Below, one piece after another: positions 1 to 50,324 of a DNA stretch of 50,324 nucleotides. This DNA comes from an uncultured Methanobrevibacter sp. Its GTDB lineage: Archaea; Methanobacteriota; Methanobacteria; Methanobacteriales; Methanobacteriaceae. The translations under genes were made by a program, and so were the position numbers. Within the stretch, counting starts at the first letter, position 1; the number at the start of each line of letters is the position of its first letter. Location: the NCBI GenBank assembly GCA_902771225.1, contig CACXWH010000028.1, positions 1 through 50,324 on the forward strand, written 5' to 3'. Below the pieces are notes generated by a model. It was not told the DNA's origin and ran no database searches. It was given only the letters and a program-made list of their open reading frames with translations.

Positions 1-447
1 TTTTACTTTTAATTTATACATTGCTTCCATTCCTTCATTTTCAAATGCAACACATTTTCTTTCAAGGACTTTACTTGTTAATAATGCAGCAACTGGTGGA
101 GTTATGACAAAAATAGAGTTATTTTCATTTAATGCATGGATTGTTTTATCGTGAAGCATTCCTTTTCCGATATGTATCTTAACTCCATGTTCGCTTAAAA
201 AAGGAATGGTGGATTCAATTTCCTCTTTGTTGCTTGTTGTCGGGGCAATTCCGGCATCACTTACTGCAGTGTGCATTATGGCAGAGCCTTCAATTTCAAA
301 ATCTAGGTTTTCTTCTTTGATTAATTTAACAAGCTGTGGTAATGCAGCATCACGGCCAGTAAACATTGTTCCAGAAATGGAAACCTGATCTCCTACATTA
401 AGAGATAGAATTTCTTCATCGGAAATTGGTGTTGATATTTGTTTCAT
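1..447 (-). CDS. fumB: Fumarate hydratase (class I, Fe-S) beta subunit, partial
   Basis: The minus-strand frame opens with MKQISTPISDEEILSLNVGD at 447 and stays open for 149 codons to the window edge, so the C-terminus is missing. The sequence matches the beta (C-terminal) subunit of two-subunit iron-sulfur fumarases, with the GTMFTGRDAALPQL, GTAVSDAGIAPTTSNKEE-like and GKGMLHDKTI segments typical of the family. With the alpha subunit it interconverts fumarate and malate in the cytoplasm. In methanogens this step belongs to the reductive TCA branch from oxaloacetate to 2-oxoglutarate, which fits the kor and sucC genes on the other side of the inserted DNA. A decayed copy of its first codons lies at 3285-3358. 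I am confident in the family. Which enzyme partner it has cannot be seen here. Confidence 0.85.
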   Translation of the reverse strand, partial: MKQISTPISDEEILSLNVGDQVSISGTMFTGRDAALPQLVKLIKEENLDFEIEGSAIMHTAVSDAGIAPTTSNKEEIESTIPFLSEHGVKIHIGKGMLHDKTIHALNENNSIFVITPPVAALLTSKVLERKCVAFENEGMEAMYKLKVK

Positions 448-560
448 ATCTAATTTTATAACATTAATTTATTTTAAAATTTCTTATTTTGAAAGAATTA
501 TTAATATTTCAATAAGTTATCAAATGTTTGAAAACAAATATTATTTACATTAATTATATG
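373..560. repeat. Direct repeat copy A (fumB 5' end plus upstream region)
   Basis: This segment reappears, diverged, at 3285-3482 in the same orientation. The match runs from inside fumB through its start codon and into the upstream AT-rich DNA, including the shared stretches gaaattggtgttgatat and aacattaatttatttt. Copy A is the functional one because the fumB frame is intact. The two copies flank about 2.7 kb of accessory DNA. Confidence 0.85.
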
Positions 561-1379
561 ACGTTTTTAGAGTCGTATATTGTCAATGAAATTTCTCATA
601 TATTTATTTTTTATGATTGGAGATTAAATTATATTTTAAAAGAAATTTTTGATATATCATGAAATCCTTTTTCACTATTTAAAAAATTTAACTCGGATAA
701 TCAACTTATTTTGTGCATAATATAAATTCTTTCTATAAAAGAAAAATTTATGGAAATTATAAAAAATTCAATCTACTAAAGAATAATTTTTAAAAATAAC
801 AAAAAATTCCATCTATAGAAAGAAAATTTCTTAATTAATTATTACTGCACATACTTTTCCAATCATCGAATATCCTCGCCATGAGTATTAAATTAGGATT
901 ATGAAAATTTTTTCATCAATGATTTTCCATCCTTTCATTTAATTAAGGATAAATTTATTAGTATTATATCAAATTAAGAATTTAATATATTTTTGGTTTG
1001 AAATAAAGACAATTTTACAAATTTAGAGTAATTTAACAAAGTCAAAGCAATATTTTAATATTGCTAATATTTGATCTCATACTGTTACTATTAATTGGCA
1101 TGGTGATACATGATAATTTTGAATGTTAACAATTATTGGATGCAATTCAACATTAACTATAAACACATGTTATGGGAAATTAGTTGAAGCATTAGATTAG
1201 ATTATTTTTGAATAGTTATCCTGAACTCGACTGAAGCATTATTTAATTGTTAAAATTTCATCAATATCCAATTGAAGAGCAGTACTCATTGATTTTTTCT
1301 TGCCTTATAACATAATGTAATTTCATAATCAAATCTATAAAAACTATAAAAGTAGTTTGTTAAATTACTATAATTTTAA
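561..1379. other. AT-rich non-coding stretch
   Basis: I see no convincing coding frame in this 0.8 kb. It is very AT-rich with frequent stops in all frames. A short minus-strand frame near 1290-1240 (MSTALQLDIDEILTIK) ends after 16 codons and could be a gene remnant, but I cannot assign it. The stretch lies inside the insert between the two direct repeats. Confidence 0.5.
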
Positions 1380-1583
1380 TTATTCCAGATATTTTTCTTT
1401 CAATATGATAAATAACCCTGAAATAGTTAAAACTTCAAAAAAAGCGAAAATAGCTTGACAATTAGAATAATAAGCTCTAATATATGGGCCATAAGATAAA
1501 AATGAACAGAACCAACATAATCCAAAAAGCTGTGCAAATAGTGTTATCAATAATAATATCTCAAAAATAAAAAGCAACAACAT
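1380..1583 (-). CDS. Possible small membrane protein
   Basis: This 67-residue frame is strongly hydrophobic, with two or three likely membrane-spanning stretches (about residues 2-25, 28-35 and 43-60) and a charged tail KEKYLE. No family is recognised. It starts at ATG 1583 in a T-rich context without a clear ribosome binding site or TATA box. It could be a genuine small membrane protein, a fragment of a larger decayed one, or chance, since AT-rich DNA readily gives hydrophobic frames. Confidence 0.3.
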   Translation of the reverse strand: MLLLFIFEILLLITLFAQLFGLCWFCSFLSYGPYIRAYYSNCQAIFAFFEVLTISGLFIILKEKYLE

Positions 1584-1669
1584 ATTTTTTTTAGGTTTGT
1601 TAGAGGAACAGCATGTGGGTGAGAGAATTTTAAATGATAATGCTGTGGAAATATGAAAATGCTTTTAGC

Positions 1670-1681
1670 AAATATTTATAT
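1670..1681 (+). promoter_or_regulatory. TATA box for the structured RNA candidate
   Basis: AAATATTTATAT matches the archaeal TATA box. Usual spacing puts transcription start near 1703-1708, just before the folded element at 1724-1790. No start codon of a convincing gene follows. Confidence 0.5.
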
Positions 1682-1704
1682 GCAATAGCATACATAATAT
1701 AATT

Positions 1705-1795
1705 TGAATATTATAGGAGGTAAAAACTTCTTTTGAAGTTCAGCCCGTATATCCTTGTCTCGACGAGGGGCGAATTAGGTGGTATATGGGTTCTT
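1705..1795 (+). ncRNA. Structured small RNA next to a DUF3800 gene
   Basis: Three helices can be drawn. Helix 1 is AACTTC-TTTT-GAAGTT (1725-1740). Helix 2 is an 8-bp closing stem, CCCGTATA (1744-1751) with TATATGGG (1783-1790). Helix 3, nested inside, is CCTTGT-CTCG-ACGAGG (1753-1768). GGCGAATTAGGTGG is left unpaired on the 3' side. Helices 2 and 3 each contain one G.U pair that would become an A.C mismatch on the other strand, so the plus strand is the likely RNA. A TATA box sits at the right distance upstream. The region is much more GC-rich than its surroundings, as expected for a folded RNA in an AT-rich genome. It runs tail-to-tail with the DUF3800 gene, whose stop is at 1817. Structured RNA motifs beside DUF3800 genes have been reported in comparative surveys. 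Whether this one belongs to a known motif cannot be tested here. Confidence 0.6.
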
Positions 1796-1816
1796 CTATC
1801 ATTCATCAAATTGCTT

Positions 1817-2422
1817 CTAATTTTCATATACCAATTTCACTACCTTATTTTTTATCATATCTAAAAATTCAGGATTATCATTTTCAAAATTTTGAAATGT
1901 TGACCATGAAATTAAATCAGCCATCTGCAGGCCTTTGTAATGCATTGAATCAACATGTTCTATCTTAATAGGTTGTTTTTTGATATTATTTAGATTATTT
2001 AAAAAGAGTTCGTTGAAATTATCTATCTCTTCCTGCTTGTTTTTTGATTTGTCTATGAATATGAAGGTAGGTTTATCAATGTTAATTAATTTAGCTAACC
2101 TTGAGGCCAAAATATCATATGCTTTTTTATTATCACCATATCCTATTTTAAATCTGTTTTCTTTGTCAAAAACGATTATGAAAACTTCATAATCGATGTT
2201 TTTTAATTTTTCAAGGATTTTAATTTTTAATTCATATGGGAGATTTCCTCCTTTAACTTCATTGGAGGTCAACATTTTCTTTTTAAAATCTCGTCTCGTT
2301 TTCTTAATTATTTTTTCTAGCTTTTTTGAATCCTCAACTTTGATAGCTGCCATGACAAAATACTTTGAACTGGCTTTTTTAGTTCCCAAATCTCCACTTT
2401 CATCAATATAAATATAAGACAT
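1817..2422 (-). CDS. DUF3800 domain protein (RNase H-like fold)
   Basis: The 201-residue product begins with the diagnostic IDESGD motif (residues 6-11). It also has an internal E-x-K-G (E55-G58), a FIFIDKS strand ending in D124, and a C-terminal HVDSMHYKGLQMADLI block (D158, Q166, D169). These acidic residues are the conserved DUF3800 set and are consistent with an RNase H-like metal-dependent nuclease. That activity is inferred from the fold family and has not been shown for this protein. Family members often sit in defence or mobile regions. The gene is isolated inside the insert bounded by the 190-bp repeats and converges on the structured RNA at 1705-1795, which may be its partner or substrate. 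The start at ATG 2422 gives full family length. Confidence 0.85.
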   Translation of the reverse strand: MSYIYIDESGDLGTKKASSKYFVMAAIKVEDSKKLEKIIKKTRRDFKKKMLTSNEVKGGNLPYELKIKILEKLKNIDYEVFIIVFDKENRFKIGYGDNKKAYDILASRLAKLINIDKPTFIFIDKSKNKQEEIDNFNELFLNNLNNIKKQPIKIEHVDSMHYKGLQMADLISWSTFQNFENDNPEFLDMIKNKVVKLVYEN

Positions 2423-2525
2423 GCTAAAAACCGGATTACAATTAATTTTACAACTTTTAATAATCTATTTTTTATCATTAATTAATATTTTCATCAGAGA
2501 ATTATGTGTCGAAATATAATAAAAA

Positions 2526-2537
2526 TTTTATATAAAA
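2526..2537 (+). promoter_or_regulatory. TATA box for small gene at 2568
   Basis: TTTTATATAAAA lies about 35 bp before the ATG at 2568, giving a very short or absent leader. The second paralogue has a near-identical arrangement (TATA at 2897-2911, ATG at 2936). Confidence 0.5.
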
Positions 2538-2567
2538 GTAATAATAAAATATTATATTAATTATTAT

Positions 2568-2783
2568 ATGTGGGTTGTAATAAGTATGGCCAATATAAAT
2601 AATACCTCATCCTACATGGATGAAGACAAAAAGCAAATTATCAAAGAGTCTAATTATACCTATAGGGATGCTCTTGAAGTTTCAGCTTTTCTCATTGAAA
2701 CTGGAAGGTTCAAAAGATTCTACAAAGAAATGCAAATTGCAGACCTCCAAAAAGAACTTGACCAAATGGACAAAGAAGAATAA
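2568..2783 (+). CDS. Small hypothetical protein, copy 1 of a paralogous pair
   Basis: The 71-residue product is soluble, charged and helix-rich. Its core reads QIIKESNYTYRDALEVSAFL followed by a short I-E-T-G-R-F segment, and is clearly related to the 56-residue product at 2936-3106. Shared positions are I-[IV]-x-[DE]-S-x-[FY]-T-x-RDA-x-E-x-x-A-x-LI-x-x-G. The C-terminus is acidic and basic (KELDQMDKEE). No known family is recognised. It may start at 2568 or at the in-frame ATG 2586. Neither has a clear ribosome binding site, and the close TATA box suggests a nearly leaderless transcript. A small regulator or nucleoid-type protein is possible but unsupported. Confidence 0.6.
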   Translation: MWVVISMANINNTSSYMDEDKKQIIKESNYTYRDALEVSAFLIETGRFKRFYKEMQIADLQKELDQMDKEE

Positions 2784-2896
2784 TGGCTAACTTCAAAAAT
2801 ATATCTTCAGGATATAACTCTAAGAAAAACTATTTTTGATTGTAAAAGGTAATAATAAAAATTATTATTATTTTTATATTTTTTACATAATATAAT

Positions 2897-2911
2897 TTTA
2901 TATATAATACA
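2897..2911 (+). promoter_or_regulatory. TATA box for small gene at 2936
   Basis: TTTTATATATAATAC lies 25-39 bp before ATG 2936. It mirrors the promoter of the neighbouring paralogue, suggesting that gene and promoter were duplicated together. Confidence 0.5.
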
Positions 2912-2935
2912 TAATAAAATAATATATTATGTTAC

Positions 2936-3106
2936 ATGAAAATCCAATATTGGTGCAAGGATGGAAATAACACTCAAAAAATTGTTGAAGACTCAACCTT
3001 CACACACAGGGATGCATATGAACTGGGAGCAAAACTAATAGCTATGGGTAATGCGGAAGAAACAATAGCACTAATAAAACCAGTCCTGATTTTTAAAGAA
3101 TCATAA
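2936..3106 (+). CDS. Small hypothetical protein, copy 2 of a paralogous pair
   Basis: The 56-residue product starts MKIQYWCKDGNN and carries the same core as its neighbour: IVEDSTFTHRDAYELGAKLI followed by A-M-G-N-A. Conservation of the core at protein level while flanking DNA differs supports real coding. The N-terminus (IQYWCKDGNN) is not in copy 1, and the C-terminus is a short hydrophobic helix (ETIALIKPVLIFKES). No known family is recognised. The ATG is about 30 bp after a TATA box, so translation may be leaderless. Confidence 0.55.
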   Translation: MKIQYWCKDGNNTQKIVEDSTFTHRDAYELGAKLIAMGNAEETIALIKPVLIFKES

Positions 3107-3284
3107 AGCAAACCGAATACCGTTTAATTGAAACAAGAAAAAACTGAAAATAGAATTAAAAGATTTAAGGGAATAAATGTGCACTATATGAAAAATCGGT
3201 AGAAATAAACCATGTCTATGGGTAGTGAAAAAAATATAAATATAGTTTTACAATAATAAACGAATATCTACAATTGCAAATTTG

Positions 3285-3358
3285 AGAAATAGAAACCTGA
3301 TCTCCATGTCAAGAGATTGAATTTCTTCATTTGAAATTGGTGTTGATATCTGTTTCAT
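3285..3358 (-). pseudogene. fumB 5'-end remnant
   Basis: Read on the minus strand from ATG 3358 it gives MKQISTPISNEEIQSL, matching the start of FumB. It then loses one base relative to copy A, shifts frame, and diverges after about 25 codons. It is a duplicated gene start, not a functional gene. Confidence 0.8.
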
Positions 3359-3482
3359 ATCTAATTTTATAACATTAATTTATTTTAAAATTTCTTATTT
3401 TTATAAAAATATTAAATTTTCAATAAGTTATTTAAAGGTTTGAAAGTTTGAAAACAAATATAGTATACATTATAATTTAATG
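3285..3482. repeat. Direct repeat copy B upstream of korD
   Basis: This is the diverged second copy of 373-560, in the same orientation. It still aligns over the first part of fumB, its start codon and the AT-rich upstream DNA including tttgaaaacaaata. It now supplies the upstream region of korD. Confidence 0.85.
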
Positions 3483-3504
3483 ATTTATTTAGGAGATTGT
3501 AAAT

Positions 3505-3768
3505 TTGATTTTAGTTAATGAGGATTTATGCAAAGGATGCCACCTTTGTCTGTTTATGTGCTATAAAAATGTTTATGCAATATCTTCGGAGGCTAATAAA
3601 AAAGGAGTGTTGCTTCCTTATGTTAAATTTGAAGATAGATGCACTAGCTGCGGAGTTTGTGAATTAATTTGTCCGGATCAAGCTATTACAGTTGATGTTA
3701 ATAAAAATTGGTGGGTTGGAAAAGAAGATAATTCATTCAATCCTAAATTTTCAAATGGGAAGAAATAG
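3505..3768 (+). CDS. korD: 2-oxoglutarate:ferredoxin oxidoreductase delta subunit
   Basis: This is an 87-residue ferredoxin-like subunit with two 4Fe-4S motifs. The first is C-x2-C-x2-C-x3-C near residues 9-19 (CKGCHLCLFMC) and the second is CTSCGVCELICP near residues 47-57. It passes electrons between external ferredoxin and the catalytic subunits. It starts at TTG 3505 behind a clear AGGAGAT ribosome binding site at 3491-3497. It is first in the korDABC-sucC operon, 8 bp before korA. In hydrogenotrophic methanogens the enzyme works reductively, carboxylating succinyl-CoA to 2-oxoglutarate for glutamate synthesis. Confidence 0.9.
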   Translation: MILVNEDLCKGCHLCLFMCYKNVYAISSEANKKGVLLPYVKFEDRCTSCGVCELICPDQAITVDVNKNWWVGKEDNSFNPKFSNGKK

Positions 3769-3776
3769 GTGTTAAA

Positions 3777-4907
3777 ATGTCAGAAGAATTATTTATTCAA
3801 GGAAACGAAGCATGTGCAAAAGGTGCACTAAGAGCTGGATGTAGATTTTTTGCAGGTTATCCTATTACCCCATCTACTGAAGTTGCAGAAACCTTATCTC
3901 GTGAACTTCCAAAAGTCGGAGGATCTTTTGTTCAAATGGAAGATGAAATTGCATCTGCAGGCGCAATCATTGGAGGATCTTGGGGAGGAACTAAATCAAT
4001 GACTGCAACATCAGGTCCAGGTTTATCTTTAATGCAAGAAAATATTGGTTATGCATTTATTACAGAAACTCCTATTGTTATTGTTGATGTTCAGAGAGGT
4101 TCACCTTCTACAGGCCAGCCTACAATGGCATCACAGAGTGATATGATGCAAGCCCGCTGGGGTTCTCATGGAGATTATGAGCCGATAGCTTTATCTCCAT
4201 CTAGTGTTCAGGAATTTTTTGATTTTACAGTAAAAGCTTTTAATTTAGCAGAACAATTCAGAACACCTGTATTTGTCATGGCTGATGAAATTATTGGGCA
4301 CATGAGAGAAAAAATCATTATTGAAGATGATGTGGAAATAGTTGCAAGGAAAATGCCTGAGGATAAAGATAATTTTTCACCGTTTAAAAATGTTGAAAAT
4401 TCTACAAATCCAATGCCTTCATTTGGTCAAGGATTTAATATCCATGTTACTGGTTTAACTCATGATGAAAGAGGTTATCCTGATACTAACGACCCTGAAG
4501 CTCATGATGCATTGGTTCAAAGGTTATGTGATAAAGTATTAAATAATCGTGATAAAATTTGTTCTGTACAATCAAACTACTGTGAAGATGCAGATATTAT
4601 TATTGTATCTTATGGGGCTCCAATCAGGTCTGTTTATGAAGCTTGCGAAAAAGCAAGAGCTGAAGGTAAAAAAGTAGGTTATATTAAACTTGATACTCCA
4701 TGGCCGTTCCCAGAAGAGCAGGTTAAGGAATTATCCAAAAATGCATCTGATGTGCTTGTTGTGGAATTGAATTTAGGTCAAATGTATTATGAAGTTGACC
4801 GTGTATTAAGAAGAGATGCTAATGTTCATCTTATGGGCCAAATTGGTGGATTAATGCCTACTCCTGAAGAAATATTATCTAAAATTAATGAAATGGGAGG
4901 AAATTAA
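3777..4907 (+). CDS. korA: 2-oxoglutarate:ferredoxin oxidoreductase alpha subunit
   Basis: The 376-residue product carries pyruvate-ferredoxin-oxidoreductase domains I and II: GCRFFAGYPITPSTEVAE near residues 21-38 and the TSGPGLSLM loop near residues 78-86, followed by a C-terminal transketolase-like domain II with IVSYGAPIRSVYEA. SPSTGQPT is the family's substrate-side motif. It pairs with KorB to bind 2-oxoacid and thiamine diphosphate. The order delta-alpha-beta-gamma and the sucC neighbour favour 2-oxoglutarate over pyruvate or branched-chain acids. The stop codon abuts the korB start. Confidence 0.92.
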   Translation: MSEELFIQGNEACAKGALRAGCRFFAGYPITPSTEVAETLSRELPKVGGSFVQMEDEIASAGAIIGGSWGGTKSMTATSGPGLSLMQENIGYAFITETPIVIVDVQRGSPSTGQPTMASQSDMMQARWGSHGDYEPIALSPSSVQEFFDFTVKAFNLAEQFRTPVFVMADEIIGHMREKIIIEDDVEIVARKMPEDKDNFSPFKNVENSTNPMPSFGQGFNIHVTGLTHDERGYPDTNDPEAHDALVQRLCDKVLNNRDKICSVQSNYCEDADIIIVSYGAPIRSVYEACEKARAEGKKVGYIKLDTPWPFPEEQVKELSKNASDVLVVELNLGQMYYEVDRVLRRDANVHLMGQIGGLMPTPEEILSKINEMGGN

Positions 4908-5765
4908 ATGTCTGAAGAAAATAAATTTACTCCATATTTGAGACAAGATAGATTACCACATATATTCTGTCCGGGCTGTGGAAATGGAACAATTATGAAC
5001 GCTTTTATAGAAGGAATGAAAAAAGCAGAAATGGATTTTGAAAATATTGCAATGGTTTCCGGTATTGGTTGTTCTTCTAGGATTCCAGGATATATGAATT
5101 GTGATTCTCTTCACACTACACACGGCAGAGCATTAAGTTTCGCTACTGGTTTAAAAACTGCTAATAAAGATTTGGATGTGGTTGTTTTCACTGGAGATGG
5201 TGACTGTGCATCAATTGGTGGAAATCATCTAATTCATGCTGCTAGAAGAAATATTAATTTAACTGTTATTTGTATTAATAATAATATTTATGGTATGACT
5301 GGTGGTCAGATTAGTCCTACTTCTCCTAAAGGCAGTTTTGGAACTACTGCACCCTATGGAAATATGGATTCTCCATTTAATTTAGCTGAACTTGTTGCAG
5401 CTGCAGGTGCTACTTACTCTGCAAGATGGACTACAATCCAAATTGAAAATTTAGTCTCAGCTATTAAAGATGGTCTTAAAAATCCGGGTTTCTCATTTAT
5501 TGAGGTTGCAACCCAATGTCCAACTTATTATGGGCGTAAAAATAAACTCAGAACTGCAACTGCTATGGCAGTAACAATAAAAATGAATACTGTATTTAAA
5601 TCTGCTGCAGACAGGATGAGGAAAAAAGATTTGGAAGGAAAAATCGTGGTTGGAGAATTTGCTAATTCTCAAAGAGCTGAGTTTACAGAAAACATTGAAA
5701 GAATTAGCGAAGAAAAATTTGGTAAAAAAACTTTAATTAATTCAGCATATGAAGAGGAATTATAA
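4908..5765 (+). CDS. korB: 2-oxoglutarate:ferredoxin oxidoreductase beta subunit
   Basis: The 285-residue thiamine diphosphate-binding subunit has FCPGCGNG near residues 20-27 and the GDGDCASIGGNHLIHAARRN stretch, with INNNIYGMTGGQ completing the Mg-ThDP site. CPGCG provides iron-sulfur or structural cysteines of the family. Its start directly follows the korA stop and its last base overlaps the korC start, indicating translational coupling. Length and motifs are normal for the methanogen enzyme. Confidence 0.92.
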   Translation: MSEENKFTPYLRQDRLPHIFCPGCGNGTIMNAFIEGMKKAEMDFENIAMVSGIGCSSRIPGYMNCDSLHTTHGRALSFATGLKTANKDLDVVVFTGDGDCASIGGNHLIHAARRNINLTVICINNNIYGMTGGQISPTSPKGSFGTTAPYGNMDSPFNLAELVAAAGATYSARWTTIQIENLVSAIKDGLKNPGFSFIEVATQCPTYYGRKNKLRTATAMAVTIKMNTVFKSAADRMRKKDLEGKIVVGEFANSQRAEFTENIERISEEKFGKKTLINSAYEEEL

Positions 5766-6310
5766 TGAGAACTGAAATTAGAATTGGCGGATTTGGAGGT
5801 CAGGGAGTAATTCTTGCAGGTATTATCTTAGGTAAGGCTGCAAGTATTTTTGATAAAAATGAAGCAGTTCAAACTCAATCTTATGGTCCTGAAGCCCGTG
5901 GAGGAGCTTCAAAATGTGAAGTCGTTATTGGTGATAGCGAAATAGATTATCCTAAAGTTCAAAGCCCAGACATATTAGTGGCCATGTCCAATGAAGCTTT
6001 AATAAAATACATTGTTGATTTAAAGGATGAAGGTACTTTAATTGTTGACCCGGACACTACAGATATTGAAGATGTGAGGGATTTCATCGATCAACATAAT
6101 ATTAAAGTTTTTAAAGCTCCTGCAACTAAAACAGCTAACGATGAAATCGGTCTTAAAATTGTTGCTAATATTGTTATGGTTGGAGCGATTACAAAAATTA
6201 CAGGGGTCATATCTGAAAATGCGGCTGTTGAAGCAATTAAGGATAGTGTTCCGGCAGGAACTGAAGAAAAGAATATTGGTGCATTTAATGCAGGATATAA
6301 TTTAGTTTAG
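5765..6310 (+). CDS. korC: 2-oxoglutarate:ferredoxin oxidoreductase gamma subunit
   Basis: The 181-residue gamma subunit opens with RIGGFGGQGVILAGIILGKA and contains QSYGPEARGGASKCEVV, both hallmarks of the family. The ATG overlaps the korB stop by one base. It completes the four-subunit enzyme and is followed after 12 bp by sucC. Confidence 0.92.
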   Translation: MRTEIRIGGFGGQGVILAGIILGKAASIFDKNEAVQTQSYGPEARGGASKCEVVIGDSEIDYPKVQSPDILVAMSNEALIKYIVDLKDEGTLIVDPDTTDIEDVRDFIDQHNIKVFKAPATKTANDEIGLKIVANIVMVGAITKITGVISENAAVEAIKDSVPAGTEEKNIGAFNAGYNLV

Positions 6311-6322
6311 TTAGGTGTTAAT

Positions 6323-7438
6323 ATGAAGTTTTTCGAAAATGTAGCAAAAAAAGTTTTTAATAAAGAAGGAATTAAAATACTTGAAGGTCATGTTGCATAT
6401 TCTCCTGAAGAATCAATAGCAATATGCTCTGAAATGGGAGTTCCAGTTGTTTTGAAAGCACAAGTTTTAACCGGCGGTAGAGGCAAAGCTGGCGGTGTAA
6501 AATTTGCAGATAATCCTGGTGAAGCTTTAAAAGTTTCTGAAGAAATCTTGGGAATGGAAATAAAAGGTGAAGAGGTAAAACATTTATTAATTGAAGAAAA
6601 AGCAGATATCCTTCAAGAATATTTCTTAAGCATTTCTATTGATAGGTCTGCAAGAAGACCGGTTATTATGGTAAGTAAAGAAGGTGGTGTTGAAATTGAA
6701 AATCTCGCAAAAACAAATCCTGAGAAAATTATCAAATATTACCCACAACCTTTAATTGAATTTTTACCATATGAAGCCCGTGAAATTGCCCGTAAAATGG
6801 GAGTGCCTTCAGAGTTAATTGGACCAATGGGCGATGTAATTTTGAAGTTATATAATGTTTTCAATAAATATGATTGTGAAGTTGCAGAAATCAATCCATT
6901 AATTTTAACTCCTGATGGATTAATTGCCGCTGATGCAAAATTAGAAGTCGAAAATGATGCTTTATACAGACATGAAGACTTAGTTAATTTGTTACATTAT
7001 AAAAAGAAAACAGTTGACTTTGTTAAATTAGACGGAGATATAGCTGTAATTGGTAATGGAGCAGGTTTAACCTTAACTGCAATGGATATGATTAAACTTA
7101 ATGGTGGAGAACCAGCAACATTTTTAGATATCGGTGGTGGAGCTTCTGAACAAATTATTAATCAGGCATTAAACATTGTATTAAGTTATGAACCTGTTAA
7201 AGTAGTATTTTTAAATGTTTTGGGTGGTATTACTAAAGCCGATGATGTGGCAAATGGAGTAGTTAAAGCATTAAAACATACTGATAGGGAAGTACATATT
7301 GTTATTAGATTAACTGGAACTAATGAAAAAGAAGGTCAAAGAATTCTTGAAGAAGCTGGAATTCCATATGAAATTTCTATGGAAAAAGCAGCTAAAAAAG
7401 CAGTTGATTTATGCAATGAATTAAAAGCACAAGAATAA
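6323..7438 (+). CDS. sucC: Succinyl-CoA synthetase (ADP-forming) beta subunit
   Basis: The 371-residue protein has an N-terminal ATP-grasp domain (KAQVLTGGRGKAGGVKFA near residues 46-63; EINPL near 190) and a C-terminal CoA-ligase domain with FLDIGGGAS and FLNVLGGITKADDVA. It makes succinyl-CoA from succinate, ATP and CoA with an alpha subunit that is not in this window. It directly follows kor, so succinyl-CoA is made and carboxylated by products of one operon. ATG 6323 lies behind a TTAGGTG ribosome binding site. Slightly shorter than bacterial SucC (about 388 residues), as usual in methanogens. Confidence 0.93.
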   Translation: MKFFENVAKKVFNKEGIKILEGHVAYSPEESIAICSEMGVPVVLKAQVLTGGRGKAGGVKFADNPGEALKVSEEILGMEIKGEEVKHLLIEEKADILQEYFLSISIDRSARRPVIMVSKEGGVEIENLAKTNPEKIIKYYPQPLIEFLPYEAREIARKMGVPSELIGPMGDVILKLYNVFNKYDCEVAEINPLILTPDGLIAADAKLEVENDALYRHEDLVNLLHYKKKTVDFVKLDGDIAVIGNGAGLTLTAMDMIKLNGGEPATFLDIGGGASEQIINQALNIVLSYEPVKVVFLNVLGGITKADDVANGVVKALKHTDREVHIVIRLTGTNEKEGQRILEEAGIPYEISMEKAAKKAVDLCNELKAQE

Positions 7439-7483
7439 TTTGTTATTAATTAGAAAAACTTCAAATATTCTTTATTAATCTTT

Positions 7484-7516
7484 AAAGGGAATTTAATCAA
7501 TTCCTTTTATTGATAA
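7484..7516 (+). terminator. Hairpin after sucC
   Basis: AAAGGGAATT (7484-7493) pairs with AATTCCTTTT (7499-7508) around a 5-base loop, followed by T-rich DNA. It lies 45 bp after the sucC stop and is a plausible end for the kor-sucC transcript. Confidence 0.45.
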
Positions 7517-7628
7517 TATCTTGTTTTAAATATTTAATTTTTGTAAAAATAGAAAAAAACTAATTTTATTAAAAAAAAATAAAAATAAGTTCTTTAAAGA
7601 AATAATTCTTTAAAGAGTATATTAGCTG

Positions 7629-8357
7629 TTACTTACCAGCTAAACTTTCAAATCCTTTTGTAGCTAGTAACCTTGTAAATGTTCCTTCTGGAGTTACTAT
7701 AATATTTCCTTTGGAATATTGGTCTATAGCAGTTTGAGTCATTGTATTCTTTTTAGTAGGGTCTTTTGCAGCTTCGGCAAGTGCTTTAACCAATACCATT
7801 ACTGCATCTCCTCTAGACATGTTTCCTTGAACATTTTCATTTCCAGGATATCCATTATATGCATCGTTTTCACGAACAATGTCTTCTGCCTTAAGATCCT
7901 TAACTTCTCCATTTACTTTAAGTGGTCTGATTGAGTCAATAATTGCATCAACTCCGTCAGTATAAACAAGAACAACTGCATCAGCATGCATTCCAGTTCT
8001 ATATTCTACTGTTTCACTAGCATATTGCATACCTTCTTTTACACCATACCACAGCGAGTCGTGAAGAAGTAGGTTTCCTCCAACACCAGTTTCCGCGGGT
8101 TCGGGTTGTGAAGGATGTGTCATACCTCCAGGATAAACTGGAGTATAATTGGCTATCTGTCCATTTTCTAAATGAACCATAAATGCCATATCTATAGCAC
8201 CATTTTGTTGTTCTCCTCTATCTGAAGCTAAAACAAGAACATTTTTACTTTGTTCAGTTAGATTTGGAGTTAAAAATAGTGCACCGGCAATTATAGTTAA
8301 TAATCCAATAAGAATAACTAAAAGAATCGCTATAATTAATTTTTTACTCCTATTCAT
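7629..8357 (-). CDS. DUF4012-like membrane-anchored protein
   Basis: The 242-residue product has a basic start (MNRSKK) and one membrane helix at about residues 8-30, then an extracellular domain starting NVLVLASDRGE, with GAIDMAFMVHLENG, the YTPVYPGGMTHPSQPEPAE block and LLLHDSLW. These resemble the DUF4012 family found in many Methanobrevibacter genomes, whose biochemical role is unknown. The single N-terminal helix without a clear cleavage site suggests anchoring at the cell surface. It converges on sucC across 190 bp. Family assignment is from memory of the motif pattern and moderately sure. Confidence 0.65.
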   Translation of the reverse strand: MNRSKKLIIAILLVILIGLLTIIAGALFLTPNLTEQSKNVLVLASDRGEQQNGAIDMAFMVHLENGQIANYTPVYPGGMTHPSQPEPAETGVGGNLLLHDSLWYGVKEGMQYASETVEYRTGMHADAVVLVYTDGVDAIIDSIRPLKVNGEVKDLKAEDIVRENDAYNGYPGNENVQGNMSRGDAVMVLVKALAEAAKDPTKKNTMTQTAIDQYSKGNIIVTPEGTFTRLLATKGFESLAGK

Positions 8358-8854
8358 AAATTCACATCCTCAAATTAAAATATTAATTTATAATGTAACA
8401 TTGAAAATTGTAAAGTTTTTTTACTATTATAAATTATGATATTACTACCTATATAAATATTATTTTTTACATTAGCTAAAAAGAGAATTTTTTTATATTT
8501 TTTCACAATCTAAATTTTTTGAATTTCATTCAAAAAAATTAATAATAACAAATTATATAATAAATTATTAAAAATAAAGTTTTATACATCCTCATGATGG
8601 GGAATTTCAGATTGGAATTTCATCCATGACAGGTAATTATAAAAAAGAGAAAGTATATTGATTGAATCTAAAAATTACTCTGGCCCCACAGAGGATTAGC
8701 TTTCTAGATTTTATTTTGCAATTATTACAAACAGGTTATAACTGTTATAATTGCAAAGCCCATATAAAAATAATTTTAGCTAAATTGGATAAATACCAAT
8801 ATGGCGAGATACTTGAAATTATTGATTAAGTAATTAAAAGAATAGGTGAAATAT
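8358..8854. other. Intergenic region with a possible gene remnant
   Basis: This region lies between two divergent genes. The first 230 bp are AT-rich. From about 8701 a plus-strand frame reads FLDFILQLLQTGYNCYNCKA then KIILAKLDKYQYGEILEIID, stops at 8827-8829, and continues in the same frame with VIKRIGEIYDY up to 8865, overlapping the start of the next gene. The pattern loosely recalls small TusA/SirA-like proteins, with a stop codon near the end. I see no start codon or ribosome binding site, so it may be a decayed gene or chance. Confidence 0.25.
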
Positions 8855-9112
8855 ATGATTATTAATATTGGTGCTGAATTTGGTACACATTTGGAATCAA
8901 ATGAAATTGCTAGTGAATTAATTGAAATTTTAAATAAAATACCTGAAAAGGAGTTTATTTTAGATTTTAAAGATGTTTTATTTGTTACAATGAATTTTGC
9001 TCAGGCTTATTATGCTGCTAAATCAGAGTCCTCTAAAAAAATTTCAGAAATAAATTTATCTGATACAATTAAAGTAACTATGGGCGCTGCTGATGAAGCA
9101 GTTAATCCTTAG
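8855..9112 (+). CDS. STAS-like (DUF4325-type) small protein
   Basis: The 85-residue product reads MIINIGAEFGTHLESNEIAS, then a strand EFILDFKDVLFVTMNFAQAY. This is the layout of the STAS-like DUF4325 family, where a strand ending in a DF-x-x-V turn is followed by a helix bearing the small phosphorylatable or contact residues. Such proteins usually accompany anti-sigma-like or histidine-kinase-type ATPases, but none is visible next to this gene, so its partner is unknown. The start is ATG 8855 behind AGGTGA at 8843-8848. GTG 8846 in the same frame overlaps that site and is less likely. Confidence 0.6.
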   Translation: MIINIGAEFGTHLESNEIASELIEILNKIPEKEFILDFKDVLFVTMNFAQAYYAAKSESSKKISEINLSDTIKVTMGAADEAVNP

Positions 9113-9127
9113 GTTATAAATTTTCTC

Positions 9128-9157
9128 TTACTAGAAATTTCTAGTAAATTTTTTTTT
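9128..9157 (+). terminator. Perfect palindrome with T run
   Basis: TTACTAGAAATTTCTAGTAA (9128-9147) is a perfect inverted repeat followed by a run of T. It sits between the convergent STAS-like gene and taw1 and probably ends the plus-strand transcript. Confidence 0.6.
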
Positions 9158-9166
9158 AAAATTTAA

Positions 9167-10084
9167 TCATTCTAAAAGCACCACACGACTAACTTCAGAT
9201 TCATTTGAGATTTCTCTACCACATTCGTCACCAATTCTTTTAGCAAAATCTTTCACTTCATTAAATGTTGGCATATTATCTAAAGTTAGTCTTTCACGGG
9301 ATGATCCGACACACATATATGCTTTCACTTCAATAAAATCAGGATCTGCTTTTTCAATCAATTCAGCATATTTTTTAGGGTTAATCATATTTCTTCCTTT
9401 AACACAGGTATTTCGAATACATGTACGTGAATTAAAGTTTGAAAGAGTTTCAAGAGATTCATTTAAATTGTCCCATGCATTATTTATTTTAGGTCTGCAT
9501 ACATCATTAAATACTTCTTTTGTAGGAGCATCTAGTGAAAGATATAGTTGATACGGGTCATTTTCCAGATTTCTTAATCTTTCGACGCACTGGCCATTGC
9601 TTACTACAAAAGTTGTAAAATCTCTTTTATTAAATTCCCCAATTAATTCATCAATTTTGGGATAAAGTGTTGGTTCGCCGGCTAGGGAAATAGCCGCATT
9701 TGTAGGGCTTTTCAATTCTTCCAGTTTTCTTTTATTTGCTTTATCATTTCCATAATAACCACATAATAATTGGTTTTGGGCTTCAATAGCTCCGTTAACT
9801 ATGGTTTTCGGGTCATCATATTTCTCATCTTCCCATTGAGTTTGTGTATAGGTTAAATCTCTCCAGCAAAATTCACATTCCTGCTGACAATTAGGAACAG
9901 CAGGAGACATTTGAAGACATCTATGGGACTCAATTCCATAAAATTTTTCTTTATAACAAACTCCTTTATCTACAATACTTTGTCGAGTCCAATGGCAGGT
10001 TTTAACTGCTGCATGACCATGACTGCCCACGAATCTATATCCACTTTTTTCTAATTTTTCTTGTTGGCTTTTATTAAATGACAT
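9167..10084 (-). CDS. taw1: 4-demethylwyosine synthase, radical SAM (Taw1/TYW1)
   Basis: The 305-residue protein carries the radical-SAM cluster motif as C66-x3-C70-x2-C73 in CQQECEFCWRD, plus three upstream cysteines (C30, C43, C56) that bind a second 4Fe-4S cluster in archaeal TYW1. It also has SLAGEPTLYPKI. The enzyme condenses pyruvate with N1-methylguanosine-37 of tRNA-Phe to form the tricyclic imidazopurine of wyosine. Length is normal for archaeal Taw1, which lacks the flavodoxin domain of the eukaryotic enzyme. The start at ATG 10084 gives MSFNKSQQEKLEKSGY. It is a single gene convergent with the STAS-like gene. Confidence 0.93.
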   Translation of the reverse strand: MSFNKSQQEKLEKSGYRFVGSHGHAAVKTCHWTRQSIVDKGVCYKEKFYGIESHRCLQMSPAVPNCQQECEFCWRDLTYTQTQWEDEKYDDPKTIVNGAIEAQNQLLCGYYGNDKANKRKLEELKSPTNAAISLAGEPTLYPKIDELIGEFNKRDFTTFVVSNGQCVERLRNLENDPYQLYLSLDAPTKEVFNDVCRPKINNAWDNLNESLETLSNFNSRTCIRNTCVKGRNMINPKKYAELIEKADPDFIEVKAYMCVGSSRERLTLDNMPTFNEVKDFAKRIGDECGREISNESEVSRVVLLE

Positions 10085-10289
10085 AAAATCATTTTTATTT
10101 TTAGTTTTGTTAGTATTAGTATTTTATGAACATAATTATTGTATCATGGTTATTCTAGATTTTTTTGTAGTGGAACTACTTGTTTGGCAGTTAAAGAAAA
10201 TAATAGCTATTACCTAATTATGATATAAATTATATTGACTTTTTCTTAAAAGAGAATTTCTAATCATAACTCTTTTTAATAATGTTATT

Positions 10290-10302
10290 CAAATATATAT
10301 AG
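10290..10302 (+). promoter_or_regulatory. TATA box of tpiA-pgk
   Basis: A T/A-only run AAATATATATAG lies about 30-38 bp before the tpiA ATG at 10329. It gives a short leader with only a weak GGCGA in front of the start. Confidence 0.4.
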
Positions 10303-10328
10303 TAATAAGTTAATGATATGGCGATAAT

Positions 10329-10997
10329 ATGAATACACCAATAGTGATATTAAATTATAAAACTTATTTGGAATCAAGTGGTATGAATGCTTTAAATCTT
10401 GCATATGATTTGGAGAGTGCGGCTGCCGAATCAGGAATTACAATGGTAGCATCTCCTCAAGCGACAGATATTTATAGGATTCATGATGAAACATCCCTAC
10501 CTATTTTTGCTCAACATATTGATCCAATAACTCCTGGAGGTCATACCGGTGGAAATTTAATTGAAACATTGGTTGATGCGGGAATTTCCGGTTCTTTAAT
10601 AAATCATTCTGAAAAAAGAATGCAGCTTGCAGATATTGATGAAGTTATTCAGTTATGTAAACAGAATGGAATTGAATCTTGTGTTTGTACAAATAACATT
10701 GCTACCAGTAAAGCTGTAGCTAGTTTAAACCCTGATGCTGTTGCTGTGGAACCGCCAGAACTTATTGGTACTGGTATACCTGTGTCACAAGCACAACCTG
10801 AAGTTGTAGAAGACAGTGTTAAAGGTGTTAAAGCAATTAATAAGGATGTTAAAGTTTTATGTGGTGCCGGAATCACTAATGGTGATGATATGAAAGCAGC
10901 TATGGATTTAGGTGCGGATGGAGTATTATTGGCTTCCGGGATTATAAAAGCTGAAAGTCCAAAAGATGCTTTATTGGATCTTGTAAGTAAATTATAA
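10329..10997 (+). CDS. tpiA: Triosephosphate isomerase
   Basis: The 222-residue protein is of the short archaeal type. It begins TPIVILNYKTYLES with the catalytic-lysine motif NYKTY. ISGSLINHSEKRM holds the electrophilic histidine, AVEPPELIGTG is the catalytic glutamate and flexible loop, and LCGAGITNGDD with GADGVLLASG forms the phosphate site. It interconverts dihydroxyacetone phosphate and glyceraldehyde 3-phosphate in gluconeogenesis. The stop is next to pgk, forming a two-gene operon. Confidence 0.95.
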   Translation: MNTPIVILNYKTYLESSGMNALNLAYDLESAAAESGITMVASPQATDIYRIHDETSLPIFAQHIDPITPGGHTGGNLIETLVDAGISGSLINHSEKRMQLADIDEVIQLCKQNGIESCVCTNNIATSKAVASLNPDAVAVEPPELIGTGIPVSQAQPEVVEDSVKGVKAINKDVKVLCGAGITNGDDMKAAMDLGADGVLLASGIIKAESPKDALLDLVSKL

Positions 10998-11009
10998 ATG
11001 AGTGGAAGT

Positions 11010-12227
11010 ATGTCTGGAAATTTTAATACTATAGATGATTTTGATTTGGAAGATAAAACTGTACTTGTACGTATTGATGTTAACTCTCCAGTAGATCCGG
11101 GTACTGGAATTATTTTAGATGATACAAGATTAAAATTACATGCCAATACAATTAGGGAATTGGCTAAAAAAGGAGCTCGGGTGGTTATTCTTGCCCATCA
11201 AAGTCGTCCTGGTAAAAATGACTTCACTACTTTATCCCAACATGCTGATGCTTTGTCAGATATTTTAAATATGCGAGTTAAATATGTTGATTCAATTTTT
11301 TCTACTTCAGCTAAACAGGCTATTAAAGATTTAAAAGATCATGAAATTCTTTTACTTGAAAACGTGAGATTTTTCTCAGAAGAATCCCTTTCAAGAAGCC
11401 CTGAAGAACAGGCTAATACAATGCTCGTTAAAGAATTATCTCCATTAATTGATTACTTTGTCAATGATGCATTTGCAGCAGCACATCGTTCACAGGCATC
11501 ATTAGTTGGGTTTACGGTTAATACGCCTTCTGCTGCAGGTCGTGTAATGGAAAAGGAATTAACTGTTATTCAGGATGCTTTAGATAATGTTCAACATCCA
11601 TGTGTATTTTTACTTGGTGGTATGAAGCCTGATGATTCAATTGATGTGATGGAAAATGTTTTGAGTAATGGAACTGCTGATTCAATATTAACTACAGGTA
11701 TTGTTGCAAATATTGTATTGTGGGCGGCCGGTGTAGATATTGGCCAAGTAAATCGTGATTTTATTGCAAGTCGTGGATATGAGGATATGGTTGATAAATC
11801 CAAAGATTTACTTGAAAGATTTGGTGATAAAATCAAATATCCTATTGATATAGCTATTGATGGGGATGGTGAAAGAGTAGATATTGATTCTGGTGAAATT
11901 CCAAATGAATCTATTTTTGATATTGGTGTTAAAACTATTGATTTTTATGCTAATGAAATAAGAAATGCTAAAACCATATTTGCCAACGGTCCTGCCGGAG
12001 TATTTGAGGATCCTAAATTTGCGATGGGTACTGAAGATTTAGTTAATGCTATTGCAAACTCTAATGGTTTTTCATTAATTGGCGGGGGTCATATTGCAGC
12101 TGCTACTGCAGGTCTTGGTTGTGAAGACTTAATGAGCCATGTAAGTAGTGGCGGAGGTGCTTGTATTAGTATGTTGGCCGGTAAAAAGTTGGCTGCCGTA
12201 GAAGCTTTAAAAAAAAGTAAAGATTAG
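11010..12227 (+). CDS. pgk: Phosphoglycerate kinase
   Basis: The 405-residue protein has LVRIDVNSPVDP near the N-terminus, LENVRFF, the DAFAAAHRSQAS substrate loop, and a C-terminal nucleotide domain with ANGPAGVFEDP and IGGGHIAAA. It phosphorylates 3-phosphoglycerate with ATP in the gluconeogenic direction. ATG 11010 gives MSGNFNTIDDF, which aligns with related methanogen enzymes. ATG 10998, directly after the tpiA stop, would add four residues (MSGS). It is translationally close to tpiA, and its stop overlaps the end of thiE on the other strand by 4 bp. Confidence 0.95.
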   Translation: MSGNFNTIDDFDLEDKTVLVRIDVNSPVDPGTGIILDDTRLKLHANTIRELAKKGARVVILAHQSRPGKNDFTTLSQHADALSDILNMRVKYVDSIFSTSAKQAIKDLKDHEILLLENVRFFSEESLSRSPEEQANTMLVKELSPLIDYFVNDAFAAAHRSQASLVGFTVNTPSAAGRVMEKELTVIQDALDNVQHPCVFLLGGMKPDDSIDVMENVLSNGTADSILTTGIVANIVLWAAGVDIGQVNRDFIASRGYEDMVDKSKDLLERFGDKIKYPIDIAIDGDGERVDIDSGEIPNESIFDIGVKTIDFYANEIRNAKTIFANGPAGVFEDPKFAMGTEDLVNAIANSNGFSLIGGGHIAAATAGLGCEDLMSHVSSGGGACISMLAGKKLAAVEALKKSKD

Positions 12228-12844
12228 CTATTAAAAATATTTAATAGCTTTTCAGAAGCTTTTTTAGGGTTTTCTGCACTCATAATTGCACTGACTACAG
12301 ATAAACCTGCAATTCCAGTATCTTTTAATTCCTTCGCATTTTCTATTGTTATTCCTCCTATTGCAACAACAGGAATATTAATGGAATTTGCAATGTCGGA
12401 CAAATCTTTTTTTGTAACACTTGGAGCATCATCTTTAGTTGCAGTAGGAAAAATTGCTCCAGTCCCAATATAATCTGCACCATCTTTTTCAGCCTTTTTT
12501 GCTTCTTCAATGGTTGCAGCAGATACTCCTAAAATTTTATTTTCACCAATCAATTTTCGTGTAATATCACATGGCATGTCACTTTGTCCAACATGAACGC
12601 CATCTGCATCAATAGCCAGTGCTACATCTACACGGTCATTGATTATTAAAGGAACATTATATTTTGCTGTTATTTCTTTAACTTTAAGGGCTAAATTATA
12701 AAATTCTAATGTTTCTGCAGTTTTTTCTCTAATTTGAACTACACTAACTCCACCGAGAATAGCTTCCTGAATCGTTTTTAAAAATTTTTCTTCGTTTTCA
12801 CTGTTGTCTGTTACTAAATAAAGTGATAAATCTATATTCTTCAT
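12224..12844 (-). CDS. thiE: Thiamine-phosphate synthase
   Basis: The 206-residue TIM-barrel protein has LYLVTDN, VQIREK, PLIINDRVDVALAIDADGVH, VGQSDMP and the phosphate-binding VVAIGGI near the C-terminus. It joins the thiazole phosphate and hydroxymethylpyrimidine diphosphate to make thiamine phosphate. Its ATG overlaps the thiM stop by 4 bp, so the two are translationally coupled. The product is the cofactor of enzymes such as KorB in the same window. All catalytic motifs appear intact. Confidence 0.94.
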   Translation of the reverse strand: MKNIDLSLYLVTDNSENEEKFLKTIQEAILGGVSVVQIREKTAETLEFYNLALKVKEITAKYNVPLIINDRVDVALAIDADGVHVGQSDMPCDITRKLIGENKILGVSAATIEEAKKAEKDGADYIGTGAIFPTATKDDAPSVTKKDLSDIANSINIPVVAIGGITIENAKELKDTGIAGLSVVSAIMSAENPKKASEKLLNIFNS

Positions 12845-13707
12845 AATATCTCAATTTTTGATTCATTTGCTAATTCTTCAGCATCAGTTTTATATAAAGC
12901 ATCAATTAATAATGTTCTAAATGACCCTGTTCCCAAATTTTCTTCATCAACATTAGCTCTGGCTTTTTCACCTGCTTTATTCATTGCAAGTATTGCAAGT
13001 AAAGTTCCATCAAAGGGATTTGTGGCTCCTATGCAACTTCCAACAATAGAAGATAACATACATCCGCTGCCAGTTATTAACGGCATCATTTCATCGCCGC
13101 CGTAAATTGCAATAGTTGTTTTTCCGTCACTTAAAATATCGATAGGACCACTTGCCAAAATTACTGTATTTAATTTTTCTGCAGTTTTTGCAATTATTTT
13201 TCCATTTGCTTTTAAGTTATCTTTTGTTATAATATCATCGTTACAAACATCTACTCCTTTAGCGGTATTTGTTTCATCTGTAACATTAAATAATTTAGCT
13301 ATTGTTTTTATTTCAGTTATGTTTCCACGTATTGCGGATATATTATAATTTTTTATTAAATCAATTGTTGTATTATTTCTCAGTTTACTTACTCCGACTC
13401 CAACAGGGTCTAAGGTTATTGGTATGTTTGTTTTATTGGCTTGTGCTGAGCCGATCTTCATAGCTTCAATTTGCGGATGCTTTAATGTTCCAATATTTAT
13501 TACTAATGCATCTGAAATATTAACAATTTCTTCAACTTCGTCTAATTCTTCAGCCATAATAGGTGATGCTCCAATTGCAAGAACTGCATTAGCACAATCA
13601 TTTACTGTAACAAAATTTGTTATGCAGTGTGTTAAGGGGCATTTTTCTTTAACATTTTTTATTAAATCTGGTATTTTTTCAAGTATTTTTTCTTCTTTAT
13701 TTGTCAT
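12841..13707 (-). CDS. thiM: Hydroxyethylthiazole kinase
   Basis: The 288-residue ribokinase-fold protein has CPLTHCITNFVTVNDCANA near the N-terminus, ASPIMAEELDEVEE, ITLDPVGVGVS, and the catalytic ITGSGCMLSSIVG anion hole near residue 210. It phosphorylates the thiazole alcohol for ThiE, which follows in the same operon. It is about 20 residues longer than many bacterial ThiM proteins because of a C-terminal tail (KTDAEELANESKIEIL), not unusual in methanogens. I see no riboswitch upstream of 13707. Confidence 0.94.
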   Translation of the reverse strand: MTNKEEKILEKIPDLIKNVKEKCPLTHCITNFVTVNDCANAVLAIGASPIMAEELDEVEEIVNISDALVINIGTLKHPQIEAMKIGSAQANKTNIPITLDPVGVGVSKLRNNTTIDLIKNYNISAIRGNITEIKTIAKLFNVTDETNTAKGVDVCNDDIITKDNLKANGKIIAKTAEKLNTVILASGPIDILSDGKTTIAIYGGDEMMPLITGSGCMLSSIVGSCIGATNPFDGTLLAILAMNKAGEKARANVDEENLGTGSFRTLLIDALYKTDAEELANESKIEIL

Positions 13708-13824
13708 GATTATTTATTATAAATTTAATTTTATATAAAAATGTTGGTCAATCTTATTTTTTTACGAAAAGTATTTAAATAAGATTTAATAAATAATATA
13801 ATGTTATATTCATAATTTTTCTTT

Positions 13825-13898
13825 GCCTCGGTGGCTCAGCCTGGTAGAGCGCCAGACTTGTAATCTGGTGGTCGCGGGTTCAATTCCCGCCCGGGGCT
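13825..13898 (+). tRNA. tRNA-Thr (anticodon TGT)
   Basis: The acceptor stem GCCTCGG pairs with CCGGGGC. The anticodon loop is CTTGTAA with TGT. The T loop GGTTCAATTCC is standard. It is the first of five tRNA genes upstream of rpoH. CCA is not encoded. Confidence 0.95.
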
Positions 13899-13931
13899 TA
13901 AATTTCGGTTTAAATTAGTTATTTTAGTTAA

Positions 13932-13945
13932 CTTTATATATAAGG
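13932..13945 (+). promoter_or_regulatory. TATA box for tRNA-Pro/Tyr
   Basis: CTTTATATATAAGG lies about 35-40 bp before tRNA-Pro, a typical archaeal box A. tRNA-Tyr starts 7 bp after tRNA-Pro and is probably on the same transcript. Confidence 0.55.
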
Positions 13946-13976
13946 AAATTTATATTATAATATGTTGTATGTTGTT

Positions 13977-14051
<75 letters not shown>

Positions 14052-14058
14052 TTCAAGT

Positions 14059-14132
<74 letters not shown>

Positions 14133-14193
14133 TTTCAATTATTTTATTGAAATTTATAATTTTTTTTTAAGAATATTATATTTTTTCAAAACA

Positions 14194-14203
14194 TTTATAT
14201 ATG
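14194..14203 (+). promoter_or_regulatory. TATA box upstream of tRNA-Asp
   Basis: TTTATATATG lies about 60 bp before tRNA-Asp, which implies a leader of about 35 nt to be trimmed by RNase P. Confidence 0.4.
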
Positions 14204-14262
14204 ATGACTATCATATTAAATTAATAGTGTATTGTTAAGAGTACACTTGATTTAAGTGTTTT

Positions 14263-14334
14263 GCCCTGGTGGTGTAGGGGCTATCATGTGGGCCTGTCGA
14301 GCCCGCGACTCGGGTTCAAATCCCGGCCAGGGCG
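14263..14334 (+). tRNA. tRNA-Asp (anticodon GTC)
   Basis: The acceptor GCCCTGG pairs with CCAGGGC, with discriminator G. The anticodon loop CTGTCGA contains GTC. Confidence 0.95.
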
Positions 14335-14355
14335 CTTAAATTAATGTATTTTATA

Positions 14356-14440
<85 letters not shown>

Positions 14441-14471
14441 ATATTTAACTTTTCTAGCTGGAGGAAAAAAT

Positions 14472-14720
14472 TTGAAAATAGATATTCAACAACATGATTT
14501 AGTACCAAAGCATGAAGTTATTTCAGAATCTGAAAAAGAAGTATTACAACAGAATTCTGATTTTGATATTAATAACCTTCCAAAGATTAAAATTAATGAT
14601 CCTGTAGTTAAAGAGCTTGCTAAGAGCAATAATGTTTCTGCGGGTGATGTTTTGAGAATTACACGTAATAGTAAAACTGCTGGTGAATTTATTTCATATA
14701 GAATTGTTATTGAAGGTTAG
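14472..14720 (+). CDS. rpoH: RNA polymerase subunit H (Rpo5)
   Basis: The 82-residue product has KIDIQQHDLVPKHEVISESE and KIKINDPVVKELAKSNNVSA, followed by GDVLRITRNSKTAGEFISYR, all typical of archaeal Rpo5, equivalent to the C-terminal part of eukaryotic RPB5. It sits at the jaw of the polymerase. The start is TTG 14472 behind GGAGG at 14460-14464. A longer frame from 14385 would run through tRNA-Lys and is not real. It leads the rpo gene group but is separated from rpoB'' by 226 bp. Confidence 0.94.
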   Translation: MKIDIQQHDLVPKHEVISESEKEVLQQNSDFDINNLPKIKINDPVVKELAKSNNVSAGDVLRITRNSKTAGEFISYRIVIEG

Positions 14721-14946
14721 ATAATTAATATAATATTAGAGTAAGTTTATATTGTTTAATTTCTGTATTTTTTGTTTTTTTAGAAATTCATTATAAATTA
14801 GTTTGAGATGAATTATCTTTTAAATAGATAGTTGGGAGTAAATTAAGAATAATGATTTAAAAATAATAGATAAGTTAAATTTCATTTATTTTATTTTTAT
14901 TGTTTAATTTATTTTATATATGTTTACATAATGCTGGAGGAAGTCA
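14721..14946 (+). promoter_or_regulatory. rpoH-rpoB'' spacer with promoter-like TATA
   Basis: No gene is seen in this 226-bp AT-rich gap. TTTATATATG near 14911-14920 could be a TATA box giving rpoB'' its own transcript with a very short leader. GGAGG precedes the rpoB'' ATG. Confidence 0.35.
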
Positions 14947-16530
14947 ATGACAGATAATAACTGGAAGTTAGTTGATTCATTTTTTGACAAATATGATTTA
15001 GTTGATCACCATATTAAATCATATAATGATTTTGTGAATAATAGAATTCAGAAAATTATTGACATTAGCGAACCTATTGTTATTGAAAACGATGAAACTG
15101 ATGAAAAAACTGGTGAAATCAAAAAGGTTAAATATACTGTGAAAACTGGTCAAGTTACAATCAGAAGACCATTTACCCGTGAAGCAGATGGTTCTAATAG
15201 TGATATTTATCCTACTGATGCAAGACTTAGAAATTTGAACTATTCTGCACATATGTACCTTGATATGGCATTAAATAAGGATGATGAAGATAATCCTTTA
15301 GAAAAGGTTTACATTGGAGAATTGCCTGTAATGTTAAAATCTGACTACTGCTATCTCAATGGTCTTTCTGCTGAAGAGTTATTAGAACATAATGAAGATC
15401 CTCAAGATTTAGGTGGTTATTTTATAGTAAATGGTTCTGAAAGAGCTGTTGTAACTATGGAAGAAATTGCACCTAACAAGGTTATTCTTGAACGTGTTAA
15501 AGAAATTGAAGATAGGCATGCTAAAGCAGTTGTAACTTCAATTAGAAGTGGTTTCAGAGCTAGAATTACTTTAGAATATAAAAAACCACGTAAAAATAAA
15601 GCGTTTTTAAGAGTATCTTTCCCTTATGTTCCGGGTGAAATACCATTAGTTATTTTGTTAAGAGCTTTAGGTTTATCAACTGATGAGCAAATAATTACTA
15701 AAATTTCTGAATCAAATAATAATTTCCAAATGATTATTGCAGATGATATTAAAGTTTCTGAAGAAGCTCTCAAGTTAGATCCTGCTGAAATGCAAGATTT
15801 ATCAATTGAAGAGAGAAATGAATATTTAACTACTGCTGCAATTAAATATATTGGAAATCGTGTTGCTTTTAAAATGTCTGAAGATTATCGTATTCAACGT
15901 GCTGAAGAAGTAATTGACCGTTACTTATTGCCTCATTTAGGAGATAGTAAAGAAAAACGTGCGGATAAAGCTACCTACTTAGCTGAAATGACTGAAATGT
16001 TACTTGAAGTTATTCATGACCAAAGAGAACCTCACGATAAGGACCATTATACTAATAAAAGACTCAGAGTTTCTGGAGATTTAATGGAAGATTTATTCAG
16101 AGTTGCTTTCACTAATTTAACTAGAGATATGAGTTATCAACTTGAAAGAAGTATTTCCAGAGGTAAAGAACTTTCCATTAAACAGGCAGTTCGTAGTGAT
16201 GTTTTAACTGAAAACATTAAGCACGCAATTGCTACAGGTAATTGGGTTGGTGGAAGAGCTGGTGTAAGTCAGCTTTTAGATAGGACCAGTTACATGGGTA
16301 CTCTTTCTCATTTAAGACGTGTTGTATCTCCATTAACAAGAAGTCAACCTCACTTTGAAGCAAGAGATTTGCACCCAACTCAGTTTGGTAAGATTTGTCC
16401 TAATGAAACTCCGGAAGGACCAAATTGTGGACTGGTAAAGAATTTAGCTTTAATGTGTAATATCTCTGAAGGTTCTGATGAACAACAAATTAAAGAAATA
16501 ATTAAAACTATGGATGTTGAATTGATTTAA
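14947..16530 (+). CDS. rpoB2: RNA polymerase subunit B'' (Rpo2 N-terminal part)
   Basis: The 527-residue product covers the protrusion, lobe and fork of the second-largest subunit. GYFIVNGSERAVVTMEEIAP is the rifampicin-region-like signature, SRGKELSIKQAVRSD and WVGGRAGVSQLLDRTSYMGT follow, and it ends with ARDLHPTQFGKICPNETPEG. It is close to the usual size for the methanogen half-subunit. The GGAGGAAG ribosome binding site is at 14936-14943. B' starts only 10 bp after its stop. Confidence 0.95.
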   Translation: MTDNNWKLVDSFFDKYDLVDHHIKSYNDFVNNRIQKIIDISEPIVIENDETDEKTGEIKKVKYTVKTGQVTIRRPFTREADGSNSDIYPTDARLRNLNYSAHMYLDMALNKDDEDNPLEKVYIGELPVMLKSDYCYLNGLSAEELLEHNEDPQDLGGYFIVNGSERAVVTMEEIAPNKVILERVKEIEDRHAKAVVTSIRSGFRARITLEYKKPRKNKAFLRVSFPYVPGEIPLVILLRALGLSTDEQIITKISESNNNFQMIIADDIKVSEEALKLDPAEMQDLSIEERNEYLTTAAIKYIGNRVAFKMSEDYRIQRAEEVIDRYLLPHLGDSKEKRADKATYLAEMTEMLLEVIHDQREPHDKDHYTNKRLRVSGDLMEDLFRVAFTNLTRDMSYQLERSISRGKELSIKQAVRSDVLTENIKHAIATGNWVGGRAGVSQLLDRTSYMGTLSHLRRVVSPLTRSQPHFEARDLHPTQFGKICPNETPEGPNCGLVKNLALMCNISEGSDEQQIKEIIKTMDVELI

Positions 16531-16539
16531 GGGGGTGAA

Positions 16540-18756
16540 ATGTTGACTAAATATACTGATAATGATATAATTGATGCTTATAAGTTTTTTGGATTTGATA
16601 AAGTTGTTACTCGTAAAAAAATTAGAGATGCTTTTGAGGAATTAGCTAAAACCCATCATCCGGATAATGGCGGTGATGAAGAAAAAATGGCTGAAATTAA
16701 TTCCCACAAAGAAGCTATTGAAAGTTTTTTCAAATCCCATAAAAAATTAGGAAAAAATACTAGGCTCAGCAAAGCATTCGAAGAAGTTTTTGAAGACATT
16801 GAAAACTTTGTGCATCCTGAAGAAAATGCAGAAGATGCCGCTAAGAATGAAGATGCAGACTCAGATAATGAGGTTTTAAGTGAACAAGTCCCTGAAGAAG
16901 ATTTTAAACAGGAAGAAGTAATAGAAACTCCAGTAACTACAAATAATCTTAAAACAAAAATCTACATTAATGGTGAGCTTTTTGGAACTTGTGATAATCC
17001 TGTTGAATTTACACAAGAAATGAGAGAAAAAAGAAGAAAAGGTCAAGTTTCCCATGAAATGAACATTACTTATTATGAAGATAATAATGAGATTTATATT
17101 TTCAATGATCCGGGTAGGGCTAGAAGACCTTTAATTATTGTTAAAGATGGTCAACCTCTCCTTACTGAAGATCATCTTAATAAAGTTGCAAACGGTAAAT
17201 TAAAATGGGATGATTTAATTGAAAAAGGTGTTATTGAGTATTTGGATGCTGAGGAAGAAGAAAACTCATATATTGCCATGAGATTGAATGATTTAAATGT
17301 TAATCATACTCATTTGGAAATCGACCCTGCTACTATGTTAGGTATCTGTGCAGGTATTATTCCATTTTCAGACCATAATTCCTCACCAAGGAATACTATG
17401 GAAGCAGGTATGACAAAACAGGCTTTAGGATTATATGTATCCAATTATTCTTTCCGTACTGATACTAGAGCTCACTTATTACATCATCCTCAAACTCCAA
17501 TAGTTAAAACACGTATCATTGACTCAACTAATTATGATTTAAGACCTTCCGGTCAGAACTTTGTTGTTGCATTAATGAGTTATGAAGGATATAACATGGA
17601 AGATGCAATGGTTATCAATAAAGGTTCTCTTGAAAGAGGATTAGGCAGGTCTTCATTTTTCAGATCATATGACACTTCTGAAAAAAGATATCCTGGTGGT
17701 CAGGAAGATAACTTCGAAGTGCCTGATAAAAACATTAAAGGATACCGTTCCGAAGAAGCTTATAGGCACTTGGATGAGTATGGTGTTGTTAATCCGGAAT
17801 CATATGTTGAATCTGGTGATGTATTGATTGGTAAAACTTCACCACCAAGATTTTTAGGTGAATTTGATGAATTAGCTAGTGCTGCAGAAAAAAGAAGAGA
17901 AACTTCTGTAACTGTACGTCATGGTGAAAAAGGTATCGTTGATGCTGTTTTATTAACTGAAACTATTGAAGGTTCCAGACTTGCTAAAATTAGAGTTAGA
18001 GATACCAGACAGCCTGAATTTGGTGATAAATTTGCATCAAGACACGGTCAGAAAGGGGTTATTGGTTTAATTTTATCTCCTGAAGATGTTCCTTTCACAG
18101 AGTTTGGTGTTGTACCTGATTTGATAGTTAATCCTCACGCTATTCCTTCAAGGATGTCTGTGGGTCAGGTGCTTGAGATGGTTGCTGGTAAAGCAGGATG
18201 TCTTGAAGGAGAACGTATTGATGGTACTCCATTTAATAAAGAACTTGAAAAAACAATTAAACAATATCTTTTAAATCATGGATTTGAGTCTGCAGGCTGT
18301 GAATCATTATATAGTGGTGTGACTGGTGAAAGAATTGAAGCAGAAATCTTCGTTGGAGTAGCATATTATCAAAAATTACACCACATGACTACTGATAAAG
18401 TTTATGCTCGTTCTAGAGGCCCTGTACAAGTACTTACACGTCAACCTACTGAAGGTAGGGCTCGTGAAGGTGGTTTAAGGTTTGGAGAGATGGAAAGAGA
18501 TTGTCTTATTGCGCATGGTGCAGCTTTAACCTTAAAAGAAAGGCTTTTAGATGAATCTGATAAATATGAAGCAATTGTTTGTGAACATTGTGGAATGTTG
18601 GCTGTTGAAGACAAAAATAGAAATAAAAAATATTGTCCAATTTGTGGAGATGTAGAAACTTATCCAGTTGAGATATCTTATGCATTTAAATTGTTATTAG
18701 ATGAACTTAAAAGTTTATGTATCTTCCCTAAATTAGTTTTAGGAGACAAAGCATAA
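16540..18756 (+). CDS. rpoB1: RNA polymerase subunit B' with an N-terminal J-domain
   Basis: The 738-residue product has two parts. Residues about 136-738 are a complete B': [81 protein letters not shown], and a zinc ribbon CEHCG...CPICGD near residues 676-697. These about 600 residues equal a normal B'. Residues about 9-65 form a J-domain: DAYKFFGFD, then [20 protein letters not shown] with H40-P41-D42 intact, then an [13 protein letters not shown] helix. An acidic, low-complexity linker (about 92-130) joins the parts. The start is fixed by GGGGGTGA immediately before ATG 16540 and by the 9-bp gap after rpoB''. No ATG lies near residue 136. The J-domain could recruit an Hsp70 (DnaK) to the polymerase; that is inference. 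Confidence 0.93.
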
Positions 18757-18774
18757 TTTGAAGGAGCTGGTACA

Positions 18775-21700
18775 TTGAAAGAATTTATCAAAAAAATTGA
18801 AAGAATTAACTTTGGATTAATGTCTCCAGAAGATATTCGTAAGATGTCTGTTGTTCGTGTTGAAACTCCAGATACTTATGACTCTGACGGTTATCCAATT
18901 GAAAACGGTTTGATGGACCCTCGTTTAGGAGTTTTAGACCCTTCACTCAGATGCCACACCTGTGGTGTTAGAGGTGGAGATTGTCAAGGACACTTCGGTA
19001 GTATTGAACTTGCAAGACCAGTTCTTCATGTTGGTTTTGGAGATATTATTCATAAAATATTACGTTCAACCTGTAATGAATGTGGACGTGTTCTCTTATC
19101 TGATGATGTTTTAGAAGATTATAGGGAAAAAATAGCTGATGCTATGGACCATAAAGAGAATTTAGAGGATGTTTTGAAAAAAATTCAAAATGAAGCTAAA
19201 AAAGTTGAAATGAATGAATCAAAACAAAACGATATCGTTGATAAAGTCATGGATGAAATTTATCCTGAAAAAGATGATGAATATGACGATATTGACCGTG
19301 AAGACATCTTATTGAAAATTCTAAATCAACTTTATGCTGAAGCATACATGAAAAGAGACGATGCTGAAGATAAACATTCATTCAAATTTATCGATCCAAA
19401 ACAACTCTGTCCTCACTGTAGGAAAAACCAAAATTTAGCAGATATTGAGGCAAGTTATGATATATTAGAAGCTAAACATACTGAAGATATTAATAATATT
19501 AAAGAAAATATCCGTTCTAATATTGAAAGTGATTATACTAAAAAAATTGAAAAAATTGATGCTAAACTCTCTGAACTTAATAGTAAGGGTGATGCTGATG
19601 CTATTACTAATTTGGAAGATGAAAGGGCTAAATTAGTCGAAGAACAAGAGTTAAAATCTGATAAAAAGTTCAGCAATGAATTTAAAAAACGCATTAATGA
19701 TTATGTTGCAGAGTATGTTAAAAGTCTTGTTCAGGAATCAATTGTTTTAGATAAACCTACTACTATCAGTCAGGGAGATTATAAGTTAACTGCTTCTGAA
19801 ATCCGGGAAAGATTGGAAAGGATTAATGATGAGGATATTTTTGTTTTAGGTATTAATCCCGAAGTTGCCAGACCAGAATGGTTAGTTTTAACTGTATTGC
19901 CTGTTCCTCCAGTAACTGTAAGACCATCTATTACTTTAGATACTGGTGAACGTTCAGAAGACGATTTAACTCATAAATTAGTTGATATTTTACGTATTAA
20001 TCAAAGATTAGTTGAAAATATGGAAGCTGGTGCTCCTCAATTGATTGTTGAAGATTTATGGGATTTATTACAATATCACGTTACTACTTACTTTGATAAT
20101 GAAGCTAGTGGTGTTCCACCGTCCAAACACAGATCAGGCAGACCTTTAAAAACCTTAACTCAAAGGTTAAAAGGAAAAGAAGGAAGATTCAGATCAAACC
20201 TATCAGGTAAACGTGTAAACTTCTCAGCACGTACTGTAATCTCTCCAGATCCAAACATCAGTATTAACGAAGTCGGTGTTCCTGAAATGATTGCAAAAGA
20301 GGTAACCGTACCTGCTTATGTAAACGACTGGAACATTGATGAAATTAGAACTTATGTTGAAAACGGTCCTAATGTACACCCTGGTGCAAATTACATGATC
20401 AGTGAATCTGGAAACAGAAGAAAAATCAATGAAGATACTAAAGAGTATATTTTAGAGAATTTAAAACCTGGTGATGTTGTAGAAAGACACTTGAAAGATG
20501 GAGATATGGTTTTATTCAATCGTCAACCTTCACTTCACAGAATGAGTATGATGGCTCATGAAGTAAGGGTATTGCCTTATAAAACTTTCAGATTAAACTT
20601 ATGTGTATGTCCTCCATACAATGCAGATTTCGATGGGGACGAAATGAACATGCACGTTTTCCAGACTGATGAATCCCGTGCAGAAGCAAAATCATTAATG
20701 CGTGTACAGGAACATATTTTATCTCCAAGGTTCGGTGGACCAATTATCGGTGCAATTCACGACCACATTTCCGGAGCATATTTGTTAACAAGAAAATCAA
20801 TGAAATTCACAGAAGAACAAGCATTGCAAATAATCCGTAAGTCACATTTAGCAATTCCTGAAAATGATGGTGAAAAATGGTTATTAAAATCTGAATCTCA
20901 GGAAAGTCCTGAAATTGAAAGGGAAATTGCTAAAAAGACCAAAAATGTTCGTGGAACCAAATCAGATAAAGAAGCTTATCTCAATACTTTAGACTTAACT
21001 GAAGACGAAATATCTAAACGTCTTAAAGCAAACAAATGGAATGATGAAGAAAAAGAAATCATCAAATCCATTGCACGCAAACGTATTGCTGATGAAATCA
21101 CTGCTAAATATTCATCTGATAATCAAGATAGTGCTGATTCAATCATTGAAAAATTGAACGGTGAAGAATGGACAGGTAAAGAGTTATTCTCATTACTTTT
21201 ACCAAATAACTTAAATTTAACTTATAAGGCTGAAATTTGTACTAAATGTGGCCAATGTGACAGAATTTTACGTGAAGCTCCTGATTTGGATGTTGTTGAT
21301 TATGATAAATTATGTCCTATTGATGCATATGTCATGATTGAAAACGGTATCTTAAAACATGGGGTTGTTGATGAGAAAGCATATGGATCCATGTCAGGTC
21401 AAATTTTAGATAAAATTGTTAAAGAATATGGTCCTGGAAGAGCTAAAGAATTCTTAGATAGGGCTACTGACTTAGCTATCTGTGGAATTATGGTAACCGG
21501 TATTACAACCAGTTTAAATGATGAAGAAATTCCAGAAGAAGCCCAAGACAGAATTAACGAGCACTTACAAAAATCAGAAGAAAAAGTAGACAGGTTAATT
21601 GATGCTTATAACGAAGGTTTCCTTGATGCTTTACCGGGTAGAAGTTTAGAAGAAACTTTGGAAATGAGAATTATGCAAGTTCTCGGGGAAGCCAGGGATA

Positions 21701-22245
21701 AATCTGGTGAAATCGCAGAAGATTACTTAACTATGGAACACAACCACTCTGTTGTAATGGCACGTACAGGTGCTAGGGCATCTATGTTGAACTTAACACA
21801 GATTACTTCTTGTGTAGGTCAACAGGCAGTTAGGGGTGGACGTATCCACAGGGGTTATATTGAAAGAACCTTACCTCACTTCAAAAGAAACGAATTAGGG
21901 GCAAAGGCAAAAGGATTTGTACATTCAAGTTATAAATCCGGATTAGACCCAATTGAATTCTTCTTCCACGCTATGGGAGGAAGAGAAGGTCTTGTAGATA
22001 CTGCGATTCGTACAGCACAATCCGGTTATATGCAAAGAAGACTTGTAAACGCACTTCAAGATTTACAGGTAAAACCATCAGGACTTGTAACTGATAATCA
22101 AAGTAATGTTGTTCAAAGAATCTTTGGTGACGATGGTGTAGATCCAGCTAAAAGTGACTTTGGTATAGCAGCAAACTTAGATAAACTTATTGAAGAGATT
22201 AAATTAGAAGAAAAATCTCATGAAATATCTCAGGAAGGTAAATAA
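18775..22245 (+). CDS. rpoA1: RNA polymerase subunit A' with large insertions
   Basis: The 1156-residue product has the active-site [12 protein letters not shown] at 616-627, zinc site C60-C63-C70-H73, a second pair C100/C103 with C212/C215, RPPLKTL-like switch and lid segments ([20 protein letters not shown]), and the trigger-loop-side [15 protein letters not shown]. Usual archaeal A' is, from memory, about 870-900 residues. The excess lies at about 144-208 between the zinc pairs, about 218-322 (charged heptad-like, probable coiled coil), and about 697-795 before the [15 protein letters not shown] block. A cysteine cluster C822-C825-C828 with C847 follows. The TTG start at 18775 sits behind GGAGCTGG. 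It probably remains functional because all core motifs are intact. Confidence 0.94.
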
Positions 22246-22256
22246 GGGGTGTAAAT

Positions 22257-23747
22257 ATGGATGAATTAATTGAAAAAGTGCAAAATACTTTGGAAGAGCG
22301 TAATATTTGCATTCCAGATGGTTATGATATTAATAATGTTTTAGTAGATTATGAATCAATTGATATGACTGATGAAATCTTTGAAGAAATAATTGCTAAA
22401 TTTAAAAATATTAATTTAGTTTGTGATTTATTAAATAAATTTAATATGGATTTTGTTGAATTTTTACAAACTTTAGAGGAAAATAATATTGAAATATTGG
22501 ATTATTATTATATTAAAAATATTTTTGAAAAATTAAATAATAATCAAATTTCCGATGAAGAATTTGAAGCTGTTGTCAATGAAATTATAGTTATCGATAA
22601 AGTTTTAAAAGTTTTATTTGATAAAGGTATTGAATTCCCTAAAGGCTATGTTGAAGATTTGGCAAATGCTTATACTCGTCGTGATTTAACTGATGATGAG
22701 TTAGATAAACTTGCAGATAAATTAAAAATTGCCTATGACCGAGCTCATGTTGAAGCTGGAGAGGCTGTTGGAACAGTAGCTGCACAATCTGTTGGTGAAC
22801 CAGGTACTCAGATGACTATGCGTACTTTTCACTATGCAGGGGTTACTGAATTAAACGTAACATTGGGTCTTCCAAGACTTATTGAAATTGTTGATGCAAG
22901 AAAAGATATTGCGACTCCAACAATGGATATTTATTTCGAAGAAGACAAACGTTATGATGAAGAATTTGTTAAAACTTTAGCTAATAAAATTGGTAAAAGT
23001 ACTATTAACGATATTCTTGATGACTTTAATTTGAATTATGCTGAAATGCAAGTTGAAGCTACATTGTCAGATAAAAAAATTGATGAAAGAAGACTTGTTA
23101 AAGAGGATATTATTCAGAAAATAGAAGCTGACTTCAAAAAAGATAAACCTGAAATTAATGGTAATCTTATAATAATTAAGCCTAAGCAGGATGGAGAGGA
23201 AAGACATAGGATTCGTAACCTCCGTTTATTAGCTGATAAAGTCCGTGATTTACAAATCAGTGGTGTTAAAAAGATAGGTAAGGTTATTATTCGTAAGGAT
23301 GAGGAATGGGTTATTCACACAGAAGGATCCAATCTTAAAGAAATTTTATCTCTTGATGGAATTGATCCTAAAAGAACCACTACAAACAGTATTCGTGAAA
23401 TTGAAGATGTTTTAGGTATTGAAGCAGCTCGTCAATCAATTATTAATGAAGCAAATAATACTCTCTCAGAACAAGGACTTACTGTTGATGTAAGACATAT
23501 TATGTTAGTTGCAGATATCATGACTTCCGAAGGTGAAGTTAAATCTATTGGAAGACATGGTATTAGTGGTGAAAAATCAAGTGTTTTAGCACGTGCAGCT
23601 TTTGAAGAAACCGGTAAACATTTACTTAACGCAAGTATTCGTGGTGAAGTGGATGATTTAACTGGTATCATCGAAAATATTATTATTGGACAACCAATAC
23701 CTCTTGGTACCGGATCAATCGGTGTCAAAATGGCAAAAAATGAATAG
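22257..23747 (+). CDS. rpoA2: RNA polymerase subunit A'' with repeated N-terminal helices
   Basis: The 496-residue product contains the A'' core from about residue 117: [20 protein letters not shown] then [14 protein letters not shown] (bridge-helix/trigger-loop region), [13 protein letters not shown], and the C-terminal [17 protein letters not shown] and [18 protein letters not shown]. In front lie two extra copies of the helical unit that normally starts the protein: about 8-50, 69-110 and 117-156 share the pattern I-x-[FI]-x-x-x-Y-x-[IV]-x-x-x-[FLA] then a [MIL]-[TS]-D-[ED]-x-[FL] helix. Usual A'' is about 390 residues, so about 100 are added. The ATG follows AAGGGGTG. Confidence 0.94.
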
Positions 23748-23755
23748 GAGGCTAG

Positions 23756-24055
23756 ATGATGGACGTAGATAGAGGAATCAGAGTAGCTGTCGACACAGGT
23801 GATGTGACTTTAGGCTCTGAAAAATCAATTCAATCTTTAAAATTAGGAAAAGGTCAGCTCGTTGTTGTTGCTCAAAATGCTCCTAAAGATATTATTGAAG
23901 ATGTTGAATATTATGCAAAACTCTCAGAAATTCCTTGTCACATTTATGATGGAACAAGTGTTGACTTAGGTTCTGTTTGTGGTAAACCTTTTACCGTTGC
24001 TACATTAATCGTTAACGATCCAGGAGATTCTACTATATTAGACGATTTGAGGTAG
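23756..24055 (+). CDS. rpl30e: Ribosomal protein L30e
   Basis: The 99-residue product has MMDVDRGIRVAVDTGDV, LGSEKSIQSLKLGKGQLVVV and GTSVDLGSVCGKPFTVATLI, the standard archaeal L30e with the kink-turn RNA-binding L7Ae-like fold. It follows rpoA'' by 8 bp behind GGAGG and precedes nusA by 6 bp, the conserved archaeal order. Confidence 0.95.
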   Translation: MMDVDRGIRVAVDTGDVTLGSEKSIQSLKLGKGQLVVVAQNAPKDIIEDVEYYAKLSEIPCHIYDGTSVDLGSVCGKPFTVATLIVNDPGDSTILDDLR

Positions 24056-24061
24056 ATTTAC

Positions 24062-24493
24062 GTGTCTATTAAATTTGGTGCAAATGAAATAAGATTCATA
24101 GCTCTATTTGAAAACATGACTGGAGCAATGGTTAAGGATTGCATTATCGATGATGATAACAATAAGGTTACTTTCGTTGTTAAGCAAGGAGATATGGGAT
24201 TAGCTATAGGTAAACGTGGAAGTACCGTATCAAAAGTTCAAAGAGCAGTAGATAGAGGGGTCGAAGTCATTGAATTCAATGAAGATCCTGCTCAATTTAT
24301 TAAAAATATTTTATCTCCGGCTGAATTACAAAGTGTAAAGATTTCAACCAGAAAATCTGGAGAAAAAATTGCTACTGTTGCAACAGATAATACCAATAAG
24401 CGTATTGCTATTGGTAAAAATGGTATTAACATAGAAAGGGCTAAAGTTTTAGCTAATAGACTACATAATATTGATAACATTATTTTAAAATAG
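24062..24493 (+). CDS. nusA: Archaeal NusA-like KH-domain transcription factor
   Basis: The 143-residue product has two KH domains, with GXXG loops AIGKRGSTV (about residue 49) and AIGKNGINI (about residue 120). It lacks the S1 and N-terminal domains of bacterial NusA, as usual in archaea. It is thought to bind RNA and modulate termination. The GTG start at 24062 follows rpl30e closely. It is the last gene of the polymerase operon. Confidence 0.93.
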   Translation: MSIKFGANEIRFIALFENMTGAMVKDCIIDDDNNKVTFVVKQGDMGLAIGKRGSTVSKVQRAVDRGVEVIEFNEDPAQFIKNILSPAELQSVKISTRKSGEKIATVATDNTNKRIAIGKNGINIERAKVLANRLHNIDNIILK

Positions 24494-24527
24494 CTTATTT
24501 GAGCTATTTTTAATCTATTTTTTTTAA
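24487..24527 (+). terminator. Hairpin and T run ending the polymerase operon
   Basis: AAAATAGCT (24487-24495) pairs with AGCTATTTT (24502-24510) across a 6-base loop, overlapping the nusA stop codon. Long T runs follow from 24517. Confidence 0.6.
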
Positions 24528-24563
24528 TTTTACTTTTTTTATATTAGTTTTGAATTTTTAATT

Positions 24564-25136
24564 TCATTTTTCTTCAAGATCATTGTCTATTTTTTTAACA
24601 ACTCTTGCAGGAACTCCCAAAGCAAGTGAATTATCTGGAATATCTTTTGTAACAACTGCACCGGCACCTATAACAACATTATTTCCAATTGTAACTCCTG
24701 GAAGAACTGTAACATTACCTCCTAACCACACATCATTACCAATATGGATTTCTGTTGCTTTTGCCAAATGTTTGCGTCTACCTTTTGGACTTAATGGATG
24801 ATTAACAGTTGTAATTAATGTATTTGGTCCAATCATTACATTATCTCCTATATGTACTTCTTTAATATCCAGAATTGTTAGATTATAGTTCCCGGTAAAA
24901 TTATCTCCTATATAAATGTTTTTTCCATTGTCAAATGAAAATCGTTTGCACATCATAACATTATTTCCTACAGAACCTAAAATCTCACACAGAACATCAT
25001 ATTGCTTTTCAAAATCAGAATCATCAATCGAATTGAATTTAGTACTGTTTTTGATTGCTTTTAATTTAAGTAAACTTATTTCTTTATCATCATATGAATA
25101 TTCAAGACCTGCCTTCATTTTTTCAATTTCTTTCAT
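24564..25136 (-). CDS. Sugar O-acetyltransferase (maltose/galactoside type)
   Basis: The 190-residue product starts EIEKMKAGLEYSYDDKEIS, the Mac domain of maltose O-acetyltransferases. It then forms a left-handed beta helix of hexapeptide repeats (HIGDNVMIGPNTLITTVNHP, with the catalytic His in VNHPL; HIGNDVWLGGNVTVLPGVTI; GAGAVVTKDIP; GVPARVVKKI). It transfers acetyl from acetyl-CoA to a sugar hydroxyl; the actual acceptor is unknown. It lies on the opposite strand between nusA and rpsL, next to a transposase remnant, which suggests later insertion into this otherwise conserved gene row. Confidence 0.9.
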   Translation of the reverse strand: MKEIEKMKAGLEYSYDDKEISLLKLKAIKNSTKFNSIDDSDFEKQYDVLCEILGSVGNNVMMCKRFSFDNGKNIYIGDNFTGNYNLTILDIKEVHIGDNVMIGPNTLITTVNHPLSPKGRRKHLAKATEIHIGNDVWLGGNVTVLPGVTIGNNVVIGAGAVVTKDIPDNSLALGVPARVVKKIDNDLEEK

Positions 25137-25155
25137 GGTTTAACTATTGGTTTAC

Positions 25156-25640
25156 TTAAATAAAAATATGATGGATTTCAATAACCTTTTTGAAAGAGTT
25201 ATTTTTTAGATATGAGACAGGACGCAAAATTTTTAGTTTATTTTGTTTGTTTTTTATTTTTTCAGATTTTTCTTCTGCTTGTTTTAAAAGGTTTTTACTT
25301 GAAGACCTTAATTTATCTTTGTTTTTATCCTCTTTTGAAGTTTCATTAACTTTTTTAACGACTTCTTTCAATTTTTCTTTATCAGTTAGTGTTTTGAACA
25401 CTGTTTCAAGATTCTTCACCTAATTCTTCTTAATCTAATTTAATACTTTCTTAAGATGTCCTTTCATTATTTTAATTGTTGTTCATTTGTTAATTTATTC
25501 ATAGGTGTTTTTGCTTTAATTTTAGTTCTATCTAAACTCACATGATAAATTTAAACCAAATCTTCTTCTGTTGCAATTTTTATAGTTGTTTAAAAGTATC
25601 ATCAATTAAATCAGAATAATCATGTTTAAATCTAAGTAAA
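25156..25640 (-). pseudogene. Decayed transposase remnant
   Basis: On the minus strand, pieces in alternating frames read, in order, FKHDYSDLIDDTFKQ, KIATEEDLV, VSLDRTKIKAKTPMNKLTNE, IMKGHLKKVL, and finally an 87-codon open stretch VFKTLTDKEKLKEVVKKVNE followed by a Lys/Glu-rich helix. The VSLDRTKIKA segment resembles the first-aspartate motif (usually D-G-T) of IS1182-type DDE transposases, and the lysine-rich linker after it is also typical. At least three frameshifts or stops break it. The 87-residue open frame at 25156-25419 should not be read as a gene of its own. The family call is by pattern memory. Confidence 0.6.
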
Positions 25641-25991
25641 AAAATATTAAAAATTAGTGAGTTTGTGTTCCACTTTATTTCTAATGTAAATAAAAATTTT
25701 TTTTATATTACTGATTTATTTCATGTTAAAAACCATACCTTTATAAAGGTTAAAAAAGATATTTAATTGTAAGATATCTATACTTATTACAAACATGACT
25801 ATGTGTGCTTTTTGTCTATGTTTATATTTATCTTAGGATATCTTCATTTTAGATAAAATGTGTTTTTTATCTATTAATTATTATTTACTAATTTATATCT
25901 TAGAATTTAGATTGTACTGTTAGTGAGCAGTATAAATCGCAGCGGTGGATTCTTAGATATGTTTTTTGACAAAATGTTTAGAGGAAAAATT
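25641..25991 (+). promoter_or_regulatory. rpsL upstream region, promoter and leader
   Basis: There is no gene here apart from the last trace of the transposase. TAATTTATATCT at 25889-25900 is a likely TATA box, placing the start near 25920-25927 and leaving a leader of about 65-70 nt before rpsL. A frame from ATG-like 25923 continuous with rpsL would add 23 residues that no S12 protein has, so the leader is untranslated. Confidence 0.45.
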
Positions 25992-26417
25992 ATGCCAGGA
26001 CTTTTTGCTGCAAAAAAACTTAAAAAGAATAGACAAAATTTTAAGTGGAAAGATGTAGATTACAAAAGGAAAGCTTTAAGATTAGATGTTAAAGCAGATC
26101 CTCTTGAAGGAGCTCCTCAAGCTAGGGGTATTGTAATCGAAAAAGTAGGGATAGAAGCAAAACAACCTAACTCTGCTATTCGTAAATGTGTACGTGTTCA
26201 ATTAATTAAAAACGGTAAACAATTAACTGCTTTCGCACCAGGTGACGGAGCTATTGGTTTTATCGATGAGCACGATGAAGTTATGATTGAAGGAATTGGA
26301 GGACCATCCGGAAGATCCATGGGTGATATCCCTGGAGTTCGTTGGAAAGTGTCTAAAGTTAACAATGTAGCTTTATCTGAAATGGTAAGTGGAAAAATAG
26401 AAAAACCTGTAAGATAA
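25992..26417 (+). CDS. rpsL: Ribosomal protein S12
   Basis: The 141-residue archaeal S12 (uS12) has [20 protein letters not shown], the decoding-centre loop [13 protein letters not shown] and [17 protein letters not shown]. The start is ATG 25992 behind GAGG at 25981-25984. It is the first gene of the rpsL-rpsG-fusA-tuf-rpsJ operon. Confidence 0.95.
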
Positions 26418-26431
26418 GGATGGTAATTTTT

Positions 26432-26992
26432 ATGAGTAAATTATTTGATAAATGGGATCTCGATGAAGTAAAAGTTGAGGACTTAGGTTTAATAAAATAC
26501 ATTTGTTTGGATGAAACTCTTGTACCTCACACTTCAGGCAGACATGTAAAAAGACAATTTGCAAAATCAAAAGTATCTATTGTTGAAAGATTAATGAATA
26601 AAATTATGAGAACCCACCTCAACTCCGGTAAGAAAAATAAAGCTTACAACATTGTGAAAGAAGCATTAGAAATTATCAACAAAAGAACTAAAAAGAATCC
26701 GATTCAAGTTTTAGTTACTGCAGTTGAAAATACTGCACCTCGTGAAGAAACTACCCGTATCAAATACGGTGGTATTGGATACCAGGTAGCAGTTGATATT
26801 TCCCCACAAAGAAGAGTTGATTTATCTTTAGGATTTTTAACTAGAGGTACTTTACAGTCATCATTCAAAAACAAAAGATCTGTTGCTGAATGTTTAGCTG
26901 ATGAATTAATACTTGCTTCTGAAGAAGATTCAAGAAGCTTTGCTTTACAAAAAGCTGAAGAGAAAGAAAGAGTTGCTAAAGCAGCACACTAA
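26432..26992 (+). CDS. rpsG: Ribosomal protein S7
   Basis: The 186-residue archaeal S7 (uS7) has KFMSKLFDKWDL-like start, HTSGRHVKRQFAKSKVSIVE, VENTAPREETTRIKYGGIGY and the C-terminal RSFALQKAEEKERVAKAAH. ATG 26432 (MSKLFDKWD) is preferred over ATG 26420 because AAGGA at 26416-26420 is properly spaced only for the former. It follows rpsL by 14 bp. Confidence 0.94.
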   Translation: MSKLFDKWDLDEVKVEDLGLIKYICLDETLVPHTSGRHVKRQFAKSKVSIVERLMNKIMRTHLNSGKKNKAYNIVKEALEIINKRTKKNPIQVLVTAVENTAPREETTRIKYGGIGYQVAVDISPQRRVDLSLGFLTRGTLQSSFKNKRSVAECLADELILASEEDSRSFALQKAEEKERVAKAAH

Positions 26993-27017
26993 TCATATTC
27001 ATATTTAGGTGATTTTC

Positions 27018-29216
27018 TTGAGTAGACGAGACAAAATGATTGCAAAAATCAAAGAATTAATGTATGAACCTGATCAAATCAGAAATATCGGTATCTGTGC
27101 TCACATTGACCACGGTAAAACCACTTTATCTGATAACCTTTTAGCAGGTGCAGGAATGATTTCCGAAGAACTTGCTGGTGATCAAAGATTCTTGGATTTT
27201 GATGAACAAGAACAAGCACGGGGTATTACTATCGATGCAGCAAACGTATCCATGGTACACGATTACAAAGAAAAAGAATATTTAATTAACTTAATCGATA
27301 CTCCTGGTCACGTTGACTTCGGTGGAGACGTAACTCGTGCAATGAGAGCTGTAGATGGTGCAGTAGTTGTTGTTTGTGCTGTAGAAGGTATCATGCCTCA
27401 AACAGAAACTGTATTCAGACAAGCTTTAAAAGAAAACGTTAAACCGGTTTTATTCATTAACAAAGTTGACAGATTAATCAACGAGTTAAAATTAGAACCT
27501 GAAGAATTACAAAACAGATTCTTGAAAATTTTCATGGAAGCTAATAAATTAATTAAAAACATGGCTCCTGAAGATAAAAAAGAAGAATGGGCTTTAGATT
27601 TCAGTAATGGTAGTGTAGCATTCGGTTCAGCTTACCACAACTGGGCTATTAATGTTCCAACCATGCAAGAAACTGGAATTAACTTTAAAGATATTATTGA
27701 ATACTGTAATGCTGAAAATGAAAAAGAATTAGCACAAAAAGTACCTTTATCCGATGTATTATTAGGTATGGTAGTAGAACACTTACCTTCTCCAAAAGAA
27801 GCTCAAATTTACAGAGTACCAAGTATCTGGGATGGGGATGTTGAATCTCCTGCTGGAAAATGTATGATTGAAACTGATCCAGATGGACCTTTAGCAGTAA
27901 TGGTTACTAATGTTTCTGTAGATAAACATGCTGGTGAAATTGCAACCGGTAGGGTTTATGGTGGAGCTATTGAAAAAGGTACAGAAGTATATCTCGTTGG
28001 TTCTCATGGTAAATCCAGAGTACAACAAGTAGGTGTCTACTTTGGTCCTGAAAGAGTTAACACTGATAGAGTACCTGCAGGTAACATTGTATATGTTGCT
28101 GGTGCAAAAGGTGCTATTGCAGGGGAAACTCTCTGTTCACCTGAAGACAAAATTAAAGAGTTTGAAGGTTTAGAACACATTTCAGAACCAGTAGTTACTG
28201 TAGCTGTTGAAGCTAAAAATACTAAAGATTTACCAAAACTTATTGAAGTATTAAGACAAGTTGGTAAAGAAGATCCAACCGTTAAAATTGATATTAATGA
28301 AGAAACCGGTGAACACTTAGTATCCGGTATGGGTGAACTTCACTTGGAAGTTATTGGATACAGAATTGGTGAAAAAGGTGTAGATATCCAAACTTCAGAA
28401 CCTATTGTTGTATACAGAGAAACTGTAAGAAAACTTTCACCACAAGTTGAAGGTAAATCTCCAAACAAACATAACAGATTCTACATAACTGTTGAACCTT
28501 TAGAACAATCTATCTATGATGCTATTCAAGATGGTGACTTAAAAGAAGGTAGAGTTAAAGGTAAAGAAGCAGCTAATGACTTCATGGAACATGGTTTAGA
28601 AAAAGAAGAAGCTAGAAGAGTTTGGGCAGTTCACAACAGAAGTTTATTCCTTAACATGACTCGTGGTATTCAATACTTGGATGAAGTTAAAGAATTATTA
28701 CTCGAAGGATTTGAATCCACTCTTGAAAGTGGTCCATTAGGTGAAGAAATCTGTATGGGATTAAAATTCAAACTCCACGATGCAAAACTTCACGAAGATG
28801 CAGTTCACAGAGGACCTGCACAAGTATTGCCTGCTATCAGAAATGCAATTTTAGGTTCTATGACTCTTGCTGAACCTTCATTACTCGAACCTATGCAAAA
28901 AGTAGTTATTGATACTCCTAATGATTACATGGGTGCATGTACTCGTGAAATCCAAAACAGAAGAGGTCAAATTGTTGACATGGGTCAGGAAGGAGATATG
29001 GCAAGAATCGAATCAAAAGTTCCTGTAGCAGAAATGTTCGGTTTTGCTGGTGATATTAGATCCGCTGCTGAAGGTAGATGTTTATGGTCTACTGAAATTG
29101 CAGGATTTGAACCACTTCCACGTGAAATGCAAAATCAAATTGTGAGAGAAATCAGACAAAGAAAAGGTTTATCTCCAGAACCGTTCCCTACAAGTCATTA
29201 CTTAGGAGACGTATAA
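27018..29216 (+). CDS. fusA: Translation elongation factor EF-2
   Basis: The 732-residue GTPase has [13 protein letters not shown] (P-loop), RGITIDAA (switch I), [12 protein letters not shown] (G3), [11 protein letters not shown] (G4) and the domain IV tip [14 protein letters not shown], whose histidine is the diphthamide site. It drives ribosomal translocation. The start is TTG 27018, giving the family start [14 protein letters not shown], with AGGTGA at 27007-27012. A GTG at 27009 overlaps that site. It is intact, unlike the neighbouring tuf. Confidence 0.96.
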
Positions 29217-29376
29217 ATTTAAAAATTAAAATTTAATTTTTTTATTTTTTTATATTATTTATAAAAAATTCATCAAAAAACATTATCTATTTATATGTTA
29301 AAATATAAATTAATTTTAAGCTAACATTTAAGCTTACTAATGTTTGTTAATATATAATTTAAAATGAGGTATTATA

Positions 29377-30515
29377 ATGGCAAAAGAAAAAGAACATCTT
29401 AACTTAGCATTTATTGGACACGTTGACCACGGAAAATCCACTTTAGTTGGACACTTATTATTAAAAGCTGGCACCAAAAATTCTCCACTAAAAAATACGA
29501 TTACACTGTAGTAGACTGCCCAGGACACAGAGACTTCGTTAAAAACATGATTACTGGTGCTTCCCAAGCAGATGCTGGTGTATTAGTTGTTGCAGCTGAC
29601 GACGGTGTAATGCCACAAACTAAAGAACACGTGTTCTTATCCAAAACTTTAGGTATCAACCAATTAATCGTAGCTATTAACAAAATCGATTTAGTAGATT
29701 ACAGTGAAGACAAATACAATGAATTAAAAGAAGAAGTATCTAACTTAATTAAAACTGTAGGTTTCAACCCTGCTGAAGTACCTTTCATCCCATTATCTGC
29801 ATTTGAAGGGGACAACATTGACGGACCATCTCCTAACACTCCATGGTACAAAGGAGACGACTTAATCTCCGCATTAGATAAATTATCTGCTCCTGAAAAA
29901 CCTACTAACTTACCTTTAAGAGTTCCTATTCAAGACGTTTACTCCATTACTGGTGTAGGTACTGTACCTGTAGGAAGAGTTGAAACCGGTATAATGAAAA
30001 AAGGTGAAAACGTTATCTTCCAACCTGCTGGAGCTTCTGGAGAAGTTAAATCTATCGAAATGCACCACGAAGTATTTGATGTTGCTGAACCTGGTGACAA
30101 CATTGGATTTAACGTAAGAGGTGTAGGTAAAAACGATATCAGAAGAGGAGACGTAGCTGGACACACTGATTCTGCTCCTACTGTAGCAAGAGAATTCAAA
30201 GCACAAGTTGTTGTTTTACAACACCCTGGTGTTATCACCGTTGGATACACCCCTGTATTCCACTGTCACACTTCCCAAGTAGCATGTACTTTCTTAGAAT
30301 TAATGCAAAAATTAAACCCTGCTACTGGTGCTGTTGATGAAGAAAACCCTGACTTCTTAAAAACTGGTAATGCAGCTATTGTTAAAATTAAACCAACTAA
30401 ACCAATGTGTCTCGAAAACGCAAAAGAAATCCCACAAATGGGTAGATTTGCTATCAGGGATATGGGTCAAACTGTTGCAGCTGGTTTATGTATTGAAATT
30501 ACTGAAAAACAATAA
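29377..30515 (+). pseudogene. tuf: Elongation factor EF-1A broken by an internal deletion
   Basis: The gene opens [20 protein letters not shown] then [12 protein letters not shown], but after 29471 it jumps to [20 protein letters not shown] in another frame. Read straight through, it stops at TAG 29509. The missing part is the switch I region (in relatives AIAEQQ...RGVTIDLA). Coding now totals 1136 nt; a 413-residue family member needs 1239, so the inferred loss is 103 nt, which also explains the frame change. The remaining 340 or so codons are perfect EF-1A ([39 protein letters not shown]). EF-1A is essential, so an assembly or read error, or a second intact copy, is more likely than true loss. 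Ribosome binding site GAGGT at 29366-29370. Confidence 0.9.
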
Positions 30516-30530
30516 ATTGTGTAGAAAACC

Positions 30531-30572
30531 GTGTTTAAGTTTTTAACTTAACACTCTCTTTTCTTTTTTTGT
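30531..30572 (+). terminator. Hairpin between tuf and rpsJ
   Basis: GTGTTTAAGTT pairs with AACTTAACAC (30531-30553), followed by the T-rich run tctcttttctttttttg. It may end part of the tuf transcript before rpsJ. Confidence 0.55.
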
Positions 30573-30589
30573 ATTTTGGAGGATAATTA

Positions 30590-30898
30590 ATGAATCAAGC
30601 AAGAATTAAGCTTACAGGAACAGATCCAGAAAAATTAGCTTATGTATGTGATCAACTCAAAAATATTGCTGAAAGAACTGGAGTTGATTTATCTGGTCCT
30701 ATTCCATTACCTACTAAAAAGTTAGTAGTACCTACAAGAAAATCACCTGATGGTGAAGGAAAAGCTTCTTGGGAAAAATGGGAACTTAGGATTCACAAAC
30801 GTTTGGTTGGTATTGGAGCTGACGAACGTGCAATGAGACAAGTAATGAAAGTTAATGTTCCTGATAATGTAAGTATTGAAATCGAACTTAAAGGTTAA
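30590..30898 (+). CDS. rpsJ: Ribosomal protein S10
   Basis: The 102-residue archaeal S10 (uS10) has [40 protein letters not shown] and [17 protein letters not shown] precedes the ATG. It is the last gene of the operon. Confidence 0.95.
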
Positions 30899-30921
30899 AT
30901 ATTTAGATTTTCTAAATATTT
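30897..30921 (+). terminator. Perfect 11-bp hairpin after rpsJ
   Basis: AAATATTTAGA (30897-30907), loop TTT, TCTAAATATTT (30911-30921) starts at the rpsJ stop codon. It lies 20 bp before tRNA-Ser. Likely a terminator or processing site. Confidence 0.5.
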
Positions 30922-30940
30922 CCTTGTTAATATTCTTAAA

Positions 30941-31024
30941 GCCGAGATAGTCTAGCCTGGTAAGGCGCGGGACTTGAAATCCCGTGGAGTTTTCTCCTCC
31001 TGGGTTCAAATCCCAGTCTCGGCG
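30941..31024 (+). tRNA. tRNA-Ser (anticodon TGA), copy 1
   Basis: This is a class II tRNA of 84 nt. The acceptor GCCGAGA pairs with TCTCGGC, the anticodon loop CTTGAAA contains TGA, and the long variable arm GTGGAGTTTTCTCCTCC is serine-type. It is identical to copy 2 62 bp downstream. Confidence 0.95.
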
Positions 31025-31086
31025 TTATTAAAAATTTTTTTTGTACTTTTTAAAATTAGACTTCTTTATTCTATTTGTTTTTGTAT

Positions 31087-31170
31087 GCCGAGATAGTCTA
31101 GCCTGGTAAGGCGCGGGACTTGAAATCCCGTGGAGTTTTCTCCTCCTGGGTTCAAATCCCAGTCTCGGCG
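31087..31170 (+). tRNA. tRNA-Ser (anticodon TGA), copy 2
   Basis: It is identical over all 84 nt to copy 1, while the spacer between them differs from the DNA before copy 1. Its last 19 bases (31152-31170) encode, on the opposite strand, the final residues and stop codon of the precorrin reductase gene. Confidence 0.95.
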
Positions 31171-31964
31171 CTAATTATTTTTTTTATTTTTTCATCGAAT
31201 TCTTCCAGATTGGATACTACATCTTTTTTATCCAGTTTTTTGATGATTGGTCTTTTTATCATGATTAAAGATATATCTTTTTGATTTGCCGCTTCGATTT
31301 TTTCAATTACTCCGCCTATTTCACCGCTTTCTTTTGTTATCATTACACTTGCATGGTATTTTTCAATTAAATCGATGTTTTCTTTTAAGCTGGCAGCGCC
31401 TTTCATTGGAATTATGTGGCTGTTTTCAATTCCTAGTTTTTCACATTTTTCAATTGATTTTTCAACTTTTAAAATTCTTGGGTAAAATCTATCTTTTGAA
31501 ATATTTTTTAAAACATCTTCCATAGTGTTTGCACCGGCAAAATGCAATATATTTCCTTTTGGTATTTCTCTAGATATTATTTCTCCTGCGTTTTCAAATG
31601 ATTTAGCATAAATTATATGACTTGTATCTATATTTTCAAAGTTTAGCGGAGGTCTTTCAAAGCGAATGTATGGAATTTTACATATTTTGGAGACGCTAAT
31701 GCTTGTTTGTGTGATGTGTTCTGCAAAAGGATGTGTCGCATCAATTAATATGTCAAAATCAGAGTTATTAATAATTTCAATAATTTCGTCTTTTAAAAGA
31801 GGTCTTGCTATTGTTTCATCACTTCCGGCTTCAGTTGCTAACTTTGATCCGTATTCTGTTGTGGTGGTGGTTAAAATATATGTATCATAATTATTTTTTA
31901 AGTGTTGAATTATTTCAGTAGAATCCTTTGTTCCTCCTAAAAGAATAATTTTTAATTTTTTCAT
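31152..31964 (-). CDS. cbiJ: Precorrin-6A/cobalt-precorrin-6A reductase
   Basis: The 270-residue product opens KIILLGGTKDSTEIIQHLK, the GGT-x-(D/E) Rossmann start of CobK/CbiJ, with DATHPFAEHITQTSI as the family signature and HFAGANTMEDVLKN and MITKESGEIGGVIEKIEAA later. It reduces the corrin ring in anaerobic cobalamin synthesis, needed for methanogenic methyltransferases. Its 3' end runs 19 bp into the tRNA-Ser gene on the other strand, so the last residues (about SAETGI) are read from antisense tRNA. Its start overlaps the end of the ATPase gene by 4 bp. Confidence 0.9.
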   Translation of the reverse strand: MKKLKIILLGGTKDSTEIIQHLKNNYDTYILTTTTTEYGSKLATEAGSDETIARPLLKDEIIEIINNSDFDILIDATHPFAEHITQTSISVSKICKIPYIRFERPPLNFENIDTSHIIYAKSFENAGEIISREIPKGNILHFAGANTMEDVLKNISKDRFYPRILKVEKSIEKCEKLGIENSHIIPMKGAASLKENIDLIEKYHASVMITKESGEIGGVIEKIEAANQKDISLIMIKRPIIKKLDKKDVVSNLEEFDEKIKKIISAETGI

Positions 31965-34399
31965 TTTATCACTTTGTTCATGATTTTTTCAGTTAGGATT
32001 ATGGTAAATGCTACAATTATGATACTAATCCAGTCTATTAATCCGATTGAAGTTGTCTTGAATATTATTTGTAATTGTGGGATGTATATTATTAGAATTT
32101 GCAGTAGTAATGATAGGATTATTCCTACATATAAGTATTTGCTTGAGCTTTCAGAGTTAGCCTTACAGTTATATGCATTAAATAACTGATAAACAACAAA
32201 TAATGTAAATGCAATGGTCATTGCTTTTGAATCGTTTGCCGTATTCAATTCATAAATAAATAATCCTATTGTTCCAATAGCCATTACAATTCCTGATATG
32301 AGTATTTTAAGCAATACATTTCTATTTAAAATATCTCCTGTTTCGGGTTTTCTTTCCATTATATCTTTTTCGGCCCCTTCAAGACCTAATGTTTGTGCGG
32401 GTGGTCCGTCCATTACTATATTGATCCATAATAATTGTGCTGGATTAAATGGAAGTGGTAGGGATAAAAGTGATGTGCCGATTATTGTTAATATTGCTCC
32501 TACATTAGTTGATACCTGGAATTTTACAAATCTTTTTATGTTGTCGTAGATTTTTCTTCCTTCTTTTATTGCTTTGACTATTGTTGCGAAATCATTATCC
32601 TCTATTATCATATCTGATGCTTCACGAGCAACATCTGTACCGTTACCCATTGCAACTCCAATTGAAGCTTTTTTAAGTGCTGGTGCATCATTCACGCCGT
32701 CTCCTGTCATTGAAACTATGTTCTTTTTTTGTTTTAAAGTTTCTACGATTCTCATTTTTTGTGTTGGTTTAACTCTGGCATAAACTTGTATATCTTCTAC
32801 TATTTCGGAATATTCTTCGTCACTTAAAGCATCCAGTTCCTCTCCTGTTATAACTTTGCCTGTTGTTAGTATTTTGAGGTCTTTTGCAATTGCTGTTGCT
32901 GTTTTCTGGTGGTCTCCGGTAATCATCACTACTTTAATTCCTGCTTTTTTACAGTCGGCAACAGCTTTTTTAGCACTTTTTTTGGCAGGATCTATTATTC
33001 CAACAAGTCCGGTTAAAATTAGATTTTCCTCATCGGGATTTTCATCTTTGGTTTTGTATGCAAATCCTATTACTCTTAAAGCATTATCTGTCATTTCATT
33101 AATTTTGTTAGACAGTGTTTGCTTAATTTCAGGTGTGATTATTTCAATAGTTCCATCATTATCTATGTATTTGCACTTTGATATTATTATTTCTGGAGCA
33201 CCTTTTGAAAAAATCATATTATTTTTATCATCACACGTATATTCAGTAGTCATTATTTTACGAGAACGGTCAAGTGGGATTTCATTAACTCTGGTAAAAG
33301 TTTTATTTTCTATGTAATCATTTTCAAAATGTTTTAAAATTGCAATGTCTGTTGAATTTCCAATACTTTCATTCTCTTTGATTACTGCATTGTTACATAA
33401 TGTTCCAATCAATGCGGTTTTTTCGCCATTATAATAAAATGAATCTGTAACGGTCATTTTATTTTCAGTTAATGTGCCTGTTTTATCACTACATATTACA
33501 GTACATGATCCAAGAGTTTCAACAGAAAGTAATTTTTTAACAATAGCATCAGATTTTGCCATCTGTTGCATACCTAAAGCTAAAGTTAAAGTCAATACTG
33601 CAGGTAATCCTTCAGGAATTGCTGCAACAGCCAATGAAACTGCCGTCATAAATGTCTGAACTAGAGGAATTCCTTTTGATAATTCCAAAATGAAAACAGC
33701 AATACACACAATTATTGCAATGGCCGATAATGTTTTTCCTAATTTATCAACTTTTTTTTGAAGTGGGGTTTCGCTTGATTCTTGCTGAACAACTTCTGCT
33801 ATTTTACCGATATGTGTGTCCATACCTATATTGGATACAACTCCAATTGCATTTCCGGATAAAATATTTGAATCCATATATACTTCATTGCCAATGTCTT
33901 TAACAATTCCTTCAGATTCCCCAGTTAATGAGGATTCATCAACAATTAATTTATTTGATTCAATTAAAATTAAATCGGCAGGTATTTTTATTCCTTCTTC
34001 TAAAATTACAATATCTCCAATAGTCAACTCTTTTGCATCAATTGTTTTAATTTCTGATGATCTCTTGACAATAGCATGTGTTGTTATTAATGTTTTAAGT
34101 GCTTCTACAGCTTTTTGGGAACGGTATTCCTGTATAAAACCCATAACCACATTCAATAAAACTGCCAGGATAATTACTCCGGCATCAATAACATCCCCAA
34201 TAGCATAAGCGGCTATTGCAGCAATAATTAAAAGGGCTATTAAAACATCCATGAATTGTTCTAAAAAAAGAAAAATCGCACTTTTGGGTTTTTGTTCGAT
34301 AAGTTCATTTAGACCATATTTTTCACGTCTTTTTTGAACTTCATTTTCATTTAATCCATTTTCGGAAGTTTTAAACTTGGATAATGTATTGTTTTTCAT
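31961..34399 (-). CDS. Calcium-type P-type ATPase
   Basis: The 812-residue protein has the N-terminal cation ATPase domain (GLNELIEQKPKSA), actuator loop TGES at 159-162, IPEGLP in the fourth membrane helix (261-266), phosphorylation motif DKTGTLT with D305, hinge MTGDGVNDAPAL, and NIVMDGPPAQTLGLEG in the sixth helix. PEGL plus N-x3-D in those helices mark type II Ca2+ pumps. About ten membrane helices are expected. It likely exports Ca2+ (or Mn2+) at the cost of ATP. It is co-directional with cbiJ and the UPF0146 gene, abutting both. Confidence 0.92.
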   Translation of the reverse strand: MKNNTLSKFKTSENGLNENEVQKRREKYGLNELIEQKPKSAIFLFLEQFMDVLIALLIIAAIAAYAIGDVIDAGVIILAVLLNVVMGFIQEYRSQKAVEALKTLITTHAIVKRSSEIKTIDAKELTIGDIVILEEGIKIPADLILIESNKLIVDESSLTGESEGIVKDIGNEVYMDSNILSGNAIGVVSNIGMDTHIGKIAEVVQQESSETPLQKKVDKLGKTLSAIAIIVCIAVFILELSKGIPLVQTFMTAVSLAVAAIPEGLPAVLTLTLALGMQQMAKSDAIVKKLLSVETLGSCTVICSDKTGTLTENKMTVTDSFYYNGEKTALIGTLCNNAVIKENESIGNSTDIAILKHFENDYIENKTFTRVNEIPLDRSRKIMTTEYTCDDKNNMIFSKGAPEIIISKCKYIDNDGTIEIITPEIKQTLSNKINEMTDNALRVIGFAYKTKDENPDEENLILTGLVGIIDPAKKSAKKAVADCKKAGIKVVMITGDHQKTATAIAKDLKILTTGKVITGEELDALSDEEYSEIVEDIQVYARVKPTQKMRIVETLKQKKNIVSMTGDGVNDAPALKKASIGVAMGNGTDVAREASDMIIEDNDFATIVKAIKEGRKIYDNIKRFVKFQVSTNVGAILTIIGTSLLSLPLPFNPAQLLWINIVMDGPPAQTLGLEGAEKDIMERKPETGDILNRNVLLKILISGIVMAIGTIGLFIYELNTANDSKAMTIAFTLFVVYQLFNAYNCKANSESSSKYLYVGIILSLLLQILIIYIPQLQIIFKTTSIGLIDWISIIIVAFTIILTEKIMNKVIK

Positions 34400-34792
34400 T
34401 CACACACCTAATGTATAGAAACTAGCTTTTTTGTAGTTTTTTAATGTTAATTTAACATTCTTTGTATTTATATCTTCGTTGAATAAAGGTTTTATAATTA
34501 ATTTTGTTTTTGTTTTTAAAGCCAAATCAATTATATATGGCTGCAGTTCACTTGGTGGTCTTATAGAATAAATTATATCTAGATTTTCGAATAATTTCAA
34601 ATCAGGTCTTGTCACATCATCTTTAATGACACTGGAATCATTGGGAGCAATGTCTGTTTTTATTATTTCAATATTGTCCTGTTTGTTTAGATAATCAAAG
34701 ACCTGTGTGAATTTTCCAACTCCAATTTCACATATTTTAGTTGGATTTTTCTCACATAGTGATGAAATATACTCTGCAAAACTTTGCCACAT
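34400..34792 (-). CDS. UPF0146 family protein
   Basis: The 130-residue protein matches the methanogen UPF0146 family: CEIGVGKFTQVFDYL (a methyltransferase-like glycine-rich loop), IIKTDIAPNDSSVIKDDVTR and DIIYSIRPPSELQPYI. The fold resembles a SAM-dependent methyltransferase core, but no activity is established. Its stop directly abuts the ATPase start, so they form one transcript. Confidence 0.85.
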   Translation of the reverse strand: MWQSFAEYISSLCEKNPTKICEIGVGKFTQVFDYLNKQDNIEIIKTDIAPNDSSVIKDDVTRPDLKLFENLDIIYSIRPPSELQPYIIDLALKTKTKLIIKPLFNEDINTKNVKLTLKNYKKASFYTLGV

Positions 34793-34964
34793 TTAATCAA
34801 CTCTTATTTTTTTCTTTATTATATTATTGTTTTAAATATTAATAATGCTTTGTTAAAGTTAATATATTTTTTTCAACATGAAATGGGAAATGTTTTATTA
34901 ATCAAAAAGTTAAAAAATTAATTAATGTGGAAAGCTTAAAAATCTTTGTTGTTTTGTTGATATA

Positions 34965-35408
34965 ATGATTATTCGTGAATTTAAACCAGATGATTTAAAA
35001 CGAGTTTTTGAAATTGAAAACATGTCTTTTGACCAGTCTTATGGCATTAACATGTTTAAGGGATTATATGATATGGGTACAGGTTTTTTAGTGGCCGAAA
35101 TCGATGGTTATGTAATAGGATATATTATTTTTTGGATAAAATATGAAAATCAGGGCCACATTATTTCTCTTGCCGTTGACAAAAATTATAGGAGATTAAA
35201 GGCAGGGACCCGTTTATTATCAAAAGCTATCCAAATTTTAATGTTATTCGATATTGCAAATATTTATTTGGAAGTTAATGAGAATAACTGCGGAGCTTAT
35301 GAATTTTATAAAGGGTTTAATTTTAAAGTAGATAGGATAGTTCCAAATTATTATGATAGTGGTGATGGGGCTGTAATAATGTATCTGCCAATTATAAAGT
35401 CCTATTAG
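34965..35408 (+). CDS. rimI: Ribosomal-protein-alanine N-acetyltransferase-like GNAT protein
   Basis: The 147-residue GNAT protein has IIREFKPDDLKRVFEIENMS, FDQSYG, the acetyl-CoA segment ISLAVDKNYRRLKAGTRLLS (usual R/Q-x-x-G-x-G partly changed to RLKAGT) and LEVNENNCGAYEFYKGFNF. It is the archaeal RimI/Ard1-like N-terminal acetyltransferase type, acting on protein N-termini. The last 17 bp overlap the end of the convergent zinc-ribbon gene. Confidence 0.85.
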   Translation: MIIREFKPDDLKRVFEIENMSFDQSYGINMFKGLYDMGTGFLVAEIDGYVIGYIIFWIKYENQGHIISLAVDKNYRRLKAGTRLLSKAIQILMLFDIANIYLEVNENNCGAYEFYKGFNFKVDRIVPNYYDSGDGAVIMYLPIIKSY

Positions 35409-35913
35409 TTAAATTAGTAAGATTCATTTGGCTATACTGCATTAAATTATCAGTACTTATTGTTCCAGTTAAAATAAGAACCAGTATTAAAACTAAGTAA
35501 AATATGAATATTGCAAGTTGAATACGTCCATGCTTTTTTGCAACAGGATCTTTTCTAGTTATGAGATAAATTGCAATTATAAGACCTAAAAGCCCACCTA
35601 ATATGGAAAATATGTATCCTAAAATAATCAATATTTTGCTTGTGCTTCCTATATCCGTACTTTGAGGGCCATCAGATATTCTCCTAATAACGATTGGGTT
35701 GATTGGTTTATCTGGGTTGTCACTTTGATTTTTAAAAATTAATGGACTGCCACATTTAACACAATAATCTGCTTCCTCAGGATTTTCATAACCGCATAAT
35801 GGACAGGTATTGGCTGTCACTTCCATTTTTGGATATTCATATCCACATTTTATACAAAATCCATATTGGTCATCACCTGTGGAGTGGCATTTAGGACATC
35901 TTCTCATAACCAT
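35392..35913 (-). CDS. Zinc-ribbon membrane protein
   Basis: The 173-residue product has two zinc ribbons at the N-terminus, CPKCHSTGDDQYGFCIKCGY and CPLCGYENPEEADYCVKCGS, then a polar linker (about residues 60-88) and two hydrophobic helices (about 91-113 and 130-150) separated by a basic loop. Such double zinc-ribbon proteins are common in Methanobrevibacter and their role is unknown. Starts at ATG 35913 or at ATG 35907 (MRRCPKC) are both possible. Confidence 0.75.
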   Translation of the reverse strand: MVMRRCPKCHSTGDDQYGFCIKCGYEYPKMEVTANTCPLCGYENPEEADYCVKCGSPLIFKNQSDNPDKPINPIVIRRISDGPQSTDIGSTSKILIILGYIFSILGGLLGLIIAIYLITRKDPVAKKHGRIQLAIFIFYLVLILVLILTGTISTDNLMQYSQMNLTNLTNRTL

Positions 35914-36015
35914 ATTATCACTTTAATTTACAATTAGTTAATCAATTTATTTAAAAGTATTTGTTCACAAATAATATAATTAACATAAGTAATGGGATTA
36001 AACTTGGTGAAACAA

Positions 36016-36981
36016 ATGCTTGAAAAAATAGAAATTATTCAGAGATTTAATTTTAAAAATTTAAACAAGCATTATGAATGTTTTATAATAGATTTAGTAA
36101 GGGGTAATGCTTACTTTAATATCAATGAAATGATTTATCCCGACAGGTTCTTTGAAACTAATTATCTGTCCAGTTATCCATGGTCTCCCATTTTAAATGA
36201 TTTAAAAAAGAGAGTTTCAAGCAAAATTTATAATTTGGATGAAAAATCAATCAATACTTTCCAAAAGGAATTCTCCATATTGGATTTATTCGGTGAATTT
36301 GAATCTGAAAGCTTTTCTTATTTTGAAAAATTAGAAAATATTTATTCTTGTAATATTAATTTGTATTTCAGTGATGATTATCGGGAATATTGTATTAAAA
36401 ATGATTTTCCAAAGGATTGGTTAATTTTTGCTAAGATGTTATTCAAATTATTTAATTTTGATGTGTTAAATATTGGAAATCTTGAAAAAATCGCCACCAA
36501 TCTCTTTTTCAATATTGAACATGATGGTGTTTATGATAAGAAAGGCAATAAACTGGAATTAACGTCACTAGAATTTGGCCATTATCAAGTTTATCCATTT
36601 GATACGCCCCATCCGAGTATAATAATTGATGTTGATAAAAATGAAATCTCAGGTTATTTTGAAAGAGAAAATATTAATTTGGATATTCTTTTTAATCTTT
36701 TGGAAAAATATGGGGTTTATGAATGGATTTTTGAAAGTTATCAAAATAAATCTAAAAATTATGATTCTCCAGTTTTAGATGGGTATGACTGGTATTTGGA
36801 ACTTGTTTTTGAAGAATCTATTGTTTGGAATATTTTAGGCCATAATGAATATCCTGATACTTATCTTTGTTTAGCTCGTGATGTTAAACAATTAACTAGT
36901 TTGGATTTACTTGAAATTGAAACAATTCCTGAAGATGAAATAGAATTATTTAATTATTATGGTAAAATGAAATTATCTTAA
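36016..36981 (+). CDS. Hypothetical cytoplasmic protein
   Basis: The product is 321 residues from ATG 36016, which follows GGTGA at 36006-36010. ATG 35992 in frame would add eight residues but lacks a ribosome binding site. It is rich in aromatic and acidic residues and has no membrane helix or signal peptide. The C-terminal part reads EWIFESYQ...GYDWYLELVFEESIV then WNILGHNEYPDTY, a pattern of strands with a G-x-N-x-YP turn that I have seen in uncharacterised proteins of firmicutes and methanogens. No function can be assigned. It stands alone between a divergent zinc-ribbon gene and aRF1. Confidence 0.7.
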   Translation: MLEKIEIIQRFNFKNLNKHYECFIIDLVRGNAYFNINEMIYPDRFFETNYLSSYPWSPILNDLKKRVSSKIYNLDEKSINTFQKEFSILDLFGEFESESFSYFEKLENIYSCNINLYFSDDYREYCIKNDFPKDWLIFAKMLFKLFNFDVLNIGNLEKIATNLFFNIEHDGVYDKKGNKLELTSLEFGHYQVYPFDTPHPSIIIDVDKNEISGYFERENINLDILFNLLEKYGVYEWIFESYQNKSKNYDSPVLDGYDWYLELVFEESIVWNILGHNEYPDTYLCLARDVKQLTSLDLLEIETIPEDEIELFNYYGKMKLS

Positions 36982-37067
36982 TAAATGGCCGTTTTTTCAT
37001 TAATTATTTATATTTGTAATAATATAATTTTACATATTATATTAATTTTTATTATCGGTGATTTATC

Positions 37068-38312
37068 ATGTCAGAAGTCTCATCAAAAGAATTATATGAA
37101 TTTAAAAAAACTTTAAAAGAATTATCACAAAAAAGGGGCAGAGGTACAGAACTTGTTTCAGTTTATATTCCTCCAGACAAACAATTGAGTGATGTCGGTA
37201 AACATATGAGGGATGAACTTGGACAGAGTGCTAACATTAAGAGTAAACAAACCAAGAAAAATGTTCAGTCAGCTATTGAAGTTATTCTGCAAAGTATACG
37301 TTTATATAAACAACCTCCAGAAAATGGTTTGGTTTTATTTGTCGGTATGATTCCTAAAGGAGGTCCAGGTACTGAAAAAATGGAAAAATATATTTTAGAG
37401 CCTCCTGAACCGATTGTAACTTATTGGTATAAATGTAACAATGAATTCTTCTTAGAACCTCTTGAATACATGATTGAAGAAAGAGATACTTATGGACTGG
37501 CTGTAGTTGACAGAAAAGAAGCTACTATTGCTACTTTGAAAGGTAAAAAAATAAATATTGTATCTCATTTGACCAGTGGTGTTCCAGGTAAACATAAAGC
37601 CGGTGGTCAGTCACAAAGAAGGTTTGATCGTGTAATTGAGGATGAAGCTCGTGAATTCTTAAAGCGTATTGCTAAACGTATCAATGACGAGTTTCTACCA
37701 TTAAAAGATGATTTAAAAGCTGTTGTTATTGGAGGGCCAGGTTTTACAAAAAACGATTTGGTTGATGCGGATTATATCCAGTATGAAATCAAAGATAAGA
37801 TTATTGCTACTGTTGACACTTCTTATACTGGCGAATTCGGTATTCGTGAAGTCATTAATAAATCCACGGATCTTTTAAATGAATTGGATGTTATTCATGA
37901 AAAAGAAATTATTCAAAAGTTTTTAGGTGAACTTAGAAAAGATAATGGTTTATATTCCTATGGTGAAGAGGAAGTTAGGAATAATTTAATCATTGGTGCT
38001 GTTGATACTTTACTTTTATCTGAGGATTTATCTTCAATGCGTAAAACTTTCAAATGTGGCAGTTGTGGTTATGAAACTGGTATCACTGTTAAAGATCAAT
38101 CTGAAGCAGATGCTATAGAAGAACGCTGTCCTGAATGTAATGAAATGCTTAAAGAAGAATCTTCTGAGCTTTTGGTGGATGATTTTGTTGATATGGCTGA
38201 AGAAATGAATTCTAATGTTGAGTTTATTTCAACAGAAACTGAAGAAGGGATGCAACTTTATCGTGCATTTGGTGGTATTGGAGCTATTTTAAGATATTAT
38301 GTTGGACACTAG
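37068..38312 (+). CDS. prf1: Peptide chain release factor aRF1
   Basis: The 414-residue protein has [16 protein letters not shown] with the stop-codon-reading NIKS at 56-59, the catalytic GGQ at 179-181 in AGGQSQRRF, and a C-terminal domain with zinc-type cysteines (CGSCGYETG and CPECNEML). It recognises all three stop codons and triggers peptide release. GGTGA precedes the ATG. Length is normal. Confidence 0.95.
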
Positions 38313-38601
38313 GGATTTAAATTAAATTCTTTATTTTTTCCAACAATTTGCTTTAGATAAAGTTTTAGTTTTTCAGCTATTTTTCTTATTTATTTTTTTT
38401 AGTTTATTTCTTTTGCAATTGATTTTAATTTGGATGAATTATTTAAATATAACCTTTACAAAAGAATAATTCGGTGGAAAAAAGAAAATATTAATCGAAT
38501 GATATTTTTTATTGCATATGTAGGATAAAACAGAAAGATTCCACTTGAAAGTAAGTTTTTTTCAAAAAAATTTAATAATGTTCATTGATATAATATAGTG
38601 C
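38313..38601. other. Intergenic region
   Basis: AT-rich spacer between aRF1 and the transporter. T-rich runs at 38329-38340 and 38386-38400 could end the aRF1 transcript. TTGATATAATATAG near 38585-38598 could be the transporter's TATA box, too close to the ATG for a normal leader. I see no gene. Confidence 0.4.
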
Positions 38602-40089
38602 ATGGGTAAAGAAAGAAAAAACATGAAAGGAACCTATTTTATTTCATCAATTTCCTTAACATCATATTCTGTAGAGTACGGAATTTCGTCCATTTTTACT
38701 TTATTCATGCTTTTTTTCATGAATTTCTCAATACCATTGACATCTACTGTTTATTCATACTATTATGGCTTTGCATATCTGTTACCTATCTTGATTGGAT
38801 ATATTTCAGATAAATATGTAGATGAATCCACTGCACTGACTATAGGGTATGTCTCAATGATTATAAGTCAAATACTGTTATGTGTAACGACTTTACTACA
38901 TCAAAATGGGGGTATTGAGCTTGATTCAATAGTCTTTAACATGCAAAGTATTGTTCTTTTCATAGGATTATTCTTCCTGGCTTTGGGAACGAGCTTTACA
39001 AATATTTCATTTTCACATATAATAAATTCAATCAATAATGACCATGATTCACGATTTGTAGGATTCTCAATTTATTATCCGTTTATAAATCTGGGGATAT
39101 TGATTGGAGTATGCATAATGAGCGTAATAATTGGTGAAGAAAATTACGGTTTGTATTCATTGGCTTTTGCAATATTTGCATTAATATTAATCATTGGTTT
39201 TGTTTGCTTTAAATTATTTAAAGGCAAATATTTAGTTGATAATTACGGTAACCCAATGGAAGAGGACCATTCTAAAGGTTCCATTAGGGATTTGGCTAAT
39301 AAAATTCTCAACGCTTTATCATATAAAAGCATATCTAAAATTAAAAATTTAAATTTAATTAAAAGAATTGATAGTTTTAAAAATTCTTTAAATTCTCATG
39401 AAAAAGACAGATTATTTGTATTTTTTATTTTTTTGTTAATTATTATTGTATATAGGACTGTATTTGCACAAACCAACTTATCTATGGTATTTTTTATAGA
39501 TTCATTTGTTCAAAGGGATTTTGGTTCTTTTGTCATACCTGTGCAATTATACTTCATCCTTAACCCTCTTTTTATTTTGATTTTAGGACCTATATTTTTA
39601 AAAATTAATAATAAGTTAACTGAAATGGGAAAAAATTTTCATTCAATAACTATGTTAATAATATCTTTATTAATTATGGGATTCTGTTATATGATTCTAT
39701 GTGTTTTAGGTTTTTATATTGATATTGGTACATTAGATAAGGTTAATTTGCTTTGGATCATATTATTTGATTTTCTTCTGGCTATATCTGAATTACATTT
39801 CTCAATTCCTGCTTATTCAATGGTTGGTAAATTAAATCCCGAAAAATATTATGCTTTGTTTTTTGGAATATTCACAGCAACACGCTCTATTGCAATGTTT
39901 ATTGCTGGAATGATATCTTCATACTTCCCAGAAAACCCTCCTATTTTCATTTATAACATACCATTCAATGGATTGATGAATTTCTTTTTCATATTTGTAA
40001 TTATGAGCATTATTGCAGCGATGGTTCTAATCATTTTCAAAAAAAATCTGACAGCAAAACTACATGTGGAGGATTTGAATCAATCATGA
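38602..40089 (+). CDS. POT/PTR2-family MFS transporter
   Basis: The 495-residue protein has about 12-14 membrane helices. It has POT-type features: LLPILIGYISDKYVDESTAL after helix 2, a long extracellular loop, and GFSIYYPFINLGILIGV, matching the family's FYxxINxG segment. A hydrophilic loop of about 70 residues (near 210-275) splits the two halves. POT proteins move di- and tripeptides or peptide-like molecules with protons. It converges on the NRPS 100 bp away, so moving the NRPS product is a reasonable guess, but orientation gives no co-transcription. ATG 38602; ATG 38623 (MKGTYF) is an alternative. Confidence 0.75.
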   Translation: MGKERKNMKGTYFISSISLTSYSVEYGISSIFTLFMLFFMNFSIPLTSTVYSYYYGFAYLLPILIGYISDKYVDESTALTIGYVSMIISQILLCVTTLLHQNGGIELDSIVFNMQSIVLFIGLFFLALGTSFTNISFSHIINSINNDHDSRFVGFSIYYPFINLGILIGVCIMSVIIGEENYGLYSLAFAIFALILIIGFVCFKLFKGKYLVDNYGNPMEEDHSKGSIRDLANKILNALSYKSISKIKNLNLIKRIDSFKNSLNSHEKDRLFVFFIFLLIIIVYRTVFAQTNLSMVFFIDSFVQRDFGSFVIPVQLYFILNPLFILILGPIFLKINNKLTEMGKNFHSITMLIISLLIMGFCYMILCVLGFYIDIGTLDKVNLLWIILFDFLLAISELHFSIPAYSMVGKLNPEKYYALFFGIFTATRSIAMFIAGMISSYFPENPPIFIYNIPFNGLMNFFFIFVIMSIIAAMVLIIFKKNLTAKLHVEDLNQS

Positions 40090-40142
40090 CTTGATAAGTC
40101 GAAGACCATATAGAAAATGGGAGTTAAAAGTAAAATATCAGA

Positions 40143-40160
40143 GGGCTGTTCAAAAACACA
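40143..40160. other. Possible insertion-sequence end
   Basis: GGGCTGTTCAAAAACAC resembles the outer ends of several insertion sequences and lies just beyond the NRPS stop. No partner inverted repeat or transposase is found beside it, so it would be a solo end. Confidence 0.2.
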
Positions 40161-40188
40161 AATCCTTAGATGAAGGTTTTTGGCGAAG

Positions 40189-42708
40189 TTAACTAATATC
40201 AAGATTTCCTAATTTCGTTTTATTTAAAATTTGAGTTAAAATTTGGGCATATAACTTAACAAAACGGATGACAGTATCGCTGGAAAACCTATCTGTATGG
40301 TTTACTTGAATGACATATCCATCATCCAAGTCATTGATTACACAGAAAAATTCTGAAAATGCATCTTTAGAAGTTTTTTTAACAACTATGGTGTTTTTGA
40401 TATTAGATACATCATTCAAGTCAAAATTATACTCAAACAAAACCACATTATCTAAATTAAATTCTTTTTCAAGCAAACGGTATGGATAGATATTATTGCT
40501 CATTGAACTTAATGCTAAATCAGAAAAATAATCCAAATAATCCTTAATATTATCATATCTGCAGTTTACTAAAATTGGGGTTGTGCGGGCGTACATTCCC
40601 AAAGACTCTTGATTATATCTTTCATGACGTCCATGCTCTACAAAATTATAGTAAACCTCATCACTTCCAATGAAACGAGAGTAAGTATATGCAAATACGG
40701 CATTTAATAAAATACCAACAGTTATATTGTTATTTTGAGCAAATTCTTCTACAACATTAGAAACTCCATGAATTGGAAGTGAAACAAAGCCTCGAGAACC
40801 GTTTAAATCTTTCTGTATTGTATTTATCTCTTCAAGATAGGCAAAGTTTTTAGTGTAAAATTCATGTGCGGTTTCATAGGATGGTTCAAATTTGGATTCA
40901 AAAGAGTCACGACTCGCATAAATAAAACCTAAATCCAAAGTATCATCTAAATTACCCTCCAAAGCGGCAGTTAAATCATTTTTGATTATATTAAAACCAA
41001 ATGCATCATTAATTATGTGATGAATATCATAGAATATTAATGGGGCATCTTCTTTATCTATGATGAAAAAACGGGCCAAATATTTTTCTAAATCGAACGG
41101 TTTTAAAAGGTGGGAATAATCTGCAGTATTCAGTATTTCGATTAAAGGATAGCTATCACAAATTAAAAGAGGTATGCTTTCACTATCTATGATATGTCCT
41201 TTTAAAATCGGATGTTTATTGATGAAAGTATGGATTGCACCTTTAATTTCATCAATTGTTTTGTTTAATGGGCATGGAACAGTTTCCCATGTAGAATATG
41301 CATTGCCCATATCATGATTCTTTTCATTGCAGTAGACTTCTAATTGGGGTTCTGATAATGCACAGATAATATTTTCATCCTCAAAAGTATAATCGCTGAT
41401 GAATCTCAATTCAAACTTGATATTTTCCATAAATTCGCTAAATTTATCACCAATATAAGTATTTTCCGGAAAATCTCCACTTACATGATAATTATTGTCT
41501 ATGCGATTAATATTGAAATCAACACCATAAACTTCCATATTCCGTTCGTCAACTTGGGATGCTTCATAGTTAATGGATTTCAATAGATTATTTTTAAATA
41601 CGAATTCTGTACTTAAAAAATTGAAGGTGACTGGGCAGTGTTTATATTCCAATTCATCAGCAATGTAGATTAATGAAGCATAATTCAAACCTAAATTCTT
41701 TATTTTTCTAAATGCGGTTTTAATTTTATATACATCCATTACAAGGGATATATTGTCTGAATTACCACAAATATCGACGGGCACAGGATATATGCTGGTA
41801 AACCAGCCTACAGTTCTATAAAGATTTGCAATAATTTCATCACGACCGTAGGATTCACGATTAAATATGATATCTCTTCTGTATGTTGTTTTGTATGCCC
41901 TTGCAATTGCCAAAGCCCAATATTCCTCTTCAGACAACATCAATAGATTATCAGCATTATATTTCATATCAACTTTAAAATGGAATCTTTTTGCGGTTCC
42001 TTTAATTTCTGAATCATCTAATAAATCATTAACTCCAATCCAATGTTCCTTTTCCTTTTGTGAAATATTGCTAACCAGTTGTTTTACCTCTCCAATCCAA
42101 TTCTTATATGAATAAGACTTATTAAGAGGGATTCCTTTATGATAGATATTATCTAAATTATTTTGCATTGACAAATCGATATTATCTAAATTATTTTGCA
42201 TTGACAAATCGCTATTGCTTTTAATATCTTCATAGGTAATTTCTTGTGTATTTTCAATGTTTTGAGCAATCATATATGGGGTTTTGTAATTTAATATATC
42301 TCTTGCCGGACAAGAAATGCCTTTTTTGTTGAGCAATGAAATAACACGAATTGCTGCAATCGAATCTCCACCCAACCTAATGAAGTCATCATTTAATCCA
42401 ATTCCTCTTTGATTAAATACTACTTCAAATGCTTCCACAATTATCCTTTCTATCACAGTTGTAGGCTCAACATAATCATTATCCGGATATTTTGATGAAT
42501 CATCATATGGTGAATCCAAAATATCGCAGGAATCTGGAGAATGCCATTTTTGATTCATATCTTTGAAACTGCAATAATCAATATCGGATAACCTCCCCTT
42601 ATCCAACATTTGAGTTAATACCTCCGCATATGCATGGGCAAAATCGATTGCACAATCACTGGAGATTTTATCTGAATGGGTTATTGATACAACATTCATT
42701 AACAACAC
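40189..42708 (-). CDS. NRPS, C-terminal part (frameshifted continuation)
   Basis: The 839-residue frame is not a normal protein start: its first residues NVVSITHSDKISSD continue the condensation domain that ends abruptly in the upstream frame. Order: end of a condensation-type domain (1-45), linker with no adenylation domain, carrier domain with LGGDSI (S116), 11-residue tandem repeat (167-188), the C-terminal half of an epimerisation domain (about 195-440, RTVGWFTSIYPV at 298-309), and a second condensation-type domain (about 446-839, HHIINDA at 563). It ends at the linker NKTKLGNLDIS with no thioesterase or reductase. Start options are GTG 42708 or ATG 42699, both inside the overlap. It is best regarded as one gene with 42668-49582. 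Confidence 0.85.
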   Translation of the reverse strand: MLLMNVVSITHSDKISSDCAIDFAHAYAEVLTQMLDKGRLSDIDYCSFKDMNQKWHSPDSCDILDSPYDDSSKYPDNDYVEPTTVIERIIVEAFEVVFNQRGIGLNDDFIRLGGDSIAAIRVISLLNKKGISCPARDILNYKTPYMIAQNIENTQEITYEDIKSNSDLSMQNNLDNIDLSMQNNLDNIYHKGIPLNKSYSYKNWIGEVKQLVSNISQKEKEHWIGVNDLLDDSEIKGTAKRFHFKVDMKYNADNLLMLSEEEYWALAIARAYKTTYRRDIIFNRESYGRDEIIANLYRTVGWFTSIYPVPVDICGNSDNISLVMDVYKIKTAFRKIKNLGLNYASLIYIADELEYKHCPVTFNFLSTEFVFKNNLLKSINYEASQVDERNMEVYGVDFNINRIDNNYHVSGDFPENTYIGDKFSEFMENIKFELRFISDYTFEDENIICALSEPQLEVYCNEKNHDMGNAYSTWETVPCPLNKTIDEIKGAIHTFINKHPILKGHIIDSESIPLLICDSYPLIEILNTADYSHLLKPFDLEKYLARFFIIDKEDAPLIFYDIHHIINDAFGFNIIKNDLTAALEGNLDDTLDLGFIYASRDSFESKFEPSYETAHEFYTKNFAYLEEINTIQKDLNGSRGFVSLPIHGVSNVVEEFAQNNNITVGILLNAVFAYTYSRFIGSDEVYYNFVEHGRHERYNQESLGMYARTTPILVNCRYDNIKDYLDYFSDLALSSMSNNIYPYRLLEKEFNLDNVVLFEYNFDLNDVSNIKNTIVVKKTSKDAFSEFFCVINDLDDGYVIQVNHTDRFSSDTVIRFVKLYAQILTQILNKTKLGNLDIS
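42145..42210. repeat. Two tandem 33-bp repeats inside the NRPS
   Basis: The unit encodes DLSMQNNLDNI twice, in frame. The copies are near identical in DNA, implying recent expansion. They sit exactly where an epimerisation N-half is missing. Confidence 0.85.
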
Positions 42709-45700
42709 ACAACAAATCGGAGATTGGATTAATAATGTTTTTACGCACTACAAGTCCGTTTTTTAAATCAGAAACATCATTTAAATCAAAGTTATACTCA
42801 AATATCACATCATTATTTAAATTGAATTCAGAAGCAAGCAGCCTAAATGGATACACATCATTTGACATGGAACCTAATGCCAAATCTGAGAAATAAATTA
42901 AATACTCATTAACAGAATCACCTGTACAATCCACCAAAATCGGGACCGTTCGGGTAAACATTCCCACAGCGGTTTTAGCATATTCCTCATGGCGGCCATG
43001 TTCAGTAAAATTAAAATAAACTTTTTTACTATCTGTAAAACGAGAATATGTGTAGGCAAAAGCAGCATTTAAGAAATTACCTGAAGTAATTCCATTCTTA
43101 CTCGTAAATTCTTCAACACGACTTTTAATGCCTGGAATAGGAAGTGAAACAAAACCTTGAGAACCCTTACAATCAGTTATTGATGTGTTGGCAGTATCAA
43201 TATCAGCTAAGCATTTAGTATAAAATTCATGTGCGGACTCATAATCTGGTTCAAATTGGGATTTAAAGGAATCATAACTAGCATTAACAAAACCTAAATC
43301 AATGGAATCATCTAAATTACCTTTTAAGGCAGAAATCAGATCCTTTTTAATGAATGTGCTGCTGCCGGCATCGTTAATGAGATGATGTGCCTCAAAGAAC
43401 ATTGATTTTTTTTCATCATCTTCAATTATATAGAAACGTGAAAGTGATTCTTTCATATTAAACACTTTCAAAAGAGTTGATAGGTCATTATTGGAGGTAA
43501 TACTAATATCTGGAGACACATCACAGATTAGGAGTGGTAAAATCTCATTGTCAATGATTCTTGCCTTTAGGATGGGGTGCTTATCAATTACAGAGGATAT
43601 TGCCATTGCTATTTCATCACTTGATTTATCCTCACTACAATCAATTAGCCCATATGTTAAATAAGCAGTATTTTTATTGTTGACTTTTTCATCCAAATAG
43701 ATGCCCAATTGAGATTCGGATAAAGTGCAAACTATAGTTGAATCATCTAAACTCTGTTTCTTATTTAAAATCTCTCTCGCAATCCTTTTAATATTGTCAA
43801 TCCATGATTCATATGAACAAGATTTATTAAGATAAATTTCACCACCTGAGACAAGATAATTGTAAATATATGTCAAATCATCCAATATTATACTCCAACT
43901 CACACCATCAACAATCAAATGATGGATGACGAAAATAAGATAGCATTTATTATCCTTGCGAACTAGACTAACGTCAATCAGCTTATTGAAAATGTCAAGT
44001 GAATTGGTTGCATTCTTAATGATTTGTGCAATACTGCTGTTAAATTCGCCATTTATCTTAAATTCATTAATTTCACAAATTCTCGTATTTAATGGCAATA
44101 TCTCCTGAACGTATTTATCCTCTTTAACATGGAATTTGGCTCTCAACATGTCATGGAGATTTGTTAATTCATCCAATGCCTTCTGCAAGAGGTGAATATC
44201 CAAATCAATTGCAGATTCTAAAATGAACTCCTGTGTGTAATCATGTCTATTTACCTGATCAAAAAAATAATTTTGAATTGGGTGCAAATCAAATATGCCT
44301 TCCACAGTTTCATAATCCACTTCAGCTTCGTCCATAACATTTTGAGCAATCATATATGGAGTTTTATAGTTTAAGATGTCTCTCGGATTACAGAGGATGC
44401 CTTCATTTTGAAGCAGAGAAACAATACGGATTGCCTTAATAGAGTCTCCTCCTAAACGATAAAAGTTATCATTTATTCCAACAGGTTTAACGTCCAGGAC
44501 ACTTTCCCAGATTTTGACAATGGCACTTTCAATGTCATTGGCCGGTGCAGTATATTTATGTTTGGTTGGTTTGGGCTGAGGTAATTTTTTAGTATCGATT
44601 TTTCCACTGCTGTTTAATGGAATGGATTCTATCTGCATTATCGAAACCGGAACCATAAATGGAAGAAGCACATTTTCCAAATCATTCAGTAATTTGTCTG
44701 TATCAATAACCTTATCGCCGACAACATAGGAATATAACTGTGTTTTTCTGGAATTCGGCACTGTAATGGACTGAATAACAAATTCATTTTTTTCAATCTG
44801 TTTGTTAATTTCCTCAATTTCAATCCTTTGGCCATTTATTTTGATTTGCGAATCTTTTCTACCAATATAGTTAATTTCACCTTCCATATCAAGATATGCC
44901 AAATCTCCAGTACAATACAATATGTCGTCATCAAAGGGATTTGCAAGGAAATGGCGATTTGTTTCAACAATTTTATTTAAATAACCATCCGCCACCTGTT
45001 TTCCACCAATACATAACTCTCCGGGAATACCCATTGGACACAATTGCTTTTCATTATTTAAAATATAGATATGGGTGTTGATGTTAGCTTTTCCTATAGT
45101 GATTTTGTCAGAAGTGATTTTTTTGATGCTTGCAAATATGGTTGCTTCACAAGGCCCATATGCATTAAAAATAACGGGATTGTAGTTTTTGCGAATTTCA
45201 TCTACTAAATTTTTGTTTAAGGCTTCACCCGCAAGTATTAACAGCCCAACATTTTTCATTACATTTTCAAAGTTTGGAAGGGTGAAAAACAATTTCATTT
45301 TTGCCGGAACGGTATTGATCATTGATTGTCGATTTAAAATATCTTCAGGAATCTGTGTAAAATCATAATTCTCATCTATTACATGCAATTGTATGCCATT
45401 TAATATGGAAAAGATGATTTCAAATAATGATGTATCAAATCCGATGTTGGTCGTATGGTAAAAGACCTTGGTGTTTTTATCATAAAATTGATCATCCGCG
45501 CTGATTAAGAAGTTTATGATATTTTCGTGGGTAACTTGAACACCTTTTGGAACTCCCGTAGTGCCTGAAGTATGGAGTATGCATAATTTGTCTTGGCAAG
45601 ATAATTCTAATTCACCATAATCATAACCATATAATGATTCCCGAGTCAAATCAACAATATCAACATCATCCATAGTTAAATCTATATTTGTCAATACTAA

Positions 45701-48700
45701 TTTAGCATCAACCTCATCGATTATATGTTTTATCCTTTTTTGGGGAGCCATTGGATTGATTGGAACATAAACTGCATTTAATTTTAAAATACTATAGAAA
45801 CCCAAAACAGATTCAATACTGCGATTGGCAATTAAAACAACAGTATCCTGTTTTTTAACATCGAAATTATCTTTTAAATAATTTGCTAAGCTATTAGTTT
45901 TCAAATTGAAATCATTATAGTTTAAAAAAGATTTACAATCGGACAATATAACCTGTGCAGGATGTTTTTTTATTTGTCTTTTTAATCTGGTCAGTATGGA
46001 ATCGGACTTTATACTCTTGTTAATGCCTGACATTTCCAGTATCATTTCTTCTTGCGAATGTGATAAAACATTTATGTCCTCTATTTTTTTATCCATATTC
46101 TGATTAATATCCTCGATAAGATTAGCATAATTGTCAATTAATGCATTGATTTTTTCAAACGTATATAAATCAGTATTGTAATCAAATTCAATAGTTAATT
46201 TGGATAAACTATTTTTTAATGAGCAGGTCAAATCAAATTTTGATTCATCCCAATCTAAATCATTTTCAAAGCTATCAGCAGTATTTTGTATGAATACTAT
46301 GTTAAATAAGGGATTATATGAATTATTCGTAGGTATCTTGTGGTCTTCAATTATCTGCTCGATAGAATAATCCTGATTAGAAAATAAATTTGCCAATTCC
46401 TCTTCAGTTTTAATTAATGTTTCCCTTAATGTATCTGTGGGGGATATGGATTGGATGAACGGCAATGTATTCACGAACATTCCCAATGTTTTTTCAAGAT
46501 TGGGGTGTGTTCTTCCGCTTGTTACTGTCCCGATTTGAATATTATTTTCATTAGTGTATTTATGAAGCAAAATCATAAATTGTGAAAGCAATAACTTGTA
46601 GATGGTCGTATTATTTTTTTTAGCCAGTTTTCCAATAGTTTCTATATCCAAGCTGCGAGAGATTTTATTTCCGTTAAACGTTTGAACCATTGGTCTTTTG
46701 AAATCGACAAACACTTCACTTCCCGAATCCGAAATGTCTTTATTTTTCCAGTAATCTGTTTCTTTAGCCCGTTGCTTTTGAACCCAAAATGTATAGTCTT
46801 TATATTTAATTTTACTTGTAGAAATTGGTTTACCATAATATGCATCTTTGATTTTATCGTACAATAGGTCATTGGTGATTTGGTCACCGATTATGTGGTG
46901 CATATCTCTAAAGACATATGTTTCCTCTTTAAATTTAATCACCTTTATTCTAAGCAGAGGTTCATTTTCCAGATTAAATGGACGAATATTTTGATGGAAT
47001 ATCATGTCAATATTATCTTCACCATCCAGTTCAATGAAATCCACATGAATAGGTCTATTTTTATGGATTTCCTGTATATATTCGCCGTTTTCTATATTGA
47101 ATGAAGTTCTCAATATCTCTTCCGCATCAATTATTTTGTTGATTGCATTTTCGAGTCTTTCAATGTCAATGGATTTTTTGAATTTTCTTACCTTTGCCAG
47201 ATTATAATTGGTCAGGGTGGGGTTTTGACGATAAAGAACATACAGCCTCTTTTGTTGAGATGACATGGGATATTTATTTGAACTTACTGGTTTGATTATC
47301 TCAATTTCATGTATTGATTCATTATTTTCAATTATTTTTGATATTTCCCTTATTGAAGGATTATTCATCAAATCTGTGTGTTTTAAAGTTATATTAAATT
47401 CATGATATATGTGCGAATTCAATTGCATTAATGTCAGGGATGTGAAACCCAAATTGAACAAATTGTCTGTTACTCCAAATTCATCGTTATTTAACATTTT
47501 TTTACAAAAATCAAGAATTTTCCTTTCAATGTTATTCTTGGCAGGGACTTTTTCAATATTTGCTTTAGGTTTAGGCAATCTTTTTCTATCAGTTTTACCG
47601 TTTGGAGTTTCTGGAATTTCATCCAATTGAATGAAAAACGTTGGAATCATATATGGTGAAAGGATACCTTTCAAGTATTCCTTTAAATTTGATGTGTTAA
47701 TAATGCTTTTGGAAGTGAAATATGCACATAAATGCATTTCCTGATTCAGTTCATGAGCAATAACGACAGTCTTGTTGATATTTGGATATTTAAGAATTGT
47801 CTGTTCTATTTCCTCAGGATCAACCCTTTGACCTCTTAATTTAATTTGATTGTCTATTCTCCCCTTAATAATTATCTCATTTGAAGGAAGCTGAATTGCA
47901 TAATCTCCTGATTTATAATAAGCGATATCATTGATTGAAAGGAATGCTTCTCTTGTTTTATCTTTCATATTATAATAACCCTTACTAACACCAACTCCGC
48001 CAATATATAATTCTCCAATAACTCCATAGGGTAATAGTTTACCATCAATGTCTCGAACATCTGTGATGTAATTCAAAAGAGGCTTTCCATTAGTGATAAA
48101 GTCAGGATTTTCAATTTTTTTAGAATTTGATGTCAAACTGGTCTCCAAAGGCCCATAACCATTATAAATATCAATATCGGCATATTTCTTGATGGATTCA
48201 AAAATGTTTTTAGTAAACTGTTCGCCACCTGCACCTATTCCCTTAAATATGCTGATTACATTAGCAAATTCAGGAACCTGCAGGTAAGACAATAATCTGG
48301 AAGGGGTTAAATTAACAAATTCGGGTTTTGCTTTTTCAATCAAATGTGACAGTAGGATGATATCTTTAATTTCATTATCATTTGCAAAAATCAATTCTTT
48401 TCCATTGGTTAAACTAACCAGAATATCCTCTTCTGAAATGTCAAAAGCTATTGAGGAGATAGACAATAATTTTTTATAGTTATTTTTTATATGAACAGAA
48501 ATAAGATTAGATATTCCGCAATGGGTTAGAACAACACCTTTTGGTTTTCCTGTTGAACCTGAAGTGTAAAGAATGAAAATAGGATCATCCGCTTTTAATG
48601 AAACAATAGGAAAACTTTTATTTCCTTCATTAATTAAATCTTGGGGATTTATGGAATTTTCCAGAGATTCATATGTAATAATATATTTTGAATCACTGTT

Positions 48701-49582
48701 TTTTCTAATATAATTTATCCTTTCAATGGGATAATTCATATCCATGGGAACAGCTACACATCCGGCTTTAATAATTCCTAAAAAAGTAGTGATTAGAGTT
48801 TTGTTACGGGCAAGCATAAATGAAATGACACTTCCTTTCGTTATTCCTCTTTTAATCAATGCATTGGCTATCATATTGGCTTCATCATTAATCTGTCTAA
48901 AAGTATAACTTTCACCACAGGTTCTTAAAGCTATTTTTTCGGGTGTTTTTTTTGCTTGACTTTCCAATAGTTCATTTACCAATGGATTTCTTAATAGTTT
49001 AAAAGGGGGGATTTCCTCTTCACACCTAAGTTCAATATCTTTAACCATAAGTTGTTTAATTCCGTATTCTGCAAATTGATCAATCACTCTTTTAATACTC
49101 TTTAAAAAGGATTTAATATAAGACTTGGTGTATTTATATGCATCGAATCGTAATTTTAGCACATAAAATTGCGGAATTTTATTAACAATCAATGTTGTAT
49201 TATCATCTTCTTCAACAACATCCCTCCCATAGATAAAGTTAAAATAAAACTCACTTTCATCATCATGCGGAGGATGATTTAAATGCCTTTCAATATTTTT
49301 CATGTATGCATTAACTGTTTTTTTCCTGTTTTCATCATTGAATACTAATGGAATCACATCGGAATCGATGTTTGTCAGAATAGAAATGTTTGAACTGTTG
49401 ATATATTTTGTTAAAGTGATGGCGACAGCTGAAAGTAAACACAGAGAAGATTTTAAATTCTCTTTAGTACATAAATCGTCAATTAATGGTTTACTTATAT
49501 TAATGCTTTCATAAATCATTTTAGATTCATCAGCACTGTTTTTATTGAATGGGAGTATGGTCGGTTCAAAATTTTCATTCAT
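42668..49582 (-). CDS. Non-ribosomal peptide synthetase, N-terminal 2304 residues
   Basis: Domains in order: a short condensation-like remnant without an HHxxxDG motif (1-200); adenylation 1 (200-675; LYTSGSTGKPKGV 338-350, NGYGPLE, YKSGD, PNGKTDRKRL); carrier 1 (680-755, LGFTS with S715); condensation (765-1180, HHIIGDQ at 895); adenylation 2 (1195-1670; LHTSGTTGVPKGV 1336-1348, NAYGPCE, YCTGDL, NSSGKIDTKKL); carrier 2 (1680-1755, LGGDS with S1714); N-half of an epimerisation domain (1764-1935, HHLIVDGVSW at 1887); condensation-type domain (1948-2304, HHLINDA at 2066), cut off by a frameshift at about 42697. It would assemble a short peptide from two activated amino acids, possibly with one D residue. 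No SD is seen; a TATA-like ATATATTA about 20-30 bp upstream suggests a near-leaderless mRNA. Confidence 0.92.
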   Translation of the reverse strand: MNENFEPTILPFNKNSADESKMIYESINISKPLIDDLCTKENLKSSLCLLSAVAITLTKYINSSNISILTNIDSDVIPLVFNDENRKKTVNAYMKNIERHLNHPPHDDESEFYFNFIYGRDVVEEDDNTTLIVNKIPQFYVLKLRFDAYKYTKSYIKSFLKSIKRVIDQFAEYGIKQLMVKDIELRCEEEIPPFKLLRNPLVNELLESQAKKTPEKIALRTCGESYTFRQINDEANMIANALIKRGITKGSVISFMLARNKTLITTFLGIIKAGCVAVPMDMNYPIERINYIRKNSDSKYIITYESLENSINPQDLINEGNKSFPIVSLKADDPIFILYTSGSTGKPKGVVLTHCGISNLISVHIKNNYKKLLSISSIAFDISEEDILVSLTNGKELIFANDNEIKDIILLSHLIEKAKPEFVNLTPSRLLSYLQVPEFANVISIFKGIGAGGEQFTKNIFESIKKYADIDIYNGYGPLETSLTSNSKKIENPDFITNGKPLLNYITDVRDIDGKLLPYGVIGELYIGGVGVSKGYYNMKDKTREAFLSINDIAYYKSGDYAIQLPSNEIIIKGRIDNQIKLRGQRVDPEEIEQTILKYPNINKTVVIAHELNQEMHLCAYFTSKSIINTSNLKEYLKGILSPYMIPTFFIQLDEIPETPNGKTDRKRLPKPKANIEKVPAKNNIERKILDFCKKMLNNDEFGVTDNLFNLGFTSLTLMQLNSHIYHEFNITLKHTDLMNNPSIREISKIIENNESIHEIEIIKPVSSNKYPMSSQQKRLYVLYRQNPTLTNYNLAKVRKFKKSIDIERLENAINKIIDAEEILRTSFNIENGEYIQEIHKNRPIHVDFIELDGEDNIDMIFHQNIRPFNLENEPLLRIKVIKFKEETYVFRDMHHIIGDQITNDLLYDKIKDAYYGKPISTSKIKYKDYTFWVQKQRAKETDYWKNKDISDSGSEVFVDFKRPMVQTFNGNKISRSLDIETIGKLAKKNNTTIYKLLLSQFMILLHKYTNENNIQIGTVTSGRTHPNLEKTLGMFVNTLPFIQSISPTDTLRETLIKTEEELANLFSNQDYSIEQIIEDHKIPTNNSYNPLFNIVFIQNTADSFENDLDWDESKFDLTCSLKNSLSKLTIEFDYNTDLYTFEKINALIDNYANLIEDINQNMDKKIEDINVLSHSQEEMILEMSGINKSIKSDSILTRLKRQIKKHPAQVILSDCKSFLNYNDFNLKTNSLANYLKDNFDVKKQDTVVLIANRSIESVLGFYSILKLNAVYVPINPMAPQKRIKHIIDEVDAKLVLTNIDLTMDDVDIVDLTRESLYGYDYGELELSCQDKLCILHTSGTTGVPKGVQVTHENIINFLISADDQFYDKNTKVFYHTTNIGFDTSLFEIIFSILNGIQLHVIDENYDFTQIPEDILNRQSMINTVPAKMKLFFTLPNFENVMKNVGLLILAGEALNKNLVDEIRKNYNPVIFNAYGPCEATIFASIKKITSDKITIGKANINTHIYILNNEKQLCPMGIPGELCIGGKQVADGYLNKIVETNRHFLANPFDDDILYCTGDLAYLDMEGEINYIGRKDSQIKINGQRIEIEEINKQIEKNEFVIQSITVPNSRKTQLYSYVVGDKVIDTDKLLNDLENVLLPFMVPVSIMQIESIPLNSSGKIDTKKLPQPKPTKHKYTAPANDIESAIVKIWESVLDVKPVGINDNFYRLGGDSIKAIRIVSLLQNEGILCNPRDILNYKTPYMIAQNVMDEAEVDYETVEGIFDLHPIQNYFFDQVNRHDYTQEFILESAIDLDIHLLQKALDELTNLHDMLRAKFHVKEDKYVQEILPLNTRICEINEFKINGEFNSSIAQIIKNATNSLDIFNKLIDVSLVRKDNKCYLIFVIHHLIVDGVSWSIILDDLTYIYNYLVSGGEIYLNKSCSYESWIDNIKRIAREILNKKQSLDDSTIVCTLSESQLGIYLDEKVNNKNTAYLTYGLIDCSEDKSSDEIAMAISSVIDKHPILKARIIDNEILPLLICDVSPDISITSNNDLSTLLKVFNMKESLSRFYIIEDDEKKSMFFEAHHLINDAGSSTFIKKDLISALKGNLDDSIDLGFVNASYDSFKSQFEPDYESAHEFYTKCLADIDTANTSITDCKGSQGFVSLPIPGIKSRVEEFTSKNGITSGNFLNAAFAYTYSRFTDSKKVYFNFTEHGRHEEYAKTAVGMFTRTVPILVDCTGDSVNEYLIYFSDLALGSMSNDVYPFRLLASEFNLNNDVIFEYNFDLNDVSDLKNGLVVRKNIINPISDLLCVVNECCINNPFR

Positions 49583-50324
49583 AATATTAGGTTTTGAAAT
49601 ATAATATATTAATAATTATGGATTAAAAATAGTCGTTTTTTCAAAAATTTGCATGATTTTTTTCATTTTTCATATCCACATCCATTCATAAAAGTCAGAT
49701 TCTATTTTTCTTATTTGGGGGTTGGTGAATTCTGATTTAATTAATTTGTTCCTTAAGATATTATAGAAACTCATTAGCAGGTCATGATTCTACTTTTTGT
49801 TTATTATTTTTTATATATTTTTGATTATTGTTTAATTATTTTGGAAATAAAGTATTTTTTTATAAATAATTTAATTTTCCATATTTTTATTTATAAAATA
49901 TTTATTTTTTCTTTACAATTTGTAAATAATATGGGAAAATTTATATGTCTATAAATATATTTTTTTAAATAAATTATATTTTGTCTAATTAATTCATCAA
50001 TATGATTTATTATATCCGATTTTTTTTTAAAAAAAGTGAAAACTATTAAATATTAGAAAATACATAAAAATAAGTGTATTATCAACGGAAAATCACAACA
50101 ATTTGACACTAAACCATTAGAAAATAATCATTATTGAATGTTAAGTGGTATTTTTTTAAGTTGGTATACTTTTTTTCTCGAATGAATTATTTTTTTCTAT
50201 ATATGTTTTTTTGGGATATTGGATTATCATTTATGTTTTGTTGTGATTAGTCGTCAAATGCTCTTGGTATTTCTTTATATATGGTGTATGGTTAATATTT
50301 TATTGTAACTCTACTTTGAGTTAA
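49583..50324. other. AT-rich end region
   Basis: No substantial gene is seen. A 34-residue minus-strand frame at 49670-49774 (MSFYNILRNKLIKSEFTNPQ then a short tail ending EWMWI) reads without low complexity just upstream of the NRPS, but it has no ribosome binding site and may be chance. The rest is A/T runs. Confidence 0.4.

Follow-up and report, generated by a model that had tools for sequence, protein, structure and literature searches.

A J-domain fused to RNA polymerase subunit B' in Methanobrevibacter, and related extensions that lack the HPD motif

J-domains are small domains that normally switch on Hsp70 chaperones, and the core of multisubunit RNA polymerase (RNAP) is among the most conserved of enzymes. 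Some J-related domains no longer carry the HPD motif: Pam16/Tim16 and other pseudo-J (type IV) proteins, according to two papers (PMC13254874, PMC11349236), have kept the domain and lost HPD, and they offer a model for the many relatives of the locus described here that lack HPD. The 2026 review among these (PMC13254874) calls it "enigmatic" whether HPD deviations are evolutionary accidents or were selected. As at our locus, a J-domain is joined by gene fusion to a protein of another kind in the archaeal DnaJ-Fer of Thaumarchaeota (PMC3564930); its partner is a ferredoxin, its origin was linked to transfer from Viridiplantae, and its abstract makes no connection to transcription. For RNAP itself, the first-pass annotation of the DNA studied here knew of no described subunit with a J-domain, and we likewise found none among the matches listed in a search of titles and abstract beginnings in the open-licence literature.

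A J-domain and a complete RpoB' in one open reading frame

The stretch of DNA that we analyzed (the window; 50,324 nucleotides from an uncultured Methanobrevibacter sp.) contains an archaeal RNA polymerase gene cluster. The gene rpoB'', which encodes the upstream one of the two halves of subunit B (527 aa; 14947..16530, forward strand; ORF, NCBIfam NF007175 at E 1.6e-222), is directly followed on the same strand by an unbroken ORF of 738 codons (16540-18756) composed of about 87 codons of J-domain, an acidic linker and a complete RpoB'. The next ORF of the RNAP cluster, at 18775..22245 on the forward strand, is one that we take to be rpoA'. Pfam DnaJ and RpoB' models both match within the single frame at 16540-18756, which confirms that the J-domain first reported at the N-terminus of B' is genuine and belongs to one unbroken gene. 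Frameshift or misassembly as a source of the fusion was rejected, given that eight genomes, counting that of the window, have the HPD-bearing form with no stop codon within the match, and that one of the eight (G014) is a single contig.

The description of the downstream part as an acidic linker followed by a B' of normal size also held. The linker spans residues 88-137 of the translation (16801..16950, forward strand), and RpoB' proper, with Rpb2 domains 4-7, covers residues 138-738 plus the stop codon (16951..18756, forward strand). The RpoB' equivalog TIGR03670 scores 1003 bits against a cut-off of 811 (E 3.8e-302), aligning ORF residues 141-737 to positions 1-598 of the 599 in the model, and Pfam Rpb2_4 to Rpb2_7 are all matched. 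Models of DnaJ match only within residues 1-144, ahead of the RpoB' domains, and the G/F region, C-terminal substrate domains and zinc center of DnaJ were all absent from the window B' in Pfam and NCBIfam scans.

For the translation start, the earlier proposal was divided by comparison among genomes. The Shine-Dalgarno-like run between the two genes, GGGGGTGA (16531..16538, forward strand), is indeed present after rpoB'', and by pattern search 42 of the 43 genomes that bear the extension have a similar run at the corresponding position. The ATG that had been proposed as the start codon (16540..16542, forward strand) occurs at this position in 24 of the 43, versus 42 of 43 by pattern for the TTG that follows it (16543..16545, forward strand); in the 43rd, G013, which the pattern missed, a TTG after the Shine-Dalgarno run was found by eye. 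These counts indicate that rpoB' probably starts at TTG 16543 instead of ATG 16540, with a product of 737 aa.

The J-domain itself occupies residues 7-66 (16558..16737, forward strand). As first read, the HPD tripeptide is intact in the translation (H40, P41, D42), and it forms part of a HPDNGGD loop at 16657..16677 on the forward strand, with HPD at 16657-16665. When residues 1-135 were compared alone with Pfam DnaJ (PF00226), a check suggested in the earlier reading, residues 12-55 matched at 28.1 bits, just over the cut-off of 27.8 (E 2.3e-6). The same model gave 28.0 bits on the B' extension in a whole-genome search, again over the cut-off, and 23.6 bits (E 5.4e-5), under it, on the whole 738-aa protein. 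The best phmmer match among PDB sequences was the J-domain of Escherichia coli DnaJ (E 3.9e-6, residues 12-81 aligned), and in hhalign the eight HPD-bearing species aligned to 39 DnaJ J-domains with E 1.3e-9 and a score of 52.7.

Structure prediction, another of the checks suggested, was equivocal. The AF2 model, built from 12 rows in which HPD and HPD-less sequences were mixed, shows three helices around HPD (I, 7-16; II, 25-39; III, 47-66), with the motif between the second and third; these limits come from a region with pLDDT of about 70, and the model as a whole is weak (mean pLDDT 58.5). The first Foldseek row was a J-domain (5nro_B), but at E 1.5. In VIA-align, J-domains, named as such or generally known as such, made up nine of 25 rows, at Z of 3.2 or less, and spectrin-like and other unrelated helical rows ranked above them with Z up to 5.3. 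In our structural comparisons SV40 small t and Tim14 chains are counted as J-domains. In another frame of the window's genome (L096, G000:C9 near 44220; 250 aa), HPD occurs in a helical, coiled-coil-like context, where Pfam DnaJ scores 19.9 bits, below its cut-off.

Distribution and history within the genus

We searched 138 genomes of the family with the window's extension. The B' core was matched in 123 of them, including 61 of the 67 genomes of the window's genus; the six genus genomes with no B' match were left out of the counts, and N-termini were read in 60 of the 61, leaving out G104, in which the N-terminus of B' is missing. The search placed the extension on B' in nine genus genomes with E 4.2e-18 or better (eight with HPD, plus G013 without it) and also found one separate J-protein at E 2e-6. 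The 60 N-termini comprise eight with HPD, 35 with a long extension that lacks HPD, four with a short acidic extension, 12 with none and one unsplit B. Homologous extensions are therefore carried by 43 of 60, of which eight, the window's genome included, keep HPD and 35 do not, and this rules out an oddity of a single species. Methanobrevibacter millerae SIG13 and a Methanobrevibacter from goat reticulum are among those with HPD, and M. thaueri SIG17 is among those without. Open frames of 68-267 codons precede the B' core in the 43 extension-bearing genomes, and the J part and the core share one open frame in all eight HPD genomes.

Outside the genus, no J-domain on B' was found in the listed rows for the 138 family genomes or among the matches listed for 151 genomes of the phylum. 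In the survey of B' lengths that had been recommended, split B' proteins outside the genus have open frames of about 603-635 aa, fragments apart, compared with a frame of 741 aa in the window. Some frames outside the genus reach about 1,010-1,230 aa and represent unsplit B (three read, the rest judged by length).

On a midpoint-rooted tree of 70 B' cores, the extension is confined to a clade of 51 rows with support of 99/92, consisting of eight rows with HPD, 35 with an extension lacking it, one with an acidic extension only and seven with none. The eight HPD rows cluster in 92% of bootstrap trees, with weak support (91/46), and next to them lie G032, with an acidic extension only, and G013 and G118, both without HPD. 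The simplest reading of this tree, assuming that HPD was never regained, would be a single fusion, with at least three losses of HPD and more than one loss of the whole domain. Scans of a phage collection and of viral contigs gave no donor that could be named. Matches occurred in 13 of 50,697 phage records, none covering 80% of the query, the best being an annotated dnaJ of Bacillus phage vB_BcoS-136 at E 2e-5, and the viral-contig scan yielded 22 loci with HPDxGG J-domains. A 170-aa protein in G002 (L017:1219-1731, G002:C59, minus strand) has a HPDCGG J-domain like the viral-contig kind and is a possible example of the type of donor.

The relatives also presented several features beyond the extension itself. 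Four genomes have an unsplit B in open frames of 1,127-1,182 aa (L077 in G012, L085 in G067, L093 in G068 and L091 in G089), while most of the family genomes read have the split form. The four rows fall in three separate places on the B' tree, suggesting repeated re-fusion or transfer. G005 has a second, unsplit B (L092, G005:C103) beside its own split B'; its core is near-identical to that of G089 (L091), from another genus, and it is probably assembly contamination. A J-like stretch in G113 (G113:C152:14130-14342) contains one in-frame TGA and may be a broken B' N-terminus; this genome has no B' match over the threshold. J matches were also seen in frames of 744 and 781 aa in G153, of another genus (G153:C205:10194-10388 and G153:C36:14684-14833), on contigs other than the one with its B'. 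Within the B' extensions of two relatives, between the J-derived part and B', we found CarboxypepD_reg-like beta-sandwiches, in G119 (L108:3299-4015, E 2.8e-8) and, as two stretches, in G101 (L041:700-1500, E 5.3e-23), and the extensions of L037, L038 and L046 are similar to these by eye. Such domains are usually extracellular, so their presence on RNAP is odd.

Homology and constraint of the HPD-less extensions

The HPD-less extensions are related to the J-domain through the HPD-bearing forms. A profile of the eight HPD rows matched a profile of 33 of the 35 HPD-less rows (G013 and G118 left out) at E 1.4e-13, and the reverse comparison gave E 1.7e-12 with a score of 69, versus 19 or less in 50 column-shuffled controls. 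Taken singly against the HPD profile, all 35 scored above 200 shuffles of themselves, 33 of them at E below 1e-3. On the score against the 50 shuffles and the 35 individual results, we rejected the possibility that these extensions are unrelated to the J-domain. Whole-genome searches with the HPD profile matched at least 15 of the 35, the best, G013 apart and among the matches listed, being 1e-8 in G005. Direct comparison of the HPD-less set with 39 DnaJ J-domains gave no match (E 0.22, the level of shuffled sequences), so these forms are tied to J-domains only via the HPD forms, and Pfam DnaJ matched none of the eight that were scanned out of the 35.

AlphaFold, run on ten rows of HPD-less sequences alone, predicted three helices with pLDDT of about 86-89 in the J region. 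Foldseek returned nothing significant for this model; a J-domain headed its list, at E 3.6. VIA-align listed J-domains in 12 of 16 rows, including the top six, with Z of 4.6 or less, which the tool describes as a common level; the other four rows (2l7k, 9lnt, 1x79 and 5w6l) are not J-domains.

Selection was assessed in 16 species pairs (six with HPD and ten without), some of which share a species and so are not all independent. The J region has dN/dS of 0.11-0.36 in the six HPD pairs, in which its dS is about 0.45 to 1.1, and 0.09-0.38 in the ten HPD-less pairs. The linker ranges from 0.39 to 1.02 in five HPD pairs (the sixth was not computable) and from 0.19 to 0.54 in the HPD-less pairs, and the B' core from 0.01 to 0.06 in the same species. 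One pair of the 16, G116/G028, has a J region no tighter than the linker (0.376 vs 0.331). The window ORF has no in-frame ATG, GTG or TTG in the interval between codons 91 and 161. From this and the low dN/dS of the J region, we conclude that the J region is translated and is under constraint whether or not it has HPD.

Among the eight HPD-bearing species the loop HPDNGGD is identical, with silent changes in five of its seven codons. Given 36 invariant columns out of 86 and ignoring relatedness, the chance that all seven columns are invariant is 0.0016, the loop having been chosen post hoc; for HPD alone the corresponding value is P 0.07.

Possible functions and comparison with known systems

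The window's genome encodes dnaK and dnaJ, adjacent to each other after an ORF named by eye as GrpE-like. According to a review (PMC8215388), the placement of the J-domain on DnaK is set by five residues of DnaJ (R22, K26, R27, K48 and K51). The corresponding positions are basic in 8, 0, 3, 0 and 0 of the eight HPD-bearing B' domains, respectively, and the K26 position is acidic in seven of the eight. DnaJ J-domains of related archaea (39 of 41 loci tried, L008 and L200 having been missed by the pattern) are basic at R22, K26, R27 and K48 in all 39 and at K51 in none, which makes the last position uninformative. In the 22 viral-contig J-domains the basic counts are 17, 16, 6, 10 and 1, and K26 is acidic in none. 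The loss of R27, K48 or K51 is thus not peculiar to the fusion, and loss of the full contact patch is weakened as an argument, as K51 is non-basic in 39 of 39 DnaJ sequences and R27 and K48 are often non-basic in the viral-contig domains; it is the acidic K26 position that marks the polymerase fusion.

The first-pass annotation had proposed that the fusion would dock DnaK on the polymerase, which our results support only in part. In its favor are the constraint on HPD within its clade and the presence of dnaK and dnaJ; against it, K26 and K48 are never basic and R27 is basic in three of eight. In 35 of 43 genomes, moreover, the extension is conserved yet lacks HPD, and on this pattern Hsp70 docking cannot be its only function.

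From these comparisons we propose, with belief and doubt about evenly balanced, that the B' J-domain was fused once and acts on DnaK as a tethered class C J-domain in the HPD clade, while in most other lineages it is a pseudo-J docking module. A single event, early in the history of a large clade of gut methanogens that belong to one genus (its named relatives are Methanobrevibacter), would have joined the J-domain to the N-terminus of B', where B'' and B' are split. There it hangs on an acidic, fast-changing linker ahead of Rpb2 domain 4. In chain B of an archaeal RNAP, residues 516-1116 are the part to which residues 138-737 align, and with the split site this gives the place of the J-domain on the polymerase, presumably on the surface, at the external-1 domain. 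In the eight species of the window's clade the tethered domain would most likely stimulate the cell's DnaK at the polymerase, in the service of assembly, repair or remodeling of polymerase complexes, the putative clients. HPD would have been kept there for Hsp70 action with an altered docking surface, alongside a HPD-independent docking role that would be the only one remaining in other species; most other lineages would have lost HPD and retained the domain as a pseudo-J docking module. A bolder form, in which RNAP is itself an Hsp70 co-chaperone whose B' loads DnaK and so couples transcription or assembly to the chaperone state, its sisters having a HPD-free regulatory dock, falls in our estimate a little short of an even chance.

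The extension could instead be a HPD-independent docking domain in all species, the window's included: a J fold that, like that of Pam16, has been turned to a new use and binds another protein or another part of RNAP, with DnaK uninvolved and HPD surviving in one clade for structural or historical reasons. This is possible rather than probable. The HPD-less J regions are as constrained as the HPD forms (dN/dS 0.09-0.38 and 0.11-0.36), the K26 position is acidic in seven of eight even where HPD persists, and repurposed J-like domains do exist (PMC11349236, PMC13254874); on the other hand, HPDNGGD is unchanged in eight species while its codons vary. This last point weighs against HPD-independent docking in every species, as we know of no function of HPD besides Hsp70 activation.

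We regard as improbable that the extension is a tolerated relic at the N-terminus of a split B', on which nothing depends. Linkers drift and accept other domains (CarboxypepD_reg), the extension is gone from the seven rows with none and the one acidic-only row inside the 51-row clade, and the J region of G116/G028 is no tighter than its linker, but that is one pair in 16. A relic would sit poorly with J-region dN/dS of 0.09-0.38 in all 16 pairs, with HPD and without, although not all are independent, and with the open frames of 68-267 codons kept ahead of the core in 43 genomes. Least credible of all, and very improbable, is that proteolysis or internal initiation near residue 136 removes the extension and leaves the J part as a separate short protein. 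The long, acidic and poorly conserved linker would suit cleavage, but codons 91-161 of the window ORF offer no in-frame start, and the J part shares one open frame with the core throughout the HPD genomes.

Compared with the archaeal RNAP B' represented by TIGR03670, the window B' is likewise complete over Rpb2 domains 4-7. A domain derived from an Hsp70 activator, present lineage-wide on the catalytic half of RNAP, would represent a new wiring between transcription and proteostasis, and in the bolder form of our proposal the genus would offer, on an enzyme that is essential, a naturally occurring range of forms leading from J to pseudo-J. The same orthologous domain, always in one position on the rpoB' gene, occurs with HPD in eight species and without it in 35, under purifying selection in all pairs tested, and this makes the question of selection versus accident testable. 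Pam16 pairs with a J-domain in the mitochondrial import motor, whereas here the domain belongs to RNAP and orthologues with HPD persist. Like class C J-domain proteins, the window B' has a J-domain with its HPD loop and no DnaJ C-terminal domains, and several of the viral-contig HPDxGG J-domains resemble by eye its HPDNGGD loop at HPDNGG and its helix III at 'MxEIN'. Unlike both, the carrier here is a catalytic subunit of RNAP, and the K26 position is acidic in seven of eight, compared with none of the 22 viral-contig domains.
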